The notes beneath the pieces are model-generated. The model had not been told where the DNA came from. It saw only the letters and a list, made by a program, of their open reading frames with translations, and searched no databases. A stretch of DNA of 64,000 nt from Kozakia baliensis. GTDB taxonomy: Bacteria; Pseudomonadota; Alphaproteobacteria; Acetobacterales; Acetobacteraceae. The translations under genes and the position numbers were made by a program. Location of the stretch: the NCBI RefSeq assembly GCF_001787335.1, contig NZ_CP014674.1, positions 310,001-374,000 on the forward strand, written 5' to 3'. Within the stretch, counting starts at the first letter, position 1. The number at the start of each line of letters is the position of its first letter. This document shows, one piece after another, positions 1-64,000 of the stretch.

Positions 1-625
1 TGTGGAACAGGCTGGAGAGTTCGTGGCTGACGATGACGATGGTCGCGCCCAGGCCGTCGCGCAGATTGAGAATGAGGTCGTCCAGCCGGGCGGAGGTGAT
101 AGGGTCCAGCCCGGCGGAAGGTTCGTCGAAGAACAAAATGTCCGGGTCCAGCGCGAGGGCGCGGGCGAGGCCTGCGCGTTTGCGCATACCGCCGCTGATC
201 TCCGAAGGATAGAGATCGATGGCCTGGAGCATGCCGACGAAGCCGAGCTTGAGTTCGACCAGGCGGCGGATGACAGGAGGCTTGAGATCCGTGAACATTT
301 GCAGCGGCAGGGCGATATTCTCGCCGATGGTCATGGAACTCCAGAGCGCGCCGCTTTGGAACAGCACCCCGAAGCGATGATTGATATCGGTGCGGTGGGC
401 GTTGGAGCCGGACCAGTAATCGTCGCCTTGAACGTGATATTGGCCGGTTTTGGGGCGGAGCAGGCCGATCATGCTTTTGAGCAGCGTGCTTTTGCCGCAG
501 CCCGAGCCACCCATGACGGCGAAGATGCTGCCGGGTTTGACGTCGAGCGAGATGTTTTTCTGGATGACTTTGGGGCCGAAGGCGAGGGTGACGTCGCGCA
601 GGGAGAGGACGGGTTGATCGGTCAT
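1..625 (-). CDS. mlaF: Mla-type phospholipid ABC transporter ATP-binding protein (partial, 3' end off window)
   Basis: This is the cytoplasmic ATPase of an MlaFEDB-like (Ttg2/Mkl) importer that moves phospholipids between the envelope membranes. The reverse-strand protein begins MTDQPVLSLRDVT at the ATG at 625. It has a Walker A motif GGSGCGKS near residue 40, a Q-loop (FQSGALWSSMT), the signature SGGMRKRAGLARAL typical of the Mla/Mkl subfamily, and Walker B DILFFDEPSAGLDP. The frame is open to the window edge, so the C-terminus and any mlaD or mlaC genes lie outside. The start sits 4 bases after the stop of the permease gene, so the two are surely co-transcribed. The family call is firm; the transported lipid is inferred from the family. 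Confidence 0.9.
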   Translation of the reverse strand, partial: MTDQPVLSLRDVTLAFGPKVIQKNISLDVKPGSIFAVMGGSGCGKSTLLKSMIGLLRPKTGQYHVQGDDYWSGSNAHRTDINHRFGVLFQSGALWSSMTIGENIALPLQMFTDLKPPVIRRLVELKLGFVGMLQAIDLYPSEISGGMRKRAGLARALALDPDILFFDEPSAGLDPITSARLDDLILNLRDGLGATIVIVSHELSSLFH

Positions 626-629
626 GGCG

Positions 630-1781
630 TCAGATTCCGAGCGCGTCGGCGATGACGGCGAAAACGGCGTCGATGGCGATGACGCCGACGATGCCGACGA
701 CGACCGCGCGCGTGGCGGCGATGCCGACATCGGCGGCGCTGCGCCCGGCTTTGAGGCCGATACGGCAACTCGTCAGACCGATGAACGCGCCGAACACGAT
801 GCTTTTGATGAAGCCGAAGATGAATTGACCGATGCCGAAGGCGGTGACCGTCTGGTGGAAATATCCTGCGACGGTGATGCTCAACATCGACACTGCCACC
901 ACGAAGCCGCCCAGCATGCCGATGAGACAGCCATAGAGATAGAGGAACGGCATGGTGACGATGAGGGAGAGAACCGAAGGCAGAATGAGATAGGTGGAGG
1001 TTGGGATACCGAACACGTTGAGCGCGTCGATTTCCTCATTGCCCTGCATGGTGGAGATGCGTGCGGCGTAAGCGCCGCCGGTGCGTCCGGCCATGATGAT
1101 GGCGGTCATGACGGCGGCCATTTCACGCACCATGGCGATGCCGACGAGGCTGGCGACGTAAATCCCGGCGGCGAATTTCTGAAGTTCGACTGCACCCACG
1201 AAGGCGAGGATCGCGCCGACCAGGAAGTTGACCACGCCTACGATGAGCAGTGCGGAAGGTCCGGCATCGTTGGTGTTGGAAAGCAGATCGACGAAGCGCA
1301 TGCGGCTGCGCCCGAGGAGGGCGAGGAAACCGCCTCGGGCGGTTTCGATGCCGAGTTCGGTGACCACGCCGACTTCCGTAAGGCTGGCGAGGGTGGAGTC
1401 GCCGATGGCTTCGAGGAAAGGAGTGCGTTTGGCGTGGGGGTTGGGCGGAGTTTCCGGCGCGTCCGGCAGGAGTTCGAGAAGTTGGCGCACCGGGGGCGGT
1501 AGGGTTTGGATATCGAGCGATAGTCCCGCATCGTGGACCACGCGCTTGAGGTCCCATAGGAAGGCGACCAGCCCGGTGTCCCATGCGCCGAGATCGTGCG
1601 TGTCGAACTTCACGGCGCTGTGGGGACGGGCGTTTTTCAGCCCGTCATCGGGAAATTGCGGGATGTTTCCGGTGCGGGCAAGCCAGACGCCGCTAAGGGT
1701 GAGGAGATTGGCGTCGTTTTGGGTATCGAGCCTCCATTGCGGAGGTTTGTCATTCTCTTTAGGCGCGTCACCGTGTCCCAA
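630..1781 (-). CDS. mlaE: MlaE-family ABC transporter permease with N-terminal STAS-like domain
   Basis: Inner-membrane permease of the Mla phospholipid transporter, 383 residues. The first ~110 residues (WRLDTQNDANLLTLSGVWLA onward) look like a STAS-type domain fused to the permease, a form in which the MlaB function is carried on the same chain. The MlaE domain follows from about residue 130. Family-typical stretches are GMVREMAAVMTAIIMAGRTG and GNEEIDALNVFGIPTSTYLI, then several hydrophobic helices to the C-terminus. It is 383 aa against about 260 for stand-alone MlaE, which the extra domain explains. The ATPase gene follows after 4 bases. The copper genes upstream are separated by about 90 bases with no clear terminator. 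Confidence 0.9.
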   Translation of the reverse strand: MGHGDAPKENDKPPQWRLDTQNDANLLTLSGVWLARTGNIPQFPDDGLKNARPHSAVKFDTHDLGAWDTGLVAFLWDLKRVVHDAGLSLDIQTLPPPVRQLLELLPDAPETPPNPHAKRTPFLEAIGDSTLASLTEVGVVTELGIETARGGFLALLGRSRMRFVDLLSNTNDAGPSALLIVGVVNFLVGAILAFVGAVELQKFAAGIYVASLVGIAMVREMAAVMTAIIMAGRTGGAYAARISTMQGNEEIDALNVFGIPTSTYLILPSVLSLIVTMPFLYLYGCLIGMLGGFVVAVSMLSITVAGYFHQTVTAFGIGQFIFGFIKSIVFGAFIGLTSCRIGLKAGRSAADVGIAATRAVVVGIVGVIAIDAVFAVIADALGI

Positions 1782-1870
1782 CCGTCATCTCGCTTTCCTG
1801 ATTCTGCCGGTTCGTTCTGGTTCGTGTGTAACTCTCAAAAACCGATTGGGGAAGGGGGCATGACGGTTTT

Positions 1871-2605
1871 CTAAAACCAGCTTCGGATGCCGAAGGAGAA
1901 GCGGAGCGTGCCGGTGGGGTCGCCTTGATCGTGGGCGATGCGCCGGGCTTGGGTGAGATGGCCGGAATAGGTGACGGCGATATAGGGGGCGAATTTGCGC
2001 CAGATTTCATAGCGCAAGCGCAGCCCGGTATCGACATCCGACAGCCCTGCGCCGACCTGCCGGCGGGGGTCGGATTTGGTGTAGAGGTTGAATTCGGCCT
2101 GGGGTTGCAGGATCAGGCGGTTGGTCAGCAGGAAATCGTAGGAGCCTTCCAGGCGCGTGGCGAAGCGGCCGCGATCGCTGACATAGGCGGTAGCGCCGAA
2201 TTCGAATTGATAGAGAGCCAAGCCCTGGATGCCGAGCGCCCCCCATGTGCGTTCCGGCCCGTCATCTAGATCGGCGCGGATGCCGCCTTGGAGGTTGAGA
2301 TAGGGCGAGATCGCGCGGCTGTAGAGCAGCTCCTGATCGCCGTCGCTAAGGTGGCCGCGTTGCTGCGTGCCTTCGGTTTTGAGCCAAACGCGGTTATAAT
2401 CGCCGCCATACCAGGCTTGGCCGTCCCAACGGAAAGCCGAGCCGCCGGGGGCGTAGCGGCCTTCGAATTGGTTCAGGATGCCGTGGAAATAATTCGATTC
2501 GTCCATGATCGGCTTCATGCCGTCGATATAGGCGGGGGGTGTGGCCGTTTGGGCGTGTGCCGTGGGCGCGACGACGAAGAGCGCTAGGAGAAGCGTCTTT
2601 TTCAT
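1871..2605 (-). CDS. copB: Copper resistance outer-membrane protein CopB
   Basis: CopB-family (PF05275) outer-membrane beta-barrel that works with CopA in copper resistance. I chose the ATG at 2605, giving 244 residues with a clean Sec signal peptide (MKKTLLLALFVVAPTAHAQ). The longer open frame upstream lies inside copA. The mature protein has barrel-like alternation, the family stretches MDESNYFHGILNQFEGR and GLSDVDTGLRLRYEIWRKFA, and ends in Phe (RSWF), a usual OMP C-terminus. The start overlaps the copA stop by ATGA, so translation is probably coupled. The long N-terminal Met/His segment found in some CopB proteins is absent here. Confidence 0.9.
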   Translation of the reverse strand: MKKTLLLALFVVAPTAHAQTATPPAYIDGMKPIMDESNYFHGILNQFEGRYAPGGSAFRWDGQAWYGGDYNRVWLKTEGTQQRGHLSDGDQELLYSRAISPYLNLQGGIRADLDDGPERTWGALGIQGLALYQFEFGATAYVSDRGRFATRLEGSYDFLLTNRLILQPQAEFNLYTKSDPRRQVGAGLSDVDTGLRLRYEIWRKFAPYIAVTYSGHLTQARRIAHDQGDPTGTLRFSFGIRSWF

Positions 2606-4413
2606 AGCACCACCACCGTGCGGAACATGCCGAGATCCATGTGATATTGCAGGTGGCAGTGATAGGCCCACATGCCGGGGGCATCGGCGGTGACGAGATA
2701 GCTGAGTTTCGAGCCGGGCTGCGAGATGATGGTATGTTTGTAGGGGCGATGTTCGCCTTGCCCGTTTTCGAGTTCGCTCCATAGGCCGTGGAGATGGATC
2801 GGGTGCTCCATCATCGTGTCGTTGAAGAGGGTGAAGCGCACGCGTTCGTTGCGGCGCAGGACGATGGGTGCGGCTTCGGAGAATTTCTTGCCGTCGAAGC
2901 CCCAGATATAACGCTCCATATTGCCGGTGAGATGAAGCACGATTTCGCGCGTGGGTGGGCGTGGGTCGCTGCCGGGTCGAGTGGCGCGGAGTTGCTTGTA
3001 ATTCAGAACGCGGCGACCGTTATTTTCCAGCCCGTCGCCAGGACTGCCGGTGCGGTCGGTCGGCATCATCGCGACGTTTTGGTTCTCGACATTGATCGGC
3101 GGGGGGCCGGGATCGTCGCGCTGGATCGGCGGAGCGGCTGGTTTCATCGCCATGTCCGGCATGTCGGCCATGTCGTCATGGTCCATTTTCATGTCGCCCA
3201 TATCCACATCCGGCATGTCGTCATGCTGGGCAGGAGCGGGCTTCCTAGCATGTTCCATTTTCATGCCATCGTGCATGTTTCCCATACCCATATCGACCAT
3301 GGTGCGAACGGGGCGTGGGTCCATCGGCGGGATAGGCGCGCGCATGCCGGGGCGGGGAGCGAGAGTGCCGCTGGCATAGCCGGTGCGGCTCTCGCTTTGG
3401 GTGAAGATGGCGTAAGCGCGGTCTTGGGTCGGGCGGACGATGACATCGTAGGTTTCGGCCACGCCGATGCGGAATTCATCGACCGGAACGGGTTCGATAT
3501 CGTTGCCGTCCGCCTGAACCACATGCATTTCCAGGCCTGGGATGCGGATATCGAAAAAGGTCATGGCCGAGGCGTTGATGAAGCGCAGGCGCACGCGTTC
3601 GCCGGGGCGGAACAGGCCGGTCCAGCTCTGATCCGGGGCCTGACCGTTCATCAGGTAGGTATAGATGGTGCCGGTGACGTCTGAAATGTCGGTGGCGGAC
3701 ATGTTCATGCGCGACCAGCGCAAACGGTCGTGCAATGCGGGCCCTAGGCCGTCTTGGCGCGCTTCGCCGAACAGAGATGCGAGACTGCGTTGGCGGAAAT
3801 TATAGTAGTCGCCCTGCATTTTCAGGTTGCTGACGATATCGTGCGGCGCAACGTCGCTCCATTCCGAGAGGAGGATGACGTAATCGCGTGCGCAGGCGTT
3901 GGGGTCCGGTGCGATGGGGTCGATGACGAGCGCGCCGTAGAGACCGATGGCTTCCTGCATGCTGGAATGGCCATGATACCAATAGGTGCCGCTTTGTTTG
4001 ACGGGGAAGCGGTAGGTGAAGGTTTCTCCCGCCGGGATGCCGTGGAAACTGATGCCGGGAACGCCGTCCATTGGTGCGGGGAGACGGATGCCGTGCCAGT
4101 GGATCGAGGTAGGAACGCGCAAATTGTTTGTGACGTTGAGGGTGATGTCGTCTCCTTCACGCCAGCGCAGGATGGGCCCCGGAACGGAAGCATCGATGCA
4201 GGGTGCGTTCAAGGATTTGCCCGCGATCGTCATGGCGGTGCGGCCAACGGTGAGATCGTAATGCGTTTGGGCGATGGGCGGAATAGCGCCGGGCAAGAGC
4301 GTCTGCCCGGTGGTCAGCGCGTGGGCGGAGCGTGTCTGGGTCAGTGCGCCGGTGGCGGCGAGGCTTGTGACGAAGCGCCGCCGTGTAAGGGCGCTTTTAG
4401 AGGAAAAGGACAT
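2602..4413 (-). CDS. copA: Periplasmic multicopper oxidase CopA
   Basis: Copper-resistance multicopper oxidase (CopA/PcoA type), 603 residues, which oxidises Cu(I) in the periplasm. The N-terminus carries a twin-arginine signal (TRRRFVTSLAATGAL). All four copper-ligand clusters are visible: HWHG and YHGHS in the N-terminal cupredoxin, HPIHLHG and YHCHLQYHMDLGMF at the C-terminus (the T1 Cys is in YHCHLQ, with a Met ligand following). Between the second and third domains lies a Met/His/Asp-rich insert (repeats such as MGDMKMDHDDMADMPDM), a copper-binding feature of CopA. It overlaps copB by 4 bases and follows the small secreted protein at 4473. Regulation is probably from the operator at 4855-4879. 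Confidence 0.95.
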   Translation of the reverse strand: MSFSSKSALTRRRFVTSLAATGALTQTRSAHALTTGQTLLPGAIPPIAQTHYDLTVGRTAMTIAGKSLNAPCIDASVPGPILRWREGDDITLNVTNNLRVPTSIHWHGIRLPAPMDGVPGISFHGIPAGETFTYRFPVKQSGTYWYHGHSSMQEAIGLYGALVIDPIAPDPNACARDYVILLSEWSDVAPHDIVSNLKMQGDYYNFRQRSLASLFGEARQDGLGPALHDRLRWSRMNMSATDISDVTGTIYTYLMNGQAPDQSWTGLFRPGERVRLRFINASAMTFFDIRIPGLEMHVVQADGNDIEPVPVDEFRIGVAETYDVIVRPTQDRAYAIFTQSESRTGYASGTLAPRPGMRAPIPPMDPRPVRTMVDMGMGNMHDGMKMEHARKPAPAQHDDMPDVDMGDMKMDHDDMADMPDMAMKPAAPPIQRDDPGPPPINVENQNVAMMPTDRTGSPGDGLENNGRRVLNYKQLRATRPGSDPRPPTREIVLHLTGNMERYIWGFDGKKFSEAAPIVLRRNERVRFTLFNDTMMEHPIHLHGLWSELENGQGEHRPYKHTIISQPGSKLSYLVTADAPGMWAYHCHLQYHMDLGMFRTVVVL

Positions 4414-4472
4414 GAAGATGCGTCCGGAGCTAGGAGAATCGAGAGCGGGCTTAATTCCGCAACGTCGTGCGG

Positions 4473-4844
4473 TCAGGCGCGGTTATGGCGCGGCGGCGGC
4501 AGGAGCGGCACACTCTCGGTTCCGGCAAATTCGCGATCGTAGCGCGGAGCGGTAGGTGATTTGACGATGGGCCGCTGGCGCGAAGGCATGGTTTCGGTTG
4601 GCCCTGCGAGGGCGACGATTCCAGGTGCGTGACAGCAGGATTCCTGATGATGCGCGGCGTTTCGGGTCGTGAGGTGATGCGCTTTGGGTTTATGCCTGGC
4701 GCAGGATGAATGAGGCGCCATGTTGGGAGAATTCATTTGAGCATGCGCCCGAGCGTGCGGCACAGCGTTGAAAAAGCCGAACTGCATTACGAAGCAAAAC
4801 AACAGGCCGAGGACAGCCTTGAAATTGAAGTTCGAAGCGCGCAT
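4473..4844 (-). CDS. Small secreted His/Cys/Met-rich protein, first gene of the copAB unit
   Basis: A 123-residue protein of unknown function. It has a hydrophobic N-terminal helix (AVLGLLFCFVMQFGFFNAV) consistent with a signal peptide or anchor. A metal-ligand-rich stretch follows: His in HARAHAQMNSPNMAPHSSC, then CARHKPKAHH and HHQESCCHAPG. The C-terminus is Pro/Arg-rich and unordered. It starts just inside the copper operator region and its stop is about 60 bases before copA, so it probably heads the copA-copB transcript. Size, signal and position recall the DUF2946-like small proteins often found near copper genes, but I cannot confirm that family. A periplasmic copper-binding role is inference. 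Confidence 0.7.
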   Translation of the reverse strand: MRASNFNFKAVLGLLFCFVMQFGFFNAVPHARAHAQMNSPNMAPHSSCARHKPKAHHLTTRNAAHHQESCCHAPGIVALAGPTETMPSRQRPIVKSPTAPRYDREFAGTESVPLLPPPRHNRA

Positions 4845-4854
4845 GTCTTAAAAA

Positions 4855-4879
4855 CCATATACCCTATGGGGGCATATGG
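4855..4879. promoter_or_regulatory. CsoR-like copper operator between divergent copper units
   Basis: In the 62-base gap between the starts of the secreted protein (4844) and copZ (4907) lies CCATAT-13 bases-ATATGG. Its core is ATACCC TAT GGGGGCAT. This C-tract/G-tract inverted repeat with flanking AT resembles operators of the CsoR/RcnR family of Cu(I) repressors that control copZ-copA. It would cover promoters of both divergent transcripts. No csoR or cueR gene is in the window. The match is from memory of the motif and was not scored. Confidence 0.55.
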
Positions 4880-4906
4880 CGGAAGCATTATTTTGGGAGA
4901 ATGGCA

Positions 4907-5122
4907 ATGTCTAGTACCACGACGACGATCAAGGTTGACGGCATGACCTGCGACGGTTGCTCCAGCAGTTTACAGCGCGCGCTTGCGGCGGTGGACGGCG
5001 TTTCCAAAGCGGAAGTAACGCGTGAGCCGGGGCAAGCCACGGTGACGTACGATCCGGTGAAAGTGCATCCCGCGCGGTTGGATGCGGTGGTGGAAGATGC
5101 TGGGTTCGAGGTGGTGAAATAA
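4907..5122 (+). CDS. copZ: Copper chaperone CopZ (HMA domain)
   Basis: A 71-residue cytoplasmic Cu(I) chaperone consisting of one heavy-metal-associated domain. The metal site is MTCDGC near residue 13, and the C-terminal half has the usual ferredoxin-like pattern ending VEDAGFEVVK. Two ATGs are possible (4901 and 4907). The GGGAG at 4895-4899 is 7 bases before 4907 and only one base before 4901, so I chose 4907. It is 10 bases upstream of the P1B ATPase, to which it would hand copper. Expression is probably driven from the operator just upstream. Confidence 0.92.
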   Translation: MSSTTTTIKVDGMTCDGCSSSLQRALAAVDGVSKAEVTREPGQATVTYDPVKVHPARLDAVVEDAGFEVVK

Positions 5123-5132
5123 GGAATGGACG

Positions 5133-7496
5133 ATGACCGAGTCCGTCAGCCTCCCGATTGAGGGAATGGATTGCGCGGCCTGTGCGGCGCGGATCGAAAA
5201 ATTGTTGAATCGGCAGCCGGGCGTGCAGGCTGTGGTGAATTTCGCCGCTGAGCGCGCACGGGTGACGCTGGACGGTGCGCCGTTGGCCCCGGTGGTTGAA
5301 GCGGTGCGCAAGGCGGGGTTTTCGGTTGGGGAAGAGAGTATCGATTTGGCATTGAGCGGGATGACCTGTGCGTCCTGCGCAGCGCGGATCGAGAAGGTTT
5401 TGAATAAATTGCCGATGGTGCGCGCTTCGGTGAATTTCGCTGCCGAGCGCGCCCATGTTTCCTATATTCCTGGGGTAACGACGCCTGCGGATGTGATCGC
5501 GCGCATTGAGAAGACGGGGTTCGGGGCGACGCTGATCCGCGACGAGATACGCGAGGACCCGCAAAAGCGGCGTGACGCGGCGTGGCGACGGGAGCGTAAT
5601 CGCTTCGTGTTGACGGCGATATTGTCCGCACCGCTTTTCGCTGAAATGTTCGCGATGTTGTTCGGGCGTATGGAATTGTTGCCGCGTTGGTGGCAGTTCG
5701 CCTGCGCGACGCTGGTCCAGTTTCTGTGCGCAGCGCCGCTTTATCGTGCCGCGTGGAACGCGTTGCGTGGCGGTGGCGCGAATATGGATGTACTCGTCGT
5801 GTTGGGCACGTCCATCGCCTATTTTTTCAGCGCGGCGGTGACGATATTCGGGTTGCATCAGCCGGTCTATTTCGAGGCGAGCGCTGCCATTATCACGCTG
5901 ATTCTGCTCGGGCGATTGTTGGAGGCGCGGGCGCGCAACCGCACCAGTGCGGGCATTGAGCGGCTTTTGCATTTGCAACCGCAAGCCGCGCATGTCGAGC
6001 AGGACGGCGATGTGGTGGATCGTGCCGTGGCGGAACTGCGTGCGGGCGATGTGTTCGTAGTGCGACCGGGCGAGAGCGTGCCGGTGGATGGCGAGATTTT
6101 GAGCGGGGCGTCGGAGATCGACGAATCCATGCTGACGGGCGAAAGCGTGCCGGTTTTGAAGAAAGCGGGCGCGAAGGTTTTCGCCGGTACGATGAACGCC
6201 AATGGCGTGTTGCGTGTGAAAACGACGGGAGTGGGGGCCGATACGGCGCTTTCCCGGATCGTGAAGATGGTGGAGCAAGCCCAGGGGTCGAAGGCCAGCG
6301 TACAGCGTCTGGCGGATAAGGTCTCGGGCATTTTCGTGCCGGTGGTGTTGGGAGTTGCGCTGCTGACGTTCCTGATCGGCTGGGCGGTGACGGGCTCGAT
6401 GGATTGGAGCTTGGTTTCCGCTGTTTCTGTTTTGGTGATCGCCTGCCCTTGTTCGCTCGGATTGGCGACGCCCACGGCGATCATGGTGGGAACAGGCCAG
6501 GGCGCGCGGGCGGGGATTTTGTTCCGCAACGCAGAGGCGTTGGAGCGCGCGCAGAAGCTGACCACGCTCGTGGTGGACAAGACCGGCACCTTGACGCGTG
6601 GGAAGCCGGAAGTGGTGGAGGTTGCGCCATCCGCCGGAGTGGAGGCCGCACGGTTATTGGCGGTGGCGGCGGGTTTGGAACAGGATTCCGAGCATCCTTT
6701 GGCGCGGGCGGTGTTGGCGCGGGCCAAGGCCGATGGCGTGACGGCGGAGAAGGTCGCGCTTTTCCAGGCCGTGCCGGGGCAGGGCGTTTCGGCGGAGCGC
6801 GACGGCGTGACCTGGCGCTTGGGCGCGCCGCGTTTTCTTCGCGAGGCGGGTTTGACGCTGGATGAGGCACGCGCGGCGGATTTGGAGAAAGCAGGCCGCA
6901 CGGTGATCGCCGTGGCGGAAGGCACGCAGGTTCTGGGCTTGTTGGCGCTGGCGGACCAAGTGCGGGACGATGCGGTGGAAATGGTGACGCATCTGAAGAA
7001 GCGCGGCCTAAAGATCGTTATGCTGACAGGGGACAATGAACGTACGGCCGAGGAAGTGGCGCGGCAGGTGGGCGTGGATGATTTCATCGCAGGCGTGCTA
7101 CCGGGGGATAAAGCGGCGGAAGTAGAGAAATTGCGGCGCGGCGGCGCTGTGGTCGGCATGGTGGGCGATGGCGTCAACGATGCGCCCGCTTTGGCGAGCG
7201 CGGATGTGGGCTTCGCCATCGGCGCGGGTTCGGACGTGGCGTTGGGCACGGCGGATATCGTGTTGATGAAGAGCGAATTGATGGGGGTTGTGGATGCGAT
7301 TTCTCTCTCCGCTGCAACGCTTTCCAAAATCCGGCAAAATCTGTTCTTCGCGTTTTTCTACAATATGCTGGGCTTACCGCTGGCGGCGTTCGGGTTGTTG
7401 AATCCGATTATCGCCGGTGCGGCGATGGCGATGAGTTCCGTGACGGTGGTGAGCAACTCGCTTTTGCTCAATCGTTGGCGTCCGGATGCTTCCTGA
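5133..7496 (+). CDS. copA: Copper-exporting P1B-type ATPase
   Basis: A 787-residue Cu(I)-translocating P-type ATPase of the inner membrane. It has two N-terminal HMA domains (MDCAAC, C14/C17; MTCASC, C79/C82), about eight membrane helices, the CPC metal site (C438/C440 in ACPCSLGLATPTA), the TGES actuator motif, the phosphorylated Asp in DKTGTLT (D482), the HP dipeptide in SEHPLARA, and GDGVNDAPALA near the C-terminus. It follows copZ after 10 bases and is surely in the same operon. Note the naming clash with the multicopper oxidase also called CopA; this gene is the ActP/CopA ATPase. All catalytic residues are present. Confidence 0.96.
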   Translation: MTESVSLPIEGMDCAACAARIEKLLNRQPGVQAVVNFAAERARVTLDGAPLAPVVEAVRKAGFSVGEESIDLALSGMTCASCAARIEKVLNKLPMVRASVNFAAERAHVSYIPGVTTPADVIARIEKTGFGATLIRDEIREDPQKRRDAAWRRERNRFVLTAILSAPLFAEMFAMLFGRMELLPRWWQFACATLVQFLCAAPLYRAAWNALRGGGANMDVLVVLGTSIAYFFSAAVTIFGLHQPVYFEASAAIITLILLGRLLEARARNRTSAGIERLLHLQPQAAHVEQDGDVVDRAVAELRAGDVFVVRPGESVPVDGEILSGASEIDESMLTGESVPVLKKAGAKVFAGTMNANGVLRVKTTGVGADTALSRIVKMVEQAQGSKASVQRLADKVSGIFVPVVLGVALLTFLIGWAVTGSMDWSLVSAVSVLVIACPCSLGLATPTAIMVGTGQGARAGILFRNAEALERAQKLTTLVVDKTGTLTRGKPEVVEVAPSAGVEAARLLAVAAGLEQDSEHPLARAVLARAKADGVTAEKVALFQAVPGQGVSAERDGVTWRLGAPRFLREAGLTLDEARAADLEKAGRTVIAVAEGTQVLGLLALADQVRDDAVEMVTHLKKRGLKIVMLTGDNERTAEEVARQVGVDDFIAGVLPGDKAAEVEKLRRGGAVVGMVGDGVNDAPALASADVGFAIGAGSDVALGTADIVLMKSELMGVVDAISLSAATLSKIRQNLFFAFFYNMLGLPLAAFGLLNPIIAGAAMAMSSVTVVSNSLLLNRWRPDAS

Positions 7497-7544
7497 CGGG
7501 CCTTCGATCGGATAGGAGTTAGTAAAGAGCGAGGAGAACAAGGC

Positions 7545-9242
7545 ATGTACGAGACGATTGCGCGCCGTGTGGCGCAAGGGCAGGGGCGCGAACCGGCCGA
7601 TCTCGTTATTCGTGACGTGCGCTTGTTCGATCTGGTGACAGGAGAGTTGATCCCGACCGATATCGCGGTGTGTGGCGATACGATCGTCGGCACAATGGGA
7701 CAGTATGAAGGCAAGCGCGTGATTGAAGGGCGCGGGCGCGTGGCCGTGCCCGGCTTCATCGACACGCATCTGCATGTCGAATCTTCTCTAGTGACGCCTT
7801 ATGAGTTCGACCGTTGCGTGTTGCCGCATGGCGTGACTACGGCGATTTGCGATCCGCATGAGATGGCCAATGTTCTGGGCACGGCGGCGTTCGATTATTT
7901 TCTGGCCTGTGCTGAGCGCGTGGTGATGGATTTGCGCGTCAATCTTTCCAGCTGCGTTCCGGCGACGACGATGGAGACGGCGGGGGCGCGGCTGGATGCG
8001 GCGGATCTGACGCCCTACCGTGCGCATCCGAAGGTGATCGGGCTAGCGGAGTTCATGAACATGCCGGGCGTTTTGAACGCCGACCCGACTTGCATGGACA
8101 AGCTCGTAGCGTTTGCGGGCGAGCATATCGATGGGCATGCGCCTCTGCTGCGGGGCAAGGCGTTGAACGGGTATCTGGCGGCGGGAATCTCGACCGATCA
8201 TGAGGCGACGGCGGCTGATGAGGCGTTGGAGAAGATCCGCAAAGGCATGATCGTGCTGATCCGCGAAGGGTCGGTTTGCAAGGATTTGGCGGCGCTTGTG
8301 CCATTGCTGAACCCTGCGACGGCATCTTTCTTCGCGTTCTGCACGGATGATCGTAATCCGCTGGAAATTGCACATGAAGGACATTTGGATTTTCTGATCC
8401 GGCGGGCGATCGAATTGGGCGTTGAGCCGGTGGCGGCGTATCGGGCGGCCTCGCTGACGGCGGCGACGGCGTTCGGGCTGCGCGACCGGGGGCAGATCGC
8501 GCCGGGGAAACGAGCGGATATCGTGTTGCTGGACGATATGCGGCGCTGCGTGGTGTCCGATGTGGTGTCGGCGGGACGTTTGGTGGATGAGGCGCTATTC
8601 GCGGCGCGAGAGATCGTGCCGCCGGTCGGTTTGGGGAGCGTGACGCTGCCTTACCCCGTGGCGGCGAAGGATATGGAGATTAAGGGCGATGGGAAGAATC
8701 GCCCGGTGATCGGGATTGTGCCAGGTCAGATCATCACGGAATTTCTGCGCTTCGATTTGCCGGGCGCGGGCGGTGTGGTGAAGCCGGATTTATCGCGCGA
8801 TATCGCTAAAGTGTGCGTGGTGGCGCGGCATGGGCATAACGACAATATCGGGCGCGGTTTCGTTCAAGGCTTCGGCTTGAAGCAGGGAGCGTTGGCGTCT
8901 TCCGTGGGGCATGACAGCCATAATATTTGCGTCGTCGGCACGAATGATGCGGATATGGCGCTGGCGGTGAACCGGCTGGAGGAAACGGGCGGCGGGTTTG
9001 TGGCGGTGCGTGATGGTGCGGTTTTGGCGGAGTTGCGCTTGCCGGTGGCGGGGTTGATGAGCGACCGGCCTTATGAAGAAGTGCGCGATGAATTGATCGA
9101 ATTGCGCAAGGCGGCGCGGGAGATGGGTGGTGCTTTGGAGGAGCCGTTCCTGCAATTGGCGTTTCTACCCCTGCCGGTGATTCCGCATTTGAAGATTACC
9201 GATGTGGGCATGATCGATGTGGAGACGATGGCGCGGGTTTAG
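7545..9242 (+). CDS. ade: Adenine deaminase
   Basis: Metal-dependent amidohydrolase converting adenine to hypoxanthine and ammonia in purine salvage, 565 residues, the usual length of the Ade/AdeC family. The first metal site DTHLHVES (H75, H77) follows a beta-sandwich start ([12 protein letters not shown]). Other family marks are the DPHEMANV segment, the sequence [16 protein letters not shown], and [14 protein letters not shown] closing the barrel. The C-terminal adenine-deaminase domain follows ([21 protein letters not shown] and [16 protein letters not shown]). It starts 48 bases after the copper ATPase with GAGGAG upstream. It may be read from the same transcript but has no evident link to copper. 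Confidence 0.95.
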
Positions 9243-9754
9243 CGCTATCGATCTATTTGTGGTTGATTACCGATGTGGCGGATAGGGTGTCAAATATGGT
9301 TTCGTCGCAAAATTCAGTAGTAAATTTACATTCCATTTATTGGTTTGATATATGGTGTTCGTTTTCGATACCTAAAATTGTTATGCATGAGTTAATTTCT
9401 GCAGAATGTTAAATCGTATTTCTATAATATAAGTAATAAGTTCCTTATTAACGGTTAATAACCTTTTATTAAGGATCGAAATTGTAGTGCTTTCTGTATA
9501 AGGTTTTCCCTCCGGATTATAGATTTCGTTGGTTTGTAATGATTTTCGAAAAATGGGTGCGAACTCGAACAATACCTGCTGACATGACTCCATTACCTCG
9601 GATTATTCTTCTTCTTTATGTAGATATTAATCGATAGTTAAATTTATCATAAGAATAAACTGAAACGAAGAAAAGCAGCGTCTTGCAAGCGGTTTGGAAT
9701 TGTCAAGCAGCAAGGCAATATCAAAAATCGCTTGTGCGTAAAATGGAAGTGAAC
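9243..9754. other. A+T-rich intergenic region, no convincing gene
   Basis: About 510 bases visibly richer in A+T than the genes on the left, with many T and A runs. A 70-codon reverse-strand open frame (9381-9593) has no recognisable motif or ribosome site and I leave it out. It probably holds the promoter of the flippase gene and marks the left boundary of a transferred or degenerate surface-polysaccharide area. Confidence 0.5.
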
Positions 9755-11284
9755 ATGTCAGGGCCGACAGGTGGTGAAGTTGCATCGAAACAACTTATTA
9801 CAAATGCATTTTGGAACATTGCCGGGAGAATTGCACCGGTATTTGTGGCTATCGTCACCACGCCGCGGCTAATACATTTATTAGGTCTATCGCGGTGGGG
9901 TATTTTTACCATCGTTCTTAGCCTGATCGGAACATTCGGTATTTTCGATCTTGGGCTCGGTCGCGCTCTGTCACGTGCGGTGGCTACCAAGGGCGCTGAA
10001 GAACGCATGGACCAAGAGACATGTGATCTTGTTCTCACCGGTGTGTCCGTGTTGACTGGAGTTGGAGTTGTTGCGGCGCTTGTAAGCGCGGCTTGCTGCA
10101 ATCTATGGGTAGATCACGGCCTGAAAATCCCGGTTGAGTTGCACCGAGAAGTATTGCTTTCATTTTTTGTTTTCTGCACGACCGCTCCTCTTGTGATGAT
10201 TAATGCCGCTGTTTGGGGAGTGTTGACCGGACGGCAGGCCTATCGGGAAACGAACCTGATCAACATACCGATTTCGGTTATGTATTACCTTGGCCCACTT
10301 CTGATGTTGTATGTTTGGGATAGTTTGATTGGCGTCATGTTCGTCTTGGCGGGTTGTCGTCTATGGATGACGATCGCTTATATTCGGTTGGTCTACCGCT
10401 TAATTCCCGAATTAAAACATGCCCAGCTTCGGCCTCGTTTATTGAAGCCTTTAATGCAATATGGTGGTTGGCTCACAGCCTCCAATATCATCTATCCACT
10501 GCTCGGTTATCTCGATCGTTTTATTATTTCAAATTTAATTCCTGCAGCAAGAATCGGTTTTTATACGACGCCTTCGGATGCTGTTTCACGCTTCAATATG
10601 TTTACAGGGTCTGTAAACGCTTCGGCCTTTACCGCTATCTCTGCTTCCTATGCGCGCAATGTTACTCGGACATGCGAATTATATAAGACCAGTGTGGTGG
10701 CGGTTAGTTTTATCTTACTACCGCTTTGCCTTGGTGCCTCATTGTTCAGTTACGATATTCTTGCTCTTTGGATTGATCGTGGTTTCTCTGAACAGAGCGG
10801 ATTGGTCATGAAAATCTTGTGCATTGGCGTGTTTATTAGTGGTGTTGATTCGATTACCGCGACTTTCCTTGAAGGTATTGGGCGCCCGGATATTGGCACG
10901 AAGATTTCGATCGGCGAACTCGTCATCTATCTGCCTGTTCTTTATTGGGGTGTTAGCCGTTACGGCGTTGTCGGCGCTTCAGCCATTTGGACCTTACGTT
11001 TTGGATTCGACTACATTGTGCGCGCGGTGATGTGTTTGCGAATATACCCAGCTTTACGTGGCAGTTTCTTGAGAGGAGCTGTGACTGTGATGACAGGAGT
11101 TGCAGGAATGTGCTTCTCTATTGCGCGGATGAATTTCTGGGCGAATGTCGAAGCTGGCGTAATTTTGCTAGCCATTACTTATATCGTTATGTGGTTTTAC
11201 ACGCTGGATGCATTTGAGCGTCAGAGCTTTCTACAAACGGCGAGCCGTATTAAATCGCGCCTATATAGAAGAGAAACGACTTGA
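9755..11284 (+). CDS. Polysaccharide flippase (Wzx/MATE-like oligosaccharide export protein)
   Basis: An integral membrane protein of about 509 residues with 12-14 hydrophobic segments. The start NAFWNIAGRIAPVFVAIVTT with LGLSRWGIFTIVLSLIGTFGIFDLGLGRAL matches the Wzx/RfbX lipid-linked oligosaccharide flippase pattern. These flip undecaprenyl-linked repeat units across the inner membrane. I chose the ATG at 9755 because GGAAG lies 5 bases before it; upstream in-frame starts at 9743 and 9683 lack a better site. Base composition is lower in G+C than the neighbouring housekeeping genes, as is common for surface-polysaccharide genes. No polymerase is in the window. Confidence 0.8.
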   Translation: MSGPTGGEVASKQLITNAFWNIAGRIAPVFVAIVTTPRLIHLLGLSRWGIFTIVLSLIGTFGIFDLGLGRALSRAVATKGAEERMDQETCDLVLTGVSVLTGVGVVAALVSAACCNLWVDHGLKIPVELHREVLLSFFVFCTTAPLVMINAAVWGVLTGRQAYRETNLINIPISVMYYLGPLLMLYVWDSLIGVMFVLAGCRLWMTIAYIRLVYRLIPELKHAQLRPRLLKPLMQYGGWLTASNIIYPLLGYLDRFIISNLIPAARIGFYTTPSDAVSRFNMFTGSVNASAFTAISASYARNVTRTCELYKTSVVAVSFILLPLCLGASLFSYDILALWIDRGFSEQSGLVMKILCIGVFISGVDSITATFLEGIGRPDIGTKISIGELVIYLPVLYWGVSRYGVVGASAIWTLRFGFDYIVRAVMCLRIYPALRGSFLRGAVTVMTGVAGMCFSIARMNFWANVEAGVILLAITYIVMWFYTLDAFERQSFLQTASRIKSRLYRRETT

Positions 11285-11368
11285 AATAACTGGCAATAGT
11301 TCCTGTAATTTTATTTTTAAATTAGTTTTTTAAAATGCGTCGAGAATGTAAAAATTTATCGATATTGA

Positions 11369-11788
11369 AAAAAGAATGATTTTGGTTCTCTAGAACGTAA
11401 TTTCGACTTCATTATTATTGGAGGTGGGGCTGTAGGGCTTACGATAGCACGCGAGTTGTCCGGCCCGAATATCCGTATCGCTCTTTTCGAGAGTGGAAGT
11501 TTTGAAGAGACGGATGAGCATGAGGCGCTCAATGCCGTTAAAGCCTCCGGTATGTTGGCTAGTTCTGATATTCAAGAGGCTAGAGAACAAAAAAATAAAC
11601 ATCAGATTAAAGTTTGGACGACAAAGACGCAGAAATTCGGTGTGCGTTGCCGTGTTCTGGGTGGTTCGACTGCTGGATGGGCTGGTAAAGTTGCCCCCTT
11701 CGACGCGATTGATTTTGAGCCACGCTCTTGGGTTTCGAATTCAGGCTGGCCAATCGATCAAAGCGAGAGATTTTCGAAGAAAAGATAG
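11369..11788 (+). pseudogene. Remnant of a GMC-family oxidoreductase (N-terminal FAD-binding part)
   Basis: The frame from 11369 reads RNFDFIIIGGGAVGLTIARE, a Rossmann FAD-binding GxGxxG start, continues through a hydrophobic strand ending in Glu (IALFESG), then RVLGGSTAGWAGKVAPFDAIDF, the GGS-W segment typical of GMC oxidoreductases. It has no ATG, GTG or TTG before the FAD motif and is cut after GWPIDQSE, where it runs out of frame into the epimerase remnant. About 130 of an expected 500 or more residues survive. Start and C-terminus are both lost, so this is a dead gene. The reductase class is firm; the original substrate is unknown. Confidence 0.75.
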
Positions 11789-12471
11789 AGAATTTGGAGC
11801 AGACGATAGATACCGATCTTACTCGCCCACTTGTTGTCGTTACCGGCGCAACCGGCAATTTGGGCCGACAGTTGATTAATTCACTGCTCAATGCGAACTG
11901 GCGTGTTCGCGGTCAATTTCGGAGCACAATCCCGAAGCGCAGCGATGTGGAATGGGTAAATTGCGATTTCGCCGACCCGAATTTACCTGCTTCATCGCTT
12001 GATGCTTTGGTTCAGGGTGCCGATACGGTTATCAACCTTGCTGCAGCGACGAACAATGTCTCTGAAATGAATGTCGCTAATGTCACCAATCTTGATCGGT
12101 TGGCGCAAGCTTGTGTTCGACAAGGTGTGCGTTATTTCGGACAGGCGAGTTCGATGGTGGTTTACGGTTCACCATTGACGCGCACGGTAGATGAAAATGC
12201 GCCGCTGATTGAACTCAAGCATCCACTGATGAGTATTCCTGACGCGTCATTGAAAGGAATAGAGACTTATAATATTGCCGACAGTAACGCGCCAACTTTT
12301 GCTCAATTTTATAAGCGTTCCGGTCGCAAGACGGGACCACATATTCCGTTCCTCTTCGATTTTTTGAAGGGAGCAAAAACAGGGAAAGGTTTCAGCCGTC
12401 GTCTGCCTATGGGGGCATTCCGCTTGGACGACCGTAAGCTTCGCGAAACAGGCTTCCAGCATAAGTCATAA
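11776..12471 (+). pseudogene. NAD-dependent epimerase/dehydratase with large internal deletion
   Basis: Extended-SDR-type protein. PLVVVTGATGNLGRQLINSL is an intact NAD-binding GxxGxxG motif, followed by DTVINLAAATNNV and FGQASSMVVYGSPLTRTVDE. The region that should carry the YxxxK catalytic pair and the central barrel is missing: the sequence passes from IPDASLKGIE straight to YNIADSNAPTFAQFYKRSG, which belongs near the C-terminus. The frame stays open through the junction. The 5' end is fused to the GMC remnant and no ATG with a ribosome site is obvious (a TTG near 11794 is possible). Roughly 90-110 codons seem lost. A catalytic role is unlikely. Confidence 0.7.
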
Positions 12472-12567
12472 AAGTGTGACGTAAGGCGCGTGCCGATGCA
12501 TGATCTGACAGCATTATTTTCGGTTGATGCTAAACATCGAAGCGCCGTTCTCCGCCGATTCAACTTC

Positions 12568-12882
12568 TTACACCTTTAGGGTTTCGTCGAGGATGGTGAA
12601 ATCGGCGAGGCGATTGGGCGTGATTTCGCCCCGGTCGGGCAGGCCGAGATAGGTGGCGGCGTTGGCGCTGACCAGACGGGCGGCCTGGGGCAGGGACGCA
12701 CCATTTTACACGGTGTTCCGTAGGGCCTGATCCAGCGTCAGGACGCTTCCGGCGAGCGCACCGTTGGGAAGACGGACAACGCCTTTTTCGACCAACGTGA
12801 CATCGTGACCTGCTCGGATTAGGGCATAGGCGGTGGAAAGCCCGATCATGCCGCCACCGATCACCGCGATACGTTGTTTCAT
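12568..12882 (-). pseudogene. Chimeric remnant: DadA N-terminus fused to NagA C-terminus, with in-frame stop
   Basis: Reading leftward from the ATG at 12882: MKQRIAVIGGGMIGLSTAYA through GHDVTLVEK is the FAD-binding start of a D-amino-acid dehydrogenase (DadA-type). At about 12784 it switches to GVVRLPNGALAGSVLTLDQA, a hallmark of N-acetylglucosamine-6-phosphate deacetylase (NagA) C-termini. It runs on as ALRNTV, a TAA stop, then NGASLPQAARLVSANAATYL and GLPDRGEITPNRLADFTILD, and ends at 12568. So two unrelated genes were joined by a deletion and the fusion was then broken by a nonsense codon. No function expected. Confidence 0.8.
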
Positions 12883-13103
12883 CGGCTGAACTCATTTGCC
12901 GAACCTATGAACAGCATCTTCATGCCTGCCATTTTGCCGGGAAAATCCCGTTTGAAACTTATGGATGGTTCGATACGGCGCAATATCTTGTTTATTGCGC
13001 GTTGCGGAACATGCAGAAGTTCAGCCGTGTTTCGCAATGCTCCTAATGTCATGATCGTATAGAACTATTCGATCTGACGTCGTCTCAGAAGGTTTTCATA
13101 CCG
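12879..13103 (-). pseudogene. Remnant of a LysR-type regulator (helix-turn-helix part)
   Basis: The leftward reading gives LLRRRQIE, a TAG stop, then FYTIMTLGALRNTAELLHVP and QRAINKILRRIEPSI. This is the pattern of a LysR helix-turn-helix (R-QIE-F ... AA-LLHVSQPAVS-I--LE) with decay at key positions. After IEPSI about 25 unplaceable codons lead to a TGA that overlaps the ATG of the DadA remnant. About 250 codons of effector domain are missing. It was probably the regulator of the adjacent gene. Identification rests on pattern only. Confidence 0.6.
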
Positions 13104-13161
13104 TTTCAAGAACGATATGGGTAATTTCGCATGAGCCAGCTGCGTTCTAAATGCGTGGCTT

Positions 13162-14061
13162 TCAGTAATGTCCGACCCGACTGCGCATACAAGCCCATTG
13201 CTCGGAGAGGTTGACTTTCGCCCGTTTGGTAAAGGCTTGGAGCAGGCGGAAATAAGTGATGGGGCCGACCCGGTCCAAATCCTTGCGGAGGTGACTTTTG
13301 GGAGAGATGAAGCTGATCAGCCGCTTATTATGTTGCAATTTGCTGCGGATATAACGTTCTATGTCCAATACAGGATGGATGAAGGTCGTTCCGTTTTCCA
13401 CATCGGGCAGGTCGTCCTCCAAGGTCGGCGGAAACCAAGAGAGCTTTTCCACATTGCCGAATTTCTGGAGCGACGTTTGTTTCAAACCGAGCTTGCGTAT
13501 TTCGCTGCCAAGAAACAATTCCGCCATCGGCCAGCGGCGGCCGCGATAAGTCTTGGCCATCTGCAAGCGCCGCTCCATAAGAAGCTGAAGCGCGTGGTGG
13601 GAAAATATGGAAATACAAGCGAGCGAAGCACGCATATCCTTTTTGGGATAAATATCTTTTTGGATTTGTGACCAGTGCCATTTATCCATATCTTGCTCGA
13701 TGGGCAGGGCGGCGAAATCGATTTTTTCACGTCGGATCTGGGCGATGACGGCATCGAGATCGCCTAAAACGCAGGCGTCATATTCCACGAACACATAATA
13801 ATCGAAATCGGGATGTTTTTTAAAAAAATCGTAATGAGGATAATCGGCGTTCCACCAGAATAAAGAGCCTTGTTCGACTCTTTCTGAAAAGCCGCTTTCA
13901 ATCATGGCCTTGCAGGAAGTCGGGGCGTAGCGCACGTTGCGGGGAACAGAGAGCGCACCGTTCGTCTCATCTCCAGAGACGAAAACGGCACCGTCATGAA
14001 CGGCTTTATTCAGGCGCTGCAACTGCCTTTCGGCAAATTCGTCCCAAGCATAGACCTTCAT
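13162..14061 (-). CDS. Putative glycosyltransferase (GT-A-like), function unproven
   Basis: A protein of about 299 residues with no signal peptide. It starts MKVYAWDEFAERQLQRL and contains YYVFVEYDACVLGDLDAVI near residue 100, which resembles the hydrophobic strand plus acidic D-x-D-like metal site of GT-A glycosyltransferases. WPMAELFLGSEI and TFIHPVLD further on fit sugar transferases acting on surface polysaccharides. I chose the ATG at 14061. The frame extends to a TTG at 14100 with a GAGAGGGAGAGG tract beside it, so a slightly longer protein is possible. It sits beside the flippase and remnants, consistent with a decayed polysaccharide locus. Confidence 0.5.
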   Translation of the reverse strand: MKVYAWDEFAERQLQRLNKAVHDGAVFVSGDETNGALSVPRNVRYAPTSCKAMIESGFSERVEQGSLFWWNADYPHYDFFKKHPDFDYYVFVEYDACVLGDLDAVIAQIRREKIDFAALPIEQDMDKWHWSQIQKDIYPKKDMRASLACISIFSHHALQLLMERRLQMAKTYRGRRWPMAELFLGSEIRKLGLKQTSLQKFGNVEKLSWFPPTLEDDLPDVENGTTFIHPVLDIERYIRSKLQHNKRLISFISPKSHLRKDLDRVGPITYFRLLQAFTKRAKVNLSEQWACMRSRVGHY

Positions 14062-14471
14062 GATGCAAGCGTATTGCAAGCGCCTCTCCCTCTCAGCCAA
14101 GCGTTCTCACTTTACGACGTTACCCTTATGACTTTTTCGAAGAGCGTTGTGCAATCTTGGAAATATAACGTTCTCTCGAAATCGGTTGAGATGCTGACCA
14201 AACTGCAATGTGACGTGGAGAGCGCAATAGGTGCAGTTTTGAAAAGGCATTTGCACCAAAGAAATGACTTCACGAACTGTCACCTAAGAAAGCGATGGCT
14301 AAAGGGTTCATTATTTGGGCATCATAATGATGCGCCTTCATGAACCGAATATTGAAAACGCTAGCGACATGACACTGTGTTTCTATGAAACGCGAAAATT
14401 CTATCGTTGAGCAACTCATGAGAGGTGGGGGCGTCTATTCTTGTTCATTAGCTTGAAACGAGACGCTCATC
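14062..14471. other. Divergent intergenic region
   Basis: About 410 bases between a leftward glycosyltransferase and a rightward dehydrogenase, so it must carry both promoters. A small inverted repeat GGTGCA/TGCACC occurs at 14230-14257. No ORF with coding features was found. Confidence 0.4.
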
Positions 14472-15662
14472 ATGAAAGCACTGACTTGGCGGAAAAAAGG
14501 TAAGATCACGTGCGAGAGCGTGCCCGATCCTACTATTCTCGATGGTCGGGACGTCATCATCAAAGTCACGGCCTGCGCTATTTGCGGCTCGGATTTGCAT
14601 CTGTTGGATGGGATGATGCCGAGCATGCAATGCGGCGATGTGCTCGGGCACGAGACCATGGGCGAGGTCGTCGAGGTCGGGCGGGATAATAAACGCCTCT
14701 CGGTCGGAGACCGGATCGTCGTTCCCTTCACGATTTCCTGCGGTGAGTGCCGTCAGTGCAAATGGGGAAATTGGAGTTGTTGCGAGCGCACGAACCCCAA
14801 TGGCCGCGAACAGGCCAAAACGTTTGGTTATCCTCTCGCTGGACTATTCGGCTATTCGCACATCACCGGTGGGTTCGCGGGCGGACAGGCCGAATATCTG
14901 CGCGTGCCTTATGCGGATGTCGGGCCGATCGTCATTCCTGATGGTTTGGATGATGAGCAGGTTCTTTTCCTGTCGGATATTTTCCCAACCGGTTATCAAG
15001 CGGCGGAATATTGCGAGATTACGCCGGAAGCGGAAAAGACTATCGCCGTATGGGGTTGTGGCCCGGTGGGGCTGATGGCGATCCGTTCCTGTTTCCTCCT
15101 TGGCGCGAAGCGTGTCATCGCGATTGACGAAGTGCCGGAACGCTTGGCGTTAGCGCGTGCAAGCGGCGCTAAGACGATCGATTTCAGCACGCAAAATATT
15201 CAGGAGACGCTTCTTGAACTGACGAACGGGTTAGGGCCGGATGCGGTGATCGAAGCAGTGGGTATGGAGGCTCACGGTGCGGACACGATGGCCCAGAAAA
15301 TCGGCTCGGCGGTTCTTTCCGCGACGACTTTGGAGCGCCCTTTCGCGCTCAATCAGGCTATTCTCGGATGTCGTCCAGGCGGCATTGTTTCCATGCCGGG
15401 GGTTTATGCTGGAGCGCTCGGCCCGGTGATGATGGGCGTTTTCATGAATAAAGGCCTGACTTTGCGGACAGGACAGACGCATACGCAAAAATATCTCAAG
15501 CCATTGCTGGAGCGTATTCAGAAGGGAGAGATCGATCCGTCATTCGTGATCAGTCACCGTTCCACCGATCTTGAAGATGGACCGGCGCTTTACGAAAAAT
15601 TCCGTGACAAGAAGGATCGGTGCACCAAAGTCGTGTTTCGGCCTCATGGCGTCGCAGCGTAA
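14472..15662 (+). CDS. Zinc-dependent alcohol dehydrogenase (medium-chain, formaldehyde-dehydrogenase-like)
   Basis: A 396-residue medium-chain dehydrogenase that uses NAD(P) to oxidise an alcohol. Catalytic zinc ligands are C38 (AICGSD), H60 and E61 (GHET). The structural zinc site is complete (CGECRQCKWGNWSCC). The Rossmann motif is WGCGPVGLMAI, followed by the acidic strand VIAIDEVPERL, suggesting NAD. The length and the insert after the zinc loop are like the glutathione-independent formaldehyde dehydrogenase / threonine-dehydrogenase-like subgroup rather than classic ADH. It is monocistronic, ended by a strong terminator at 15674-15699. The substrate cannot be told from sequence. Confidence 0.88.
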   Translation: MKALTWRKKGKITCESVPDPTILDGRDVIIKVTACAICGSDLHLLDGMMPSMQCGDVLGHETMGEVVEVGRDNKRLSVGDRIVVPFTISCGECRQCKWGNWSCCERTNPNGREQAKTFGYPLAGLFGYSHITGGFAGGQAEYLRVPYADVGPIVIPDGLDDEQVLFLSDIFPTGYQAAEYCEITPEAEKTIAVWGCGPVGLMAIRSCFLLGAKRVIAIDEVPERLALARASGAKTIDFSTQNIQETLLELTNGLGPDAVIEAVGMEAHGADTMAQKIGSAVLSATTLERPFALNQAILGCRPGGIVSMPGVYAGALGPVMMGVFMNKGLTLRTGQTHTQKYLKPLLERIQKGEIDPSFVISHRSTDLEDGPALYEKFRDKKDRCTKVVFRPHGVAA

Positions 15663-15673
15663 CCAAGTTCGAG

Positions 15674-15699
15674 GCGGGCGTGAAAAACCCGCTTTTTTT
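15674..15699 (+). terminator. Rho-independent terminator
   Basis: GCGGG stem, loop CGTGAAAAA, CCCGC, then seven T residues. It lies 12 bases after the stop of the alcohol dehydrogenase gene and ends that transcript. Confidence 0.88.
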
Positions 15700-16059
15700 G
15701 TGACGTTTCAGGATAGCGCAGAGCCATATGCCATTTAGTTTGTTTGGAGCACTTTGAAATATTTCATTGAGTAAATAGAAATCAAAATCTATTTTTACTT
15801 AATATTAAATAATAAGATACAATCACGACGAAATGATGTGTCGGGTGGTTGTGGGTTTATTTGAGTCGGGATTAAGAATTCGGCGAGCTGTGATCTCCAG
15901 TTGGAAATGATAGGTATCGCGGAACGGCGAAGAAAAACCCTTGTTTCTCGCGCTGTTCAATGATGTCGCCTATGTGAAGATCGGAAGAAGATCCAGTTCT
16001 GAATGCTTGCCACGATGCCACTGGCTATGGGTTGGTGCCGTGGGCTGAAGGATGGTCTC
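15700..16059. other. Intergenic region with A+T-rich palindrome
   Basis: About 360 bases between the terminator and the aldehyde dehydrogenase. A dyad GTAAATAGA...TCTATTTTTAC (15771-15798) sits in an A+T-rich patch and may be an operator or part of the promoter of the aldehyde dehydrogenase gene. No other feature was seen. Confidence 0.35.
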
Positions 16060-17574
16060 ATGTCGTCTTCACAAAACAGCAAAGACGTGCCGCCTTTTAA
16101 GGCGCGTTATGAGAATTATATCGGCGGGGAATGGCATCGCCCCGTGGATGGGAATTATCTGACCAATCACTCCCCCGTGGATGGGCGGATATTATGCGAG
16201 GTTCCGGCTTCCACCGCGGCGGATATCGAACGGGCGCTGGATGCGGCGCACAAAGCACGCGTGGGATGGGCCAAGACGGCGCCTGCGGACCGGGCGTTGG
16301 TTCTGCTGAAAGCGGCGGAGCGGATGGAGGCTAATCTCGATCTGTTGGCGCGCGTGGAGACGTGGGATAACGGCAAGCCGATCCGCGAAACGCTAAACGC
16401 CGACATTCCGCTGGCGATCGATCATTTCCGTTATTTCGCGGGCTGTATGCGGGCGCAGGAAGGCGGCATCAGCGAGATTAACGATACCACGGTCGCCTAC
16501 CATTTTCATGAGCCGCTTGGTGTGGTCGGGCAGATCATTCCGTGGAATTTTCCAATTTTGATGGCGTCGTGGAAACTGGCGCCAGCGCTGGTGGCGGGAA
16601 ATTGCGTGGTGATGAAACCAGCGGAGACGACGCCTGCGAGCATTCTGGTTCTGATGGAGTTGATCGGCGATCTGTTCCCGCCGGGCGTGGTGAATATCGT
16701 CAATGGCCTGGGTAAGGATGTGGGTGCGGCCCTCTCCAACAGCGAGCGGATTGCGAAGATCGCCTTCACCGGATCGACCCCGACAGGCAAGATGATCGCC
16801 CATGCCGCGGCGGAGCATTTAATTCCCGCAACGTTGGAGTTGGGTGGTAAATCGCCGAACATCTTCTTTGCCGATATCATGGATCATGACGACGCCTATC
16901 TCGACAAGGCGATCGAGGGCTTCACCATGTTCGCGCTCAACCAAGGGCAGATTTGCTCTTGCCCGAGCCGCGCCCTGGTGCATGAATCGATTTACGAGCG
17001 CTTCATAGAGAAGGTTCTACCACGCGTCAAAGCGATCAAGCAGGGCGATCCGTTCGACCCGCAGACGATGATGGGGGCGCAAAACTCCAAGATGCAGCAG
17101 GACAAGATTCTGTCCTATATCGAGATCGGCAAGAACGAAGGCGCGGAGTTGCTGACGGGCGGCGGACGCCCATCTCTGGGGCAGTCGTTCGGCGAGGGTT
17201 TTTACATTCAGCCCACGGTTTTCCGGGGCGATAACAAAATGCGGATTTTCCAAGAGGAGATTTTCGGCCCCGTTTTGGCGGTAACGACGTTCAAGACGGA
17301 GGAGGAAGCGCTGGCCATCGCCAATGACACGCAGTTCGGGCTTGGGGCGGGGGTGTGGAGTCGGCACGCCAATATCTGTTACCGCATGGGGCGCGGCCTT
17401 GAGGCGGGGCGTGTGTGGGTGAATTGCTATCACGCCTATCCGGCGCATGCGGCTTTCGGTGGATATAAGAAATCGGGCATCGGGCGCGAGACGCATAAGA
17501 TGGTGCTCGATCATTACCAGCAGACTAAGAACATGTTGGTCAGTTATAGCGAGGACAAGTTGGGCTTTTTCTGA
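16060..17574 (+). CDS. NAD(P)-dependent aldehyde dehydrogenase (AldB/AcoD-like)
   Basis: A 504-residue cytosolic aldehyde dehydrogenase that oxidises acetaldehyde or similar aldehydes to acids. The catalytic Cys is C299 in GQICSCPSR and the general-base Glu is E260 in LELGGKSPN. The cofactor segment is [20 protein letters not shown] and FTGSTPTGK. The start [17 protein letters not shown] is preceded by GAAGGA 7 bases upstream; the frame is open 19 codons further but with no ribosome site. YNYIGGEW-type starts and the C-terminal [20 protein letters not shown] are usual in the AldB/acetaldehyde dehydrogenase group. It stands alone downstream of the alcohol dehydrogenase and may form a two-step oxidation with it. 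Confidence 0.9.
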
Positions 17575-17781
17575 GCCTAATGGCGCGGGGAGCTTTCCGC
17601 TTAGGAAAAGACCCGCGCGGATGGTTTTGACGAAGATGGGTGGATGATTGGCGATTTGTCCCTATAATGCCGTCGTGAGAACATTTCGTGGAACGATCTG
17701 TAAGGCTCTTGGCTTTTTGCGAGCGTGTAGGGTTATAAGATCAACGGAATGATCCGTTATCGCTTGGGGAGAAGCGTCTGT

Positions 17782-18282
17782 ATGCTGCACCGCATTTCGC
17801 GCATTGTGGTTTGCGCTTCGAGTATCGTGAGCGCGCCAGCCTTGCTTGCGGTGCCGGCGATGGCGGCGAATACCGTGCCCTCCACGCCCGCCATATCGAC
17901 CACGTTGAACTTCACGATGAAGGAAATCGGCGGTGGCATCGGTTACGAATGGGGAAAAGGCCAGCTTTCCTACCAGGGCCGGAGCTATGATTTCACCATC
18001 GGTGGCGGCGGATTGGCGTCTCTGGGTTATATTCAGGTTCAAGGGAACGGGACCGTTAACGATCTCTCGCGTCTCAGTGATTTCGACGGCACGTATTGGA
18101 CGGTGAAGGCCGCAGCGGCGGCGGGATCAGGCACGGGCGTGGCGGTTTTGGAGAATCAGTTCGGCGTGCGTCTGACACTGCATATGAAAATGCAGGGCGC
18201 GCATGTTTCGGCCTCGGTGATGCGGTTGCGCTTCCGGCTCGTGCCAACGCCGGAAGAAGCCAAGGGCGACATTCTGCGCTGA
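17782..18282 (+). CDS. Secreted protein resembling EipA/DUF1134
   Basis: A 166-residue exported protein. I chose the ATG at 17782 because GGGGAGA lies about 9 bases upstream, giving a normal signal peptide (MLHRISRIVVCASSIVSAPA ... VPAMA). The upstream ATG at 17749 lacks a good site. The mature part has EIGGGIGYEWGKGQLSYQG, then LSDFDGTYWTVKAAAAAG and VAVLENQFGVRLTLHMKMQG. This order of motifs looks like the DUF1134 family, which includes the envelope-integrity protein EipA of Brucella. That assignment is from pattern and is moderate. It is a single gene, convergent with the udgX gene (stops about 5 bases apart). Confidence 0.7.
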   Translation: MLHRISRIVVCASSIVSAPALLAVPAMAANTVPSTPAISTTLNFTMKEIGGGIGYEWGKGQLSYQGRSYDFTIGGGGLASLGYIQVQGNGTVNDLSRLSDFDGTYWTVKAAAAAGSGTGVAVLENQFGVRLTLHMKMQGAHVSASVMRLRFRLVPTPEEAKGDILR

Positions 18283-18286
18283 TTTT

Positions 18287-19753
18287 TCAGCTAGCTCGCG
18301 GATTTTCTGCAAGCCAACGAGCGATGGCGTTGAAATCCTGCTGAAACTGTTTCTTTTCTTGTGCCTGACGGCTTGGGTCCGGGAGGCGCAGGAGATAGGA
18401 CGGATGGACCGTTGCGAAATGAGTGTAGGACTGTGTAGGCGCTCCGTGAAAGCGACCCCGCAGGGTGCTTAATTTCCCTTTGCCGAGAGCGGAAAGCGCC
18501 GTGGCTCCAAGCGTGACGAGCAGTTGGGGACGGACGAGTTCGATCTCGCGCGCAAGCCAAGTGCGGCAGGCGGAGATTTCTTCGGCATTAGGGGTTTGGT
18601 GGATGCGCCTTTTGCCGCGTGGGACGAATTTGAAATGCTTTACGGCGTTGGTGAGGTAAGCTTCCTGCCGATCGAGACCGGTTTGCGCCAGGGCGGCATC
18701 GAGCACGCCACCTGCGGGGCCGACAAAGGGCCTTCCTTGTAAATCCTCTTGATCGCCCGGCTGTTCGCCGATCATCATCCAGCGCGCCTGTTCAGGCCCT
18801 TCGCCGAAAACGAGTTGAGTGGCGTGGCAATGCAGAGGGCAGAGGCGGCATTGACGTGCCTCCTGCCGCAGATTCGTCCAATCGTCTTGCGGCGCTTCGA
18901 GACGCGGCGCGGGGCGGGCGTGGATTTTGTGATGGAAGCGCGGGGCTTCTGTGACCTGGTGCGCGGCCATGGCGGCGACGCGTTGTTCGGCTTCAGCCAG
19001 CATAGCGGGAATCAGTTGCGTCTCGGGGAGGTTCTTCCAGTATTTGCGTGGCATTTCCGAGCGCATGGCTTTGGTTTTGATGCGCGCGGGGTTGAAGATC
19101 GAGCGATAATAAGTGTGCCAAAGCTGGTCGATGCCATCATTGAGAGTGGGTTTGGCGCAGTGTTTGGCCGTGACGAGACATTCTTGCCCGTTCCAGGCGA
19201 TGGAGCCTTTCGGGGTGAGGATGAGCCAATCCATATCCGTGAAACGCCCGGCAAAGAAGGGAGCGACGAGCTGAAGAATATAATGTTCCGGCTCGAACCA
19301 TGAAATGAAGCGCCTGCGGACTGATGCTTCGGATGGCGTTTCCGCAGCAGGTTGTTCGCGAAAGCGCACGAAGGCTTTCATTTTATGGGCGTCGCGGCGG
19401 ATTTGGTGATCCATGCGCCGGGCGGCGGCAATGTCTGGATCGGTATGGATCAGGTCCAGGGCCGGTTCGCTTTGGGCGCGCCAAAGGATGCGATAGGCGA
19501 GGGCGAAGCGCTGGGGATCGTTATGCCGCAAGATCGATTGCAGGAGGCGCAGGCATTGCGGCCTGACGACGAGTTTCGCGGAGGGCCCAGGGGCGGGGAG
19601 CGCTGATGGCGGTTCAGCGTCGAACAGAGAGGGCGTATCGTCCGTGCGGCTCCATTCGATTTGGGCCGGAGGAATTTGTGCGAGGGCAAGGCGGCGGGCG
19701 TGTTCCCGCCATGTGTCGAAATCCGTGGCGGGGTCGAGCGTAACGCGCTGCAT
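18287..19753 (-). CDS. udgX: UdgX-type uracil-DNA glycosylase with N-terminal DUF4130 domain
   Basis: A 488-residue fusion. Residues ~1-250 are DUF4130 (TIGR03915-like, with WFEPEHYILQLVAPFFAGRF and MDWLILTPKGSIAWNG). Residues ~290-488 are a family-4-like uracil-DNA glycosylase of the UdgX class: CRLCPLHC iron-sulfur cysteines, IGEQPGDQEDLQGRPFVGPA, and the diagnostic KRRIHQTP loop with His385. That His in UdgX is known to form a covalent bond to the abasic sugar after uracil removal. TVHPSYLLRLP closes the active site. Its ATG overlaps the stop of the radical-SAM gene (TGATG), so the two are coupled. A LexA box at the head of the pair suggests SOS control. Confidence 0.93.
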   Translation of the reverse strand: MQRVTLDPATDFDTWREHARRLALAQIPPAQIEWSRTDDTPSLFDAEPPSALPAPGPSAKLVVRPQCLRLLQSILRHNDPQRFALAYRILWRAQSEPALDLIHTDPDIAAARRMDHQIRRDAHKMKAFVRFREQPAAETPSEASVRRRFISWFEPEHYILQLVAPFFAGRFTDMDWLILTPKGSIAWNGQECLVTAKHCAKPTLNDGIDQLWHTYYRSIFNPARIKTKAMRSEMPRKYWKNLPETQLIPAMLAEAEQRVAAMAAHQVTEAPRFHHKIHARPAPRLEAPQDDWTNLRQEARQCRLCPLHCHATQLVFGEGPEQARWMMIGEQPGDQEDLQGRPFVGPAGGVLDAALAQTGLDRQEAYLTNAVKHFKFVPRGKRRIHQTPNAEEISACRTWLAREIELVRPQLLVTLGATALSALGKGKLSTLRGRFHGAPTQSYTHFATVHPSYLLRLPDPSRQAQEKKQFQQDFNAIARWLAENPRAS

Positions 19754-20982
19754 CAGATCAGATTGAGTTGCTGCGGTTTGGGAAGGAATAGGCTGCGCAG
19801 GTCGGCACGTTCCGCCAGCTTTCCAGGCGTCCAGCCGGGCGCGTGGATAAAGGGGCGGGCCTTGCGGATGGAAATATTAAGATTGGCCAAATCTTCCAGG
19901 CGCAGGCGGCGGTGACGTCGTGCAGAGAGGATGGCTTGCACGCCACGCGGCCCGAGGCCAGGCACGCGCAGCAGCATTTCACGACTGGCGCTGTTGAGGT
20001 CGAGCGGAAACAGGGCGCGGTTGGCGAGCGCCCAGGAGAGTTTGGGGTCCAGTTCCAGATCGAGCATGCCATCCGGACGGGCGGCGGTGATCTCCTGGAA
20101 TTCGAAACCATAGAAGCGGAACAGCCAATCGGCCTGATAAAGACGGTGTTCGCGTAAAAGCGGCGGGCTGCGCACCGGGAGCAAAGCGGAGGCATCCGGA
20201 ATGGGGCTGAAGGCGGAATAATAGACGCGTTTGAGGCGATAGCCGGTATAAAGAGACGCGCTGCTGGCCAGGATATCCTGGTCCGTCGTGGCGTCGGCAC
20301 CGACGATCATTTGCGTGCTTTGGCCACCGGGAGCGAATTTGGAGGAGCGGCGGCCAGTGTGGGTGGGTTCGCGTGCGGCATCGATTTTCAGGCGCATGTC
20401 GCCCATGGCGCGCCGGATATCGTGAGCGTGTTTTTGCGGGGCGTATTGCGTTAGGCCTTTTTCCGTTGGCATTTCCACGTTGATGGAAAGCCGATCGGCA
20501 TAGAGGCCAGCTTCTTCGAGCAGATGCGGGCTGGCGTCCGGAATGGTTTTGAGATGAATGTAGCCGCGGAAATGGTGCTTCTGGCGCAGGTCGCGGGCCA
20601 CGCGCACCATTTCCTCCATCGTGTAATCCGAGGAGCGGATGATGCCGGAGGAAAGGAACAGGCCTTCGATATAATTGCGGCGATAGAATTCGAGCGTCAG
20701 CCAGATAATTTCTTCCACGCTGAAGCGGGTTCGTTCGATGCCGGATGAAGAACGGTTGATGCAATAGGCGCAATCGTAAATGCAAAAATTGGTTAGCAGG
20801 ATTTTGAGAAGCGAGATGCAGCGCCCGTCCGGCGTGTAGGCGTGGCAAATCCCGTTGCTGGTGGAGCCAAGGCCCGGCAATGATTTGGAATCGCGTTTGT
20901 TCGAGCCGCTCGACGCGCAGGAGGCATCGTATTTCGCAGCGTCGGACAGAATAGCCAGGCGATCTTTAAGGGTTCGCTTCAT
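19753..20982 (-). CDS. Putative DNA modification/repair radical SAM protein (UdgX-linked)
   Basis: A 409-residue radical SAM protein of the group that travels with DUF4130-UdgX (TIGR03916-like). The 4Fe-4S cluster motif is CIYDCAYC (C67, C71, C74). A helix-hairpin-helix DNA-binding element lies at ~335-355 (MLLRVPGLGPRGVQAILSAR). The reaction is unknown; the paired UdgX and DNA-binding motif point to base repair or modification. The start ATG at 20982 has no clear Shine-Dalgarno, and the LexA box lies only 4 bases upstream, so a leaderless transcript or a different start is possible. No good alternative in-frame start was seen. Confidence 0.92.
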   Translation of the reverse strand: MKRTLKDRLAILSDAAKYDASCASSGSNKRDSKSLPGLGSTSNGICHAYTPDGRCISLLKILLTNFCIYDCAYCINRSSSGIERTRFSVEEIIWLTLEFYRRNYIEGLFLSSGIIRSSDYTMEEMVRVARDLRQKHHFRGYIHLKTIPDASPHLLEEAGLYADRLSINVEMPTEKGLTQYAPQKHAHDIRRAMGDMRLKIDAAREPTHTGRRSSKFAPGGQSTQMIVGADATTDQDILASSASLYTGYRLKRVYYSAFSPIPDASALLPVRSPPLLREHRLYQADWLFRFYGFEFQEITAARPDGMLDLELDPKLSWALANRALFPLDLNSASREMLLRVPGLGPRGVQAILSARRHRRLRLEDLANLNISIRKARPFIHAPGWTPGKLAERADLRSLFLPKPQQLNLI

Positions 20983-20986
20983 GATA

Positions 20987-21001
20987 GTTCATGTTATGTT
21001 C
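20987..21001 (-). promoter_or_regulatory. LexA box upstream of the rSAM-udgX pair
   Basis: The plus strand reads GTTC-ATGTTAT-GTTC, an exact GTTC-N7-GTTC, the established LexA site of Alphaproteobacteria. It sits immediately before the start of a two-gene DNA-repair operon. A match of 8 fixed bases is expected about twice by chance in 64 kb counting both strands, so position is the main support. Confidence 0.65.
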
Positions 21002-21431
21002 CGGAGGATGGGTTCGTCAAGATGAAACACACAAGATCATGCTTTCGATAAAAAAATCTGCATGGATCGATAAGAAAGATATAAAAATCGCCAGCAGAAG
21101 AAACGATTGAGGTGCGATAAGCGCATTTTCGAGAAAAGGGCTTTCTACCGACTTAATATCTCTAAAATTCGAGAAAGAAATCTGGAGAAATATCCATCTC
21201 TTTTGTTGCGCCAAAAAATCCCGCCGAGAATTATTATTGGATTATGTATTAAACAAGGATTTCACTCAAGTTTTCCTCAAGAAGGATAAATTATTTCAAA
21301 TAACACAAAGCATTTCATTGGAGAGATAGGATGTATCGAAAGTAAACCAACGTCATTTTTCTGCGTAGTGGGAGAGCGCGCGTCTGAGTGATCCGCAGAA
21401 TTCGTGGAAGCGCGGTCTAGGGAGTTTCGTC
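21002..21431. other. Divergent intergenic region
   Basis: About 430 bases, A+T-richer than the genes, between the rSAM gene (leftward) and the GT4 glycosyltransferase (rightward). Short open frames at 21017-21214 and 21107-21289 overlap each other on opposite strands and show no motif. It probably holds only promoters. Confidence 0.4.
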
Positions 21432-22526
21432 ATGAAGATTGCCCAAATCGCTCCACTCGCTGAATGCTGCCCTCCGAAGCTTTATGGAGGAACCGAACGG
21501 ATTGTCTCCTACCTGACGGAAGAACTGGTGCGCCAAGGGCATGACGTAACGCTGTTTGCGAGCGGAGACTCACAAACGGCGGCACATCTCGTGCCCTGTA
21601 GCGCTATGGCTCTGCGTCTCGATCCGACGATCGAAGATCGACTGCCTTATTATGTGATGATGCTGGATAAGGTGCGCCAACGTGCGCATGAGTTCGATGT
21701 CTTACATTTTCATATCGATCTGATGCATTACCCGCTGTTTCGGGAGATGAAAAACCGCATCGTCACGACCTTGCATGGACGGCTGAATTTGCCGGATTTG
21801 CAGCCATTTTATGAGTTCTTTTCGGAATTGCCGCTGGTTTCCATCTCCAATGATCAGCGCCAACCGATGCCGCCGGTCAATTGGGCCGCGACGGTTCTGC
21901 ATGGGTTACCGTCGGATTTGCTCATGCCAATGAAAAAACCAAGGAATGATTACTTGGCTTTTCTGGGGCGAATCTGTCCGGAAAAACGGCCGGACCGGGC
22001 GATCGAAATTGCGATGGCAACCGGGATGCCGCTCAAAATTGCAGCGAAAGTCGACCCTGCGGATGAGGAATACTGGCAGAGCTACTTGAAGCCTTTGGTG
22101 GATTCCGCACCCAATATCGAATTTGTCGGGGAAATCAACGAGCAGCAAAAATCGGACTTTTTAGGACATGCGCAGGCATTGCTGTTCCCGATCGATTGGC
22201 CGGAACCTTTCGGATTAGTGATGATCGAGGCCATGGCTTGTGGGACGCCGGTGATCGCTTTCAAATGTGGCTCCGTGCCCGAGGTGATTGATGAGGGAGT
22301 GACGGGGTTTATTGTCAGTAACGTTCAGGAAGCTGCGGATGCCGTTCGAAAGACCGTTAATTTCGATAGGGCAAGGGTACGCGCGACTTTCGAGAAGCGT
22401 TTCACCGTTGAGCGGATGGCGAAGGATTATCTCGATATTTACCGTAACTTGGTCAGTCAACCGGACACATTCGTGGACGAGATTTCCCTGTCTGCGGAAA
22501 TTATCGATCTACGGGAAGCTGGATAA
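21432..22526 (+). CDS. GT4-family glycosyltransferase
   Basis: A 364-residue retaining GT-B glycosyltransferase. The N-terminal domain opens with MKIAQIAPLAECCPPKLYGG and TERIVSYLTEELVRQGHDV, the GT4 acceptor-side start with the Gly-rich loop. The C-terminal domain has FLGRICPEKRPDRAIEIA, and the EX7E motif EPFGLVMIEAMACGTPVIAF. It lacks membrane segments. The next gene, a glycogen-debranching-like glucosidase, begins 12 bases downstream, so both act together, probably on an alpha-glucan or a glucosylated solute. Donor and acceptor are unknown. Confidence 0.88.
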   Translation: MKIAQIAPLAECCPPKLYGGTERIVSYLTEELVRQGHDVTLFASGDSQTAAHLVPCSAMALRLDPTIEDRLPYYVMMLDKVRQRAHEFDVLHFHIDLMHYPLFREMKNRIVTTLHGRLNLPDLQPFYEFFSELPLVSISNDQRQPMPPVNWAATVLHGLPSDLLMPMKKPRNDYLAFLGRICPEKRPDRAIEIAMATGMPLKIAAKVDPADEEYWQSYLKPLVDSAPNIEFVGEINEQQKSDFLGHAQALLFPIDWPEPFGLVMIEAMACGTPVIAFKCGSVPEVIDEGVTGFIVSNVQEAADAVRKTVNFDRARVRATFEKRFTVERMAKDYLDIYRNLVSQPDTFVDEISLSAEIIDLREAG

Positions 22527-22538
22527 AGGGTTGTTGGG

Positions 22539-24782
22539 ATGTCGGAAGAACAAAAAAAAATCGCCGTTGAAACAGCACCGCAAGAGACGGGCTCGGGAAA
22601 CGTTATTCAAGGCGGCCCTGAAGCGAATGGTGACGACAAATTCTTTATCGCCGCCAATGACTCATTACAGGAACAAAGATTTTCCACCTTAAAAAATGGG
22701 GATACTTTCGCCGTTTTCGACCAGCATGGCGATGCTTTGAATATGCGGAGCACGCCACAGGGTATTTTTTATCGAGATACGCGCCATTTATCGCTTTTTC
22801 AGCTTCTTATTGAAGGCACTCGGCCGATCCTGCTTTCTTCGACGATGCGGGAAGATAATACGACCCTGACATGCGACCTCACCAACCCGGATATTTTCGA
22901 TGAGGACGGGCGCATGGTGTTGGAACATGATTTAATTCATGTTCGGCGGTCGCGGTTTTTGTGGCAAGGGGCATGCTATGAGCGACTATTGATCAGAAAT
23001 TTCGACGATCAACAGCGCAAAATCTCACTGAACCTTCGCTTTGAGGTCGATTTTGCCGATTTGTTCGAAACGCGGGGGACGCGGCGTAAAAAACATGGGG
23101 TACATCATGCGCCGACCATTGATAAAGACCGAGTTACTTTAAGCTACACTGGCTTGGATGAGCGCCATCGGAAAACGATCCTTCAATTCGACCCGATACC
23201 CACGAAACTGGTGGCCAATGAAGCGGATTACGAATTTACGCTTAACAAAAAAGAAGCGCGCGCGGTTTTTGTCGCAGTCGAATGTGATGAACCGGGTTGC
23301 GGCATACCGCTGCGGAAAAGCTTTTTCAGTGCCTTACGGGAAGCGCGCCGAACGTTGGCGCGTCTGTCTTCGCGCGCTTCGGTCATTGTTTCCTCCAACG
23401 ATATTTTCAATGAAACGGCGCGTCGAAGCATCGCCGATCTCTATACATTGACAACCTTAACACCGCAGGGAGCGTATCCTTATGCGGGTATCCCTTGGTT
23501 CAGCACCGTTTTCGGGCGAGACGGTCTTATTACGGCATTTGAAATGCTGTGGGTTGATCCGACGATCGCGCATGGCGTTTTGATGTATCTGGCAGCCAAC
23601 CAAGCAACGGAAATCGACCCTGCGGCGGATGCGGAACCGGGAAAAATCCTCCATGAAGTGCGCCAAGGAGAAATGGCAGAATTAGGGGAGGTGCCGTTCA
23701 AACGTTATTATGGCAGCATCGATTCCACACCGCTTTTCGTGATGTTGGCAGGGGAGTATTTGCAAAGGACTGGAGATTTAAGGTCCATAGCGCAGCTTTG
23801 GCCGCATATCGAAGCAGCGTTAGGTTGGATAACGCATTACGGCGATCGCGATGGTGACGGTTTTGTAGAATATGGGCGACGGACGAAGGAAGGGTTGGCT
23901 AATCAGGGATGGAAAGACAGCCACGATTCCGTTTTTCATGCAGACGGACAACTCGCCATAGGCCCGATCGCGCTTGTAGAAGTGCAGGCCTACGTTTACG
24001 GTGCCTGGCGTGCTGCGGCGACGATAGCGCAGCAATTAGGCCGTGTAAATCAGGCTGGAGGGTACACAAAGCGCGCGGAAGAGCTGCGCTGGAATTTCGA
24101 TCGGCGGTTTTTCGATGAAAATCTAGGAACATATGTTCTGGCGCTGGATGGTGAAAAAAATCCTTGCCGAGTACATACGTCCAATGCCGGGCATGCACTA
24201 TGGACAGAAATCGCTTATCCTGAGAGGGCCGAAGCCGTGGTGCGAAGCCTGATGGGGACGACTTCTTTTTGCGGGTGGGGTATTCGAACGGCGGCATCGA
24301 GCGAGATTAGATATAACCCGATCAGCTATCATAACGGTTCGGTGTGGCCTCATGATAATGCACTGATTGCGGCAGGTTTCGCCCGTTATCATTTTCAGAA
24401 AGAGGCATCGCGAATTTTCGAGGGGGTTTTTGCGGCATCGACCTATATCGATCTGCGTCGCTTGCCGGAACTGCTCTGCGGTTTTCCTCGGCAGCGTGCG
24501 CAGGGGCCGACTTTCTACCCGGTGGCGTGCATGCCGCAAGCCTGGGCGGCGGCTTCAATGCTCTATATGCTTCAGTCCTGCATCGGGCTAAGTTTCTCGC
24601 CTGAAAATGGACAGATCATTTTCAACCGCCCGATTTTACCGTCATTTCTGGATGAAGTGCTGCTGTATAACATCAGCATGGGAGATGGTGCGATTGATCT
24701 CTCATTACGCCGTTCGCGCTCCAAGGCCGTGATCGAGGTGATGCAGCATAAAGGCAATATTCGGGTTTTGACGATCACTTAG
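22539..24782 (+). CDS. Amylo-alpha-1,6-glucosidase / glycogen-debranching-type glycoside hydrolase
   Basis: A 747-residue soluble protein. After a low-complexity start (~45 residues) comes the N-terminal glycogen-debranching-like beta domain (FAVFDQHGDALNMRSTPQGI, YRDTRHLSLFQLL). The (alpha/alpha)6 hydrolase domain includes YPYAGIPWFSTVFGRDGLIT, GLANQGWKDSHDSVFHADG, NPISYHNGSVWPHDNALIA and LPELLCGFPR, the acidic pairs of the GH63/GH133-like families. It probably hydrolyses alpha-1,6 or alpha-linked glucose branches. It is coupled to the upstream GT4 gene. The exact substrate is not known. Confidence 0.87.
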   Translation: MSEEQKKIAVETAPQETGSGNVIQGGPEANGDDKFFIAANDSLQEQRFSTLKNGDTFAVFDQHGDALNMRSTPQGIFYRDTRHLSLFQLLIEGTRPILLSSTMREDNTTLTCDLTNPDIFDEDGRMVLEHDLIHVRRSRFLWQGACYERLLIRNFDDQQRKISLNLRFEVDFADLFETRGTRRKKHGVHHAPTIDKDRVTLSYTGLDERHRKTILQFDPIPTKLVANEADYEFTLNKKEARAVFVAVECDEPGCGIPLRKSFFSALREARRTLARLSSRASVIVSSNDIFNETARRSIADLYTLTTLTPQGAYPYAGIPWFSTVFGRDGLITAFEMLWVDPTIAHGVLMYLAANQATEIDPAADAEPGKILHEVRQGEMAELGEVPFKRYYGSIDSTPLFVMLAGEYLQRTGDLRSIAQLWPHIEAALGWITHYGDRDGDGFVEYGRRTKEGLANQGWKDSHDSVFHADGQLAIGPIALVEVQAYVYGAWRAAATIAQQLGRVNQAGGYTKRAEELRWNFDRRFFDENLGTYVLALDGEKNPCRVHTSNAGHALWTEIAYPERAEAVVRSLMGTTSFCGWGIRTAASSEIRYNPISYHNGSVWPHDNALIAAGFARYHFQKEASRIFEGVFAASTYIDLRRLPELLCGFPRQRAQGPTFYPVACMPQAWAAASMLYMLQSCIGLSFSPENGQIIFNRPILPSFLDEVLLYNISMGDGAIDLSLRRSRSKAVIEVMQHKGNIRVLTIT

Positions 24783-25148
24783 ATAGGTGACGTAACTTTG
24801 AGACATATTCGTCACTGGAAATTTACTAAGGATTTTCGGCGAATTTTCTGAAGTTTCGAAAGGGCGAGGAGATCGTAAGTATCTGACTTAGCATAGACAA
24901 TTTCTCGAAGGTATCGGTTGTCCCGTAGGGCTGCATGAAAGAAGAAGGCAGTGCCAAAAGCATATAATTAACTTCGTGAAACCAAATGGTAATGTTAGTT
25001 TTATATGTTGGCTGACGAGATTCGGCTGGTGGCGATAGAGCTATCTTCAGGATCGTAGCAGCAAAAGATTATTTCTCGACGAAAATATTATTCTCGAAAT
25101 TTTTCGTTTCATCTGAAGAAGACAACACGCAATACGGAGTAAAAGGCG
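24783..25148. other. Intergenic region upstream of nuoL
   Basis: About 365 bases without coding features. There is no strong terminator after the glucosidase gene. The region ends with a good ribosome site (GGAG then AAAAGGCG) before the nuoL ATG. Confidence 0.4.
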
Positions 25149-27026
25149 ATGGATGCCGTTCTCCTTCCATTTGTTGTTCTTTCCCCTTTTCTAGGAGCGT
25201 TGATTTTACTCTTCGCGGCTGGCCGAATGCCGCCGCGCGCGACCGGGATCGTCGGCGTCGGTTCTATTGGAATATCAGCTTTGCTGGCATTGGTAATTGC
25301 AGGTTCCTTTATGTCGAACCCGCCGCCTGCCGATACGCTTCAAGTCGGCTTGTGGCGATGGATCGACGTTGAGGGTTTTCAGAGCACGATCGCTTTGACG
25401 CTCGACCCGTTATCGTTTTTGATGATGCTGGTCGTCACGGTCGTCGGCTTTCTGATTCATCTCTACGCCTACGGTTACATGCGCTCGGATCGCGATATCA
25501 ATCGCTTCTTCGCCTACATGAATTTATTCGTGGCGGCGATGCTGGTGTTGGTGTTTTCCTCGGATCTGCTGAGTCTCTACATCGGTTGGGAGGGTGTCGG
25601 CGTCTGTTCCTTCCTGCTGATCGGATTTTGGTATGAGGAGGAGGCCAATTGCGTGGCGGCGCGGAAGGCTTTCATCATTACGCGTATCGGCGATGCCTTC
25701 ATGCTGTGCGGATTGCTACTCTTGGCGACCTCGACCGGCACATTGAGCATTGAGGCGCTGACGCATCAGGCGGGCGCTACGATGCCGGCAATAACGAGAA
25801 CGATCGCATTATTCCTTCTGTTGGGCGGGGCGGTCGCCAAATCGGCTCAGGTGCCGATGCAAACCTGGCTTCCAGACGCCATGGCCGGACCGACACCTGT
25901 TTCAGCATTGATTCATGCCGCGACCATGGTGACGGCAGGGGTTTATATCGTTGCGCGGTTGCACAGCCTCTTTGCCGAAGCACCGGTCGTGATGACAGTG
26001 ACAAGCTTCATTGGCATGGTGACGTTGCTGCTGGCGGCGGGAAGCGCCCTGGTGCAGACGGACATCAAACGGATTTTGGCTTATTCGACGATGAGCCAAC
26101 TCGGTTACATGTTCCTTGCTTTGGGAACGGGCGCTTGGGAAGCGGCGGTATTCCATCTCTTCACCCATGCATTCTTCAAAGCGCTGCTCTTTATGGGCGC
26201 AGGTGCGATCATCCTGCGCGTTCACCATAAGCAGAATATTTATGAGATGGGTGGCCTGCGCAAAGCAATGCCGGGCGTGTTCTACGCTTTCCTCGCTGGT
26301 TCCGCCGCGCTGGCGGGTATGCCGCTACTCACGGCGGGATTTTACAGTAAGGAAATGATCCTTCAGAACGCTTGGCATGCAAACCCTATCCTATGGGTAG
26401 GTGCACTAATCGGCGCATTCATGACGGGACTTTATATTTTCCGTTGTGTCTTTCTCGTTTTCTTCGGGCCGATGCACACGGTGCCGTCAGGACGCACAGC
26501 GCCGGTGATGGGTGTGCCATTGGCGTGCCTATCCGTGTTGGCTTTGGGGGGCGGCTTGGTAGAAGCGCCGGACGTTATTTTGCCAGTGCATTTCCTGTCT
26601 CATTTCGTTGCGCCTGTTTTTGGTGAGCCAAAGGGGGAAGGACCGATTTTGTTGTTGTTGATCGGTTCCGCCGTGCCGTTGGCTGGCGTTACCGTAGCAT
26701 GGCTGATTTGGGGGCCGCAGGCTCAAACGCGCGCTCGTGCGGAACAACTCGGTGCGGAACGAGGGCCTGAGGAAGACGTGGCGCATCTTGCCCGCGTCGG
26801 CTGGGGGTTCGATTTCTTCTATAATTATCTGATCGTGCGACCGTTCATGGCGCTCGGTTATCGGAATAAGAGCGATTTCCTCGATCATATGTCCAACGGG
26901 CTGGCAGCGGTGACGCGGTCGGGCGGTGGATTTTTCGGACGGATGCAAAGCGGTCAGGTTCGGCGTTACGCAGGCTGGATCGCTGCCGGAACTGTTGCGG
27001 CTCTTTGCTTGGCGGTGCTCTCATGA
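25149..27026 (+). CDS. nuoL: NADH-quinone oxidoreductase subunit L (orphan)
   Basis: A 625-residue antiporter-like membrane subunit of respiratory complex I. Key proton-channel residues are present: the Glu in LYIGWEGVGVCSFLLIGFWY (TM5), the Lys in GGAVAKSAQVPMQTWLPDAM (TM7), and HAATMVTAGVYIVARL. About 14-16 helices are visible, and a C-terminal amphipathic part follows. It is followed immediately by nuoM (ATGA overlap), as in nuo operons, but no other nuo gene (A-K, N) is in the window, and the neighbours are a glucosidase and a small protein. So this is either a detached piece of complex I or a separate ion-translocating module. Confidence 0.93.
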   Translation: MDAVLLPFVVLSPFLGALILLFAAGRMPPRATGIVGVGSIGISALLALVIAGSFMSNPPPADTLQVGLWRWIDVEGFQSTIALTLDPLSFLMMLVVTVVGFLIHLYAYGYMRSDRDINRFFAYMNLFVAAMLVLVFSSDLLSLYIGWEGVGVCSFLLIGFWYEEEANCVAARKAFIITRIGDAFMLCGLLLLATSTGTLSIEALTHQAGATMPAITRTIALFLLLGGAVAKSAQVPMQTWLPDAMAGPTPVSALIHAATMVTAGVYIVARLHSLFAEAPVVMTVTSFIGMVTLLLAAGSALVQTDIKRILAYSTMSQLGYMFLALGTGAWEAAVFHLFTHAFFKALLFMGAGAIILRVHHKQNIYEMGGLRKAMPGVFYAFLAGSAALAGMPLLTAGFYSKEMILQNAWHANPILWVGALIGAFMTGLYIFRCVFLVFFGPMHTVPSGRTAPVMGVPLACLSVLALGGGLVEAPDVILPVHFLSHFVAPVFGEPKGEGPILLLLIGSAVPLAGVTVAWLIWGPQAQTRARAEQLGAERGPEEDVAHLARVGWGFDFFYNYLIVRPFMALGYRNKSDFLDHMSNGLAAVTRSGGGFFGRMQSGQVRRYAGWIAAGTVAALCLAVLS

Positions 27027-28501
27027 TTGCGCTTCCCCTTCTCACACTTGTGCCTTTTCTGGGCGGCATTGCCGCCTGGGCTATAGGCTGGCGGACGCCT
27101 TCAGCGCGTCTTTCTTGGTATGCTTCTTTTGTCGCGCTGATCCTGCAGGCGTTGATCCTGTTGGGCGTGACGCTCGGTGCAGTGGGGCAACCCGGACCGT
27201 GGTTAGCGCATTTCTCCGCTTCATGGATTCCCATGTTGGGCATTTCATTTAGCGAAGATTTGGATGGTCTGAGCCTTATCCTGTTATGGCTGACGACGAT
27301 CCTCTCATTCCTCTGCATTTTTCTGACGGCGCGGAATATTACGGAAAAGCCGGGCTTGTTTCATTTTCTGCTGCTAACGGCGATTGCCGGCATCAATGGC
27401 GTTTTTCTCGCCACCGATTTGTTCCTGTTTTTCTTCTTCTGGGAACTGATGTTGGTGCCGATGTATGGGCTGATCGTCCTTTGGGGGCATGAGGACCGCC
27501 AACGGGCTGCGATTAAATTCTTTCTATTTACCCAAGGCAGCGGTTTGTTGATGATGCTGTCCATTCTTGGGTTGGTCGTTATTCATTTCCGGCATACGGG
27601 CGTTCTGACTTTCGATTATTTCGCGTTGGCGAACACGCCGATGTCCTCGCAAATGTCCATGCTGTTGATGCTGGGTTTCTTTTTGGCTTTCGCCACGAAA
27701 CTTCCAATCGTGCCGCTTCATATCTGGCTGCCGGACACGCACACGCAAGCGCCGACGGCGGGCAGCGTGCTGTTGGCGGGTGTTTTGCTGAAAACGGGTG
27801 GGTATGGGCTGATCCGGTTCGTATTACTTTTCTTCCCGCACGCCGCGGCGCAGTTCGCGCCGATTGCCATTGCCTTGGGCGTGCTTGGCATTCTCTATGG
27901 CGCTTGGCTTTCCTTGGTGCAGGACGATCTCAAGCGGCTGATCGCCTATAGCAGCATTAGCCATCTAGGGTTTGTATTGCTGGGAATTTTCTCCGGCTCC
28001 ACGCTTGGGCTTCAAGGAGCGGTCATGCAGATGGTCGCTCATGGCTTGAGCACGGGCGCTTTGTTCATCATCGCCGGAACGTTGCAAGACGATTTGCACA
28101 CACGCGATATGCGGCGGATGGGCGGGCTTTGGGCGAAATTACCGCATCTTTCCGCCGTGGGCCTATTTTTCGCTATCGCCTCGCTGGGGCTGCCGGGAAT
28201 GGGCAATTTCGTCGGTGAGTTCTTGGTATTGCTCGCTGTATGGCATGTCAGCCCATTGGCGGCGGTGCTGGGCACATTAGGGTTAGTGCTTTCGGCTGTG
28301 TATTCCTTGGTGATGATCGGGCGTGTGTTTACAGGCCCTTCGCAAGGCAGTGCACCGCGCCTGCCCGATTTCGGCATGCGTCAGATGACGGTGCTAGGAG
28401 CAACGATGGCGTTGCTGGTCGTGTTGGGGATGTATCCGCAACCGATTTTGGATCTATCGCATCCGGCCAAGCCAACAAGCGGTCAGATAGATCGGTCTTG
28501 A
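27023..28501 (+). CDS. nuoM: NADH-quinone oxidoreductase subunit M (orphan)
   Basis: A 492-residue antiporter-like subunit. The start ATG at 27023 overlaps the nuoL stop (ATGA); an in-frame TTG 6 codons upstream is less likely. The conserved TM5 Glu is in FFFWELMLVPMYGLIVLWG and the TM7 Lys in AFATKLPIVPLHIWLPDTHT. IAYSSISHLGFVLLGIFSG and MQMVAHGLSTGALFIIAGTL are family stretches. Length is close to that of E. coli NuoM (about 509). The transcript ends in a strong hairpin terminator at 28508-28542. nuoN, which normally follows, is absent. Confidence 0.93.
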   Translation: MIALPLLTLVPFLGGIAAWAIGWRTPSARLSWYASFVALILQALILLGVTLGAVGQPGPWLAHFSASWIPMLGISFSEDLDGLSLILLWLTTILSFLCIFLTARNITEKPGLFHFLLLTAIAGINGVFLATDLFLFFFFWELMLVPMYGLIVLWGHEDRQRAAIKFFLFTQGSGLLMMLSILGLVVIHFRHTGVLTFDYFALANTPMSSQMSMLLMLGFFLAFATKLPIVPLHIWLPDTHTQAPTAGSVLLAGVLLKTGGYGLIRFVLLFFPHAAAQFAPIAIALGVLGILYGAWLSLVQDDLKRLIAYSSISHLGFVLLGIFSGSTLGLQGAVMQMVAHGLSTGALFIIAGTLQDDLHTRDMRRMGGLWAKLPHLSAVGLFFAIASLGLPGMGNFVGEFLVLLAVWHVSPLAAVLGTLGLVLSAVYSLVMIGRVFTGPSQGSAPRLPDFGMRQMTVLGATMALLVVLGMYPQPILDLSHPAKPTSGQIDRS

Positions 28502-28507
28502 TAAAGG

Positions 28508-28542
28508 AAAAAGCCACGCGGTCTTTCACCGCGTGGCTTTTT
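28508..28542 (+). terminator. Strong terminator after nuoM
   Basis: AAAAAGCCACGCGGT, loop CTTTC, ACCGCGTGGCTTTTT. The perfect stem has T- and A-tails, so it can act on both strands between the convergent nuoM and the 28614 gene. Confidence 0.93.
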
Positions 28543-28561
28543 ACATACGAAGCACAAAGAA

Positions 28562-28587
28562 AAACCCCCGTTACGAAAGGATCGTGA
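28562..28587 (-). terminator. Second bidirectional terminator
   Basis: An AAACCCCCGT...ACGGGGGTTT stem flanked by A-rich and T-rich runs. It lies about 27 bases downstream of the leftward small gene at 28614, so it probably ends that transcript, backed up by the nuoM terminator. Confidence 0.85.
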
Positions 28588-28613
28588 CGGGGGTTTGCTA
28601 TTTTTTCAAAAGC

Positions 28614-28979
28614 TCACATGGGCTGGCGTTTTTCGCTTTCTTTTTTGGCCATGGAACGTCCAAGCATCGGAAGAACTTCGCAAAGCGCTTCCTCTGTTGC
28701 GTTGGGCGTTTGCCCTGATTCATGGGCGATGTGAGCAATGCGGCTGCTCCCCATGACCTGTTCAACTTCCTCCGCGCTCCAGGGAGAACGATTGTAATTT
28801 TCAGGTTTTATCAGAAAATTACGAAGTTCCGTGTCCTGGTGGATCAACTGAATGGCGACGGTCGTCAAACCGGAGCGATCGCTATCCGCTCCGGTAAAGT
28901 TATCGCCACCACGCATAATAGCTGATGTAGCCGCATGAGCGGAGGTTTCGTGTGTGTGTCCAGAGGAACGTGCGGTCAT
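28614..28979 (-). CDS. Small soluble protein with YidB/DUF937-like C-terminus
   Basis: A 121-residue protein. The ATG at 28979 has GGAG 9 bases upstream. The N-terminus is polar (SSGHTHETSAHAATSA). The C-terminal half, SAEEVEQVMGSSRIAHIAHE followed by SGQTPNATEEALCEVLPMLG, resembles the helical repeat of YidB (DUF937) proteins, in which a short helix-G-x-helix ends in LP. The family is uncertain and the function unknown. It is monocistronic, with its own terminator. Confidence 0.6.
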   Translation of the reverse strand: MTARSSGHTHETSAHAATSAIMRGGDNFTGADSDRSGLTTVAIQLIHQDTELRNFLIKPENYNRSPWSAEEVEQVMGSSRIAHIAHESGQTPNATEEALCEVLPMLGRSMAKKESEKRQPM

Positions 28980-29256
28980 GGCCGGTGCTCCAATTTTTAA
29001 GAAAGCGCTACTAACAGCCTGTGTTACGAAGGCCTCGCCAGCGCGAAAAGCAGCTTGCCCAGATTGGGTGAGCCTGAGAGTGATACGGATTGCATGATCC
29101 GAAGTTGCAGTTTCTGGATGAAGAAAAATTAAGTTTCTTACGTATCAAAGGAAGAGCGTGTCTGTTCTCCCTACGCTGCGGAGAAACGAACTATTCTCAT
29201 GTTTTTGGGTATTTGAAGAAGGCTCAAAGTAGCCTTGGCACGAGGAGGGATTTTAA

Positions 29257-29853
29257 ATGACGAAGCTTTTGGTGTTGTATTATTCGACTTATGGCCATGT
29301 CGAGACGATGGCGAACGCCGTCGCGGAAGGTGCGCGGCGCGCAGGTGTCGAGGTGCAGGTCAAGCGTGTGCCTGAGCTAGTGCCGGAAGAAGTTGCCAGG
29401 GCCAATCATTTCAAGCTGGATCAGGCGGCTCCGATCGCTACTCCGGCGGAATTGATCGATTACGATGCGATTATCGTCGGTGCGCCGACGCGTTTCGGGC
29501 GTATCCCATCGCAAATGGCGCAATTTTGGGACCAAACCGGTGGCTTATGGGCCAAAGGCGCGTTGATCGGCAAGTTGGGCGCGGCTTTTACATCAACGGC
29601 AAGCCAGCATGGCGGCCAGGAAACGACATTATTTTCCATTCTCAGCAATCTCTTGCATCACGGCATGATTATTAGCGGATTGCCTTATAGTTTTGCGGGG
29701 CAGACTAAGCTCGACGAAGTTAGCGGCGGCACGCCTTATGGCGCTTCGACGATCGCTGGCGGAGACGGTTCGCGCGCGGTCAGCGAGAACGAACTTGCTG
29801 GTGCACGCTATCTCGGCGAGCATGTGGCCAATATTGCCAAGAAGCTTGCCTGA
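29257..29853 (+). CDS. wrbA: NAD(P)H:quinone oxidoreductase WrbA
   Basis: A 198-residue flavodoxin-like type IV quinone reductase that reduces quinones by two electrons, protecting against redox stress. The FMN loop is [38 protein letters not shown] and [19 protein letters not shown] are WrbA signatures, and [18 protein letters not shown] near the C-terminus is the WrbA insert. The start has a strong GAGGAGG about 8 bases upstream. It is monocistronic. A short GCCTG/CAGGC hairpin overlaps the stop but has only a short T run. Confidence 0.95.
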
Positions 29854-30030
29854 TTGATTCTTACGGCAGGCTTTCATGTGGGGCCCGCAGAGTTTTTGCG
29901 ATCTGTGCGTTCCGGCGCTTGGTCAATTTGTTGCAAACTCGCCACATAAGGTTAGTGGCTGTGTAGCGGAAAGGTGGATCGGGCTACTTCAGAATCTGAC
30001 AAAATCCATTCTTTTCAATGTGTTTCGTGG

Positions 30031-30059
30031 TCGTCATAAAACTGTCATACGCCCGTCAC
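30031..30059 (+). promoter_or_regulatory. Triple Pho box (PhoB-binding array) upstream of the porin
   Basis: Three 7-base repeats are spaced by 4 bases: TCGTCAT (30031-30037), CTGTCAT (30042-30048) and CCGTCAC (30053-30059). The 11-base period and sequence fit the PhoB site CTGTCAT-N4-CTGTCA(T/C), with one mismatch in each outer unit. The last repeat ends 82 bases before the porin ATG. This suggests induction under phosphate starvation. Confidence 0.75.
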
Positions 30060-30140
30060 GAAACCTTCGCACTCAGCATGAGAACGCTTCGTTAAGTGGA
30101 CTTCCGAAACGCAACTGCTGATTCGGGCATCCACCACAAT

Positions 30141-31913
30141 ATGAAAAAAATCTCTCGCGTTCTACCGTTGTTGCTGGCATCGACCTCTTTCGGGTCCTTG
30201 TTCGCGGCGTCTGACGCCAAGGCGGCCAGCATGGATCAGATGGCGATTATGGAAAAGCAGATCCGCGCCATGCAATCTCAGCTTTCCACGATGCGCAAAG
30301 AACATGACCGCGAAATGAAGCGCGTTCATGAGCAACTTGCCCAACAGCGTAAAGCACAGGAACAGGATCCTTACGCCTATCACCGAGCCGTCACGGGGAA
30401 TGCACAAAACAATACTACTGCGCAATCAAGTGATGGTTTGCGATTGGCTGGCTTTCAAGTCGGTACGTCACTTCCAAGCACTCAGCAAACTAGTGCTTCC
30501 GCTTATGCAAGTACGCCCTACGGACAATTAACTGGCACGCCTTCCGCACGAGTATTAGATTTATATGGCCCTCTGCATCGTGGTCAGGTCCAAATCGGCG
30601 GCATCCGCGTTACACTTGGTGGTTATCTCGAAGCGGCAACGTTCTGGCGCAGTCGCAACTCGACGTCGGATATTTCATCACAATTCGGTGGCGGGGCGAT
30701 TCCGTTTGCCAACAATCCGAATTATCATACCAATGAGTTCCACCAATCTGAACGCCAGAGTCGCATTGCGATGCTTGTCGAGGGCGACATTACACACAAA
30801 TTGCGTGCTCAAGGATACATCGAGGTCGACTTTCAAGGCGCTGGTTCAGGATCCAATTCACGTCAGTCGAATTCCTACGTTCCTCGATCGCGTGTTTTCT
30901 ATGGTCAGTTGATCGATGACGCGGACGATCTTTACGTTCTTGGAGGCCAGAGCTGGTCGTTCCTAACGATGTTTAATCACGGCATGTCTGCGCGTGACGA
31001 GCAGGTGCCGCTCGTTATCGACGCACAATATGTACCAGGCTTCAACTGGACTCGAAATACTCAAGTCCGCATCGTCAAGGGGTTTGGTCATAGTCATTAC
31101 CATGTGGGTATATCGGTTGAAAACCCGCAGCAAGTTATCTCAGTTGGATCGGGGGGCAATTATCTGCCGCCAGGCGCAGTTGCTGACACCTATCAGAATG
31201 CTGGTGGCAACGTTTTCAATCCGTCGACGAACTATTCGACAGATGTTGCGCCGGATATCGTTGGAAAGGTCGCTGCTGATCCGGGATGGGGTCACTACGA
31301 AATGTATGGGCTACTGCGTTTTCCACATAGCCGCGTTTCTTATTTGGGGTCTGGTCGTAGTAAAACAGATGTGGCGGGCGGCGGAGGTGCCGGGATGGTG
31401 TTGCCTCTGGAAAAAGCACATAAACTCAATTTCCAGGTATCCGGCCTTGTCGGCACGGGTATAGGCCGCTACGGCACGTCGAATATGCCCGATGTTACGA
31501 TGGGTTCGGACGGGCATATTAAGCCGCTACCTGCTGCGAACGTCTTGGCTGGTCTCTATGGAAACCCAGTTAAAAGTTTGCAACTCTATGCATATGGCGG
31601 CATGGAGATGACCCGTTCACGCTCCTCTTTCAATGCGGGTGGCAAACATTATGGCTACGGTAATCCGCTGTATAATGTATCCGGCTGTGATATCGAAGGT
31701 GCGGCAGCAAGCACATGCCAAGCAAGTATAAATAAGGTTGTACAGGGTACGGCGGGTTTATGGTGGGACTACCTGCATGGAGACTATGGGACTATCCGTT
31801 TGGGTGCTCAGTATTCTTACACTTATATCACGTCGTTTAGCGGTGTAGGAGGCACGCCTCACACGAACGATAATATGGTATTTTTCTCCATGCGTTATCT
31901 TCCGTTCCAATGA
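30141..31913 (+). CDS. Outer-membrane porin with N-terminal coiled coil (DcaP-like, Pho-controlled)
   Basis: A protein of about 590 residues. I chose the ATG at 30141 (MKKISRVLPLLLASTSFG ... AKA signal peptide); the longer frame to 30096 is unlikely. After the signal comes a coiled-coil helix (MDQMAIMEKQIRAMQSQL), then a beta-barrel with GIRVTLGGYLEAATFW, RQSRIAMLVEGDITHKLRAQ and YVLGGQSWSFLTMFNHGMS, ending with YLPFQ. The order (coiled coil, then GGY barrel with SR-x-AM) fits the DcaP-like trimeric porins; I cannot confirm the family. It lies behind a Pho-box array and in front of an OprO/P C-terminal remnant, so it may have replaced a phosphate porin and now serves as one. No clear Shine-Dalgarno was seen. 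Confidence 0.75.
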   Translation: MKKISRVLPLLLASTSFGSLFAASDAKAASMDQMAIMEKQIRAMQSQLSTMRKEHDREMKRVHEQLAQQRKAQEQDPYAYHRAVTGNAQNNTTAQSSDGLRLAGFQVGTSLPSTQQTSASAYASTPYGQLTGTPSARVLDLYGPLHRGQVQIGGIRVTLGGYLEAATFWRSRNSTSDISSQFGGGAIPFANNPNYHTNEFHQSERQSRIAMLVEGDITHKLRAQGYIEVDFQGAGSGSNSRQSNSYVPRSRVFYGQLIDDADDLYVLGGQSWSFLTMFNHGMSARDEQVPLVIDAQYVPGFNWTRNTQVRIVKGFGHSHYHVGISVENPQQVISVGSGGNYLPPGAVADTYQNAGGNVFNPSTNYSTDVAPDIVGKVAADPGWGHYEMYGLLRFPHSRVSYLGSGRSKTDVAGGGGAGMVLPLEKAHKLNFQVSGLVGTGIGRYGTSNMPDVTMGSDGHIKPLPAANVLAGLYGNPVKSLQLYAYGGMEMTRSRSSFNAGGKHYGYGNPLYNVSGCDIEGAAASTCQASINKVVQGTAGLWWDYLHGDYGTIRLGAQYSYTYITSFSGVGGTPHTNDNMVFFSMRYLPFQ

Positions 31914-31941
31914 TTGATCATCGCTAATTGAGAATAATTGT

Positions 31942-32018
31942 AGTGATCCCAAAACATGATAATCGCGCCCTCCGGAGCTAGATGAATCTACGTTATCTTG
32001 AACAGGGATCACTTTTTT
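31942..32018 (+). terminator. Long-loop terminator after the porin
   Basis: AGTGATCCC (31942-31950) pairs with GGGATCACT (32005-32013) followed by TTTTTT. The inner GATAA/TTATC pair extends the stem. The loop is unusually long, but the T-tract and position right after the porin stop support termination. Confidence 0.6.
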
Positions 32019-32053
32019 AATAAACTCTATCAGGCAATCTAGCTTTATAAACA

Positions 32054-32368
32054 TATTAGCAAAGCGTGTTCTCGGCTCCTGGCGTGAAAGATACTCAGGA
32101 ATTCAACCCGGCGCACAACCAGTGGGGCGCGTTGGAAATCACCGGTCGTTACAGCGTGTCGGACATGAAAGGCCGCCTCGGCTACAAGGATGGTGTGCGT
32201 GGCGGCCAGCAGACGGTATGGGCTGGCGGCTTTAACTGGTATCCGAACCGCCATTTCCGCTTCATGGTGGATTACAACCACTTCATCGTCAGCCGCACTT
32301 CCGCCGCGACCAACATCTTCAGCAGAACCGGCAACTCCATCGCTGCGCGTATCCAAGCAGCGTTCTAA
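32054..32368 (+). pseudogene. C-terminal remnant of an OprO/OprP-type phosphate-selective porin
   Basis: About 100 codons without a natural start: a TAG stop precedes, and the first frame codon is GTG. It reads VFSAPGVKDTQEFNPAHNQ, WGALEITGRYSVSDM, VWAGGFNWYPNRHFRFMVDY, NHFIVSR and ends IAARIQAAF. The segment WGALE--RYS, GGFNWYPN--FRFMVDYNH is the closing part of the Porin_O_P family (PF07396), including the C-terminal Phe. No ribosome site and no signal are present, and the porin terminator lies in front, so it is not expected to be translated. It is the tail of a phosphate porin whose front seems replaced by the 30141 porin. Confidence 0.82.
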
Positions 32369-32380
32369 ACCCAGGAAAGA

Positions 32381-32415
32381 GCGTCTCGCGGTGGGCTTCC
32401 TCCGTCGCGAGACGC
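32381..32415 (+). terminator. Hairpin after the OprO/P remnant
   Basis: GCGTCTCGCG ... CGCGAGACGC, a perfect 10-base stem 12 bases after the remnant's stop. It lacks a good T-tract, so it may be a relic of the old porin's terminator. Confidence 0.55.
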
Positions 32416-32494
32416 ATTCTATTCCCCTGACGAAAGCAAACTTTTACGCTTTCGCGCGCTTACTCTAGAAGTCATGAAACTTATGGAGTGCGCA

Positions 32495-32935
32495 ATGTCT
32501 CGAATTTCACACGCAGCGATGGCGTTAACGCTGGCATCGGCCCTCTCGGTCGGAGCTGCTTCCGCGCAGAGTATTCCGTCCTTCGGCGGGCAATCTCAGG
32601 GCAATGCTCTTTCGAATGCAACAGGCGGCGCTGCCGGTCTGTTGGGCGGTGGACTGCCGAGCCTTTCATCGTCGAGCGTGGGTAATGTAACGGGACTTCT
32701 CAGTTACTGCGCACAGAACAATTATCTGCAAGGCGACAGCGCACTTTCCGCGACCTCGGCCGTCAATCAGCTTACCAAGAAACCAGGCGTGACGGATTCT
32801 CCCACTTATGCGGCGGGAACGCAGGGCCAGCTTCAGACGGGCAATGACAATATGTTTTCGCTTTCGAGCCTGAAGAGCGGATTGAAAACACGTGTTTGTA
32901 ATATGGTTCTCGATAAGGCAAAATCGTTTCTCTAA
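32495..32935 (+). CDS. DUF2501 secreted protein (YjjA-like)
   Basis: A 146-residue exported protein. I chose the ATG at 32495 because GGAG ends 6 bases before it; the in-frame ATGs upstream have none. It has a signal peptide (ISHAAMALTLASALSVGAAS-AQ), then a Gly/Ser-rich linker, then the DUF2501 core: NVTGLLSYCAQNNYL, SPTYAAGTQGQLQTG, LKSGLKTRVCNMVLDKAKSF, with the paired Cys residues of the family (one in SYCAQ, one in RVCNM) that may form a disulfide. E. coli YjjA is the known member; its function is unclear. Confidence 0.85.
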   Translation: MSRISHAAMALTLASALSVGAASAQSIPSFGGQSQGNALSNATGGAAGLLGGGLPSLSSSSVGNVTGLLSYCAQNNYLQGDSALSATSAVNQLTKKPGVTDSPTYAAGTQGQLQTGNDNMFSLSSLKSGLKTRVCNMVLDKAKSFL

Positions 32936-32974
32936 TTGAGAAGCTACGCGCGAAGACGAATCTTACAGATTTCT

Positions 32975-33403
32975 TCGTCAATCTTGACTTATGTGTGATG
33001 AGAATGACGCGGCTGATGGCCATGCCGGTACCGAGTAGGCGTGGCCATGAGATCGGGCGTGTCTCCAGGCCGAAATGATCGAGCAATAAGGACAGGCTCA
33101 CCACGTAAACGAGGACTGTTACCGTAAAGAAAGCCGAACAGATTTGCCTTGTGACAAGGGAGACGGAAAGAGCGAAGATAAAATTGTATATCCTGCCCTC
33201 CAAGGCGCTGTCGCAATGCGCTACCCGAAGCTGCCGCCGCTCTAGGGGAACCTAAGAAAAGACAGGACGCATAAGAGCAGTGCCATAGCGCTTCCACAAA
33301 TCGCAATCAGTGTTACGCCTGGCCCGAGTGTTTGAATTGCCGGCCGATTAGGTCGGGATATGAGTCCCGCCATTATAGCCAGGAAGAAATGGAACTCCCT
33401 CAT
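32975..33403 (-). pseudogene. Frameshifted DMT (YdcZ/DUF606-like) transporter
   Basis: Leftward from the ATG at 33403: MREFHFFLAIMAGLISRPNR and QTLGPGVTLIAICGSAMALL are the N-terminal helices of a DUF606-like small transporter, ending in a stop at about 33241. A second frame from about 33203 gives TVTVLVYVVSLSLLLDHFGL and RPISWPRLLGTGMAISRVIL, the C-terminal helices (SLLLDHFG...RLLG is characteristic). The two halves are in different frames and the middle is degraded. Its start codon is only 15 bases from the IS5 left end, so its promoter was also lost. Confidence 0.72.
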
Positions 33404-33418
33404 CGAGCATTACCTTTA

Positions 33419-34348
33419 GAGACCGATCCGAAAGTTTTTCAACCCTGACAATGCCTTGCTGTCCGTCGTGTGAGCATTCGGATTGAGGCGATCAATGTCC
33501 ATGCGGTTGAGGAAGCAATGGATTGTTCCCAATCTTTGGCGAGCCGCCTGCATCGTCTCAGCCATGCGAATGTCCGTTCCACCACCCAGCGACGCGGCAG
33601 GATCTGAAAACCCTTCACCGTATCGGACCGCCTGATGATTTCGAGGGTCCATTTTCCCATGGAGGCGAGCGCGGATCGCAATTTGTCGCCAGCATAGCCG
33701 CCATCAGCGAAGATGTGGCGCAGCCAGGGAAAGCGCCTACGTATCGCTGCCAGAACATCAACGGCCCCATCACGGTCCTGGATATCAGCGGCATGAACGA
33801 GGAGAAAGATCAGGAAGCCGCAGGTATCCGTCACGATATGGCGCTTGCGGCCCTTGACCTTCTTCCCCGCGTCATAGCCCGAAATCCCGCCGCTTTCCGT
33901 GGTTTTCACCGACTGGCTGTCAATCACGCCCGCGCTCGGAGAGGCGTCACGTCCCTCGATCTCGCGCAGGCTCATGACCAGCACCGTATTCATGACCTCG
34001 AACACTCCGGCATCACGCCAGGCGTAAAAATAGCGCCTGATGGTCGAGACCGGCGGAAAGCATTTCGGCAGCAGACGCCACGCACACCCGGCCGAGGCTA
34101 TGTAGAGCATCGCATTGACCACCTCGCGCATATCCGTCGTGCGCGGACGACCGCCCCGTTTCGCCGGGGGCACAAATGGCATGATCAAAGTCCACTCCCC
34201 GTCCGTCATGTCCGATGGATATCGCAATCTTTCCCGGCTATACTCGCGCCGGGCAATACCAGTCCATGTCACCATTCACTCCATCTCTCTGCAAAGACGG
34301 ATGAATCACAACAGGCTGGTATTGTTCAAAAACTTTCGGATCGGGCTC
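33419..34348 (-). mobile_element. IS5-family insertion sequence (complete, 930 bp, TTA duplication)
   Basis: Terminal inverted repeats GAGACCGATCCGAAAGTTTT (left) and GAGCCCGATCCGAAAGTTTT (right, reverse complement) differ at one base. The element is flanked by TTA at 33416-33418 and TTA at 34349-34351, the TNA-type target duplication usual for the IS1031-like group of IS5. One transposase fills it. Intact ends and duplication suggest recent insertion. Confidence 0.93.
33439..34275 (-). CDS. IS5-family transposase
   Basis: A 278-residue DDE transposase. RYPSDMTDGEWTLIMPFVP and GCAWRLLPKCFPPVSTIRRY are IS5-type starts. Catalytic residues are the Asp in SAGVIDSQSVKTTE, the Asp in FADGGYAGDKLRSAL and the Glu in RRWVVERTFAWLRRCRRLAK. 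The single ORF is intact, so the element may be mobile. Confidence 0.93.
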   Translation of the reverse strand: MVTWTGIARREYSRERLRYPSDMTDGEWTLIMPFVPPAKRGGRPRTTDMREVVNAMLYIASAGCAWRLLPKCFPPVSTIRRYFYAWRDAGVFEVMNTVLVMSLREIEGRDASPSAGVIDSQSVKTTESGGISGYDAGKKVKGRKRHIVTDTCGFLIFLLVHAADIQDRDGAVDVLAAIRRRFPWLRHIFADGGYAGDKLRSALASMGKWTLEIIRRSDTVKGFQILPRRWVVERTFAWLRRCRRLAKDWEQSIASSTAWTLIASIRMLTRRTARHCQG

Positions 34349-34351
34349 TTA

Positions 34352-34665
34352 GGGAGGCTCATGGGCGCGGAGTAAAGCTGTCATGGTGGTGCGCTTTAGT
34401 GCGGGTTATGCTGAGGCGACCTCAAATGTTCACGCATGTTTTTCGTCTCGATGCGGGCATAATATGGAAAATATCGGACCGTTGGGGTGATCAATTACAA
34501 ATGCCCTAATGCCACGGCCGATTATAAAGTGCTTCCTCGGGATACATACACGTCCAGCGATATGCGCGCACCTGGAGCGCTTCATAAATCATAATTTTGC
34601 GGAATATTACATTCCCGCTCGTGCCTGATATTCAGGAGATGGATGTGTTGTTCGTGGGGTAGAAA
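34352..34665 (+). pseudogene. Fragments of a molybdopterin-binding xanthine/aldehyde dehydrogenase-family large subunit
   Basis: Directly right of the IS. In one frame: REAHGRGVKLSWW, VMLRRPQMFTHVFRLDAG. In another: VINYKCPNATADYKVLP then YTSSDMRAPGALHK. Then YYIPARA and, after a stop, DIQEMDVLFVG in further frames. The pattern VKL-(T)R-QMFT, Y-CPN, MRAPG and IPARA-DI-EMDV-FV follows the order of the large subunit of xanthine dehydrogenase-family enzymes, with the central part deleted and several frameshifts. The identification is by pattern. Confidence 0.6.
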
Positions 34666-34708
34666 GACGAGGAAGTTAGCTCGCTTAGGATCAAAGGGGG
34701 CGGGGAGG

Positions 34709-35707
34709 TCAGTATATGCGGCGCCACGGGGCAGCGGCATCGTAACTTGCCGATTGTCCCCGACGCATAGTCGGAGATAATTTTATATCCGTTTGGGCTA
34801 AATTTTTATTTTGGTCAGCGGGGATACCATCATCGATTAACTTATCGATGATCTCGCAAGCCTTTTGAATGAGCGGCACGGAGCGGTCTTTTATGGCAAG
34901 GCCGATTTCCGAATAATTATCTCCTAAATTCAATGGGACGCGAGCAATATGTTGCGGTGCGATCGATGCGGCATATCGCGGCACAACGGCAATTCCTAGC
35001 CCTGCGGAAGCGAGATGAATTGCCGTTTGAAATTCCCGGAAATATTTAATCCGGCGCGGGACCGTATGGTTTAAATGAAAAGCGCTCAATAAAGCGTCAT
35101 GGAAACCTGGCGCGTTGTCGCGCGCCAGCATGAAAATGGTCTCATCGGAGAAATCCATCGGTCTCATTGTTGGATGGCGGCTCAAGGGATGACCCACGGG
35201 GAGAATGGCTTCGAACGGTTCCCGGGCGACGGTCTTGATCTCGACCTGATCGCGTTGAATGGGCATACGCACGAAACCAAGGTCCAGTCGGCCCTCTGCA
35301 ATGGCTTCAAGCTGCTGATGTGAATTCATTTCGTAGAGATCGACTTCCACGTCAGGGTGGAACGTTGAAAAATGCCGGATTAGATGTGTTACAAATAACG
35401 CAATGGCGGATGAGACGAAACCGACGCGCAAAATCCCGGCTGTGCCTGCCGCAATGTTACGCGTCGTGTCGATAGCGCCTGAAACCTGCTGCAAGATGCT
35501 ACGCGCTTCCTGAAGGAAATTACGCCCGGCAGGCGTCATGAAAACGTGATGACGCGAGCGTTCGACCAGCTTTATCCCCAGTTCATCTTCGATTTGCCGT
35601 ATATGCGCGCTCACAGCGGGCTGAACGATATTCAAACGCGCCGCTGCACGGCCAAAATGCAATGTTTCACCGAGCGCGCAGAAAGAACGGAGATGTTTCA
35701 AATCCAT
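34709..35707 (-). CDS. LysR-family transcriptional regulator
   Basis: A 332-residue LysR regulator. The winged helix-turn-helix fills residues 1-60 (FGRAAARLNIVQPAVSAHIR, QIEDELGIKLVERSR). The effector domain follows (GILRVGFVSSAIALFVTHLI, GRLDLGFVRMP, ASAGLGIAVVPRYAA). The last ~25 residues are an unusual polar tail. A divergent OprB porin lies about 400 bases upstream, which this regulator may control; that is inference. The ligand is unknown. Confidence 0.92.
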   Translation of the reverse strand: MDLKHLRSFCALGETLHFGRAAARLNIVQPAVSAHIRQIEDELGIKLVERSRHHVFMTPAGRNFLQEARSILQQVSGAIDTTRNIAAGTAGILRVGFVSSAIALFVTHLIRHFSTFHPDVEVDLYEMNSHQQLEAIAEGRLDLGFVRMPIQRDQVEIKTVAREPFEAILPVGHPLSRHPTMRPMDFSDETIFMLARDNAPGFHDALLSAFHLNHTVPRRIKYFREFQTAIHLASAGLGIAVVPRYAASIAPQHIARVPLNLGDNYSEIGLAIKDRSVPLIQKACEIIDKLIDDGIPADQNKNLAQTDIKLSPTMRRGQSASYDAAAPWRRIY

Positions 35708-36112
35708 AAAGATCAGGCTCAGTTATAAAATTTCATGATCACCAAGATCATAAAAGATAATTGGACGTAAATACCAATGTGGTGAACATGAGATTACATA
35801 ACAGTCATAGTGTTATGATTCATGCATTGGCGATATGAAGCGCCTTGATCTTGAGGAAGGTAGTGAGGGTTCATTCATGTGCACCATACAAGCCCCGATA
35901 TTGGCGCGTTCTTTAAGAGCCTCACAACATTATTTGGGTTTGTCTTGGTAGACATGTTTTGCTGCCCAACAGGGCAGAGATGCAGAAATATGGGGAATTA
36001 TATTTCAGTGTCGTGAAGTCATAGTCCTTGCTCGTCTTATCTTTCCAAAAGGCATCTGTCCGGCGGCTGCTATCAGGCGGCGTCGAGTGATTTTGCCGAT
36101 CATGATGTTGAA
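35708..36112. other. Divergent intergenic region
   Basis: About 405 bases between the LysR gene and the OprB porin. The A+T-rich part next to lysR (35708-35830) probably holds both promoters and a LysR site. I found no gene with coding features. Confidence 0.4.
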
Positions 36113-37537
36113 ATGATGCGTCAGTCTTCCTTCGCCTATATGCGTTTTCTTGGTTTATCTCTCATCACCGTGATGGTTTTCGCGCCATCGGCTTATGCGC
36201 AATATCGCGGACCGATTTCGGAAAACGCGCCGTCATTTTCGCTCGATACGCCGACATCCTATGAGAACACGCCCTTTACGCCGCCGGTCGAACATATGTC
36301 CAAATTTTGGGAGGATGTTCAAAAACGCTGGATAAAACACGGTGTTTCGGTTGTGCTGGATTATACGAGCGAAAGCGCCATGGCGTTGAATGGCGGCGGG
36401 GGTAGCCGGGCCGCTTATGCGCACCAGATTGGGGCGCAGTTGGATATCGATTGGGAAAAACTCGTCGGCTGGCATGGCTTTCGCACGCATACGGTTTTCA
36501 TCAACCGTGCGGGTCATAGCCTTGCCAAGGATTTCGGCGATCAGTCGGTGAATGGTTTGCAGGAAATTTATGGCGGTAATGCCGATATCGGCATCAAATT
36601 CGTCTATGTTTATGCAACGCAAGATTTAATGCATGATCGGATGCAAATCGCGTTCGGAAAAATGCCGGTCAATATCGATTTTTCGGCATCGCCTCTCTAC
36701 TGCACGTTCATGAACAATATGATTTGCGGTAGCCCTAAAACGCTACGTCGTGGAACGGGCGGGTTTGCGAATTATCCCGGTTCGGCATTCGGTACGCGTA
36801 TTCGTTATTGGACGCTGCATGGCGTCTATTTCCAAGCGGGGCTTTACGGGAGCAACCCGGATCTGACGACGCCAAAATACGATCGCTCCGGCTTTAATTG
36901 GAGCCTGGACCGGTATCGCGGTGTTTATATTCCGGCGGAAATCGGGCTTATTCCGTCATTCGGAAAAGATAATCTCGTCGGGCATTACAAATTTGGATTT
37001 GCCTACGACTCGACCAATTACAGCGATAATTATTGGGATGTGAACGGTAACCCTCTGGCATTGACGGGGGTTGCCCCGCGCCAAAAAAACGGGCGAACGC
37101 AAGTTTGGCTGGAAGGCGATCAGATGCTGATCCGCAATGGGTCCGGCCCTTTGCATGGTTTGTATGCCATGGCTGGTTTGATCCGCAACGATGCGGTCAG
37201 TTCGCCCTATCTTTATCAATATTATGCGGGCTTCGTGGATCGTGGATTTTTTAAAGCGCGCCCGAAAGACATGTTGGGCATTATGTTCACGACGACTACG
37301 GTCAGCCCCGCCGTGCGCGCAACACAGAACCTGCTTTATGCGCGGGGTTCACGTAAGTTGCCGCAGAACGCAAGCTTCCCACAAAGCCAGGTGACGGCGA
37401 TCGAATTGTCCTACGTGATTCATGTTTGCGAAGGGCTATCGGTTCAACCGGATTATCAGCACATTATGCGCCCAAACCTGCAAAGCAATAAAAAGGATAT
37501 CGACGCCGTTGGGCTTAAAATCCATGCGGTGCTGTAG
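36113..37537 (+). CDS. OprB-type carbohydrate porin
   Basis: A 474-residue outer-membrane sugar porin. Signal peptide (FLGLSLITVMVFAPSAYAQ), then an OprB-like barrel: FWEDVQKRWIKHGVSVVLDY, VNGLQEIYGGNADIGIKFVY, IAFGKMPVNIDFSASPLYC, GSAFGTRIRYWTLHGVYFQA, and the closing TAIELSYVIHVCEGLSVQPD. CTFMNNMICG is a cysteine pair seen in AAB OprB-like proteins. Length is normal. OprB channels admit glucose and polyols. A related truncated copy lies at 61621-62902. Confidence 0.88.
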   Translation: MMRQSSFAYMRFLGLSLITVMVFAPSAYAQYRGPISENAPSFSLDTPTSYENTPFTPPVEHMSKFWEDVQKRWIKHGVSVVLDYTSESAMALNGGGGSRAAYAHQIGAQLDIDWEKLVGWHGFRTHTVFINRAGHSLAKDFGDQSVNGLQEIYGGNADIGIKFVYVYATQDLMHDRMQIAFGKMPVNIDFSASPLYCTFMNNMICGSPKTLRRGTGGFANYPGSAFGTRIRYWTLHGVYFQAGLYGSNPDLTTPKYDRSGFNWSLDRYRGVYIPAEIGLIPSFGKDNLVGHYKFGFAYDSTNYSDNYWDVNGNPLALTGVAPRQKNGRTQVWLEGDQMLIRNGSGPLHGLYAMAGLIRNDAVSSPYLYQYYAGFVDRGFFKARPKDMLGIMFTTTTVSPAVRATQNLLYARGSRKLPQNASFPQSQVTAIELSYVIHVCEGLSVQPDYQHIMRPNLQSNKKDIDAVGLKIHAVL

Positions 37538-37910
37538 CACGATGCCGTAATTCAACGTAGTGAAGTTTCGGATTTATTCCTGTAACCCTGCGCCTGCTAT
37601 ATGAGCCTTGCAAACACAATATGAGCGACGTGCATTAAGATAATAAGAAAGACAAATCAGGTCCTTATTCGAATTTTTATTAAATAAAGTGTCTGTTTGC
37701 GTTTGGATGGAGTGCGGAGGAACTTTCTCTTATTGGAGATAGTAACATTAAAAATGAAATAAATAACATAAACGCTATCATATCATCACGTTCTGCTTGA
37801 TCTCCTTCTGCCGCCCGAATATCGTGCCTCGCAAGGAATGGACCGCGTAGCCGTTTGCAGGGTTTTCGTCCTGCGAGAGAGGCATCATTGCGGCCGAAGG
37901 GGCATCGAAG
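37538..37910. other. Intergenic region upstream of ppdK
   Basis: About 370 bases, A+T-rich in its first part, without coding features. A GAAGGGG lies 8 bases before the ppdK start, which decides that start. Confidence 0.4.
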
Positions 37911-40580
<2,670 letters not shown>

Positions 40581-40636
40581 AAACGGAGCGGCGGCGTGAA
40601 GGGATAAACACCCATAGCGCCGCCGGTTGTGCTTAT

Positions 40637-41482
40637 ATGCCGACATCTTCATCGACCCGCGTACTCCATCTCGTTTCCGAGGCGACGGGGCAGGCTCTCG
40701 AATCCATGACACGCGCTTGCATCGCGCAATTCGGCGAAGCGCGCTTCGTGCTTAGGCACTGGAACCTCGTGCGCTCCGTCTTTCACGTCGAACGTATTCT
40801 TGCCGATATCGCTGCGGAGCGTGGGTCCGTCCTCTCGTCTTTGACGACGCCCGAACTCAGGACCGCGTTGCAGGAAGGGTGCCAGCGCCTTGATGTCCGC
40901 GTGACGAACATTCTCGACAGCACGCTCAAATTTCTAGAAGCCGAAACCGGCACCTACGCTCAGCGCCGCCCTGGTGGGCAATATATCATGGACGAGGCGT
41001 ATCAACGCCGTATCGACGCCATGCAATATGTTATCGCTCATGATGACGGGCAAAAGGTGGCGGGACTAGATGAGGCGGATATCGTTTTGGTGGGCGTCTC
41101 CCGCACCTCCAAAACGCCGACATGTGTTTATCTTGCCACGCGTGGCCTCAAGGCCGCCAATGTTCCTTTGGTTCCTGGGGCCGAGCCGCCGGAGATTTTG
41201 AAGAACCACAAAGGGCTTATCGTTGGGCTAACGCTCGATCCGCCTTTGCTCGTCGAAATCCGGCGTTCTCGGATGAGCGCGATGCTGCCGAAAGATCAGT
41301 TCGGGAAGCGTGGTTACGTTCCCAGCGACACAACCTATGTCGATCCAACGGTCGTATGGGAAGAAGTGATGTGGGCTAAGCGTTTATGTCGGCGGTTTAA
41401 CTGGCCGATCATCAACGTCTCGCATCGCTCGGTCGAAGAGACCGCTGCCCGTATCATGGATATGTTGGAACATCCCGGTTAG
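40637..41482 (+). CDS. ppsR: PPDK regulatory kinase/phosphotransferase (DUF299)
   Basis: A 281-residue PEP-synthase/PPDK regulatory protein (DUF299). The P-loop is VGVSRTSKTPTCVYLA, and the rest includes GLIVGLTLDPPLL and WPIINVSHRSVEETAARIMD. The family carries both ADP-dependent inactivating kinase and Pi-dependent activating activities on a Thr next to the catalytic His of its partner. The partner is almost surely the adjacent ppdK, so it acts as a PPDK regulator here rather than on PpsA. Start ATG at 40637. Confidence 0.95.
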   Translation: MPTSSSTRVLHLVSEATGQALESMTRACIAQFGEARFVLRHWNLVRSVFHVERILADIAAERGSVLSSLTTPELRTALQEGCQRLDVRVTNILDSTLKFLEAETGTYAQRRPGGQYIMDEAYQRRIDAMQYVIAHDDGQKVAGLDEADIVLVGVSRTSKTPTCVYLATRGLKAANVPLVPGAEPPEILKNHKGLIVGLTLDPPLLVEIRRSRMSAMLPKDQFGKRGYVPSDTTYVDPTVVWEEVMWAKRLCRRFNWPIINVSHRSVEETAARIMDMLEHPG

Positions 41483-41625
41483 AAAAAATTAATGGCAAAC
41501 TGCCTTCAATATTCCTGGAGGCAGATAATGAAGCCCCTTGTTCCCCTATAAGTGCGAAGCATTGAGTTTATTCCAGTCCTCAAACTGGTATCGTGCGGAG
41601 GACTCATGGATAGGGTGGAACGATA

Positions 41626-41967
41626 ATGCTGGCTGCTTCGACTTTGTGCTTCACTTTTACGGTGATCATGGGGATCTGGATCGCGACGAGCGCTTATCGG
41701 GGCAAGCGACCACTCAAAATATTACTACCGCTTCATGTCGGGTTTGCGATCGTCGGCGCTACTTTTTTGCTTATCGCGCTGAACAGGGGTGACCAGAGGC
41801 TCATGCTGAACGTGGCGCTGGCGGTCGCGGTCGCCGCTTTCGGCGTGATCATGGCTTGGTCGCGGCGGCGCGGCTATGTGATCGTCCCTTTGTTTGTATG
41901 CCATGTCATTTTGGGAGCGATGTTCTATCTTTCGCTCGCTTGTTTCACGTTATTCCCGAAATTCTGA
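41626..41967 (+). CDS. Small integral membrane protein, four TM helices, unknown function
   Basis: A 113-residue hydrophobic protein. Four predicted helices: ASTLCFTFTVIMGIWIA, LHVGFAIVGATFLLIALN, LNVALAVAVAAFGVIMAW and VPLFVCHVILGAMFYLSLA, with positively charged loops (YRGKRP, SRRRG) on the likely inner side. I do not recognise a family. It lies between ppsR and the convergent metH gene and ends at a shared hairpin (41970-42000). Confidence 0.6.
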   Translation: MLAASTLCFTFTVIMGIWIATSAYRGKRPLKILLPLHVGFAIVGATFLLIALNRGDQRLMLNVALAVAVAAFGVIMAWSRRRGYVIVPLFVCHVILGAMFYLSLACFTLFPKF

Positions 41968-41969
41968 TC

Positions 41970-42000
41970 CCGGAAGGGGAAGCATCTCTTCGCCTTCCGG
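41970..42000. terminator. Bidirectional hairpin between convergent genes
   Basis: CCGGAAGG, then GAAG-loop-CTTC, then CCTTCCGG, a nested perfect stem between the stops at 41967 and 42016. It has no long T-tract, so it is a likely but imperfect terminator for both. Confidence 0.6.
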
Positions 42001-42015
42001 AGAGAAATAATAGGC

Positions 42016-45000
42016 TTAGACGGTAAAATACTTCGCCAACGGGTTGAGGACAACGAGTGCGGAGGTCGATTGCTCCGGGTGGAGTTGGTAGCCATCGGAG
42101 AGCGAAACGCCGATGCGGTCCGCGCCGAGGATTTTCAGGATCGGCTCCTGATCTTCCAGCCGTGGGCAAGCAGGATAGCCGAACGAATAGCGCGAACCGC
42201 GATAGCCTTGCGCGAGCATCTTCTCCATATCGCGGTCGTCATCGCCCGCGAAACCGAGTTCGGCGCGGATGCGCTTATGGGTATATTCCGCCATCGCTTC
42301 GGCCATTTCGACCGATAGCCCATGAAGGTAGAGATAATCCTGATAGCGGTTGCCCTCGAACCATTCGCGCGCAAGGTCTGACGCCTTCTGGCCGACCGTG
42401 ACGACTTGCAGCCCGATAACGTCGCGCTTTTCGGCGTCGATGTCGTGCACGAAATCGGCGATGCATTCACCGTCTTCGCGCGGTTGACGCGGGAGGGTGA
42501 AGCGCGCGGCCTCCGTTACGCCATCCTCTTCGAAAATGACGAGGTCATTGCCTTCGCCTGCCGCTTTCCAATAGCCGTAGATGGCCTGCGGGCGGAGGAT
42601 GTTTTCTGCCGCCGTGAGGTCAAGCATGCGTTTGAGGACGGGACGGAGTTCCTGCTTCGCATAAGCCATGAATTCATCGAGCGAGCGGCCCTGTTTGCGG
42701 AAGCCCCATTGGAATTGATAGAGCGAGCGTTCGTTCAGGAACGGTAGGACGGCGTTCGGCGTTGCTTCGATCACGCGCGCGCCCCAGAAAGGCGGCTCGG
42801 GCGGTTCAACGAGGCCTGCAATGCGGTTGCGCCGGGCGCGGGCGGCTTCTTTATCGACCGGGGCGAAGCCGCGCGTTTCGGCGATCTCGGGCGCGCGTTC
42901 GGTTTTGCGGCGGCTCTTGCCTGCGCGGCGGCTTTGGATGGCGCTGAGATAATCGTCGAACTGCTTTGTGGCGACCTTGTCCATGAGGGAAAGACCGTCG
43001 AACGCGTCCCGAGCATAGGCAACGCGACCGGGCGCGCCATTGCCGTAGGAGAGCGCGCATTCTTCTTCGACATAGTTGCGGGTGAGCGCCGCGCCGCCGA
43101 GGAACACGGGCAAGTCGATGCCCTGGCGCGCCATTTCCTCCAGGTTCTCGCGCATGATGACGGTGGATTTCACCAATAGGCCGGACATGCCGATAGCGTG
43201 GGCGTTATGCTCTTTGGCCGCGGCGATCATGTCCGCCAGCGGCACTTTGATGCCGAGATTGATCACCTGATAGCCGTTATTGGTCAGGATGATGTCCACA
43301 AGGTTCTTGCCGATATCGTGGACGTCGCCCTTCACGGTGGCGAGCACCATGATGCCGCGCGACTGGCCCTCGACGCGTTCCATGTGCGGTTCGAGCCACG
43401 CGACGGCGGTTTTCATGGTCTCGGCGGATTGCAGCACGAAGGGGAGTTGCATCTTACCGGAGCCGAACAACTCGCCCACCACTTTCATGCCATCGAGTAG
43501 CACGTTGTTGATGATATCGAGCGGCGGCATTTCCCGCATCGCCGCTTCGAGATCGGCCTCGATGCCTTTGCGGTCGCCATCGACGATACGATCCTTGAGG
43601 CGTTCGGCGGGAGTTTCGGCTTTCTTCTTTTGAACGGCGTCGGCGGCTTTACGGCCTGCGAACAATTCCAACAGGCGTTGGAGCGGATCGTAATCTTCCG
43701 CACGGCGGTCGAAGATCAGATCTTCAGCGACCTTTACTTCCTCTTCCGCCAGGAGATGCAGCGGACGGATTTTGCTGACATGGACGATCGCGCCGGTCAT
43801 GCCTGCTTTGACGGCATGATCGAGGAACACCGAGTTCAGAACCGCGCGGGCGGCGGGATTGAGGCCGAAGGAGATGTTCGAGAGCCCGAGGATGATCTGG
43901 ATGTCCGGGAATTTTTCCCGGATCATGCGAATGCCTTCGAGCGTCCATTGGCCGAGCTTGCGGTCTTCCTCCACGCCGGTGGCGATGGTGAATGTCAGCG
44001 GGTCGATCATTAGATCGGATTGCGGTAGGCCATGCTTGTCGCAGGCGAAAGCGACGAGGCGCTCGGCGATGCGGAGTTTGTCTTCCGGCGTCTTGGCCAT
44101 GCCGACTTCGTCGATGGTCAGGGCGATCACCGCCGCGCCGAACTTGCGTGCAAGGACCATGCGGTCCTCAGCGTGGCCTTCGCCATCCTCGAAATTGATC
44201 GAGTTGATGATGGGCTTGCCGCCATGGAGTTTGAGGGCGGCTTCGATGACCGGGGTTTCAGTGGAATCGATGACGAGTGGCGCGTTGACGGAGGATGTGA
44301 AGCGGGTGATGACCTGATTCATCTCCGCGATTTCGTTACGCCCGACGAAGGCGGTGCAGATATCGAGCGCGTTCGAGCCTTCGGCGGCTTGTTCACGGCC
44401 GACGGCGACGCATCCGTCCCAATCTCCTGCTTCCTGAAGTTCGCGCCATTTCTTCGAACCGTTGGCGTTGCAGCGTTCGCCGATCGAAAAGTAGCTGTTC
44501 TCCTGCCGCAGCGGCGTTTGGCTATAGAGGCTCGCGACGGACGGCACCCAGAAGGATTTGCGTGCGATGGGAGCTGGGCGCCACTGATCGTTGCCACGGC
44601 GGCGGAGCATGGCGTCCAGCGCTTGGATATGGGGGGTGGAGGTACCGCAGCAGCCGCCGACGAGGTTAAGACCATCTTCGGCGATGAAGCGCTCGACCCA
44701 TGTGGCCATTTCGGCGGGGGTGAGCGGGTAATGCGTGGCGCCGTTCACGAGTTCGGGCAGGCCGGCATTGGGCTGGATGGAAATCAGGCCGGGCCAGTTC
44801 TCCGAAAGCCATTTGACGTGTTCCGCCATTTCCTGCGGGCCGGTGGCGCAGTTCATGCCGATCAGCGGGACGTCGAGCGCGTGGATGGTCGTGGCGGCGG
44901 CGGCGATATCCGGGCCGACCAGAAGTGTGCCGGTGGTTTCGACCGTGACTTGTACGAAGATCGGAGCATCCGAGCCGAGTTCGCGGCGGGCGAGCTTGGC

Positions 45001-45519
45001 CGCGTTGACGGCGGCCTTGATCTGAAGCGTGTCCTGGCAGGTTTCGATGAGGAAGGCGTCCACGCCGCCATCGATCAAACCACGGCATTGTTCAGCGATC
45101 CCGGCTTCGAGCGTATCGTAATCGATATTGCCGAGCGAGGGCAGTTTGGTGCCCGGGCCGATGGAGCCGACGACATAGCGATGGCGGCCATCGGCGAAGG
45201 TCTCGGCAGCTTCGCGCGCGAGTTCGGCGGAGCGACGGTTGATTTCGCGTGAGCGGTCCTGCAGGCCGAATTCGGCCAAGGTGACGACGGAGCCGCCGAA
45301 GGTGTTGGTTTCCACCATGTCCGCCCCGGCTTCGAAATAGCCGCGATGGATTTCACGAACCAATTCCGGGCGGGAGAGAGTCAGAACTTCGGTGCAGTTT
45401 TCCTGCCCCCAGTAGTCGCGTTCGACTTCCAGGTCGAGCATCTGCACGCGGGACCCCATGCCACCATCGCAAAGCAATACGTGGTGGTTCAGGGCATCGA
45501 GCAGGTGGGGGCGTGCCAT
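42016..45519 (-). CDS. metH: Cobalamin-dependent methionine synthase
   Basis: An 1167-residue enzyme that methylates homocysteine using methyl-cobalamin and 5-methyl-THF. Homocysteine domain with zinc ligands C224, C290 and C291 (GMNCATG, GGCCGTS). Pterin domain ~345-610 (SIGERCNANGSKKWRELQEA, IVIDSTE). B12 domain with the DVHDIGKN motif, H734, which ligates cobalt. C-terminal SAM-binding reactivation domain (VVTVGQKASDLAREWFEGNR; YRGSRYSFGYPACPRLEDQ). Length is close to E. coli MetH (1227). No SAM or cobalamin riboswitch was recognised in the 300-base upstream gap. Confidence 0.97.
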   Translation of the reverse strand: MARPHLLDALNHHVLLCDGGMGSRVQMLDLEVERDYWGQENCTEVLTLSRPELVREIHRGYFEAGADMVETNTFGGSVVTLAEFGLQDRSREINRRSAELAREAAETFADGRHRYVVGSIGPGTKLPSLGNIDYDTLEAGIAEQCRGLIDGGVDAFLIETCQDTLQIKAAVNAAKLARRELGSDAPIFVQVTVETTGTLLVGPDIAAAATTIHALDVPLIGMNCATGPQEMAEHVKWLSENWPGLISIQPNAGLPELVNGATHYPLTPAEMATWVERFIAEDGLNLVGGCCGTSTPHIQALDAMLRRRGNDQWRPAPIARKSFWVPSVASLYSQTPLRQENSYFSIGERCNANGSKKWRELQEAGDWDGCVAVGREQAAEGSNALDICTAFVGRNEIAEMNQVITRFTSSVNAPLVIDSTETPVIEAALKLHGGKPIINSINFEDGEGHAEDRMVLARKFGAAVIALTIDEVGMAKTPEDKLRIAERLVAFACDKHGLPQSDLMIDPLTFTIATGVEEDRKLGQWTLEGIRMIREKFPDIQIILGLSNISFGLNPAARAVLNSVFLDHAVKAGMTGAIVHVSKIRPLHLLAEEEVKVAEDLIFDRRAEDYDPLQRLLELFAGRKAADAVQKKKAETPAERLKDRIVDGDRKGIEADLEAAMREMPPLDIINNVLLDGMKVVGELFGSGKMQLPFVLQSAETMKTAVAWLEPHMERVEGQSRGIMVLATVKGDVHDIGKNLVDIILTNNGYQVINLGIKVPLADMIAAAKEHNAHAIGMSGLLVKSTVIMRENLEEMARQGIDLPVFLGGAALTRNYVEEECALSYGNGAPGRVAYARDAFDGLSLMDKVATKQFDDYLSAIQSRRAGKSRRKTERAPEIAETRGFAPVDKEAARARRNRIAGLVEPPEPPFWGARVIEATPNAVLPFLNERSLYQFQWGFRKQGRSLDEFMAYAKQELRPVLKRMLDLTAAENILRPQAIYGYWKAAGEGNDLVIFEEDGVTEAARFTLPRQPREDGECIADFVHDIDAEKRDVIGLQVVTVGQKASDLAREWFEGNRYQDYLYLHGLSVEMAEAMAEYTHKRIRAELGFAGDDDRDMEKMLAQGYRGSRYSFGYPACPRLEDQEPILKILGADRIGVSLSDGYQLHPEQSTSALVVLNPLAKYFTV

Positions 45520-45826
45520 TCTGTTAATATCCTCTCACGAGTAGCAAATGTTCGGCGCTGAAAGATTTGGAGCAAATGATCGCGTGGATCAACGGAAGTG
45601 GCGGCCCTTCTGAACGTTGCGCGATCGTTCTACAAGGGGCAGACGCATTGTAAGAAGCAGCGCCATACAGCAACTGCCCATCGTTTGGCAGAAAAAACGC
45701 CATGGTAGCCAATATGGGCATGATGACGCATTTTTATGACCAGATGCGATCATCGGGCGCGGAAAAGAATATTTAAGCGATTTTCCGAGTTTACACGGCA
45801 TACCGTCTCAACGGGGGAAAGATATC
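45520..45826. other. Divergent intergenic region (metH / acuI-like)
   Basis: About 307 bases. It must hold both promoters. I compared the metH side with SAM-II, SAH and cobalamin riboswitch patterns from memory and saw no match. No gene was seen. Confidence 0.4.
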
Positions 45827-46819
45827 GTGGATGATTTCCAAGCGCTTGTGATCGAGAAGAACGAAGCGGGTGGCCAAAGTGTATCGTTTCGGAGGCTTGG
45901 TGAAGATGCTTTGCCGGAAGGGAACGTCGTGGTTCGCACCGAATGGTCGAGCCTGAATTATAAAGACGCGTTGGCTATTACGGGCGAAGCGCCCATCGTG
46001 CGCCGTTTCCCCATGGTTCCCGGCATCGACCTCGCCGGGATTGTAGAGCGCTCGGATGACCCGGCGATCGCTCCAGGCGAGCGCGTGGTGCTGAACGGCT
46101 GCGGCGCGGGCGAGGAACATTGGGGCGGATTGGCAGGAAAAGCCCGATTACGCGGAGAATGGCTCGTTCCGCTTCCGGCAGCGCTCTCGACCCGGCAGGC
46201 CATGGCGATCGGGACTGCGGGCTATACGGCGATGCTCTGTATTATGGCGCTTGAACAGGCTGGCATTAACCCGGCTTCCGGCCCGGTCGTGGTGTCCGGC
46301 GCTTCGGGAGGCGTCGGAAGTCTGGCGGTGATGCTGCTTGCCAAGCTCGGTTATGAAGTGCTCGCGATAACGGGACAGCCGGAGGAAAGCCAATACCTTA
46401 AGGCGCTTGGGGCGACGGCGATCCTTCATCGTGACGAGTTTGCGAAAACCGGCAAACCATTGGAGCGCGCGCGATGGGCAGGGGCGGTCGATGTTGCGGG
46501 TGGGGCGATGTTGGCCAATATCTGCGCCCGCACGATGCCGCGCGGCGTGGTGACGGCCTGCGGGCTGGCGGCTGGCATGGATTTTCCGGCGACGGTCGCG
46601 CCATTCATCTTGCGGGGTATTTCGCTTGTCGGGATCGATAGCGTTTATTGCCCACGCGAAAAACGCATGACCGCCTGGGCACGCCTCGCCGAATTGGTGG
46701 ATCGAAATTTGTTGGAGACGGCGGCCCGGGAAATTGCGCTCGCCGATGTGCCAGCGTGGGCGCAAGCCCTTCTCAAAGGGGACGTGCGTGGGCGTATCGT
46801 CGTCGATCCGCGTCGTTGA
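45827..46819 (+). CDS. acuI: YhdH/AcuI-like acrylyl-CoA reductase / quinone oxidoreductase
   Basis: A 330-residue zinc-free medium-chain reductase. It begins at GTG (45827) with GGGGGAAAG just upstream. Family marks are WSSLNYKDALAITGEAPIVR, FPMVPGIDLAG, GTAGYTAMLCIMALEQAGI, the NADPH loop VSGASGGVGSLAVMLLAKLG and GIDSVYCPREKR near the C-terminus, the last being typical of YhdH/AcuI. Known members reduce acrylyl-CoA with NADPH and protect against acrylate. The assignment to AcuI rather than a generic quinone reductase is likely. It ends in a terminator. Confidence 0.85.
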   Translation: MDDFQALVIEKNEAGGQSVSFRRLGEDALPEGNVVVRTEWSSLNYKDALAITGEAPIVRRFPMVPGIDLAGIVERSDDPAIAPGERVVLNGCGAGEEHWGGLAGKARLRGEWLVPLPAALSTRQAMAIGTAGYTAMLCIMALEQAGINPASGPVVVSGASGGVGSLAVMLLAKLGYEVLAITGQPEESQYLKALGATAILHRDEFAKTGKPLERARWAGAVDVAGGAMLANICARTMPRGVVTACGLAAGMDFPATVAPFILRGISLVGIDSVYCPREKRMTAWARLAELVDRNLLETAAREIALADVPAWAQALLKGDVRGRIVVDPRR

Positions 46820-46827
46820 CGATAGAA

Positions 46828-46861
46828 CGAGGCGGCACGCCAGGAGCCGCCTCGGATTTTT
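46828..46861 (+). terminator. Terminator after the acuI-like gene
   Basis: CGAGGCGGC, loop ACGCCAGGA, GCCGCCTCG, then GATTTTT. A 9-base perfect stem 8 bases after the stop; it also faces the convergent channel gene. Confidence 0.88.
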
Positions 46862-49422
46862 CAGCCTTCGCCGATGGAAGCTTTTGGGCCTGCACGTTCC
46901 GCCCAGGCGGCTAATCCGGCAATCTCCACCTTCTGCGTCGGGAACGGCACCGTAAAGCCGCGCTCTTGAAATATTTTTTTCATGCGGCGATTGAATTCCC
47001 GCTGCACGGGCCAGCGTCCGCCGGTCGTCGTCGGCACCGTGCCGAGGATGCTGACGGATGTATCGTTGAGCGAGTCCACACCCCAAAGCTGAAAATCGTT
47101 CGTGATCCAGTCCTTGAACGTCTCATCTTCCCGCATTGAGGAGGTAATATCGTTCAATGCCGCGACCACTTGGTCTGTATCCGTATCGTAGCCCACCTTG
47201 GCGACGATCATGGCGTTGGCGTAATCCCGATTGAAGTTGGTGATTTGTCCTAACGAACTGAACGGGAAGATGTTCATCGATCCATCGCCGCCCCGCACAT
47301 GCACCGTGCGCAGCGATAGCCGCTCCACGACGCCGCCTGTGCCGTTCAGCGTTACGGTGTCTCCCACCGTCAAGGCGTTTTCCATCAGCAGGAAAATACC
47401 GCTAATGAAATCCTGCACCAGCTTTTGCGAACCGAACCCGAGCGCCACGCCGAAAATGGAGGCGCCTGCGAGAAGGGGGGCAGTGTTCACGCCAATCTGG
47501 CTCAAGATGGTCAAACCGATGATAATCGCCAAGACGACCAGCAGAATGATCCGGAGCATCGGTTGCAAGGTGCGTATTCGTGCGATGCGCGCCGGACCAT
47601 CGTTCCAGCTATCGGCGCGTTTGACGTAACGGTCCAGCGCCACGTTGGTCCATTCCCAGATTCCTGCGGCAATGACGAGCTCGATGATGACGGTCGTTAT
47701 GGAAGACAAGGTTCGGCTGCCGATGCCGCCCGGGCTGAACAATGTGTCCATCGGCGTGCCCCACGCCACGAACAGCGCCAGCACCGTGACGAGCGTTACG
47801 ATCAATCCCAAGATACGGCGCGCGATGGGGTAATATAGGCTGAGCCGGGCTTTCGTATCGTCGCTTAATGCTGCCCATTGCGGTGCAAGGCGGAAGAAAC
47901 GTTCGAGCAGCCCGTAAGCTGCGATGCTGATCACGCGTACCATGACGAGCGCGACGACGCTGCGGAAGAAGATCGCCCAGATCGTCGAATAGCCGTTGCG
48001 AATTTCTGCCGCCCAGACGAGCCAAAGGCCCATGTCGAAAAACAGCGCCGCGATCCACCATACGCGCCCCAGTAGCAAAAACATGCGCGAAGCATAGGCG
48101 CTCTGGCTGATCCGGCGGCAAACCGCCATGACATGGGTGCGGCTGCGCAAGATCATGACCGCCACCAACAGGTGAACGACCAGCGCCAGGACTTTCGTCA
48201 AGGCCGTGACGATGGCGACGGGCAGGGAGCAATCGTCCAAAAGATTGATGATGGCCCCGCCAATCATGATCACCATGACGATCAGCCGAACCCAACTGAA
48301 GATATAATCGGCCGCCCAATTGGAGATCGTCAGAAGCCGCAGCCAGGGTTGGGCCGGCGCTAGCAATGCCCGAGCGACGCACACGATGCTGCTGCCGAAA
48401 ACGCCGATGGCCGCCATGTCGCGCAGGGCCGCTTCGATGGCTTCGTCATTCGATGGATCGATCCAAATGACCAGAGCCGCCGCGAGCGGTATCATGCTGA
48501 CCGAAATCGCGTCCAGCAACAGGATCCCCAAAGCGAATGGCACGCGGCGCACGGCGAGCAAAAGGCGCGCCAATGCGCCCTGATGCCGCATACGCGCCTC
48601 CTGCTCCGCCTCGGCATCGTCCACGGGGGGTGGCGGGTTATGCGGGGGGATGGTCTGTGTTTGGTCTGCGAGATAATCTTTCGCGGGATCGACCTCGGGA
48701 TGTTCCGCTGCGGTTTGGGCCGCCGCTTCTTGAACGTAGGCGTCGTGCCGTGCCGCCTCGGCTGCGGCGGCCTGCTCCTGGCGCACGCGCACTAAATCGT
48801 CCAGCCCATGCCGCCGTGCCATCTCGGCTAATTTGGCCTTGGGCTTCCAGATCAGAAAGCGCGCCAGGATCACCAGCCCGGCGGCGAGGCCCGCGAAAAT
48901 GGCCGCCCGGAACAAAATGCCCGTCATTTCGGCGCGTAACGACGCATCACGCGCGACATGTCGCGCCCACCTTGGTACTTCGCGGAAATCGATGATCGTA
49001 TTCAACAGGGCATTCGCCTTATGGCGGCCTGTTTCGCTGAAATTCGACAAGCTGCTGAGAAGTTCCGCGCCGAGACTATTGGGCCGCAATTGTTTGGCGG
49101 GTGGGGTCGGGGCGGTAGGTGTGGCAGTAGGCGTAGAGGCCGTAATGGGGGTGGCAGGCGCGTTTCCCGTCTTTGCTTGTGCTTTGACGAAATTTTGTAA
49201 TGTCGTCGCAAACTGGCGGCGTTTCGTATCGTCGTTCAAAACGCCCAGTAGCTGTTGTGCCTGGGCTGAGGTCAAAGCCGGGGGCGTATCGCTTGGCGAA
49301 GGGTCCGCTGCGCGCGCGCCATGTGTCCACAAACATGTGATGGCCGCTAGAATTACCAGAATATGGAAGAATGACTTTTTTGTCTGCTCTTGTCGCTTTG
49401 CCGAAATCTTTTTCTCACGCAT
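46861..49422 (-). CDS. Large mechanosensitive channel (MscS family, YbiO/MscM-like)
   Basis: A protein of about 853 residues. It begins with a signal-like hydrophobic segment, then a long periplasmic/coiled part and about ten helices. The C-terminal MscS core is clear: GASIFGVALGFGSQKLVQDF, ISGIFLLMENALTVGDTVTL, GTGGVVERLSLRTVHVRGGD, GSMNIFPFSSLGQITNFNRD. It opens on membrane tension to release solutes during hypo-osmotic shock. I chose the ATG at 49422; the ORF extends only by one TTG. The size resembles E. coli YbiO rather than MscS. It is monocistronic. Confidence 0.9.
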   Translation of the reverse strand: MREKKISAKRQEQTKKSFFHILVILAAITCLWTHGARAADPSPSDTPPALTSAQAQQLLGVLNDDTKRRQFATTLQNFVKAQAKTGNAPATPITASTPTATPTAPTPPAKQLRPNSLGAELLSSLSNFSETGRHKANALLNTIIDFREVPRWARHVARDASLRAEMTGILFRAAIFAGLAAGLVILARFLIWKPKAKLAEMARRHGLDDLVRVRQEQAAAAEAARHDAYVQEAAAQTAAEHPEVDPAKDYLADQTQTIPPHNPPPPVDDAEAEQEARMRHQGALARLLLAVRRVPFALGILLLDAISVSMIPLAAALVIWIDPSNDEAIEAALRDMAAIGVFGSSIVCVARALLAPAQPWLRLLTISNWAADYIFSWVRLIVMVIMIGGAIINLLDDCSLPVAIVTALTKVLALVVHLLVAVMILRSRTHVMAVCRRISQSAYASRMFLLLGRVWWIAALFFDMGLWLVWAAEIRNGYSTIWAIFFRSVVALVMVRVISIAAYGLLERFFRLAPQWAALSDDTKARLSLYYPIARRILGLIVTLVTVLALFVAWGTPMDTLFSPGGIGSRTLSSITTVIIELVIAAGIWEWTNVALDRYVKRADSWNDGPARIARIRTLQPMLRIILLVVLAIIIGLTILSQIGVNTAPLLAGASIFGVALGFGSQKLVQDFISGIFLLMENALTVGDTVTLNGTGGVVERLSLRTVHVRGGDGSMNIFPFSSLGQITNFNRDYANAMIVAKVGYDTDTDQVVAALNDITSSMREDETFKDWITNDFQLWGVDSLNDTSVSILGTVPTTTGGRWPVQREFNRRMKKIFQERGFTVPFPTQKVEIAGLAAWAERAGPKASIGEG

Positions 49423-49734
49423 CAAAGCGCAGCCCTTCGATATATGGAAATAATGCCGCGCGTTTGTGTCTTTTTGTGTCTTTGACCGTAGGCCAGCGCG
49501 GCGTTTTATTTACGTCTCGCTACCGGGGGCGTTGCGGTCGTTTATGGCACTCGGGCGCGAATGACCCCGGCACGCCGCCTTAGCTCCTAGGGAAATAGGC
49601 GTACGCTCACGGTTTATTCATCCGGAAAGGAAAAGCAGATACCGGGAGGGATACAAAATATCGGGAGATGTATCCCAATATGTGGTCATGCGTCGCAGAT
49701 AGTGGACTATCCCTCCCGAAGATAATGCCGGAGA
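49423..49734. other. Intergenic region
   Basis: About 310 bases between the 5' end of the channel gene and the 3' end of the polyol cluster. It carries the channel promoter. No coding or terminator structure stands out. Confidence 0.35.
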
Positions 49735-50463
49735 TCAGACGTCGAAAGAATGGGGTAACAGAACCAAGTCGCGGATTACCGTTCCCTTGCGGCGGGACAG
49801 CATGAAAACCACGGCTTCGGCGACGTCAGAAGGCTGCATCATGGCGCCAGCCTCGATATTGGCTTTAAGGCGCTCGGGGTCCCAATCATTGAGCAAGGGC
49901 GTGACGACCGGGCCGGGCTGGATGGCGCCGACGCGGATGCCGAACGGGGCCAACTGGCGGCGTATGGTGTGAGCGAAGGCTTGCACCGCATGTTTGGAAG
50001 CCGTGTAGATCGGCTCCGCCGGGATCGGGACGATGCCTGCGATCGAGCTTGTCATGATGATATCGCCGCTTTTCTGCTTCATCATGGCGGGCATGACGGC
50101 GCGGGCGGAACGGAAGGCGGCGTTGATGTTGAGATTCAGCATCTTGTCCCATTTATCGGGATCGCCTTCCCAGACATTGCCGCCGATATACGCGCCCGCA
50201 TTGACATGGAGAATGTCGATGCGTCCTTGTTCGGACACGATGGTTTCGATGGCGCGATCGACCGTTTCGTAACGGAAGAGATCGACCTCGATGGTATGAA
50301 CGCGCTCGCCCAATTCTTCGCGCGCCTTGTCGAGCGCCTGATGGTCGCGGTCGAGAATATAAACCGTGGCACCACTTGCGGCGATCTGGCGGACACATTC
50401 GAGGCCGATGCCCGAAGCCCCGCCCGTGATGGCGGCTATCTTACCCTGGAGAGGAGAGGTCAT
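49735..50463 (-). CDS. SDR dehydrogenase, ribitol/sorbitol-dehydrogenase-like (last gene of polyol cluster)
   Basis: A 242-residue short-chain dehydrogenase. The cofactor loop is AAITGGASGIGLECVRQIAA, followed by Asp (ILDRDH) which suggests NAD. The catalytic triad residues are the Ser in MTSSIAGIVP and Tyr/Lys in YTASKHAVQAFAH. The C-terminus RDLVLLPHSFDV resembles ribitol 2-dehydrogenases. It starts about 29 bases after the permease stop, so it is the last gene of the polyol transport unit. Substrate inferred. Confidence 0.85.
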   Translation of the reverse strand: MTSPLQGKIAAITGGASGIGLECVRQIAASGATVYILDRDHQALDKAREELGERVHTIEVDLFRYETVDRAIETIVSEQGRIDILHVNAGAYIGGNVWEGDPDKWDKMLNLNINAAFRSARAVMPAMMKQKSGDIIMTSSIAGIVPIPAEPIYTASKHAVQAFAHTIRRQLAPFGIRVGAIQPGPVVTPLLNDWDPERLKANIEAGAMMQPSDVAEAVVFMLSRRKGTVIRDLVLLPHSFDV

Positions 50464-50492
50464 GTTCTTTTCACCTTTGATGATGTGCCACG

Positions 50493-51494
50493 TCAGCGCC
50501 CCGTGCCGGGGCGGGTTTGGCGGCTGATGAAGATGGCCAGAAGAATGATCGCGCCTTTGATGACGTTCTGAACATAGGGCGACACATTCATCAGATTCAG
50601 GCCGTTATTGAGAACGCCCAGCAGGAGCGCGCCGATGAGCGTTCCGATGATGGAGCCGCGCCCGCCTGAAATGGCGGTGCCTCCAAGAACAACGGCGGCG
50701 ATGGCGTCCAGTTCGAAGCCCATGCCTGCGTTGGGTTGGCCGCTCATAAGGCGGGAACTCAGTAAAATTCCGGCGATGGCGGCTGTAACGCCACTGATGA
50801 GATAGACGATGACCTTGTAACGTCGCGCGTCGATGCCTGAGAGGCGCACGGCGTCCTCATTGCCGCCGATGGCGAAAATATAGCGGCCGATCGGCATGTG
50901 TTGCAGCAGGATATATGCTGCGGCATAGGTCAACAGCATGATGAGGATGGGCGTTTGAATGCCCAGTACCGTGCCGCGCCCGAGGAATGCAAACCAGTCG
51001 GGCAGGCCGGTGATGGGATAGCCGTTGGTGTAGATCAGCCCAAGCCCGCGCGCGATACTCATGGAGGCGAGGGTGACGATGATGGGGGGCATCCTCAAGC
51101 GTGCGATGCACAGGCCGTTGCCGAGCCCGAACGCCAGCCCGGTGGCAAGGCCTGCCGCGATGGCCGCGATGCTGGGCACACCAGCGGCCAGCAGCCCGGC
51201 GGTGAGCGTGCCGGTGAAGGCCATTGTCGCGCCGACCGATAGATCGATGCCACCGGTGAGGATGGCGAATGTCATGCCCACGGAGATGATGGCGTTGATC
51301 GAGACTTGCCGACCGATATTCTCGAGGTTGCCTACCGAGAGAAACCGGCTGTTGAGCAAGATCATGCCGATGATGACGACGACCAGCCCGACAGCCGGCA
51401 GGAATGCGGTCGAGCGCTTCGGCAGTTTCGACAAATAGTCCAACCAGGGTGCGAATTTAGTGCTGGGTGGGCTTGGGAGCGCTTGCTGTCGCAT
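50493..51494 (-). CDS. ABC sugar/polyol transporter permease (RbsC family)
   Basis: A 333-residue inner-membrane permease of the ribose-type ABC family. I chose the ATG at 51494, 9 bases after GAGGAGG, which overlaps the 3' end of the ATPase gene by 38 bases. Signature stretches are [60 protein letters not shown] and [20 protein letters not shown]. About eight to ten helices. It works with the ATPase and binding protein upstream. Confidence 0.92.
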
Positions 51495-52992
51495 GGCGCA
51501 TGACCTCCTCGGCATTAATGTCGGCTCCTTCAAGAATTTTCGAGATGGCGCCACGGTGGAACACGGCGACGCGGTCGCACATGCCGATGATTTCCGGCAG
51601 TTCCGATGAAATCATGATGATCGCGTAGCCTTCATCGGTGAGTGCGCGCATCAGGCGGTAGATTTCGGCTTTTGCGCCCACATCGATTCCGCGCGTTGGC
51701 TCGTCGAAGATAAGAATTTTGCTGCGGCGGTTGAGCCAGCGCGCGATGACGACTTTTTGCTGATTGCCGCCGCTGAGCGCCATTGTGGCGGTTTCGTCGG
51801 ACGGGGCTTTGATTTGCAGGTCGCGCATTAGGCCCTGCGTCGTTTCGTGTTCGAGCTTGCGGTCGATCCATCCGCTTTTGCGGGTATATTTCGGTAGATT
51901 GTTGATCGAAATATTGTCGCGGATGCTGAAGGGCAAAATTAGCCCTTCGGCCTTACGGTTCTCCGGCAGGATGCCGATGCCTGCCTTGAGGGCCGCCGCC
52001 GGATTGCCGATCGATGTGGTTTGACCGCCGATCGTTACGCGTTTGGCGCGGCAGGGAATGGCGCCGATCAGCGCGAGCGCCGTTTCGGTGCGACCGGAGC
52101 CGACCAGCCCTGCGAAACCAAGGATTTCACCATGGCGCAGATTGAAGCTGCTTGTCGGGCCGCCTTCGCGGATGCTGAGGTCTTTGGCTTCAAGCACGAA
52201 GCTGTCTGAAATCGTTGTGGGTTTCGGGGGGAAGCTTTTTTCGATTTTACGCCCCACCATCATTTCGACCAGCCGGTCCATCGTGCAATCGGCCACACGC
52301 GTCAGCCCGACATTGGCGCCGTCGCGCAGGATGGTGATGCGGTCGCAGACTTCGAAAATCTCCTCGAGATGGTGTGAGACGAAGAAGATACCGATGCCCT
52401 CGTCGCGCAATTGGCGCATGACGTAAAAGAGAAGAGCCGCTTCGTTGGGCGTGAGCGGCGCGGTGGGTTCATCGAGGATCAGAATGCGTACATCGAGCGA
52501 GAGCGCCTTGGCGATTTCGACGAATTGCTGTTCCGCGACGCTGAGCCTTCCCACCGGCGTGGTCATATCGATGGAAACGCCGATGCGATCGAATAGCGCG
52601 CGGGCGCGTTCGGTCATGACGCGCTTGCGGGAGAGGCCGAGCGGAGAGCGCAACTCACGGCCAAGGAAAATATTGTCCACGGCGTCGAGATCGGGAACCA
52701 GACTGAATTCCTGGAACACGATCCCGATGCCGCGCGCGATGGCGTCGCGATAGCTGGTGAAGTGACATTCTCCACCATCGAGTAGAATACGGCCTTCATC
52801 CTGTGATTGGATGCCGCCGATAATCTTGATGATGGTGGATTTGCCCGCGCCGTTCTCGCCGAGCAGGGCGTGAATTTCGCCCCGGTCGAGTTCGAGGGAC
52901 ACATCGCGCAGCGCTTTGACGCCTGGGAAGCTCTTGGAGATGCCTTCCAGCTTCAGGAGATGTTCGGGCGTCGTGTGAATTGTTGCGGACAT
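51457..52992 (-). CDS. ABC sugar/polyol transporter ATPase, double domain (RbsA family)
   Basis: A 511-residue protein with two ATPase domains. First: Walker [10 protein letters not shown], signature [15 protein letters not shown], Walker [11 protein letters not shown]. Second: the degenerate second nucleotide site [16 protein letters not shown] (no GKS), signature [20 protein letters not shown], Walker [14 protein letters not shown]. This arrangement is normal for RbsA/XylG proteins. I chose ATG 52992 ([13 protein letters not shown]). It starts 27 bases after the binding-protein stop. Confidence 0.94.
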
Positions 52993-53019
52993 GTCGCTCG
53001 CCTGTAGCCGTATCACAGA

Positions 53020-53937
53020 TTACCAGCTGAATGTCTTCGCGCCGTTCGCATCGACAAGCTGCACATCGACCGGCACGGTGGCAGGCGGTGTTGCGCCCCA
53101 GAATTTCGACAACGCCATGGCGAGCGCCAGACGGATCTGCTGGCGCGGGAACTGCGCGGCGGTGCCGATGAATTTGGAACCGGGTTTGGCGATGGCCTTT
53201 ACGGCCTCTGGCGCGCCATCGACGCTGACGAGCTTGATGTCCTGCCCGCTGGACTCGATGGCGGAGAGGACGCCGAGGGAACCGTTATCGTTTACGCTGA
53301 AAATACCTTTCAGGTCCGGATTGGCCTGGAGCATATTTTCGGCCACGGTGAGAGCTTGATCGCGTTCTTGTTTGCCGTTTTGGACGCTGACGATCTTGAT
53401 GCCGGAGAATTTGCCGAGCGCGGCGCGGCAGCCTTTCACGCGTTCGAGGATCGGCACGACGGGGATACCGTCGATGATGCCGACATTGCCGCTTTTGATC
53501 GTCTGGCCGAGATAGGTGCATGCCTTGAAACCGGCATCGTAATTCTTGGAGCCGACGAAAGCGTCGATCGGGCCGCTGGCCTGGGCATCGACCGAGACGA
53601 TCGGAATTTTCTTGTCGTGCACGGTTTTGACGATGGAGGCGACACCGGCGGAATCGGTCGGGTTGATGATGACGAGCTGCACGCCTTGCTGGACCATGTC
53701 CTCGATATCGTTGACCTGCTTGGACACGTCATGATGCGCATCGCTGATGATCAGCTTTGCGCCGATAGTGTTCGCCGCCTCTTGAAGCGCATCCTTCATC
53801 GTGACGAAATAGGGGTTGTTCATCTCTTGGAAAGAGACGCCGATACGTAAAGGTTCGGCTGCGGAGGCTACCCCGGCCGTCAGCGCGCTGGCGGTGAGGA
53901 GGGAGGCGACGAAAAACGTGCGAAACTTCTTTTTCAT
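53020..53937 (-). CDS. Periplasmic sugar/polyol-binding protein (RbsB family)
   Basis: A 305-residue type-1 periplasmic binding protein. It has a Sec signal (KKKFRTFFVASLLTASALTA ... VASAA), then LRIGVSFQEMNNPYFVTMKD and the RbsB-like core (KLIISDAHHDVSKQVNDIED, IVSVDAQASGPIDAFVGSKN). The frame is open far upstream, but the ATG at 53937 is preceded by GGTGAT and gives the signal. The ligand is not known; neighbours point to a polyol. Confidence 0.93.
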   Translation of the reverse strand: MKKKFRTFFVASLLTASALTAGVASAAEPLRIGVSFQEMNNPYFVTMKDALQEAANTIGAKLIISDAHHDVSKQVNDIEDMVQQGVQLVIINPTDSAGVASIVKTVHDKKIPIVSVDAQASGPIDAFVGSKNYDAGFKACTYLGQTIKSGNVGIIDGIPVVPILERVKGCRAALGKFSGIKIVSVQNGKQERDQALTVAENMLQANPDLKGIFSVNDNGSLGVLSAIESSGQDIKLVSVDGAPEAVKAIAKPGSKFIGTAAQFPRQQIRLALAMALSKFWGATPPATVPVDVQLVDANGAKTFSW

Positions 53938-54007
53938 ATTATCACCGTGTTGAATGGGCTGCACAATGACAGCCCGGTTCGTTGAACCGCGTGTTCGTTT
54001 TGGTGTT

Positions 54008-54778
54008 TCAGAGCGCGGTGTACCCTCCATCGACGAAGATCTCCTGGCCGTTGACCATTCCCGACGCGGGGGATGCGAGATAGAGCACCAAATCCGCGAC
54101 CTCCTCCGGCGTAGCGACACGACCGGCGGGAACCTTTTCCAGGAAAAGCTGGAGTTTATTGCCGGCACCCCAGACACGCTCGCCCATCGGCGTCCAGACG
54201 ACCGTGGGGCAGATGGCGTTGGCCTGGATGTTGTGGCGCGCCCATTCGGCCGTCATGACTTTGGTGAGACCGTTCAGTCCGGCCTTGGAGGCGACGTATG
54301 CGCCATGATCGGTCAGGGCGACGCCGCTGGCCATGGAACTGATATTGACGATTTTGCCACCGCCTTGTGCGATCATGCCGGGCGCAAGGGCGCGCGCCAT
54401 AAGCCAGGGCGCGCGCAGATTTAAATTCAAAATCGCATCCCATTCCTCGATGCTTTGTTCGATCAGGGATTTCGGGATGCTCATGCCTGCATTGTTCACG
54501 AGGATGGTGGCGTTTCCCACCGCATCGCGGATACATTCGGCAACGTGTTGTATCGCCGTCGGATCATGGAGGTCCGCCGCAATGGTGAGGCAGCGGCGGT
54601 CGTGACTTTCCACGATGGTGCGTGTTTCGCTCAGCAGTGCATTATCGCGTGCTACGGCTACAATATCCGCGCCCGCTGCGCTCAACACATCGCAAATCGT
54701 GACGCCGAGGCCGCGCGATGCGCCGGTGACGACGGCGGTGGTGCCAGTGAGGGCAAAACGTTGGGGGAGGTCTGTCAT
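54008..54778 (-). CDS. SDR dehydrogenase (polyol/gluconate-dehydrogenase-like)
   Basis: A 256-residue short-chain dehydrogenase. Cofactor loop VVTGASRGLGVTICDVL; NNAG is present (TILVNNAGMSIPK); catalytic Ser in ISSMASGV and Tyr/Lys in YVASKAGLNGL. I chose the ATG at 54778, which overlaps the AraC-type gene stop (ATGA) with AAGGAGAA about 11 bases upstream. GLTKVMTAEWARHNIQANAI fits the gluconate 5-dehydrogenase/ketoreductase-like group. It may oxidise the second polyol or reduce a keto-sugar. Confidence 0.88.
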   Translation of the reverse strand: MTDLPQRFALTGTTAVVTGASRGLGVTICDVLSAAGADIVAVARDNALLSETRTIVESHDRRCLTIAADLHDPTAIQHVAECIRDAVGNATILVNNAGMSIPKSLIEQSIEEWDAILNLNLRAPWLMARALAPGMIAQGGGKIVNISSMASGVALTDHGAYVASKAGLNGLTKVMTAEWARHNIQANAICPTVVWTPMGERVWGAGNKLQLFLEKVPAGRVATPEEVADLVLYLASPASGMVNGQEIFVDGGYTAL

Positions 54779-55743
54779 AGCGCGTGTAATTCTCCTTGGC
54801 ATTGCGTGCCGCCGGACGGCAAAGCGTGTCGCGGTTGGGATATCTGGCGGGATTGCCGCCGGAAATCGCGAGGGGTACAGCCGCGCAGCTTCAGGAAGAT
54901 CCGGTTGAAGTTCGAAATATTGCTGAAGCCCGAAGCGCGGCAGATATCGGTGATGGCTTCGTTCGTTGCCGTCAAAAGCTGGCACGCATGGCTCACGCGA
55001 AGCTTTTGCAGGAAGTTCATTAGAGTCTCGCCAGTGGTGGCGCGGAACTGTCGCGAAAAAGCGGAGGGACTCATTCCCACCGAAGCGGCTAGTTCCTCGT
55101 GCCGTATTTCCGCTGGGTCGGATGACAAAAGCTTGCGGATCAATTTCTGTATACGGTGCCTGTCGGGCGAGGCGCTGCACGCATCGTCGCGGCGGATGGC
55201 GAGCTTGCGGTAGGGACACTCGGCCAGTCGGGTTAGTAACCCAATACAAGCGGCAAGCCGTGCGCCGCCTTGCTGCATGCCGAGATCTTCGAGTTCCATC
55301 CCGAGCCTCAAGGCGCGGTCTTCGATAAATTCCAGGCCGTGCAAGGACTCATCAAGCAGGCGGGAAAGGCCATGTAGTTCGGGACACAAGGCGATGAGAC
55401 CCTCGATCCACGGGCGGCTGAATTGCAAGACGACATCCCGGCCTTCCAGCACTTCTCCTTCGGCCAGCGGGCTGAACCAGGCATGCGGCAGATCCGGCCC
55501 GATGAGCACGAGTTGGCGCGGGCCGAAGGCGCCGATATGGTCGCCGATCATGGCGCGGCCGGAGCCATGCGCGATGAGGTGGAGTTCGTATTCGGGATGA
55601 TAGTTCCAGCATGCGAGCGGCGCGGGATAATCGTGCCGATGCCAACGGAAGCTTTCGTTGCGCTGCGCCGGGATTAGCTCATAGACCGCCGGACGCGGTG
55701 TGGCGCGACAGTCTGTTGCTTCGATGCCGTGGGCGGAGGACAT
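54775..55743 (-). CDS. AraC-family transcriptional regulator of the polyol cluster
   Basis: A 322-residue AraC regulator. The N-terminal cupin-like sensor has WHRHDYPAPLACWNYHPEYE and HGSGRAMIGDH. Two helix-turn-helices at the C-terminal ~100 residues: EELAASVGMSPSAFSRQFRA and EAITDICRASGFSNISNFNR followed by GCTPRDFRRQ. The start ATG at 55743 gives MSSAHGIEATD. It is the second gene of the run, 22 bases after the zinc dehydrogenase and overlapping the next gene, so it is probably auto-controlled with the cluster. Confidence 0.92.
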   Translation of the reverse strand: MSSAHGIEATDCRATPRPAVYELIPAQRNESFRWHRHDYPAPLACWNYHPEYELHLIAHGSGRAMIGDHIGAFGPRQLVLIGPDLPHAWFSPLAEGEVLEGRDVVLQFSRPWIEGLIALCPELHGLSRLLDESLHGLEFIEDRALRLGMELEDLGMQQGGARLAACIGLLTRLAECPYRKLAIRRDDACSASPDRHRIQKLIRKLLSSDPAEIRHEELAASVGMSPSAFSRQFRATTGETLMNFLQKLRVSHACQLLTATNEAITDICRASGFSNISNFNRIFLKLRGCTPRDFRRQSRQISQPRHALPSGGTQCQGELHAL

Positions 55744-55765
55744 GGGAAATGCCTTCGCTCCGTAA

Positions 55766-56803
55766 TCAGAGTGTGATCTGGATTTTGACGTCGGCAGGTC
55801 GCCCCTCTGCGGCACGCTCGAATGCCGCGATGGCGTCGCTGAATGGATAGGTCGCCGAGATGAGCGGTTTGAGATCGATCTTGCCGGATGCGATCAGCGC
55901 AATAGCGCGGTCATAGACATGCGCATAGCGGAACACGGTTTCGATGCTGAGTTCTTTCGCTTGGGCCGCGACGATATCGAAACCGACTTTGTGCGGCGGC
56001 ATGCCCACCAAAACGAGCGTGCCGCCGGGACGCGTGCAGGCAAGAGCATCGGCATAAGCGCTTTCGAAACCGCTGGCCTCGAAAGTGACGTCCACGCCCC
56101 AATCCTGACCGCAGAGCGCATCCACTACGTCGCGGGCGCGGGTTTGCGTGAGATCGATGGGTATCAGACGGTCGTAGGACCCGGCGATGCGCAGTTTGGC
56201 TTCGGAAATATCCGTGATGAGAACCTGGCTCGCACCCGAGGCAAGGGCGGAGAGGGCGGTCATGATCCCGATTGGGCCGGAACCGGTGACGAGGCAAATA
56301 TCGCCAGGTTTAATCTGTGCCTTGACGCAGGCATGAATGCCCACGGCCAGCGGTTCGATCATCGCGCCTTCGGCGAAACTGACGTTCTCCGGAAGTTTAT
56401 ACGTATAGGCTGCCGGATGAACGACGGAAGCCGTCAGGCAGCCATGAACGGGGGGTGTCGCCCAAAAACGTACGGCAGGATCGACGTTATAAAACCCCAT
56501 TCGTGAAGTGCGCGACCCGGCCTCGGGAATACCGGGCTCTATACAGACACGATCACCCACTTTGAGATTCGTGACGTTGCGCCCGACTTCAGAAACGGTG
56601 CCGGAAGCCTCATGGCCTAACACCATGGGTTCGCGCACGACGAAAGGCCCGATTGCGCCGTGCTTGAAGTAATGCACGTCGCTTCCGCAAATGCCGACGG
56701 TATGAACAGCGATGCGCACATCGTCAGGTCCGAGCATGTCGGGGAGGGCGATATTGCGCAATGCAAGCCTGTCGCGTTCCTCTAGAACCAATGCTTCGGG
56801 CAT
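55766..56803 (-). CDS. Zinc-dependent xylitol/sorbitol dehydrogenase
   Basis: A 345-residue medium-chain dehydrogenase oxidising a polyol to a ketose with NAD. Catalytic zinc: C39 ([13 protein letters not shown]), H64 and E65 (GHEAS). The four structural-zinc Cys of many MDRs are missing ([20 protein letters not shown]). The pattern [20 protein letters not shown] is typical of bacterial xylitol dehydrogenases. Rossmann loop [14 protein letters not shown]. It is the first gene of the leftward cluster, so the cluster promoter should lie at 56804-57140. Confidence 0.9.
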
Positions 56804-57149
56804 GTTGCTGTCCTGTCTGCTGAGCGGTCATCGTAGCTCTTGCGAGCTGAAACCTTACATACAGTTCATCTACATCATGTAATAGATCACATTTTCACAA
56901 AAAACGATACTTTCTTGCGGACAAATAACATTTAAGTGTGATAAATTCAGGGATAGTTCGTTGCCTTGGATTTCGCTCTGAGCGGCTTATGGGGGTGTTC
57001 TCAGGCTATTCATGGCGTTCGAAAGTCGGCGTGATGGGTTTTAACACGAGCATTGCACAACCAATTTCGCCATGATGAGAGTTACAGTGCTTTTTCCTGC
57101 AGAAGGAGAAAGCACTGATCAGTTCTACCAAAATCTATGAAATTTTAGC
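56804..57149. other. Promoter region of the polyol cluster, with hairpin at 57085-57117
   Basis: About 345 bases. It includes an A+T-rich patch (56865-56945) suited to the cluster promoter and an AraC-type site. A strong inverted repeat, CAGTGCTTTTTCCT / AAGGAGAAAGCACTG (57085-57117), has no T-tail. Confidence 0.45.
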
Positions 57150-57491
57150 CTATCGGCTGGCGGTTACATGCCTTGCGGGAGAGGAAAGAGTTGTCGTGCG
57201 AGGCCCGTATTTTCGCGAGATGGGTGTTCGGTTCGAAGTCCGATGGGTGGCGGACATAGTCGGCGGCGATTTGGGGATATGCGCTCCAGGCTGATCTTGT
57301 GCCAAATGCGGGTTGGTCCAGTTCTGTTCTGTGGGGTTCTGCGTCGACCATGAGCGATCTTTCATTTTGACAGCATCCTCCGCCGTCGGTGAAAATTGAT
57401 CGTTCTCACGTGTCGTCGTGGGTTGTGAGAATGCGCTATTCCCACAAAGGCTTATTCCTACAAAAACCAGCGTCGCCATAAGCTTCCGCAT
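57150..57491 (-). CDS. Small secreted protein, function unknown
   Basis: A 113-residue protein with a signal peptide (MRKLMATLVFVGISLCGNSA-FS) and a polar, Pro/Asn/Thr-rich mature part (NPTEQNWTNPHLAQDQPGAH). I recognise no family. It starts at the ATG at 57491; GGGA lies about 10 bases upstream. It is monocistronic; the hairpin at 57085-57117 is downstream of its stop. Confidence 0.5.
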   Translation of the reverse strand: MRKLMATLVFVGISLCGNSAFSQPTTTRENDQFSPTAEDAVKMKDRSWSTQNPTEQNWTNPHLAQDQPGAHIPKSPPTMSATHRTSNRTPISRKYGPRTTTLSSPARHVTASR

Positions 57492-57772
57492 CAATCACGT
57501 TCCCTGTTCATCCATGTCGAATGGGGTATTTACGCGAATGTCGAGAACGTGGTTCAATATTAAGTGTTCGCTTCGGTTAAACGCGCCTGGCGTTCTGATC
57601 GGCAGGCTTGAAGTAAAACCGGCCTGTTGCACAGCTTCATGTCTACGAAAGACGGGTTCCGGCAACGAGAATAACGTGGCGGCCTGAGATTGAGGGCGTC
57701 ACGTAAATCCGACAATGTTGCCGGCCGGGCGCGTACGAAGCATTCGTGTTGTTAAGTGCATAATCGCCGAAT

Positions 57773-57993
57773 ATTCGAACTTATTCTCAAATTCGAACAA
57801 TAGACCGTTCTAAGCAGGGCCTTAAGAGTGAGCCAAAATCGCACTTTTCGTAAATCATTGCAAATCAAGCGATTTTTAGAAAATGGCGGAGAGAGTGGGA
57901 GCATTCTCCGGACAGGCCACAAGATGTTGATTTCATTGTGCCTATTAGCACAACATCTTGGGTTATCCACAATGTGCCACAGACAAGTGCCAC
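57773..57993. repeat. Repeat patch with DnaA box and nested inverted repeats
   Basis: Two ATTCGAAC (57773, 57791), an inverted repeat CAAGATGTTG/CAACATCTTG (57920-57960) whose arms overlap an inner TTGTGC/GCACAA palindrome (57936-57953), a perfect DnaA box TTATCCACA (57963-57971), and two GTGCCAC (57974, 57987). Together they look like an operator or origin-like cluster. The region 57492-58012 is otherwise empty. Confidence 0.5.
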
Positions 57994-58012
57994 ACGCGGG
58001 AGATAGGGTCAA

Positions 58013-58255
58013 TCAGCCAGTCCTGGCAAGTTGCTCCACTCGCCCGACGCATGCGGTTACCGTGAACTCGTCATCGTCATCAAGCCCATCGTCCCAGTCG
58101 ATGGTTACGACGACTACGATTTCAGGGTCGTCTAGCTCTCCTTCGAGCCATTCCGACAACTGCTCGGGCGTCCATCCTTCCTCCGCCCGGATTTCAAGAC
58201 CGTCTGACAGCGGCCCCTCGGGCATTTCTTTGAAATAAGACAGATGCCTCCAGTC
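58013..58255 (-). pseudogene. 3' part of a small acidic protein, cut by the IS3 element
   Basis: About 80 residues remain, with no natural start: the frame runs into the IS at 58256 and the apparent Met is inside the IS. It reads WRHLSYFKEMPEGPLSDGLE ... GWTPEQLSEWLEGELDDPEI, ending with VEQLARTG. It is acidic (DWDDGLDDDDEF). I do not recognise it. The C-terminus is probably intact, so an N-terminal part was lost. Confidence 0.55.
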
Positions 58256-58322
58256 TGGACTTGTGACGATTTTGTTCCGGTGCATTGAGCGTTTTAAGCT
58301 TGATCAGGAGAGGCACGAGATC

Positions 58323-58601
58323 ATGGCTGTGAAACAAACGAAAGAATTTCGCCGTGAGGCGGTGAGGATTGCCCTGAACAGCGGTCTGTCCCGCAAGCGG
58401 GTGGCAACTGATCTGGGGATTGGCAAATCGACGCTGGGACATTGGGTTTCGCAGTATCGAACCGCCGATCTGTCAACACCTGAACCACAGGCAGACCTGG
58501 CCCGTGAGAACGAGCGTTTGCGCCTTGAGAACCGCGTCCTGCGGGAGGAGAGGGAAATCTTAAAAAAGGCCACGCAGTTCTTCGCGAGACAAAAGCCATG
58601 A
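58323..58601 (+). CDS. IS3-family OrfA
   Basis: A 92-residue helix-turn-helix protein, MAVKQTKEFRREAVRIALNS, with a leucine-zipper-like C-terminus (ENERLRLENRVLREEREILK). ATG 58323 has AGGAGAG upstream. It overlaps OrfB by ATGA, and TTAAAAAAGG near the 3' end could allow frameshifting to OrfAB. Confidence 0.88.
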   Translation: MAVKQTKEFRREAVRIALNSGLSRKRVATDLGIGKSTLGHWVSQYRTADLSTPEPQADLARENERLRLENRVLREEREILKKATQFFARQKP

Positions 58602-59455
58602 GGTTCGCCTTCATCTGTGAGCATCGTGACCGCTGGTCCATCGACAGACTGTGTCGGGTTTTGCGAGTCTCCACACGCGGCTATCGCGCCTGGATTTCCA
58701 GACCCGTTTGCCAACGTCAGCGCACCGACCTGAAGGTCCTGGCGCATATCCGGGAGCATTATGCCCTGAGCAATCAAACCTATGGCCGTCCCCGGATGAC
58801 CGCGGAACTCAAAGAGGCGGGGCTCAATGTCGGTGAGCGTCGCGTCGGGCGGCTGATGAAAGTCAACGGCATCCGTCCTGTGCGCACACGCCGGCATAAA
58901 GTCACGACCGACAGTCGGCACGCTCTCGCTTTCGCGGATAATGTTATAAACGGTAATTTCCTGGCCAACGCCCCTAATCGGAAATGGGCTGGTGACATCA
59001 GCTACATTTGGACCAACGAAGGCTGGCTTTATCTGGCCGTCGTCATCGACCTGTTCAGTCGTCGCGTCATCGGCTGGGTGGCAAGTGACCGGATGAAAAA
59101 GGATATCGCCATCCGGGCGCTCGAAATGGCAGTACGTCTGCGCAATCCGTCGCCCGGATGCGTCTTCCACTCTGATCGTGGCAGCCAATATTGCTCACAC
59201 GATTTCCAGAAGAAACTGACGGAATGCAGGATGGTGCCATCCATGTCCGGCAAGGAAAACTGCTTCGATAATGCCGCCGTCGAAACCTTCTTCAAAACTC
59301 TGAAGGCTGAATTGCTCTGGCGACAGATCTGGCCAACGCGGCGGCAGGCAACCGCCGTCATCTTCCAATACATCAACGGATTTTATAATCCGCAGCGGCG
59401 CCATTCATACCTCGGCAGCATTAGAACGCTCGCTTTCGAGGCCAAAGTCGCCTAA
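58598..59455 (+). CDS. IS3-family OrfB transposase
   Basis: A 285-residue DDE integrase-core transposase. Residues include RKWAGDISYIW (first D), VFHSDRGSQYCSHDF (second D) and NAAVETFFKTLKAEL (E), the IS3-group DDE pattern with the 35-residue spacing. Intact. Confidence 0.9.
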   Translation: MRFAFICEHRDRWSIDRLCRVLRVSTRGYRAWISRPVCQRQRTDLKVLAHIREHYALSNQTYGRPRMTAELKEAGLNVGERRVGRLMKVNGIRPVRTRRHKVTTDSRHALAFADNVINGNFLANAPNRKWAGDISYIWTNEGWLYLAVVIDLFSRRVIGWVASDRMKKDIAIRALEMAVRLRNPSPGCVFHSDRGSQYCSHDFQKKLTECRMVPSMSGKENCFDNAAVETFFKTLKAELLWRQIWPTRRQATAVIFQYINGFYNPQRRHSYLGSIRTLAFEAKVA

Positions 59456-59492
59456 CAAGATCACATGTCGGCACAAAACCGTCGCAAGTCCA

Positions 59493-59703
59493 ATCCTTGC
59501 CTGTATCGCCCGATGCCACCTTCGCGAATTGCCCATTCCACGCATATAGCGAATGTGTGCTGACCCCAAGCCGTTGCGAAACTTCCGCTACCGGATATCC
59601 CCGTTCGGTAATCTGCGCCACCGCATCACGCTTGAACTCATCACTGAAATTGGGCTTCCCCATCAAGGCTTCCTGTCCTCATTTTTAGGAACCTGAGCGT
59701 CCA
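59493..59703 (-). mobile_element. Truncated IS3-family element (OrfA start and one terminal repeat)
   Basis: The leftward protein MGKPNFSDEFKRDAVAQITE, RGYPVAEVSQRLGVSTHSLY is a typical IS3 OrfA helix-turn-helix. It is cut after GDTGKD at the end of the 58256-59492 element. The outer end TGGACGCTCAGGTTC (reverse complement, at 59703) is its terminal repeat. OrfB is missing. Confidence 0.75.
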
Positions 59704-59711
59704 GAAATCTA

Positions 59712-60520
59712 GGCTCTGTTAGTTCTTGATATGATCTGCTGCGGCTGCGATGCAGATGACGGAGATGAAGGAAGCGGCGGTTTTGTCGTATCGAGTGGCA
59801 AAGGCTCTCCATTCCTTGAGGCGCGCCCATAGGTTCTCGACCAGATGGCGGTGCCGGTAGGCCCATTTCGGGCACGAGACGGGCAGCTCGTTTCGTTTGG
59901 GCGGAATGACCGGCCGTGAGCCTCTGCTCCACAAGTCTTCACGAAACCGGTTCGAAGCATATCCCCGGTCACAGACAACATAGCGCGGTGCGCCCGGCAA
60001 CGCGTCCAGGAGCGCCATGGCAGAGGGCAGTTCGTGCGCCTGTCCTGGCGTCAGGGTGAACGACAGGGCTTTTCCGTGCCCATTGGCCGCTACGCAGACC
60101 TTGCTGCCAAAGCCTCCACCTGATCGGCCAAGCGCCTGACAATCGCCTCGGCGCTTTCGAAATCCCCCTTTTTGGCCGCTCCCGCCGCCTTGTGATGCGT
60201 CCTGATATTCGTGCCATCGAGAAAGACCATCTCCAAGGCTGGATCCCGGTCTTTCGCCCGTTCAAAGAGTGCTTCCTAGACGCCGAGTTTCGCCCATCGA
60301 ATGAAAAGCTGGGCTGCGGTCCACCAGGGGCCGTTCTGGTGACGCCAGAAGATCGCCGACACCGTCTGACGCAAGTGGCGTGGCGGTGTTTTACCCCTGG
60401 GCCGCACCGCCTCGATCAAAGGCTCCCAGACCCGCCACGCATCATCGGAAATCACAGACTGCATCATGTTCATCATAAAAAGCTATGCAGACCCACTGTA
60501 TCTTCAAGCCATAACAGGCC
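59712..60520 (-). mobile_element. IS5-family (IS427-like) insertion sequence, CTA duplication, defective
   Basis: Ends GGCTCTGTTAG (left) and GGCCTGTTATGG (right, reverse complement). Flanking CTA at 59709-59711 and 60521-60523 is the target duplication. It carries a two-frame transposase with a premature stop. Its target CTA is the left CTAG of the IS481 element. Confidence 0.82.
59719..60476 (-). pseudogene. IS427-like transposase with nonsense codon and frameshift site
   Basis: Leftward: MQSVISDDAWRVWEPLIEAV, RPRGKTPPRHLRQTVSAIFW, FIRWAKLGV, then TAG at 60278-60276, then EALFERAKDRDPALEMVFLD and GTNIRTHHKAAGAAKKGDFE. At A5G5 (60164-60173) the reading passes to another frame: GRSGGGFGSKVCVAANGHGK, VVCDRGYASNRFREDLW, HLVENLWARLKEWRA. 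The slippery site is normal for this IS group; the TAG replaces an expected Trp (TGG), so this copy is probably dead. Confidence 0.8.
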
Positions 60521-60524
60521 CTAG

Positions 60525-61603
60525 CTGTCAGGTTGTGAGACGTCATTGGGACGGCGTATCGTGGGCTATTGCCGCTTACGCCCCCTGGTTTGACGTTGAA
60601 CGCCGGAGTGATTGTTGATGCATCAGATCCATCCGCAAGCCCGCACCACACCTGTCGTCCGGGCCGAAATTGCACACTCGATGGAAGGGACCGGGGTGTT
60701 GGCGCGACGCTTCGGCGTCAGCGACGAGACGGTGCGCAAATGGCGCAGGCGTGGAGCCGAGGGATGCACGGATCGAAGCAGTAAGCCCCGGTTACTGGCC
60801 TGGAAAACGACCGAGGAAGAGCGCGCGATTGTCTGTCATCTTCGTCGCGCCACCGAATTCGGGCTCGATGACCTGACGTTCGTGCTGCGGCACTTCCTGC
60901 CTCACCTCAACAGAGATAGCGTCTGGCGTATTCTTAAGGACGCAGGGCTCAACCGACGGCCGACGAAGGAGAAAATTTGTCCCGTGCGCGGCGACGGCAC
61001 ATTCCGGGACTACGACCTGGGCTATGTCCATATCGACGTGAAGCATCTGCCGAAGCTGCAAACCAAAGATGGCGAGGCCCGTAAACGCTTCCTGTATGTC
61101 GCGATCGACCGCTGCTCACGTTTCGTGCATCTGGCCGTCTACGACGCCGAGAATGCTGCCAATGCCGTCGATTTTCTAAAGACCGTCAAAACCGCCTTTC
61201 CTTTCCGGATCACGCATATCCTGACCGACCGAGGCTCGTGCTTCACTGCAGACGCCTTCGAGAAAGCCTGTCAGAATGTCGATCGTCGGCGAACCAGAGC
61301 GTATTCCCCTCAGACGAACGGTATGGTCGAGCGGTTCAACGGTCGCATCGCAACCGAGGTTCTGCCGATCAACGTCGCACACCACACGGATCTCGAAGTC
61401 CTGCTGCATGGGTTCAATCACGCCTATAACCTGCGCCGACAGCGGGTTCTGGGCGGCCTTTCGCCTACCGCCAAAGTCGCCGAGCGCCTCAGGCAGAGAC
61501 CACGTCTGCGTAATCGAAGCTATAAAACTATGACAGAAGTCAGTATCATGAACGACGTCGACTGTATCATGGTTTACGCCAATGACGTCTCACAACCTGA
61601 CAG
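60525..61603 (+). mobile_element. IS481-family insertion sequence (complete, 1079 bp, CTAG duplication)
   Basis: Perfect inverted ends CTGTCAGGTTGTGAGACGTC on both sides. Flanks are CTAG at 60521-60524 and CTAG at 61604-61607, the target type known for IS481. The left CTAG was later split by the IS427-like element. The transposase is intact. Confidence 0.88.
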
Positions 61604-61607
61604 CTAG
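60618..61607 (+). CDS. IS481-family transposase
   Basis: A 329-residue DDE transposase. Helix-turn-helix RRFGVSDETVRKWRRRG near the start; first Asp in GYVHIDVKHLPKL, second in HILTDRGSCFT, Glu in NGMVERFNGRIATEVL. I chose ATG 60618, with GGAG 9 bases upstream. The stop TAG (61605-61607) comes from the CTAG target duplication, not from the element itself. Confidence 0.9.
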   Translation: MHQIHPQARTTPVVRAEIAHSMEGTGVLARRFGVSDETVRKWRRRGAEGCTDRSSKPRLLAWKTTEEERAIVCHLRRATEFGLDDLTFVLRHFLPHLNRDSVWRILKDAGLNRRPTKEKICPVRGDGTFRDYDLGYVHIDVKHLPKLQTKDGEARKRFLYVAIDRCSRFVHLAVYDAENAANAVDFLKTVKTAFPFRITHILTDRGSCFTADAFEKACQNVDRRRTRAYSPQTNGMVERFNGRIATEVLPINVAHHTDLEVLLHGFNHAYNLRRQRVLGGLSPTAKVAERLRQRPRLRNRSYKTMTEVSIMNDVDCIMVYANDVSQPDS

Positions 61608-61620
61608 GGGCTATTCACCC

Positions 61621-62902
61621 TTACAACCAAACTCTCATGTCAAAACCAATGATTGAGGCATTGCGGATTTTTCCTGTTCCTCCTGGACGCCAAGCATATT
61701 GATAATCCGGTGAAAAGTATACGCCTTGCACCACTCTGATACGATAGGTAAGTTCGATGCCAGATTGCTCGGTCGCCATCAGTGTGCGACCGCTCATATT
61801 CTGCGGCTGGTAAAAGGCGGGAAAATTTTTGCCGTAGCGATACCGCCACCAGTAAATTCCAAAACCATCAAGTGGGCGAGACTTGATCTGGCCGTAATCG
61901 ATAAGACCAACATAATCCTGTTCCGCGAGCGGGGAAATCGACTCTGTTGAATGACCCCAGCCTCCCATGAGGATGACCCCAGTACTTTCGAACTTTCCGT
62001 TACGGACGAGCATCTGGTCAAAAGCGATGTAATTTAGCAATTCTCCATGTTTCCGGTCTAGAGAAACGTCGTTGTAATTATATCCAGACGTATCGTAGAG
62101 TATGCCAGCCTTCCAATGTCCCATGAGACGATCCTCACCAAGTTGCGGCTCCCAGCCGAACTCCGCTGCCGTCACTAAGCCGTCCGACTGATACCAGTTC
62201 GTTCCAGCAGTCCCGCCTTTTTTACTGTTCGAATTATAAAGGCCGATGGCGATATAACTGTCTGGGGTCGGACGGAATTTCAGATTCGACCCCCAGGCTG
62301 AGCCTGGTGAGGAAGCATAGCCAGCGAGTTGGGTTGTCAGTCGTGGCTGGCCGCAAATCGTGACATTCGAGAATGTGCAGCCTAGGAGAGAAAAATCATA
62401 GTCAGGACCTACAGCATAACGCCCAATGATCCAGCGTAGGCGCTCTTTAAGAAATGTTTTTTGCAGATAGAAATAAACTAGCTTCTGAATAACGTTACCG
62501 CCACCGCCATAGATTTGTGCTGGGGTAAACATGGAGTCACCAAGCGCGTCGGTGCCAAGGGAGCGTCCCGCGCGCTGGTCAGTACGTAAGATGATGCTCG
62601 TGTTTTCCCAACCGAGAAGCTTGTTCATATCGAAATTCGTCGAAATGGTTTCTTGTGATGCGTAATCCTGCTTTTTGTGCATCCCGCCCGTTACGTTGGC
62701 CATAACCTGCCCCCAATAAATCAGCGATAGATCAACACCCTTGTTGGACAAATATCTTCTGACATCGCCGAACGGTGCACCGTCGAAAGCATGCTCGGTG
62801 GTATATTCCGGTTGCAAAGGCTGTTTCACATAGGGAAGACTGTCCGTCGTCGAAAGATTTGGGACTTTGGATGGTGTGAGATAACGGAGGTTCTGGCCCA
62901 TC
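61621..62902 (-). pseudogene. OprB-type porin truncated at the N-terminus by an IS3 element
   Basis: About 425 residues of an OprB-like porin. YLSNKGVDLSLIYWGQVMAN, TDQRAGRSLGTDALGDSMFT, PAQIYGGGGNVIQKLVYFYL, YASSPGSAWGSNLKFRPTPD, RTLMATEQSGIELTYRIRVV and the end IIGFDMRVWL are intact. The signal peptide and the first mature residues are gone; the frame enters the IS at about 62903. So it has no export signal or promoter and is probably dead. It is a paralogue of the 36113 porin. Confidence 0.82.
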
Positions 62903-62914
62903 TGGTTATGCTGT

Positions 62915-63895
62915 TTAGGCGGCACGCTGCTGATGAAGCAAGCGCCGTTTCTGGATGGTGTCGCGTTTGATACGCTCACGTTCGAGCAGGATAGCCTGGC
63001 CCCGTCCAAGCCAGACATCGGCCGGGGTGAGATTGTTCAGGCTCTCGTGATACCGGCGGTGGTTATAATTTTCGACGAATGCTTCGATCTGCTGCTCGAG
63101 ATTGCCTGGCAGGTAGTAATGCTCAAGAAGCACGCGGTTCTTGAGGGTCTGGTGCCACCGCTCGATTTTTCCCTGCGTCTGGGGATGGTTCGGGGCGCCG
63201 CGGACATGATCCATTGCGTGCTGATCCAGCCATTTCGCGAGTTCGTCGGCGACATAGCACGGACCGTTATCGGAGAGCAGGCGCGGTCGATGTTTCACCT
63301 TGACCTGATCCAGGCCTGACGCCTGCAGGGCCAGTTCCAGCGTGTCCGTCACATCGGACGCCGCCATGGTCGTGCACAGCTTCCAGGCGATGATATACCG
63401 CGAGAAATCGTCAAGGATGGTCGACAAGTAAAACCATCCCCAGCCGATCACCTTGAGATAGGTGAAGTCCGTCTGCCAGAGCTGGTTCGGCGCTGTTGTT
63501 TTCGTATGGAAGTTCTCCGCCGCCTTGATGACGATGAATGTCGGGCTGGTGATCAGGTCACGGGCCTTAAGCAGGCGATAGACCGAAGCTTCCGAGACGA
63601 AATAGCTCCGTTCGTCCGTAAACCGCATGGCGATTTCCCGTGGCGACAGTTGCGGCGCCTCCAGCGCCAGATCGACGATCTGTGCGCGGATATCATCGGC
63701 GATGCGGTTCCACGTCCGGTTGGGGCGGGACGGCCTGTCCGCCAAGGCTTCCGGGCCGCCCGTCCGATACAGATCATACCAGCGGTGGAAGGTCGAACGC
63801 GGGACGCCGATCTTCTCCAGAACCTGGCGAACTGAGAGGGCCGACTGCTCGACGAGGCGGATGATCTCGAGCTTTTCCGACGCTTCATACCTCAT
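62915..63895 (-). CDS. IS3-family OrfB transposase
   Basis: A 326-residue protein with an N-terminal helix-turn-helix (LSVRQVLEKIGVPRSTFHRW) and the DDE core: LWQTDFTYLKVIGWGWFYLS (D), RLLSDNGPCYVADELAKW (D), QGKIERWHQTLKNRVLLEH (E). The start ATG at 63895 overlaps the OrfA stop (ATGA). Intact. Confidence 0.9.
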   Translation of the reverse strand: MRYEASEKLEIIRLVEQSALSVRQVLEKIGVPRSTFHRWYDLYRTGGPEALADRPSRPNRTWNRIADDIRAQIVDLALEAPQLSPREIAMRFTDERSYFVSEASVYRLLKARDLITSPTFIVIKAAENFHTKTTAPNQLWQTDFTYLKVIGWGWFYLSTILDDFSRYIIAWKLCTTMAASDVTDTLELALQASGLDQVKVKHRPRLLSDNGPCYVADELAKWLDQHAMDHVRGAPNHPQTQGKIERWHQTLKNRVLLEHYYLPGNLEQQIEAFVENYNHRRYHESLNNLTPADVWLGRGQAILLERERIKRDTIQKRRLLHQQRAA

Positions 63896-64000
63896 GCGGG
63901 GTCTCCCCCATCCCCGATCATGCTTTTTTTGAGCAGGCGTAGCTCCAGCGTCTGCTCGGCCACCACTTCCTTGAGAGCGCGTGCCTCGTCGCGCAGATGA
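63892..64000 (-). CDS. IS3-family OrfA (C-terminal part only)
   Basis: The leftward end of OrfA, LRDEARALKEVVAEQTLELR, LLKKSMIGDGGDPA, then TGA. The coiled-coil part and CTCAAAAAAAGC (possible slip site) are usual. The N-terminus is beyond the window edge. Confidence 0.75.
   Translation of the reverse strand, partial: HLRDEARALKEVVAEQTLELRLLKKSMIGDGGDPA

Follow-up and report, generated by a model that had tools for sequence, protein, structure and literature searches.

A D-type porin gene with its own Pho box and the 3' remnant of an OprO/P porin gene in Kozakia baliensis, and signs of barrel exchange at porin loci in related genera

The 64,000-nucleotide stretch of Kozakia baliensis DNA analysed in the current study (contig NZ_CP014674.1; hereafter the window) probably carries an inherited, Pho-controlled porin gene; behind it lies what is left of the 3' end of an OprO/P porin gene, now decayed, that perhaps once formed a tandem with it. 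The family of the first porin is referred to here as D-type, a label of our own. An initial annotation of this DNA had reported a porin, an OprO/P remnant and a Pho box, and this observation was borne out, with correct coordinates. The parts of the locus are as follows.

30031-30059, plus strand: Pho box of three 7-mer half-sites with an 11-bp period, from 110 to 82 nt upstream of the ATG
30141-31913, plus strand: D-type porin-like gene (590 amino acids), initially annotated as a DcaP-like porin
30141-30425, plus strand: N-terminal module of this gene, a signal peptide and a coiled-coil-like stretch, both judged by eye
30561-31910, plus strand: C-terminal, predicted barrel region (residues 141-590), with 76-82% identity to ten named orthologues
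31942-32018, plus strand: terminator-like hairpin (folding z-score -3.2) with six consecutive T at its end, one of them (the first) within the stem
32058-32368, plus strand: remnant of an OprO/P gene (last approximately 100 codons), recognised by a PF07396 match and by DNA similarity to intact OprO/P genes
32381-32415, plus strand: stem-loop 3' of the remnant's stop codon, from a terminator scan (2 such sites found, 2.7 expected from shuffles)

The open frame of the remnant (32066-32368, 100 codons) matched positions 289-370 of the 370 positions of PF07396 (E 1e-14); no other match to PF07396 was found in the 3.5-Mb genome. With 55 bits it passed the curated cut-off of 20.9, which makes it a member of the phosphate-selective porins OprP and OprO (PDB 2O4V, 4RJW), but it is not a full-length barrel with a signal peptide. 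The solved structures of OprP and OprO were matched by the barrel profile of 11 intact OprO/P relatives. In the longest alignment, DNA similarity to intact OprO/P genes ran from 32058 to 32374. The remnant lies on the same strand as the porin and in line with it, 144 bp past its stop codon. It has no ATG, and by eye no ribosome-binding site is evident for its GTG at 32066, in agreement with the initial description of about 100 C-terminal codons without start or ribosome site. The remnant keeps 36 of the 37 columns that are invariant among 12 intact homologues, and its frame contains no internal stop; it therefore reads as a truncated, little decayed 3' end of an OprO/P gene. As between intact genes, differences were most common at third codon positions (12 of 12 comparisons). 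Either a recent loss or a slow decay would fit this state.

The open frame and the 36 conserved columns could also be read as those of a gene still in use, whose product might be, for example, a small peptide of the outer membrane or one with a regulatory role. This is highly improbable: neither a start signal nor a signal peptide was evident by eye, the frame covers only a small part of a barrel, and it is preceded by the terminator-like hairpin at 31942-32018. This hairpin, between porin and remnant, was not called by the terminator scan, which admits only loops of 3-8. It was also considered as a mobile miniature element and rejected, since it has a single copy in the genome. The stem-loop at 32381-32415 is possibly the old terminator of the remnant.

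The D-type protein had no match in Pfam, none in NCBIfam and, as a single sequence, none in the PDB; the only PDB match of its profile was an unrelated chain at chance level (E 0.37). An AlphaFold prediction of the D-type barrel (window protein and ten named orthologues) gave a pLDDT of 28, too low to read a fold or a phosphate-binding arginine ladder from it. The size of the protein, its signal peptide and its C-terminal aromatic residues suggest that it forms an outer-membrane barrel. Unlike OprP and OprO, this barrel shows no relation to PF07396 by sequence or profile. According to PMC12338516, the DcaP family of Acinetobacter is a trimeric, 16-stranded barrel with an N-terminal periplasmic coiled coil, and DcaP porins are tied to carboxylic acids. 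By eye, the D-type protein has a similar layout, with a coiled-coil-like stretch at the N-terminus ahead of a region the size of a barrel, but no Pfam, NCBIfam or meaningful PDB match related it to DcaP (DcaP models are assumed to be present in these libraries), and the label DcaP-like was not confirmed. The Pho box of the window gene points to phosphorus rather than to carboxylic acids.

A scan of named genomes found relatives of the porin at 11 loci (eight Asaia, one Swaminathania, one Brytella and one Acidomonas), with 66-76% identity in the best segment. The nearest fronts were those of Asaia, Swaminathania and G024, and the nearest barrels (77-82%) those of Acidomonas, Asaia and G024. More distant homologues (35-51% identity over 72-100% of the query) occur on plasmids of Acetobacter ascendens, Methylocella tundrae and Legionella lytica, and all five plasmid records are annotated as hypothetical protein. 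K. baliensis itself (G000), the sole genome of its genus in the sample, has two further D-type barrels (C1:907950-909281 and 1390326-1391669), which are 39-40% identical to that of the window; these matches omit the first 140-150 or so residues of the query. The D-type gene of Asaia platycodi (L134, 10001-11753) is broken into three frames.

The Pho box of the window (TCGTCAT-AAAA-CTGTCAT-ACGC-CCGTCAC) matched the half-site consensus at 17 of 21 positions. It was the sole site with a score of at least 16 when both strands of the window were scanned, and its score was never reached when the 260-nt upstream region was shuffled 5000 times by dinucleotides, upholding the initial report of a Pho box ahead of the porin. 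The segment 30033-30074, which spans most of the box, is 90% identical to DNA of Brytella acorum. All ten scored named orthologues have a Pho box (score 15-19 of 21), placed at -107 to -108 relative to the start that was chosen; the eleventh, the frame-broken gene of A. platycodi, was dropped by a filter and is therefore unscored. A box is also present in G024 and G047. The N-terminal 100 residues of the window protein are closest to those of D-type proteins and not to OprO/P proteins outside genus g54. Since the box is kept before the D-type gene in ten of ten scored orthologues and the N-terminus is D-type, it reads as a real Pho box belonging to the D-type gene and not as a leftover of OprO/P.

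Over all scored rows, a Pho score of at least 15 of 21 was reached by 22 of 37 D-type rows (36 distinct, L133 and L149 being one locus) and 26 of 40 OprO/P rows, against 1.1% of 3000 random stretches from the same loci. No box was found by this measure for the other 15 D-type rows, which include the pstS-linked genes of g32, g61, g66, g70 and g101 and distant genes such as those of g32, g46, g61 and g101; some of these misses stem from wrongly chosen starts. A conserved PhoB box upstream, as expected of a Pho regulon member, is thus found in the close orthologues and not across all D-type genes.

These data bear on the mechanism initially proposed for the window, in which an OprO/P gene kept its promoter and its 3' end in place and another barrel, here the D-type, replaced the body. 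Because front, barrel and box are common to its D-type relatives, the window gene is most likely not a D-type barrel grafted on an OprO/P promoter; vertical inheritance of the gene together with its own Pho box is most likely. No piece of OprO/P was found in the fetched flanks of the 11 named D-type orthologues. An intact OprO/P gene between this Pho box and the DUF2501 gene (see below), which the initial annotation had looked to in relatives as support, was found at none of the fetched loci, and nor were full D-type and OprO/P genes side by side, which it had named as counter-evidence. An in-place replacement at the window is quite unlikely. Two observations in relatives speak for it: a like event in genome G299 as compared with its sister G320, and OprO/P barrels with D-type N-termini in genus g54, so that a hybrid intermediate could have existed at the window. 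G299, however, has itself no OprO/P tail.

Such events were seen where the porin gene stands next to pstS. The window D-type gene resembles the OprO/P relatives in having a Pho box, and D-type genes of relatives often lie beside pstS. In draws from the family, OprO/P C-termini (E 1e-15) were found in 77 of 397 genomes and close D-type relatives (E 1e-150) in 48 of 397. Several genomes, including Asaia, carry both at separate loci, so the two are not mutually exclusive family-wide. In genus g54, at the same thresholds, seven genomes had OprO/P, six had D-type and none had both (genomes with neither are outside this count). All 13 fetched g54 loci had the order pstS, porin, ugd (UDP-glucose dehydrogenase), with an extra gene or a 2-3 kb gap separating porin from ugd in several. 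The slot held one D-type gene in G053, G130, G179, G249, G377 and G389, one OprO/P gene in G278, G301, G338, G352 and G365, and two OprO/P genes in G217 and G322. In genus g42 the order phoB, phoR, pstS, porin was present at ten of 13 fetched loci, with D-type in G214, G246 (split by an insert), G299 and G387 and OprO/P in G041, G173, G276, G320, G363 and G375; the remaining three loci (L215-L217) hold another OprO/P gene, with no adjacent pstS.

Two slot genes are themselves interrupted. An insert of about 0.9 kb (L210, 9366-10294) interrupts the D-type gene of G246 and is absent from G214 (L152), a near-identical sister; its flanks overlap for a short distance, which points to a target-site repeat. 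In G168, the OprO/P gene at the phoBR-pstS slot (L162, 9438-11106) is split into two frames, and D-type copies are located on contigs C1 and C2. For the Acetobacter ascendens plasmid copy, scored in this genome, the best Pho box reached 14.

The two barrel types share no detectable sequence similarity, and their profiles had an hhalign probability of 0.4%. The fronts gave a different picture in a comparison of 50 porins (18 D-type, 32 OprO/P). Over the first 100 residues, g54 OprO/P proteins scored a mean of 105 bits against g54 D-type proteins (54 pairs) and 15 bits against other OprO/P proteins (207 pairs), whereas their barrels scored 7 bits against g54 D-type and 549 bits against other OprO/P. 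Since the N-terminal and barrel scores run in reverse order, the g54 OprO/P genes are, by their sequences, OprO/P barrels behind a D-type front. In 45 of the 54 pairs of a D-type and an OprO/P gene from g54, DNA similarity at the front ended 227-243 nt past the ATG, at about codon 78, behind the coiled coil; it extended to 258 nt in four pairs and ended at 131-212 in five. In some pairs the similarity started no later than the ATG; in many it started only around codon 27. Between G130 and G217, DNA similarity resumed just before ugd. In g42, G299 and G320 were 95% identical across phoB, phoR, pstS, the Pho box and an OprO/P-type N-terminus, followed by a D-type barrel in G299 and an OprO/P barrel in G320, and identity resumed downstream at 93%. 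For G387 and G214, identity to OprO/P-bearing genomes stopped at pstS, so here the whole porin gene differs.

According to trees of neighbouring genes, the barrel type must have changed two or more times in each genus; branches with good support forced one change in g54, where the tree had one long-branched row and three poorly resolved inner branches, and two in g42. These results support a swap of D-type and OprO/P barrels at the pstS-linked slot of two related genera, with promoter and N-terminal module kept in some cases. The initially proposed replacement of a porin body is most likely wrong in detail for the window locus, and holds as a process in the family. The N-terminal module of the window gene (30141-30425) is of the kind exchanged between barrels in these relatives.

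Because slot and front are shared and barrels were exchanged, the D-type protein is likely to do the job of OprO/P under phosphate starvation. A broader and more tentative proposal is that acetic acid bacteria exchange OprO/P and D-type barrels as cassettes, in both directions, behind a front made up of Pho promoter, signal peptide and coiled coil, that D-type stands in for OprO/P, and that the window is the fossil of one such exchange, with the displaced OprO/P tail left behind. Among the papers listed by searches of the literature, no title or abstract opening dealt with porins of either type in acetic acid bacteria, or with such a barrel exchange. These data give a likely role, as an outer-membrane channel of phosphate starvation, to a protein family that matched no model in Pfam or NCBIfam. 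They also provide natural experiments, in the form of evolutionary grafts of one barrel family behind the front of another; the coiled coil as a transferable trimerisation or folding front, and convergence of two unrelated barrels on phosphate selectivity, can now be tested. The window itself would be more ordinary, with one working porin and one dead neighbour.

The simplest account of the window is loss of a tandem OprO/P gene, because tandem porins occur at the relatives' slot (OprO/P-OprO/P in G217 and G322, D-D in G069) and the porin is followed by the remnant in the same orientation. PhoB would turn on the inherited D-type gene from its own Pho box under phosphate scarcity, the remnant would be the rest of a second porin gene whose front was deleted, and the D-type barrel would now alone perform the outer-membrane step of phosphate or phosphate-ester uptake. 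It counts against tandem loss that none of the 37 scanned D-type loci (36 distinct, some cut by contig ends) keeps an OprO/P tail, that no intact tandem of D-type and OprO/P was found in any genome, and that the flanks have no shared gene order with the relatives' porin loci. The surroundings of the two genes are as follows.

29257-29853, plus strand: upstream neighbour, a flavodoxin-like gene (PF03358, PF00258), presumably of WrbA type
32474-32935, plus strand: downstream neighbour, a DUF2501 gene (PF10696)
33418-34350: IS5-like element with similar inverted ends (by eye), approximately 1 kb downstream of the remnant; its DDE transposase gene (PF01609/PF13340) is at 33439-34275, minus strand
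36113-37537: OprB family porin (PF04966, E 2e-82), 3.7 kb downstream of the remnant

The flavodoxin-like gene had no match in the D-type orthologue loci examined, and no porin match was found at the 13 fetched DUF2501 loci of relatives. When 22 window genes (porin and remnant included) were compared with the relatives' loci, only scattered single genes of the flanks matched: an alcohol dehydrogenase (window 45827, 53-64% identity) 4-5 kb from OprO/P in G029, G168 and G241, and a 113-amino-acid ORF (window 41626, 58%) and window 46861 (41%) about 6-7 kb upstream of OprO/P in G217. Other matches were the porins and DUF2501 themselves, one transposase (48%) and weak family-level matches (25-40%). 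Synteny was rejected as a means of placing the remnant's old locus, the matches being too scattered. Since only such single genes match, the remnant may owe its place to an unrelated rearrangement, which put a truncated OprO/P gene behind a porin with which it had no common history. The transposase gene starting 1.1 kb downstream, and an OprO/P sequence that is not of the Asaia type, are also in favour of this; but chance would be unlikely to place two porins of one regulon in line with 144 bp between them, and the stretch 31915-32065 occurs once in the genome, which argues against a multicopy element at the junction. Such a chance neighbourhood is considered rather unlikely, and loss of a tandem OprO/P gene behind the inherited D-type gene is preferred.

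In the K. baliensis genome, pstS, phoB and phoR lie side by side with no porin adjacent; a prolyl oligopeptidase-type gene adjoins pstS, and no porin was found within the 20 kb fetched near ugd. If the slot arrangement is ancestral, the window porin has left the pstS slot. The ancestry of the remnant is unclear, because the OprO/P of Asaia, the nearest named group, is located at another locus and is only 48-54% identical to it; for this reason it was rejected as the remnant's orthologue. The Asaia gene adjoins genes, presumably mla-like, whose orthologues (74-82% identity) open the window, about 30 kb from the remnant. In G084 (L182, 8239-13711), an OprO/P gene faces genes with orthologues (74-82%) at window positions 1-1613.
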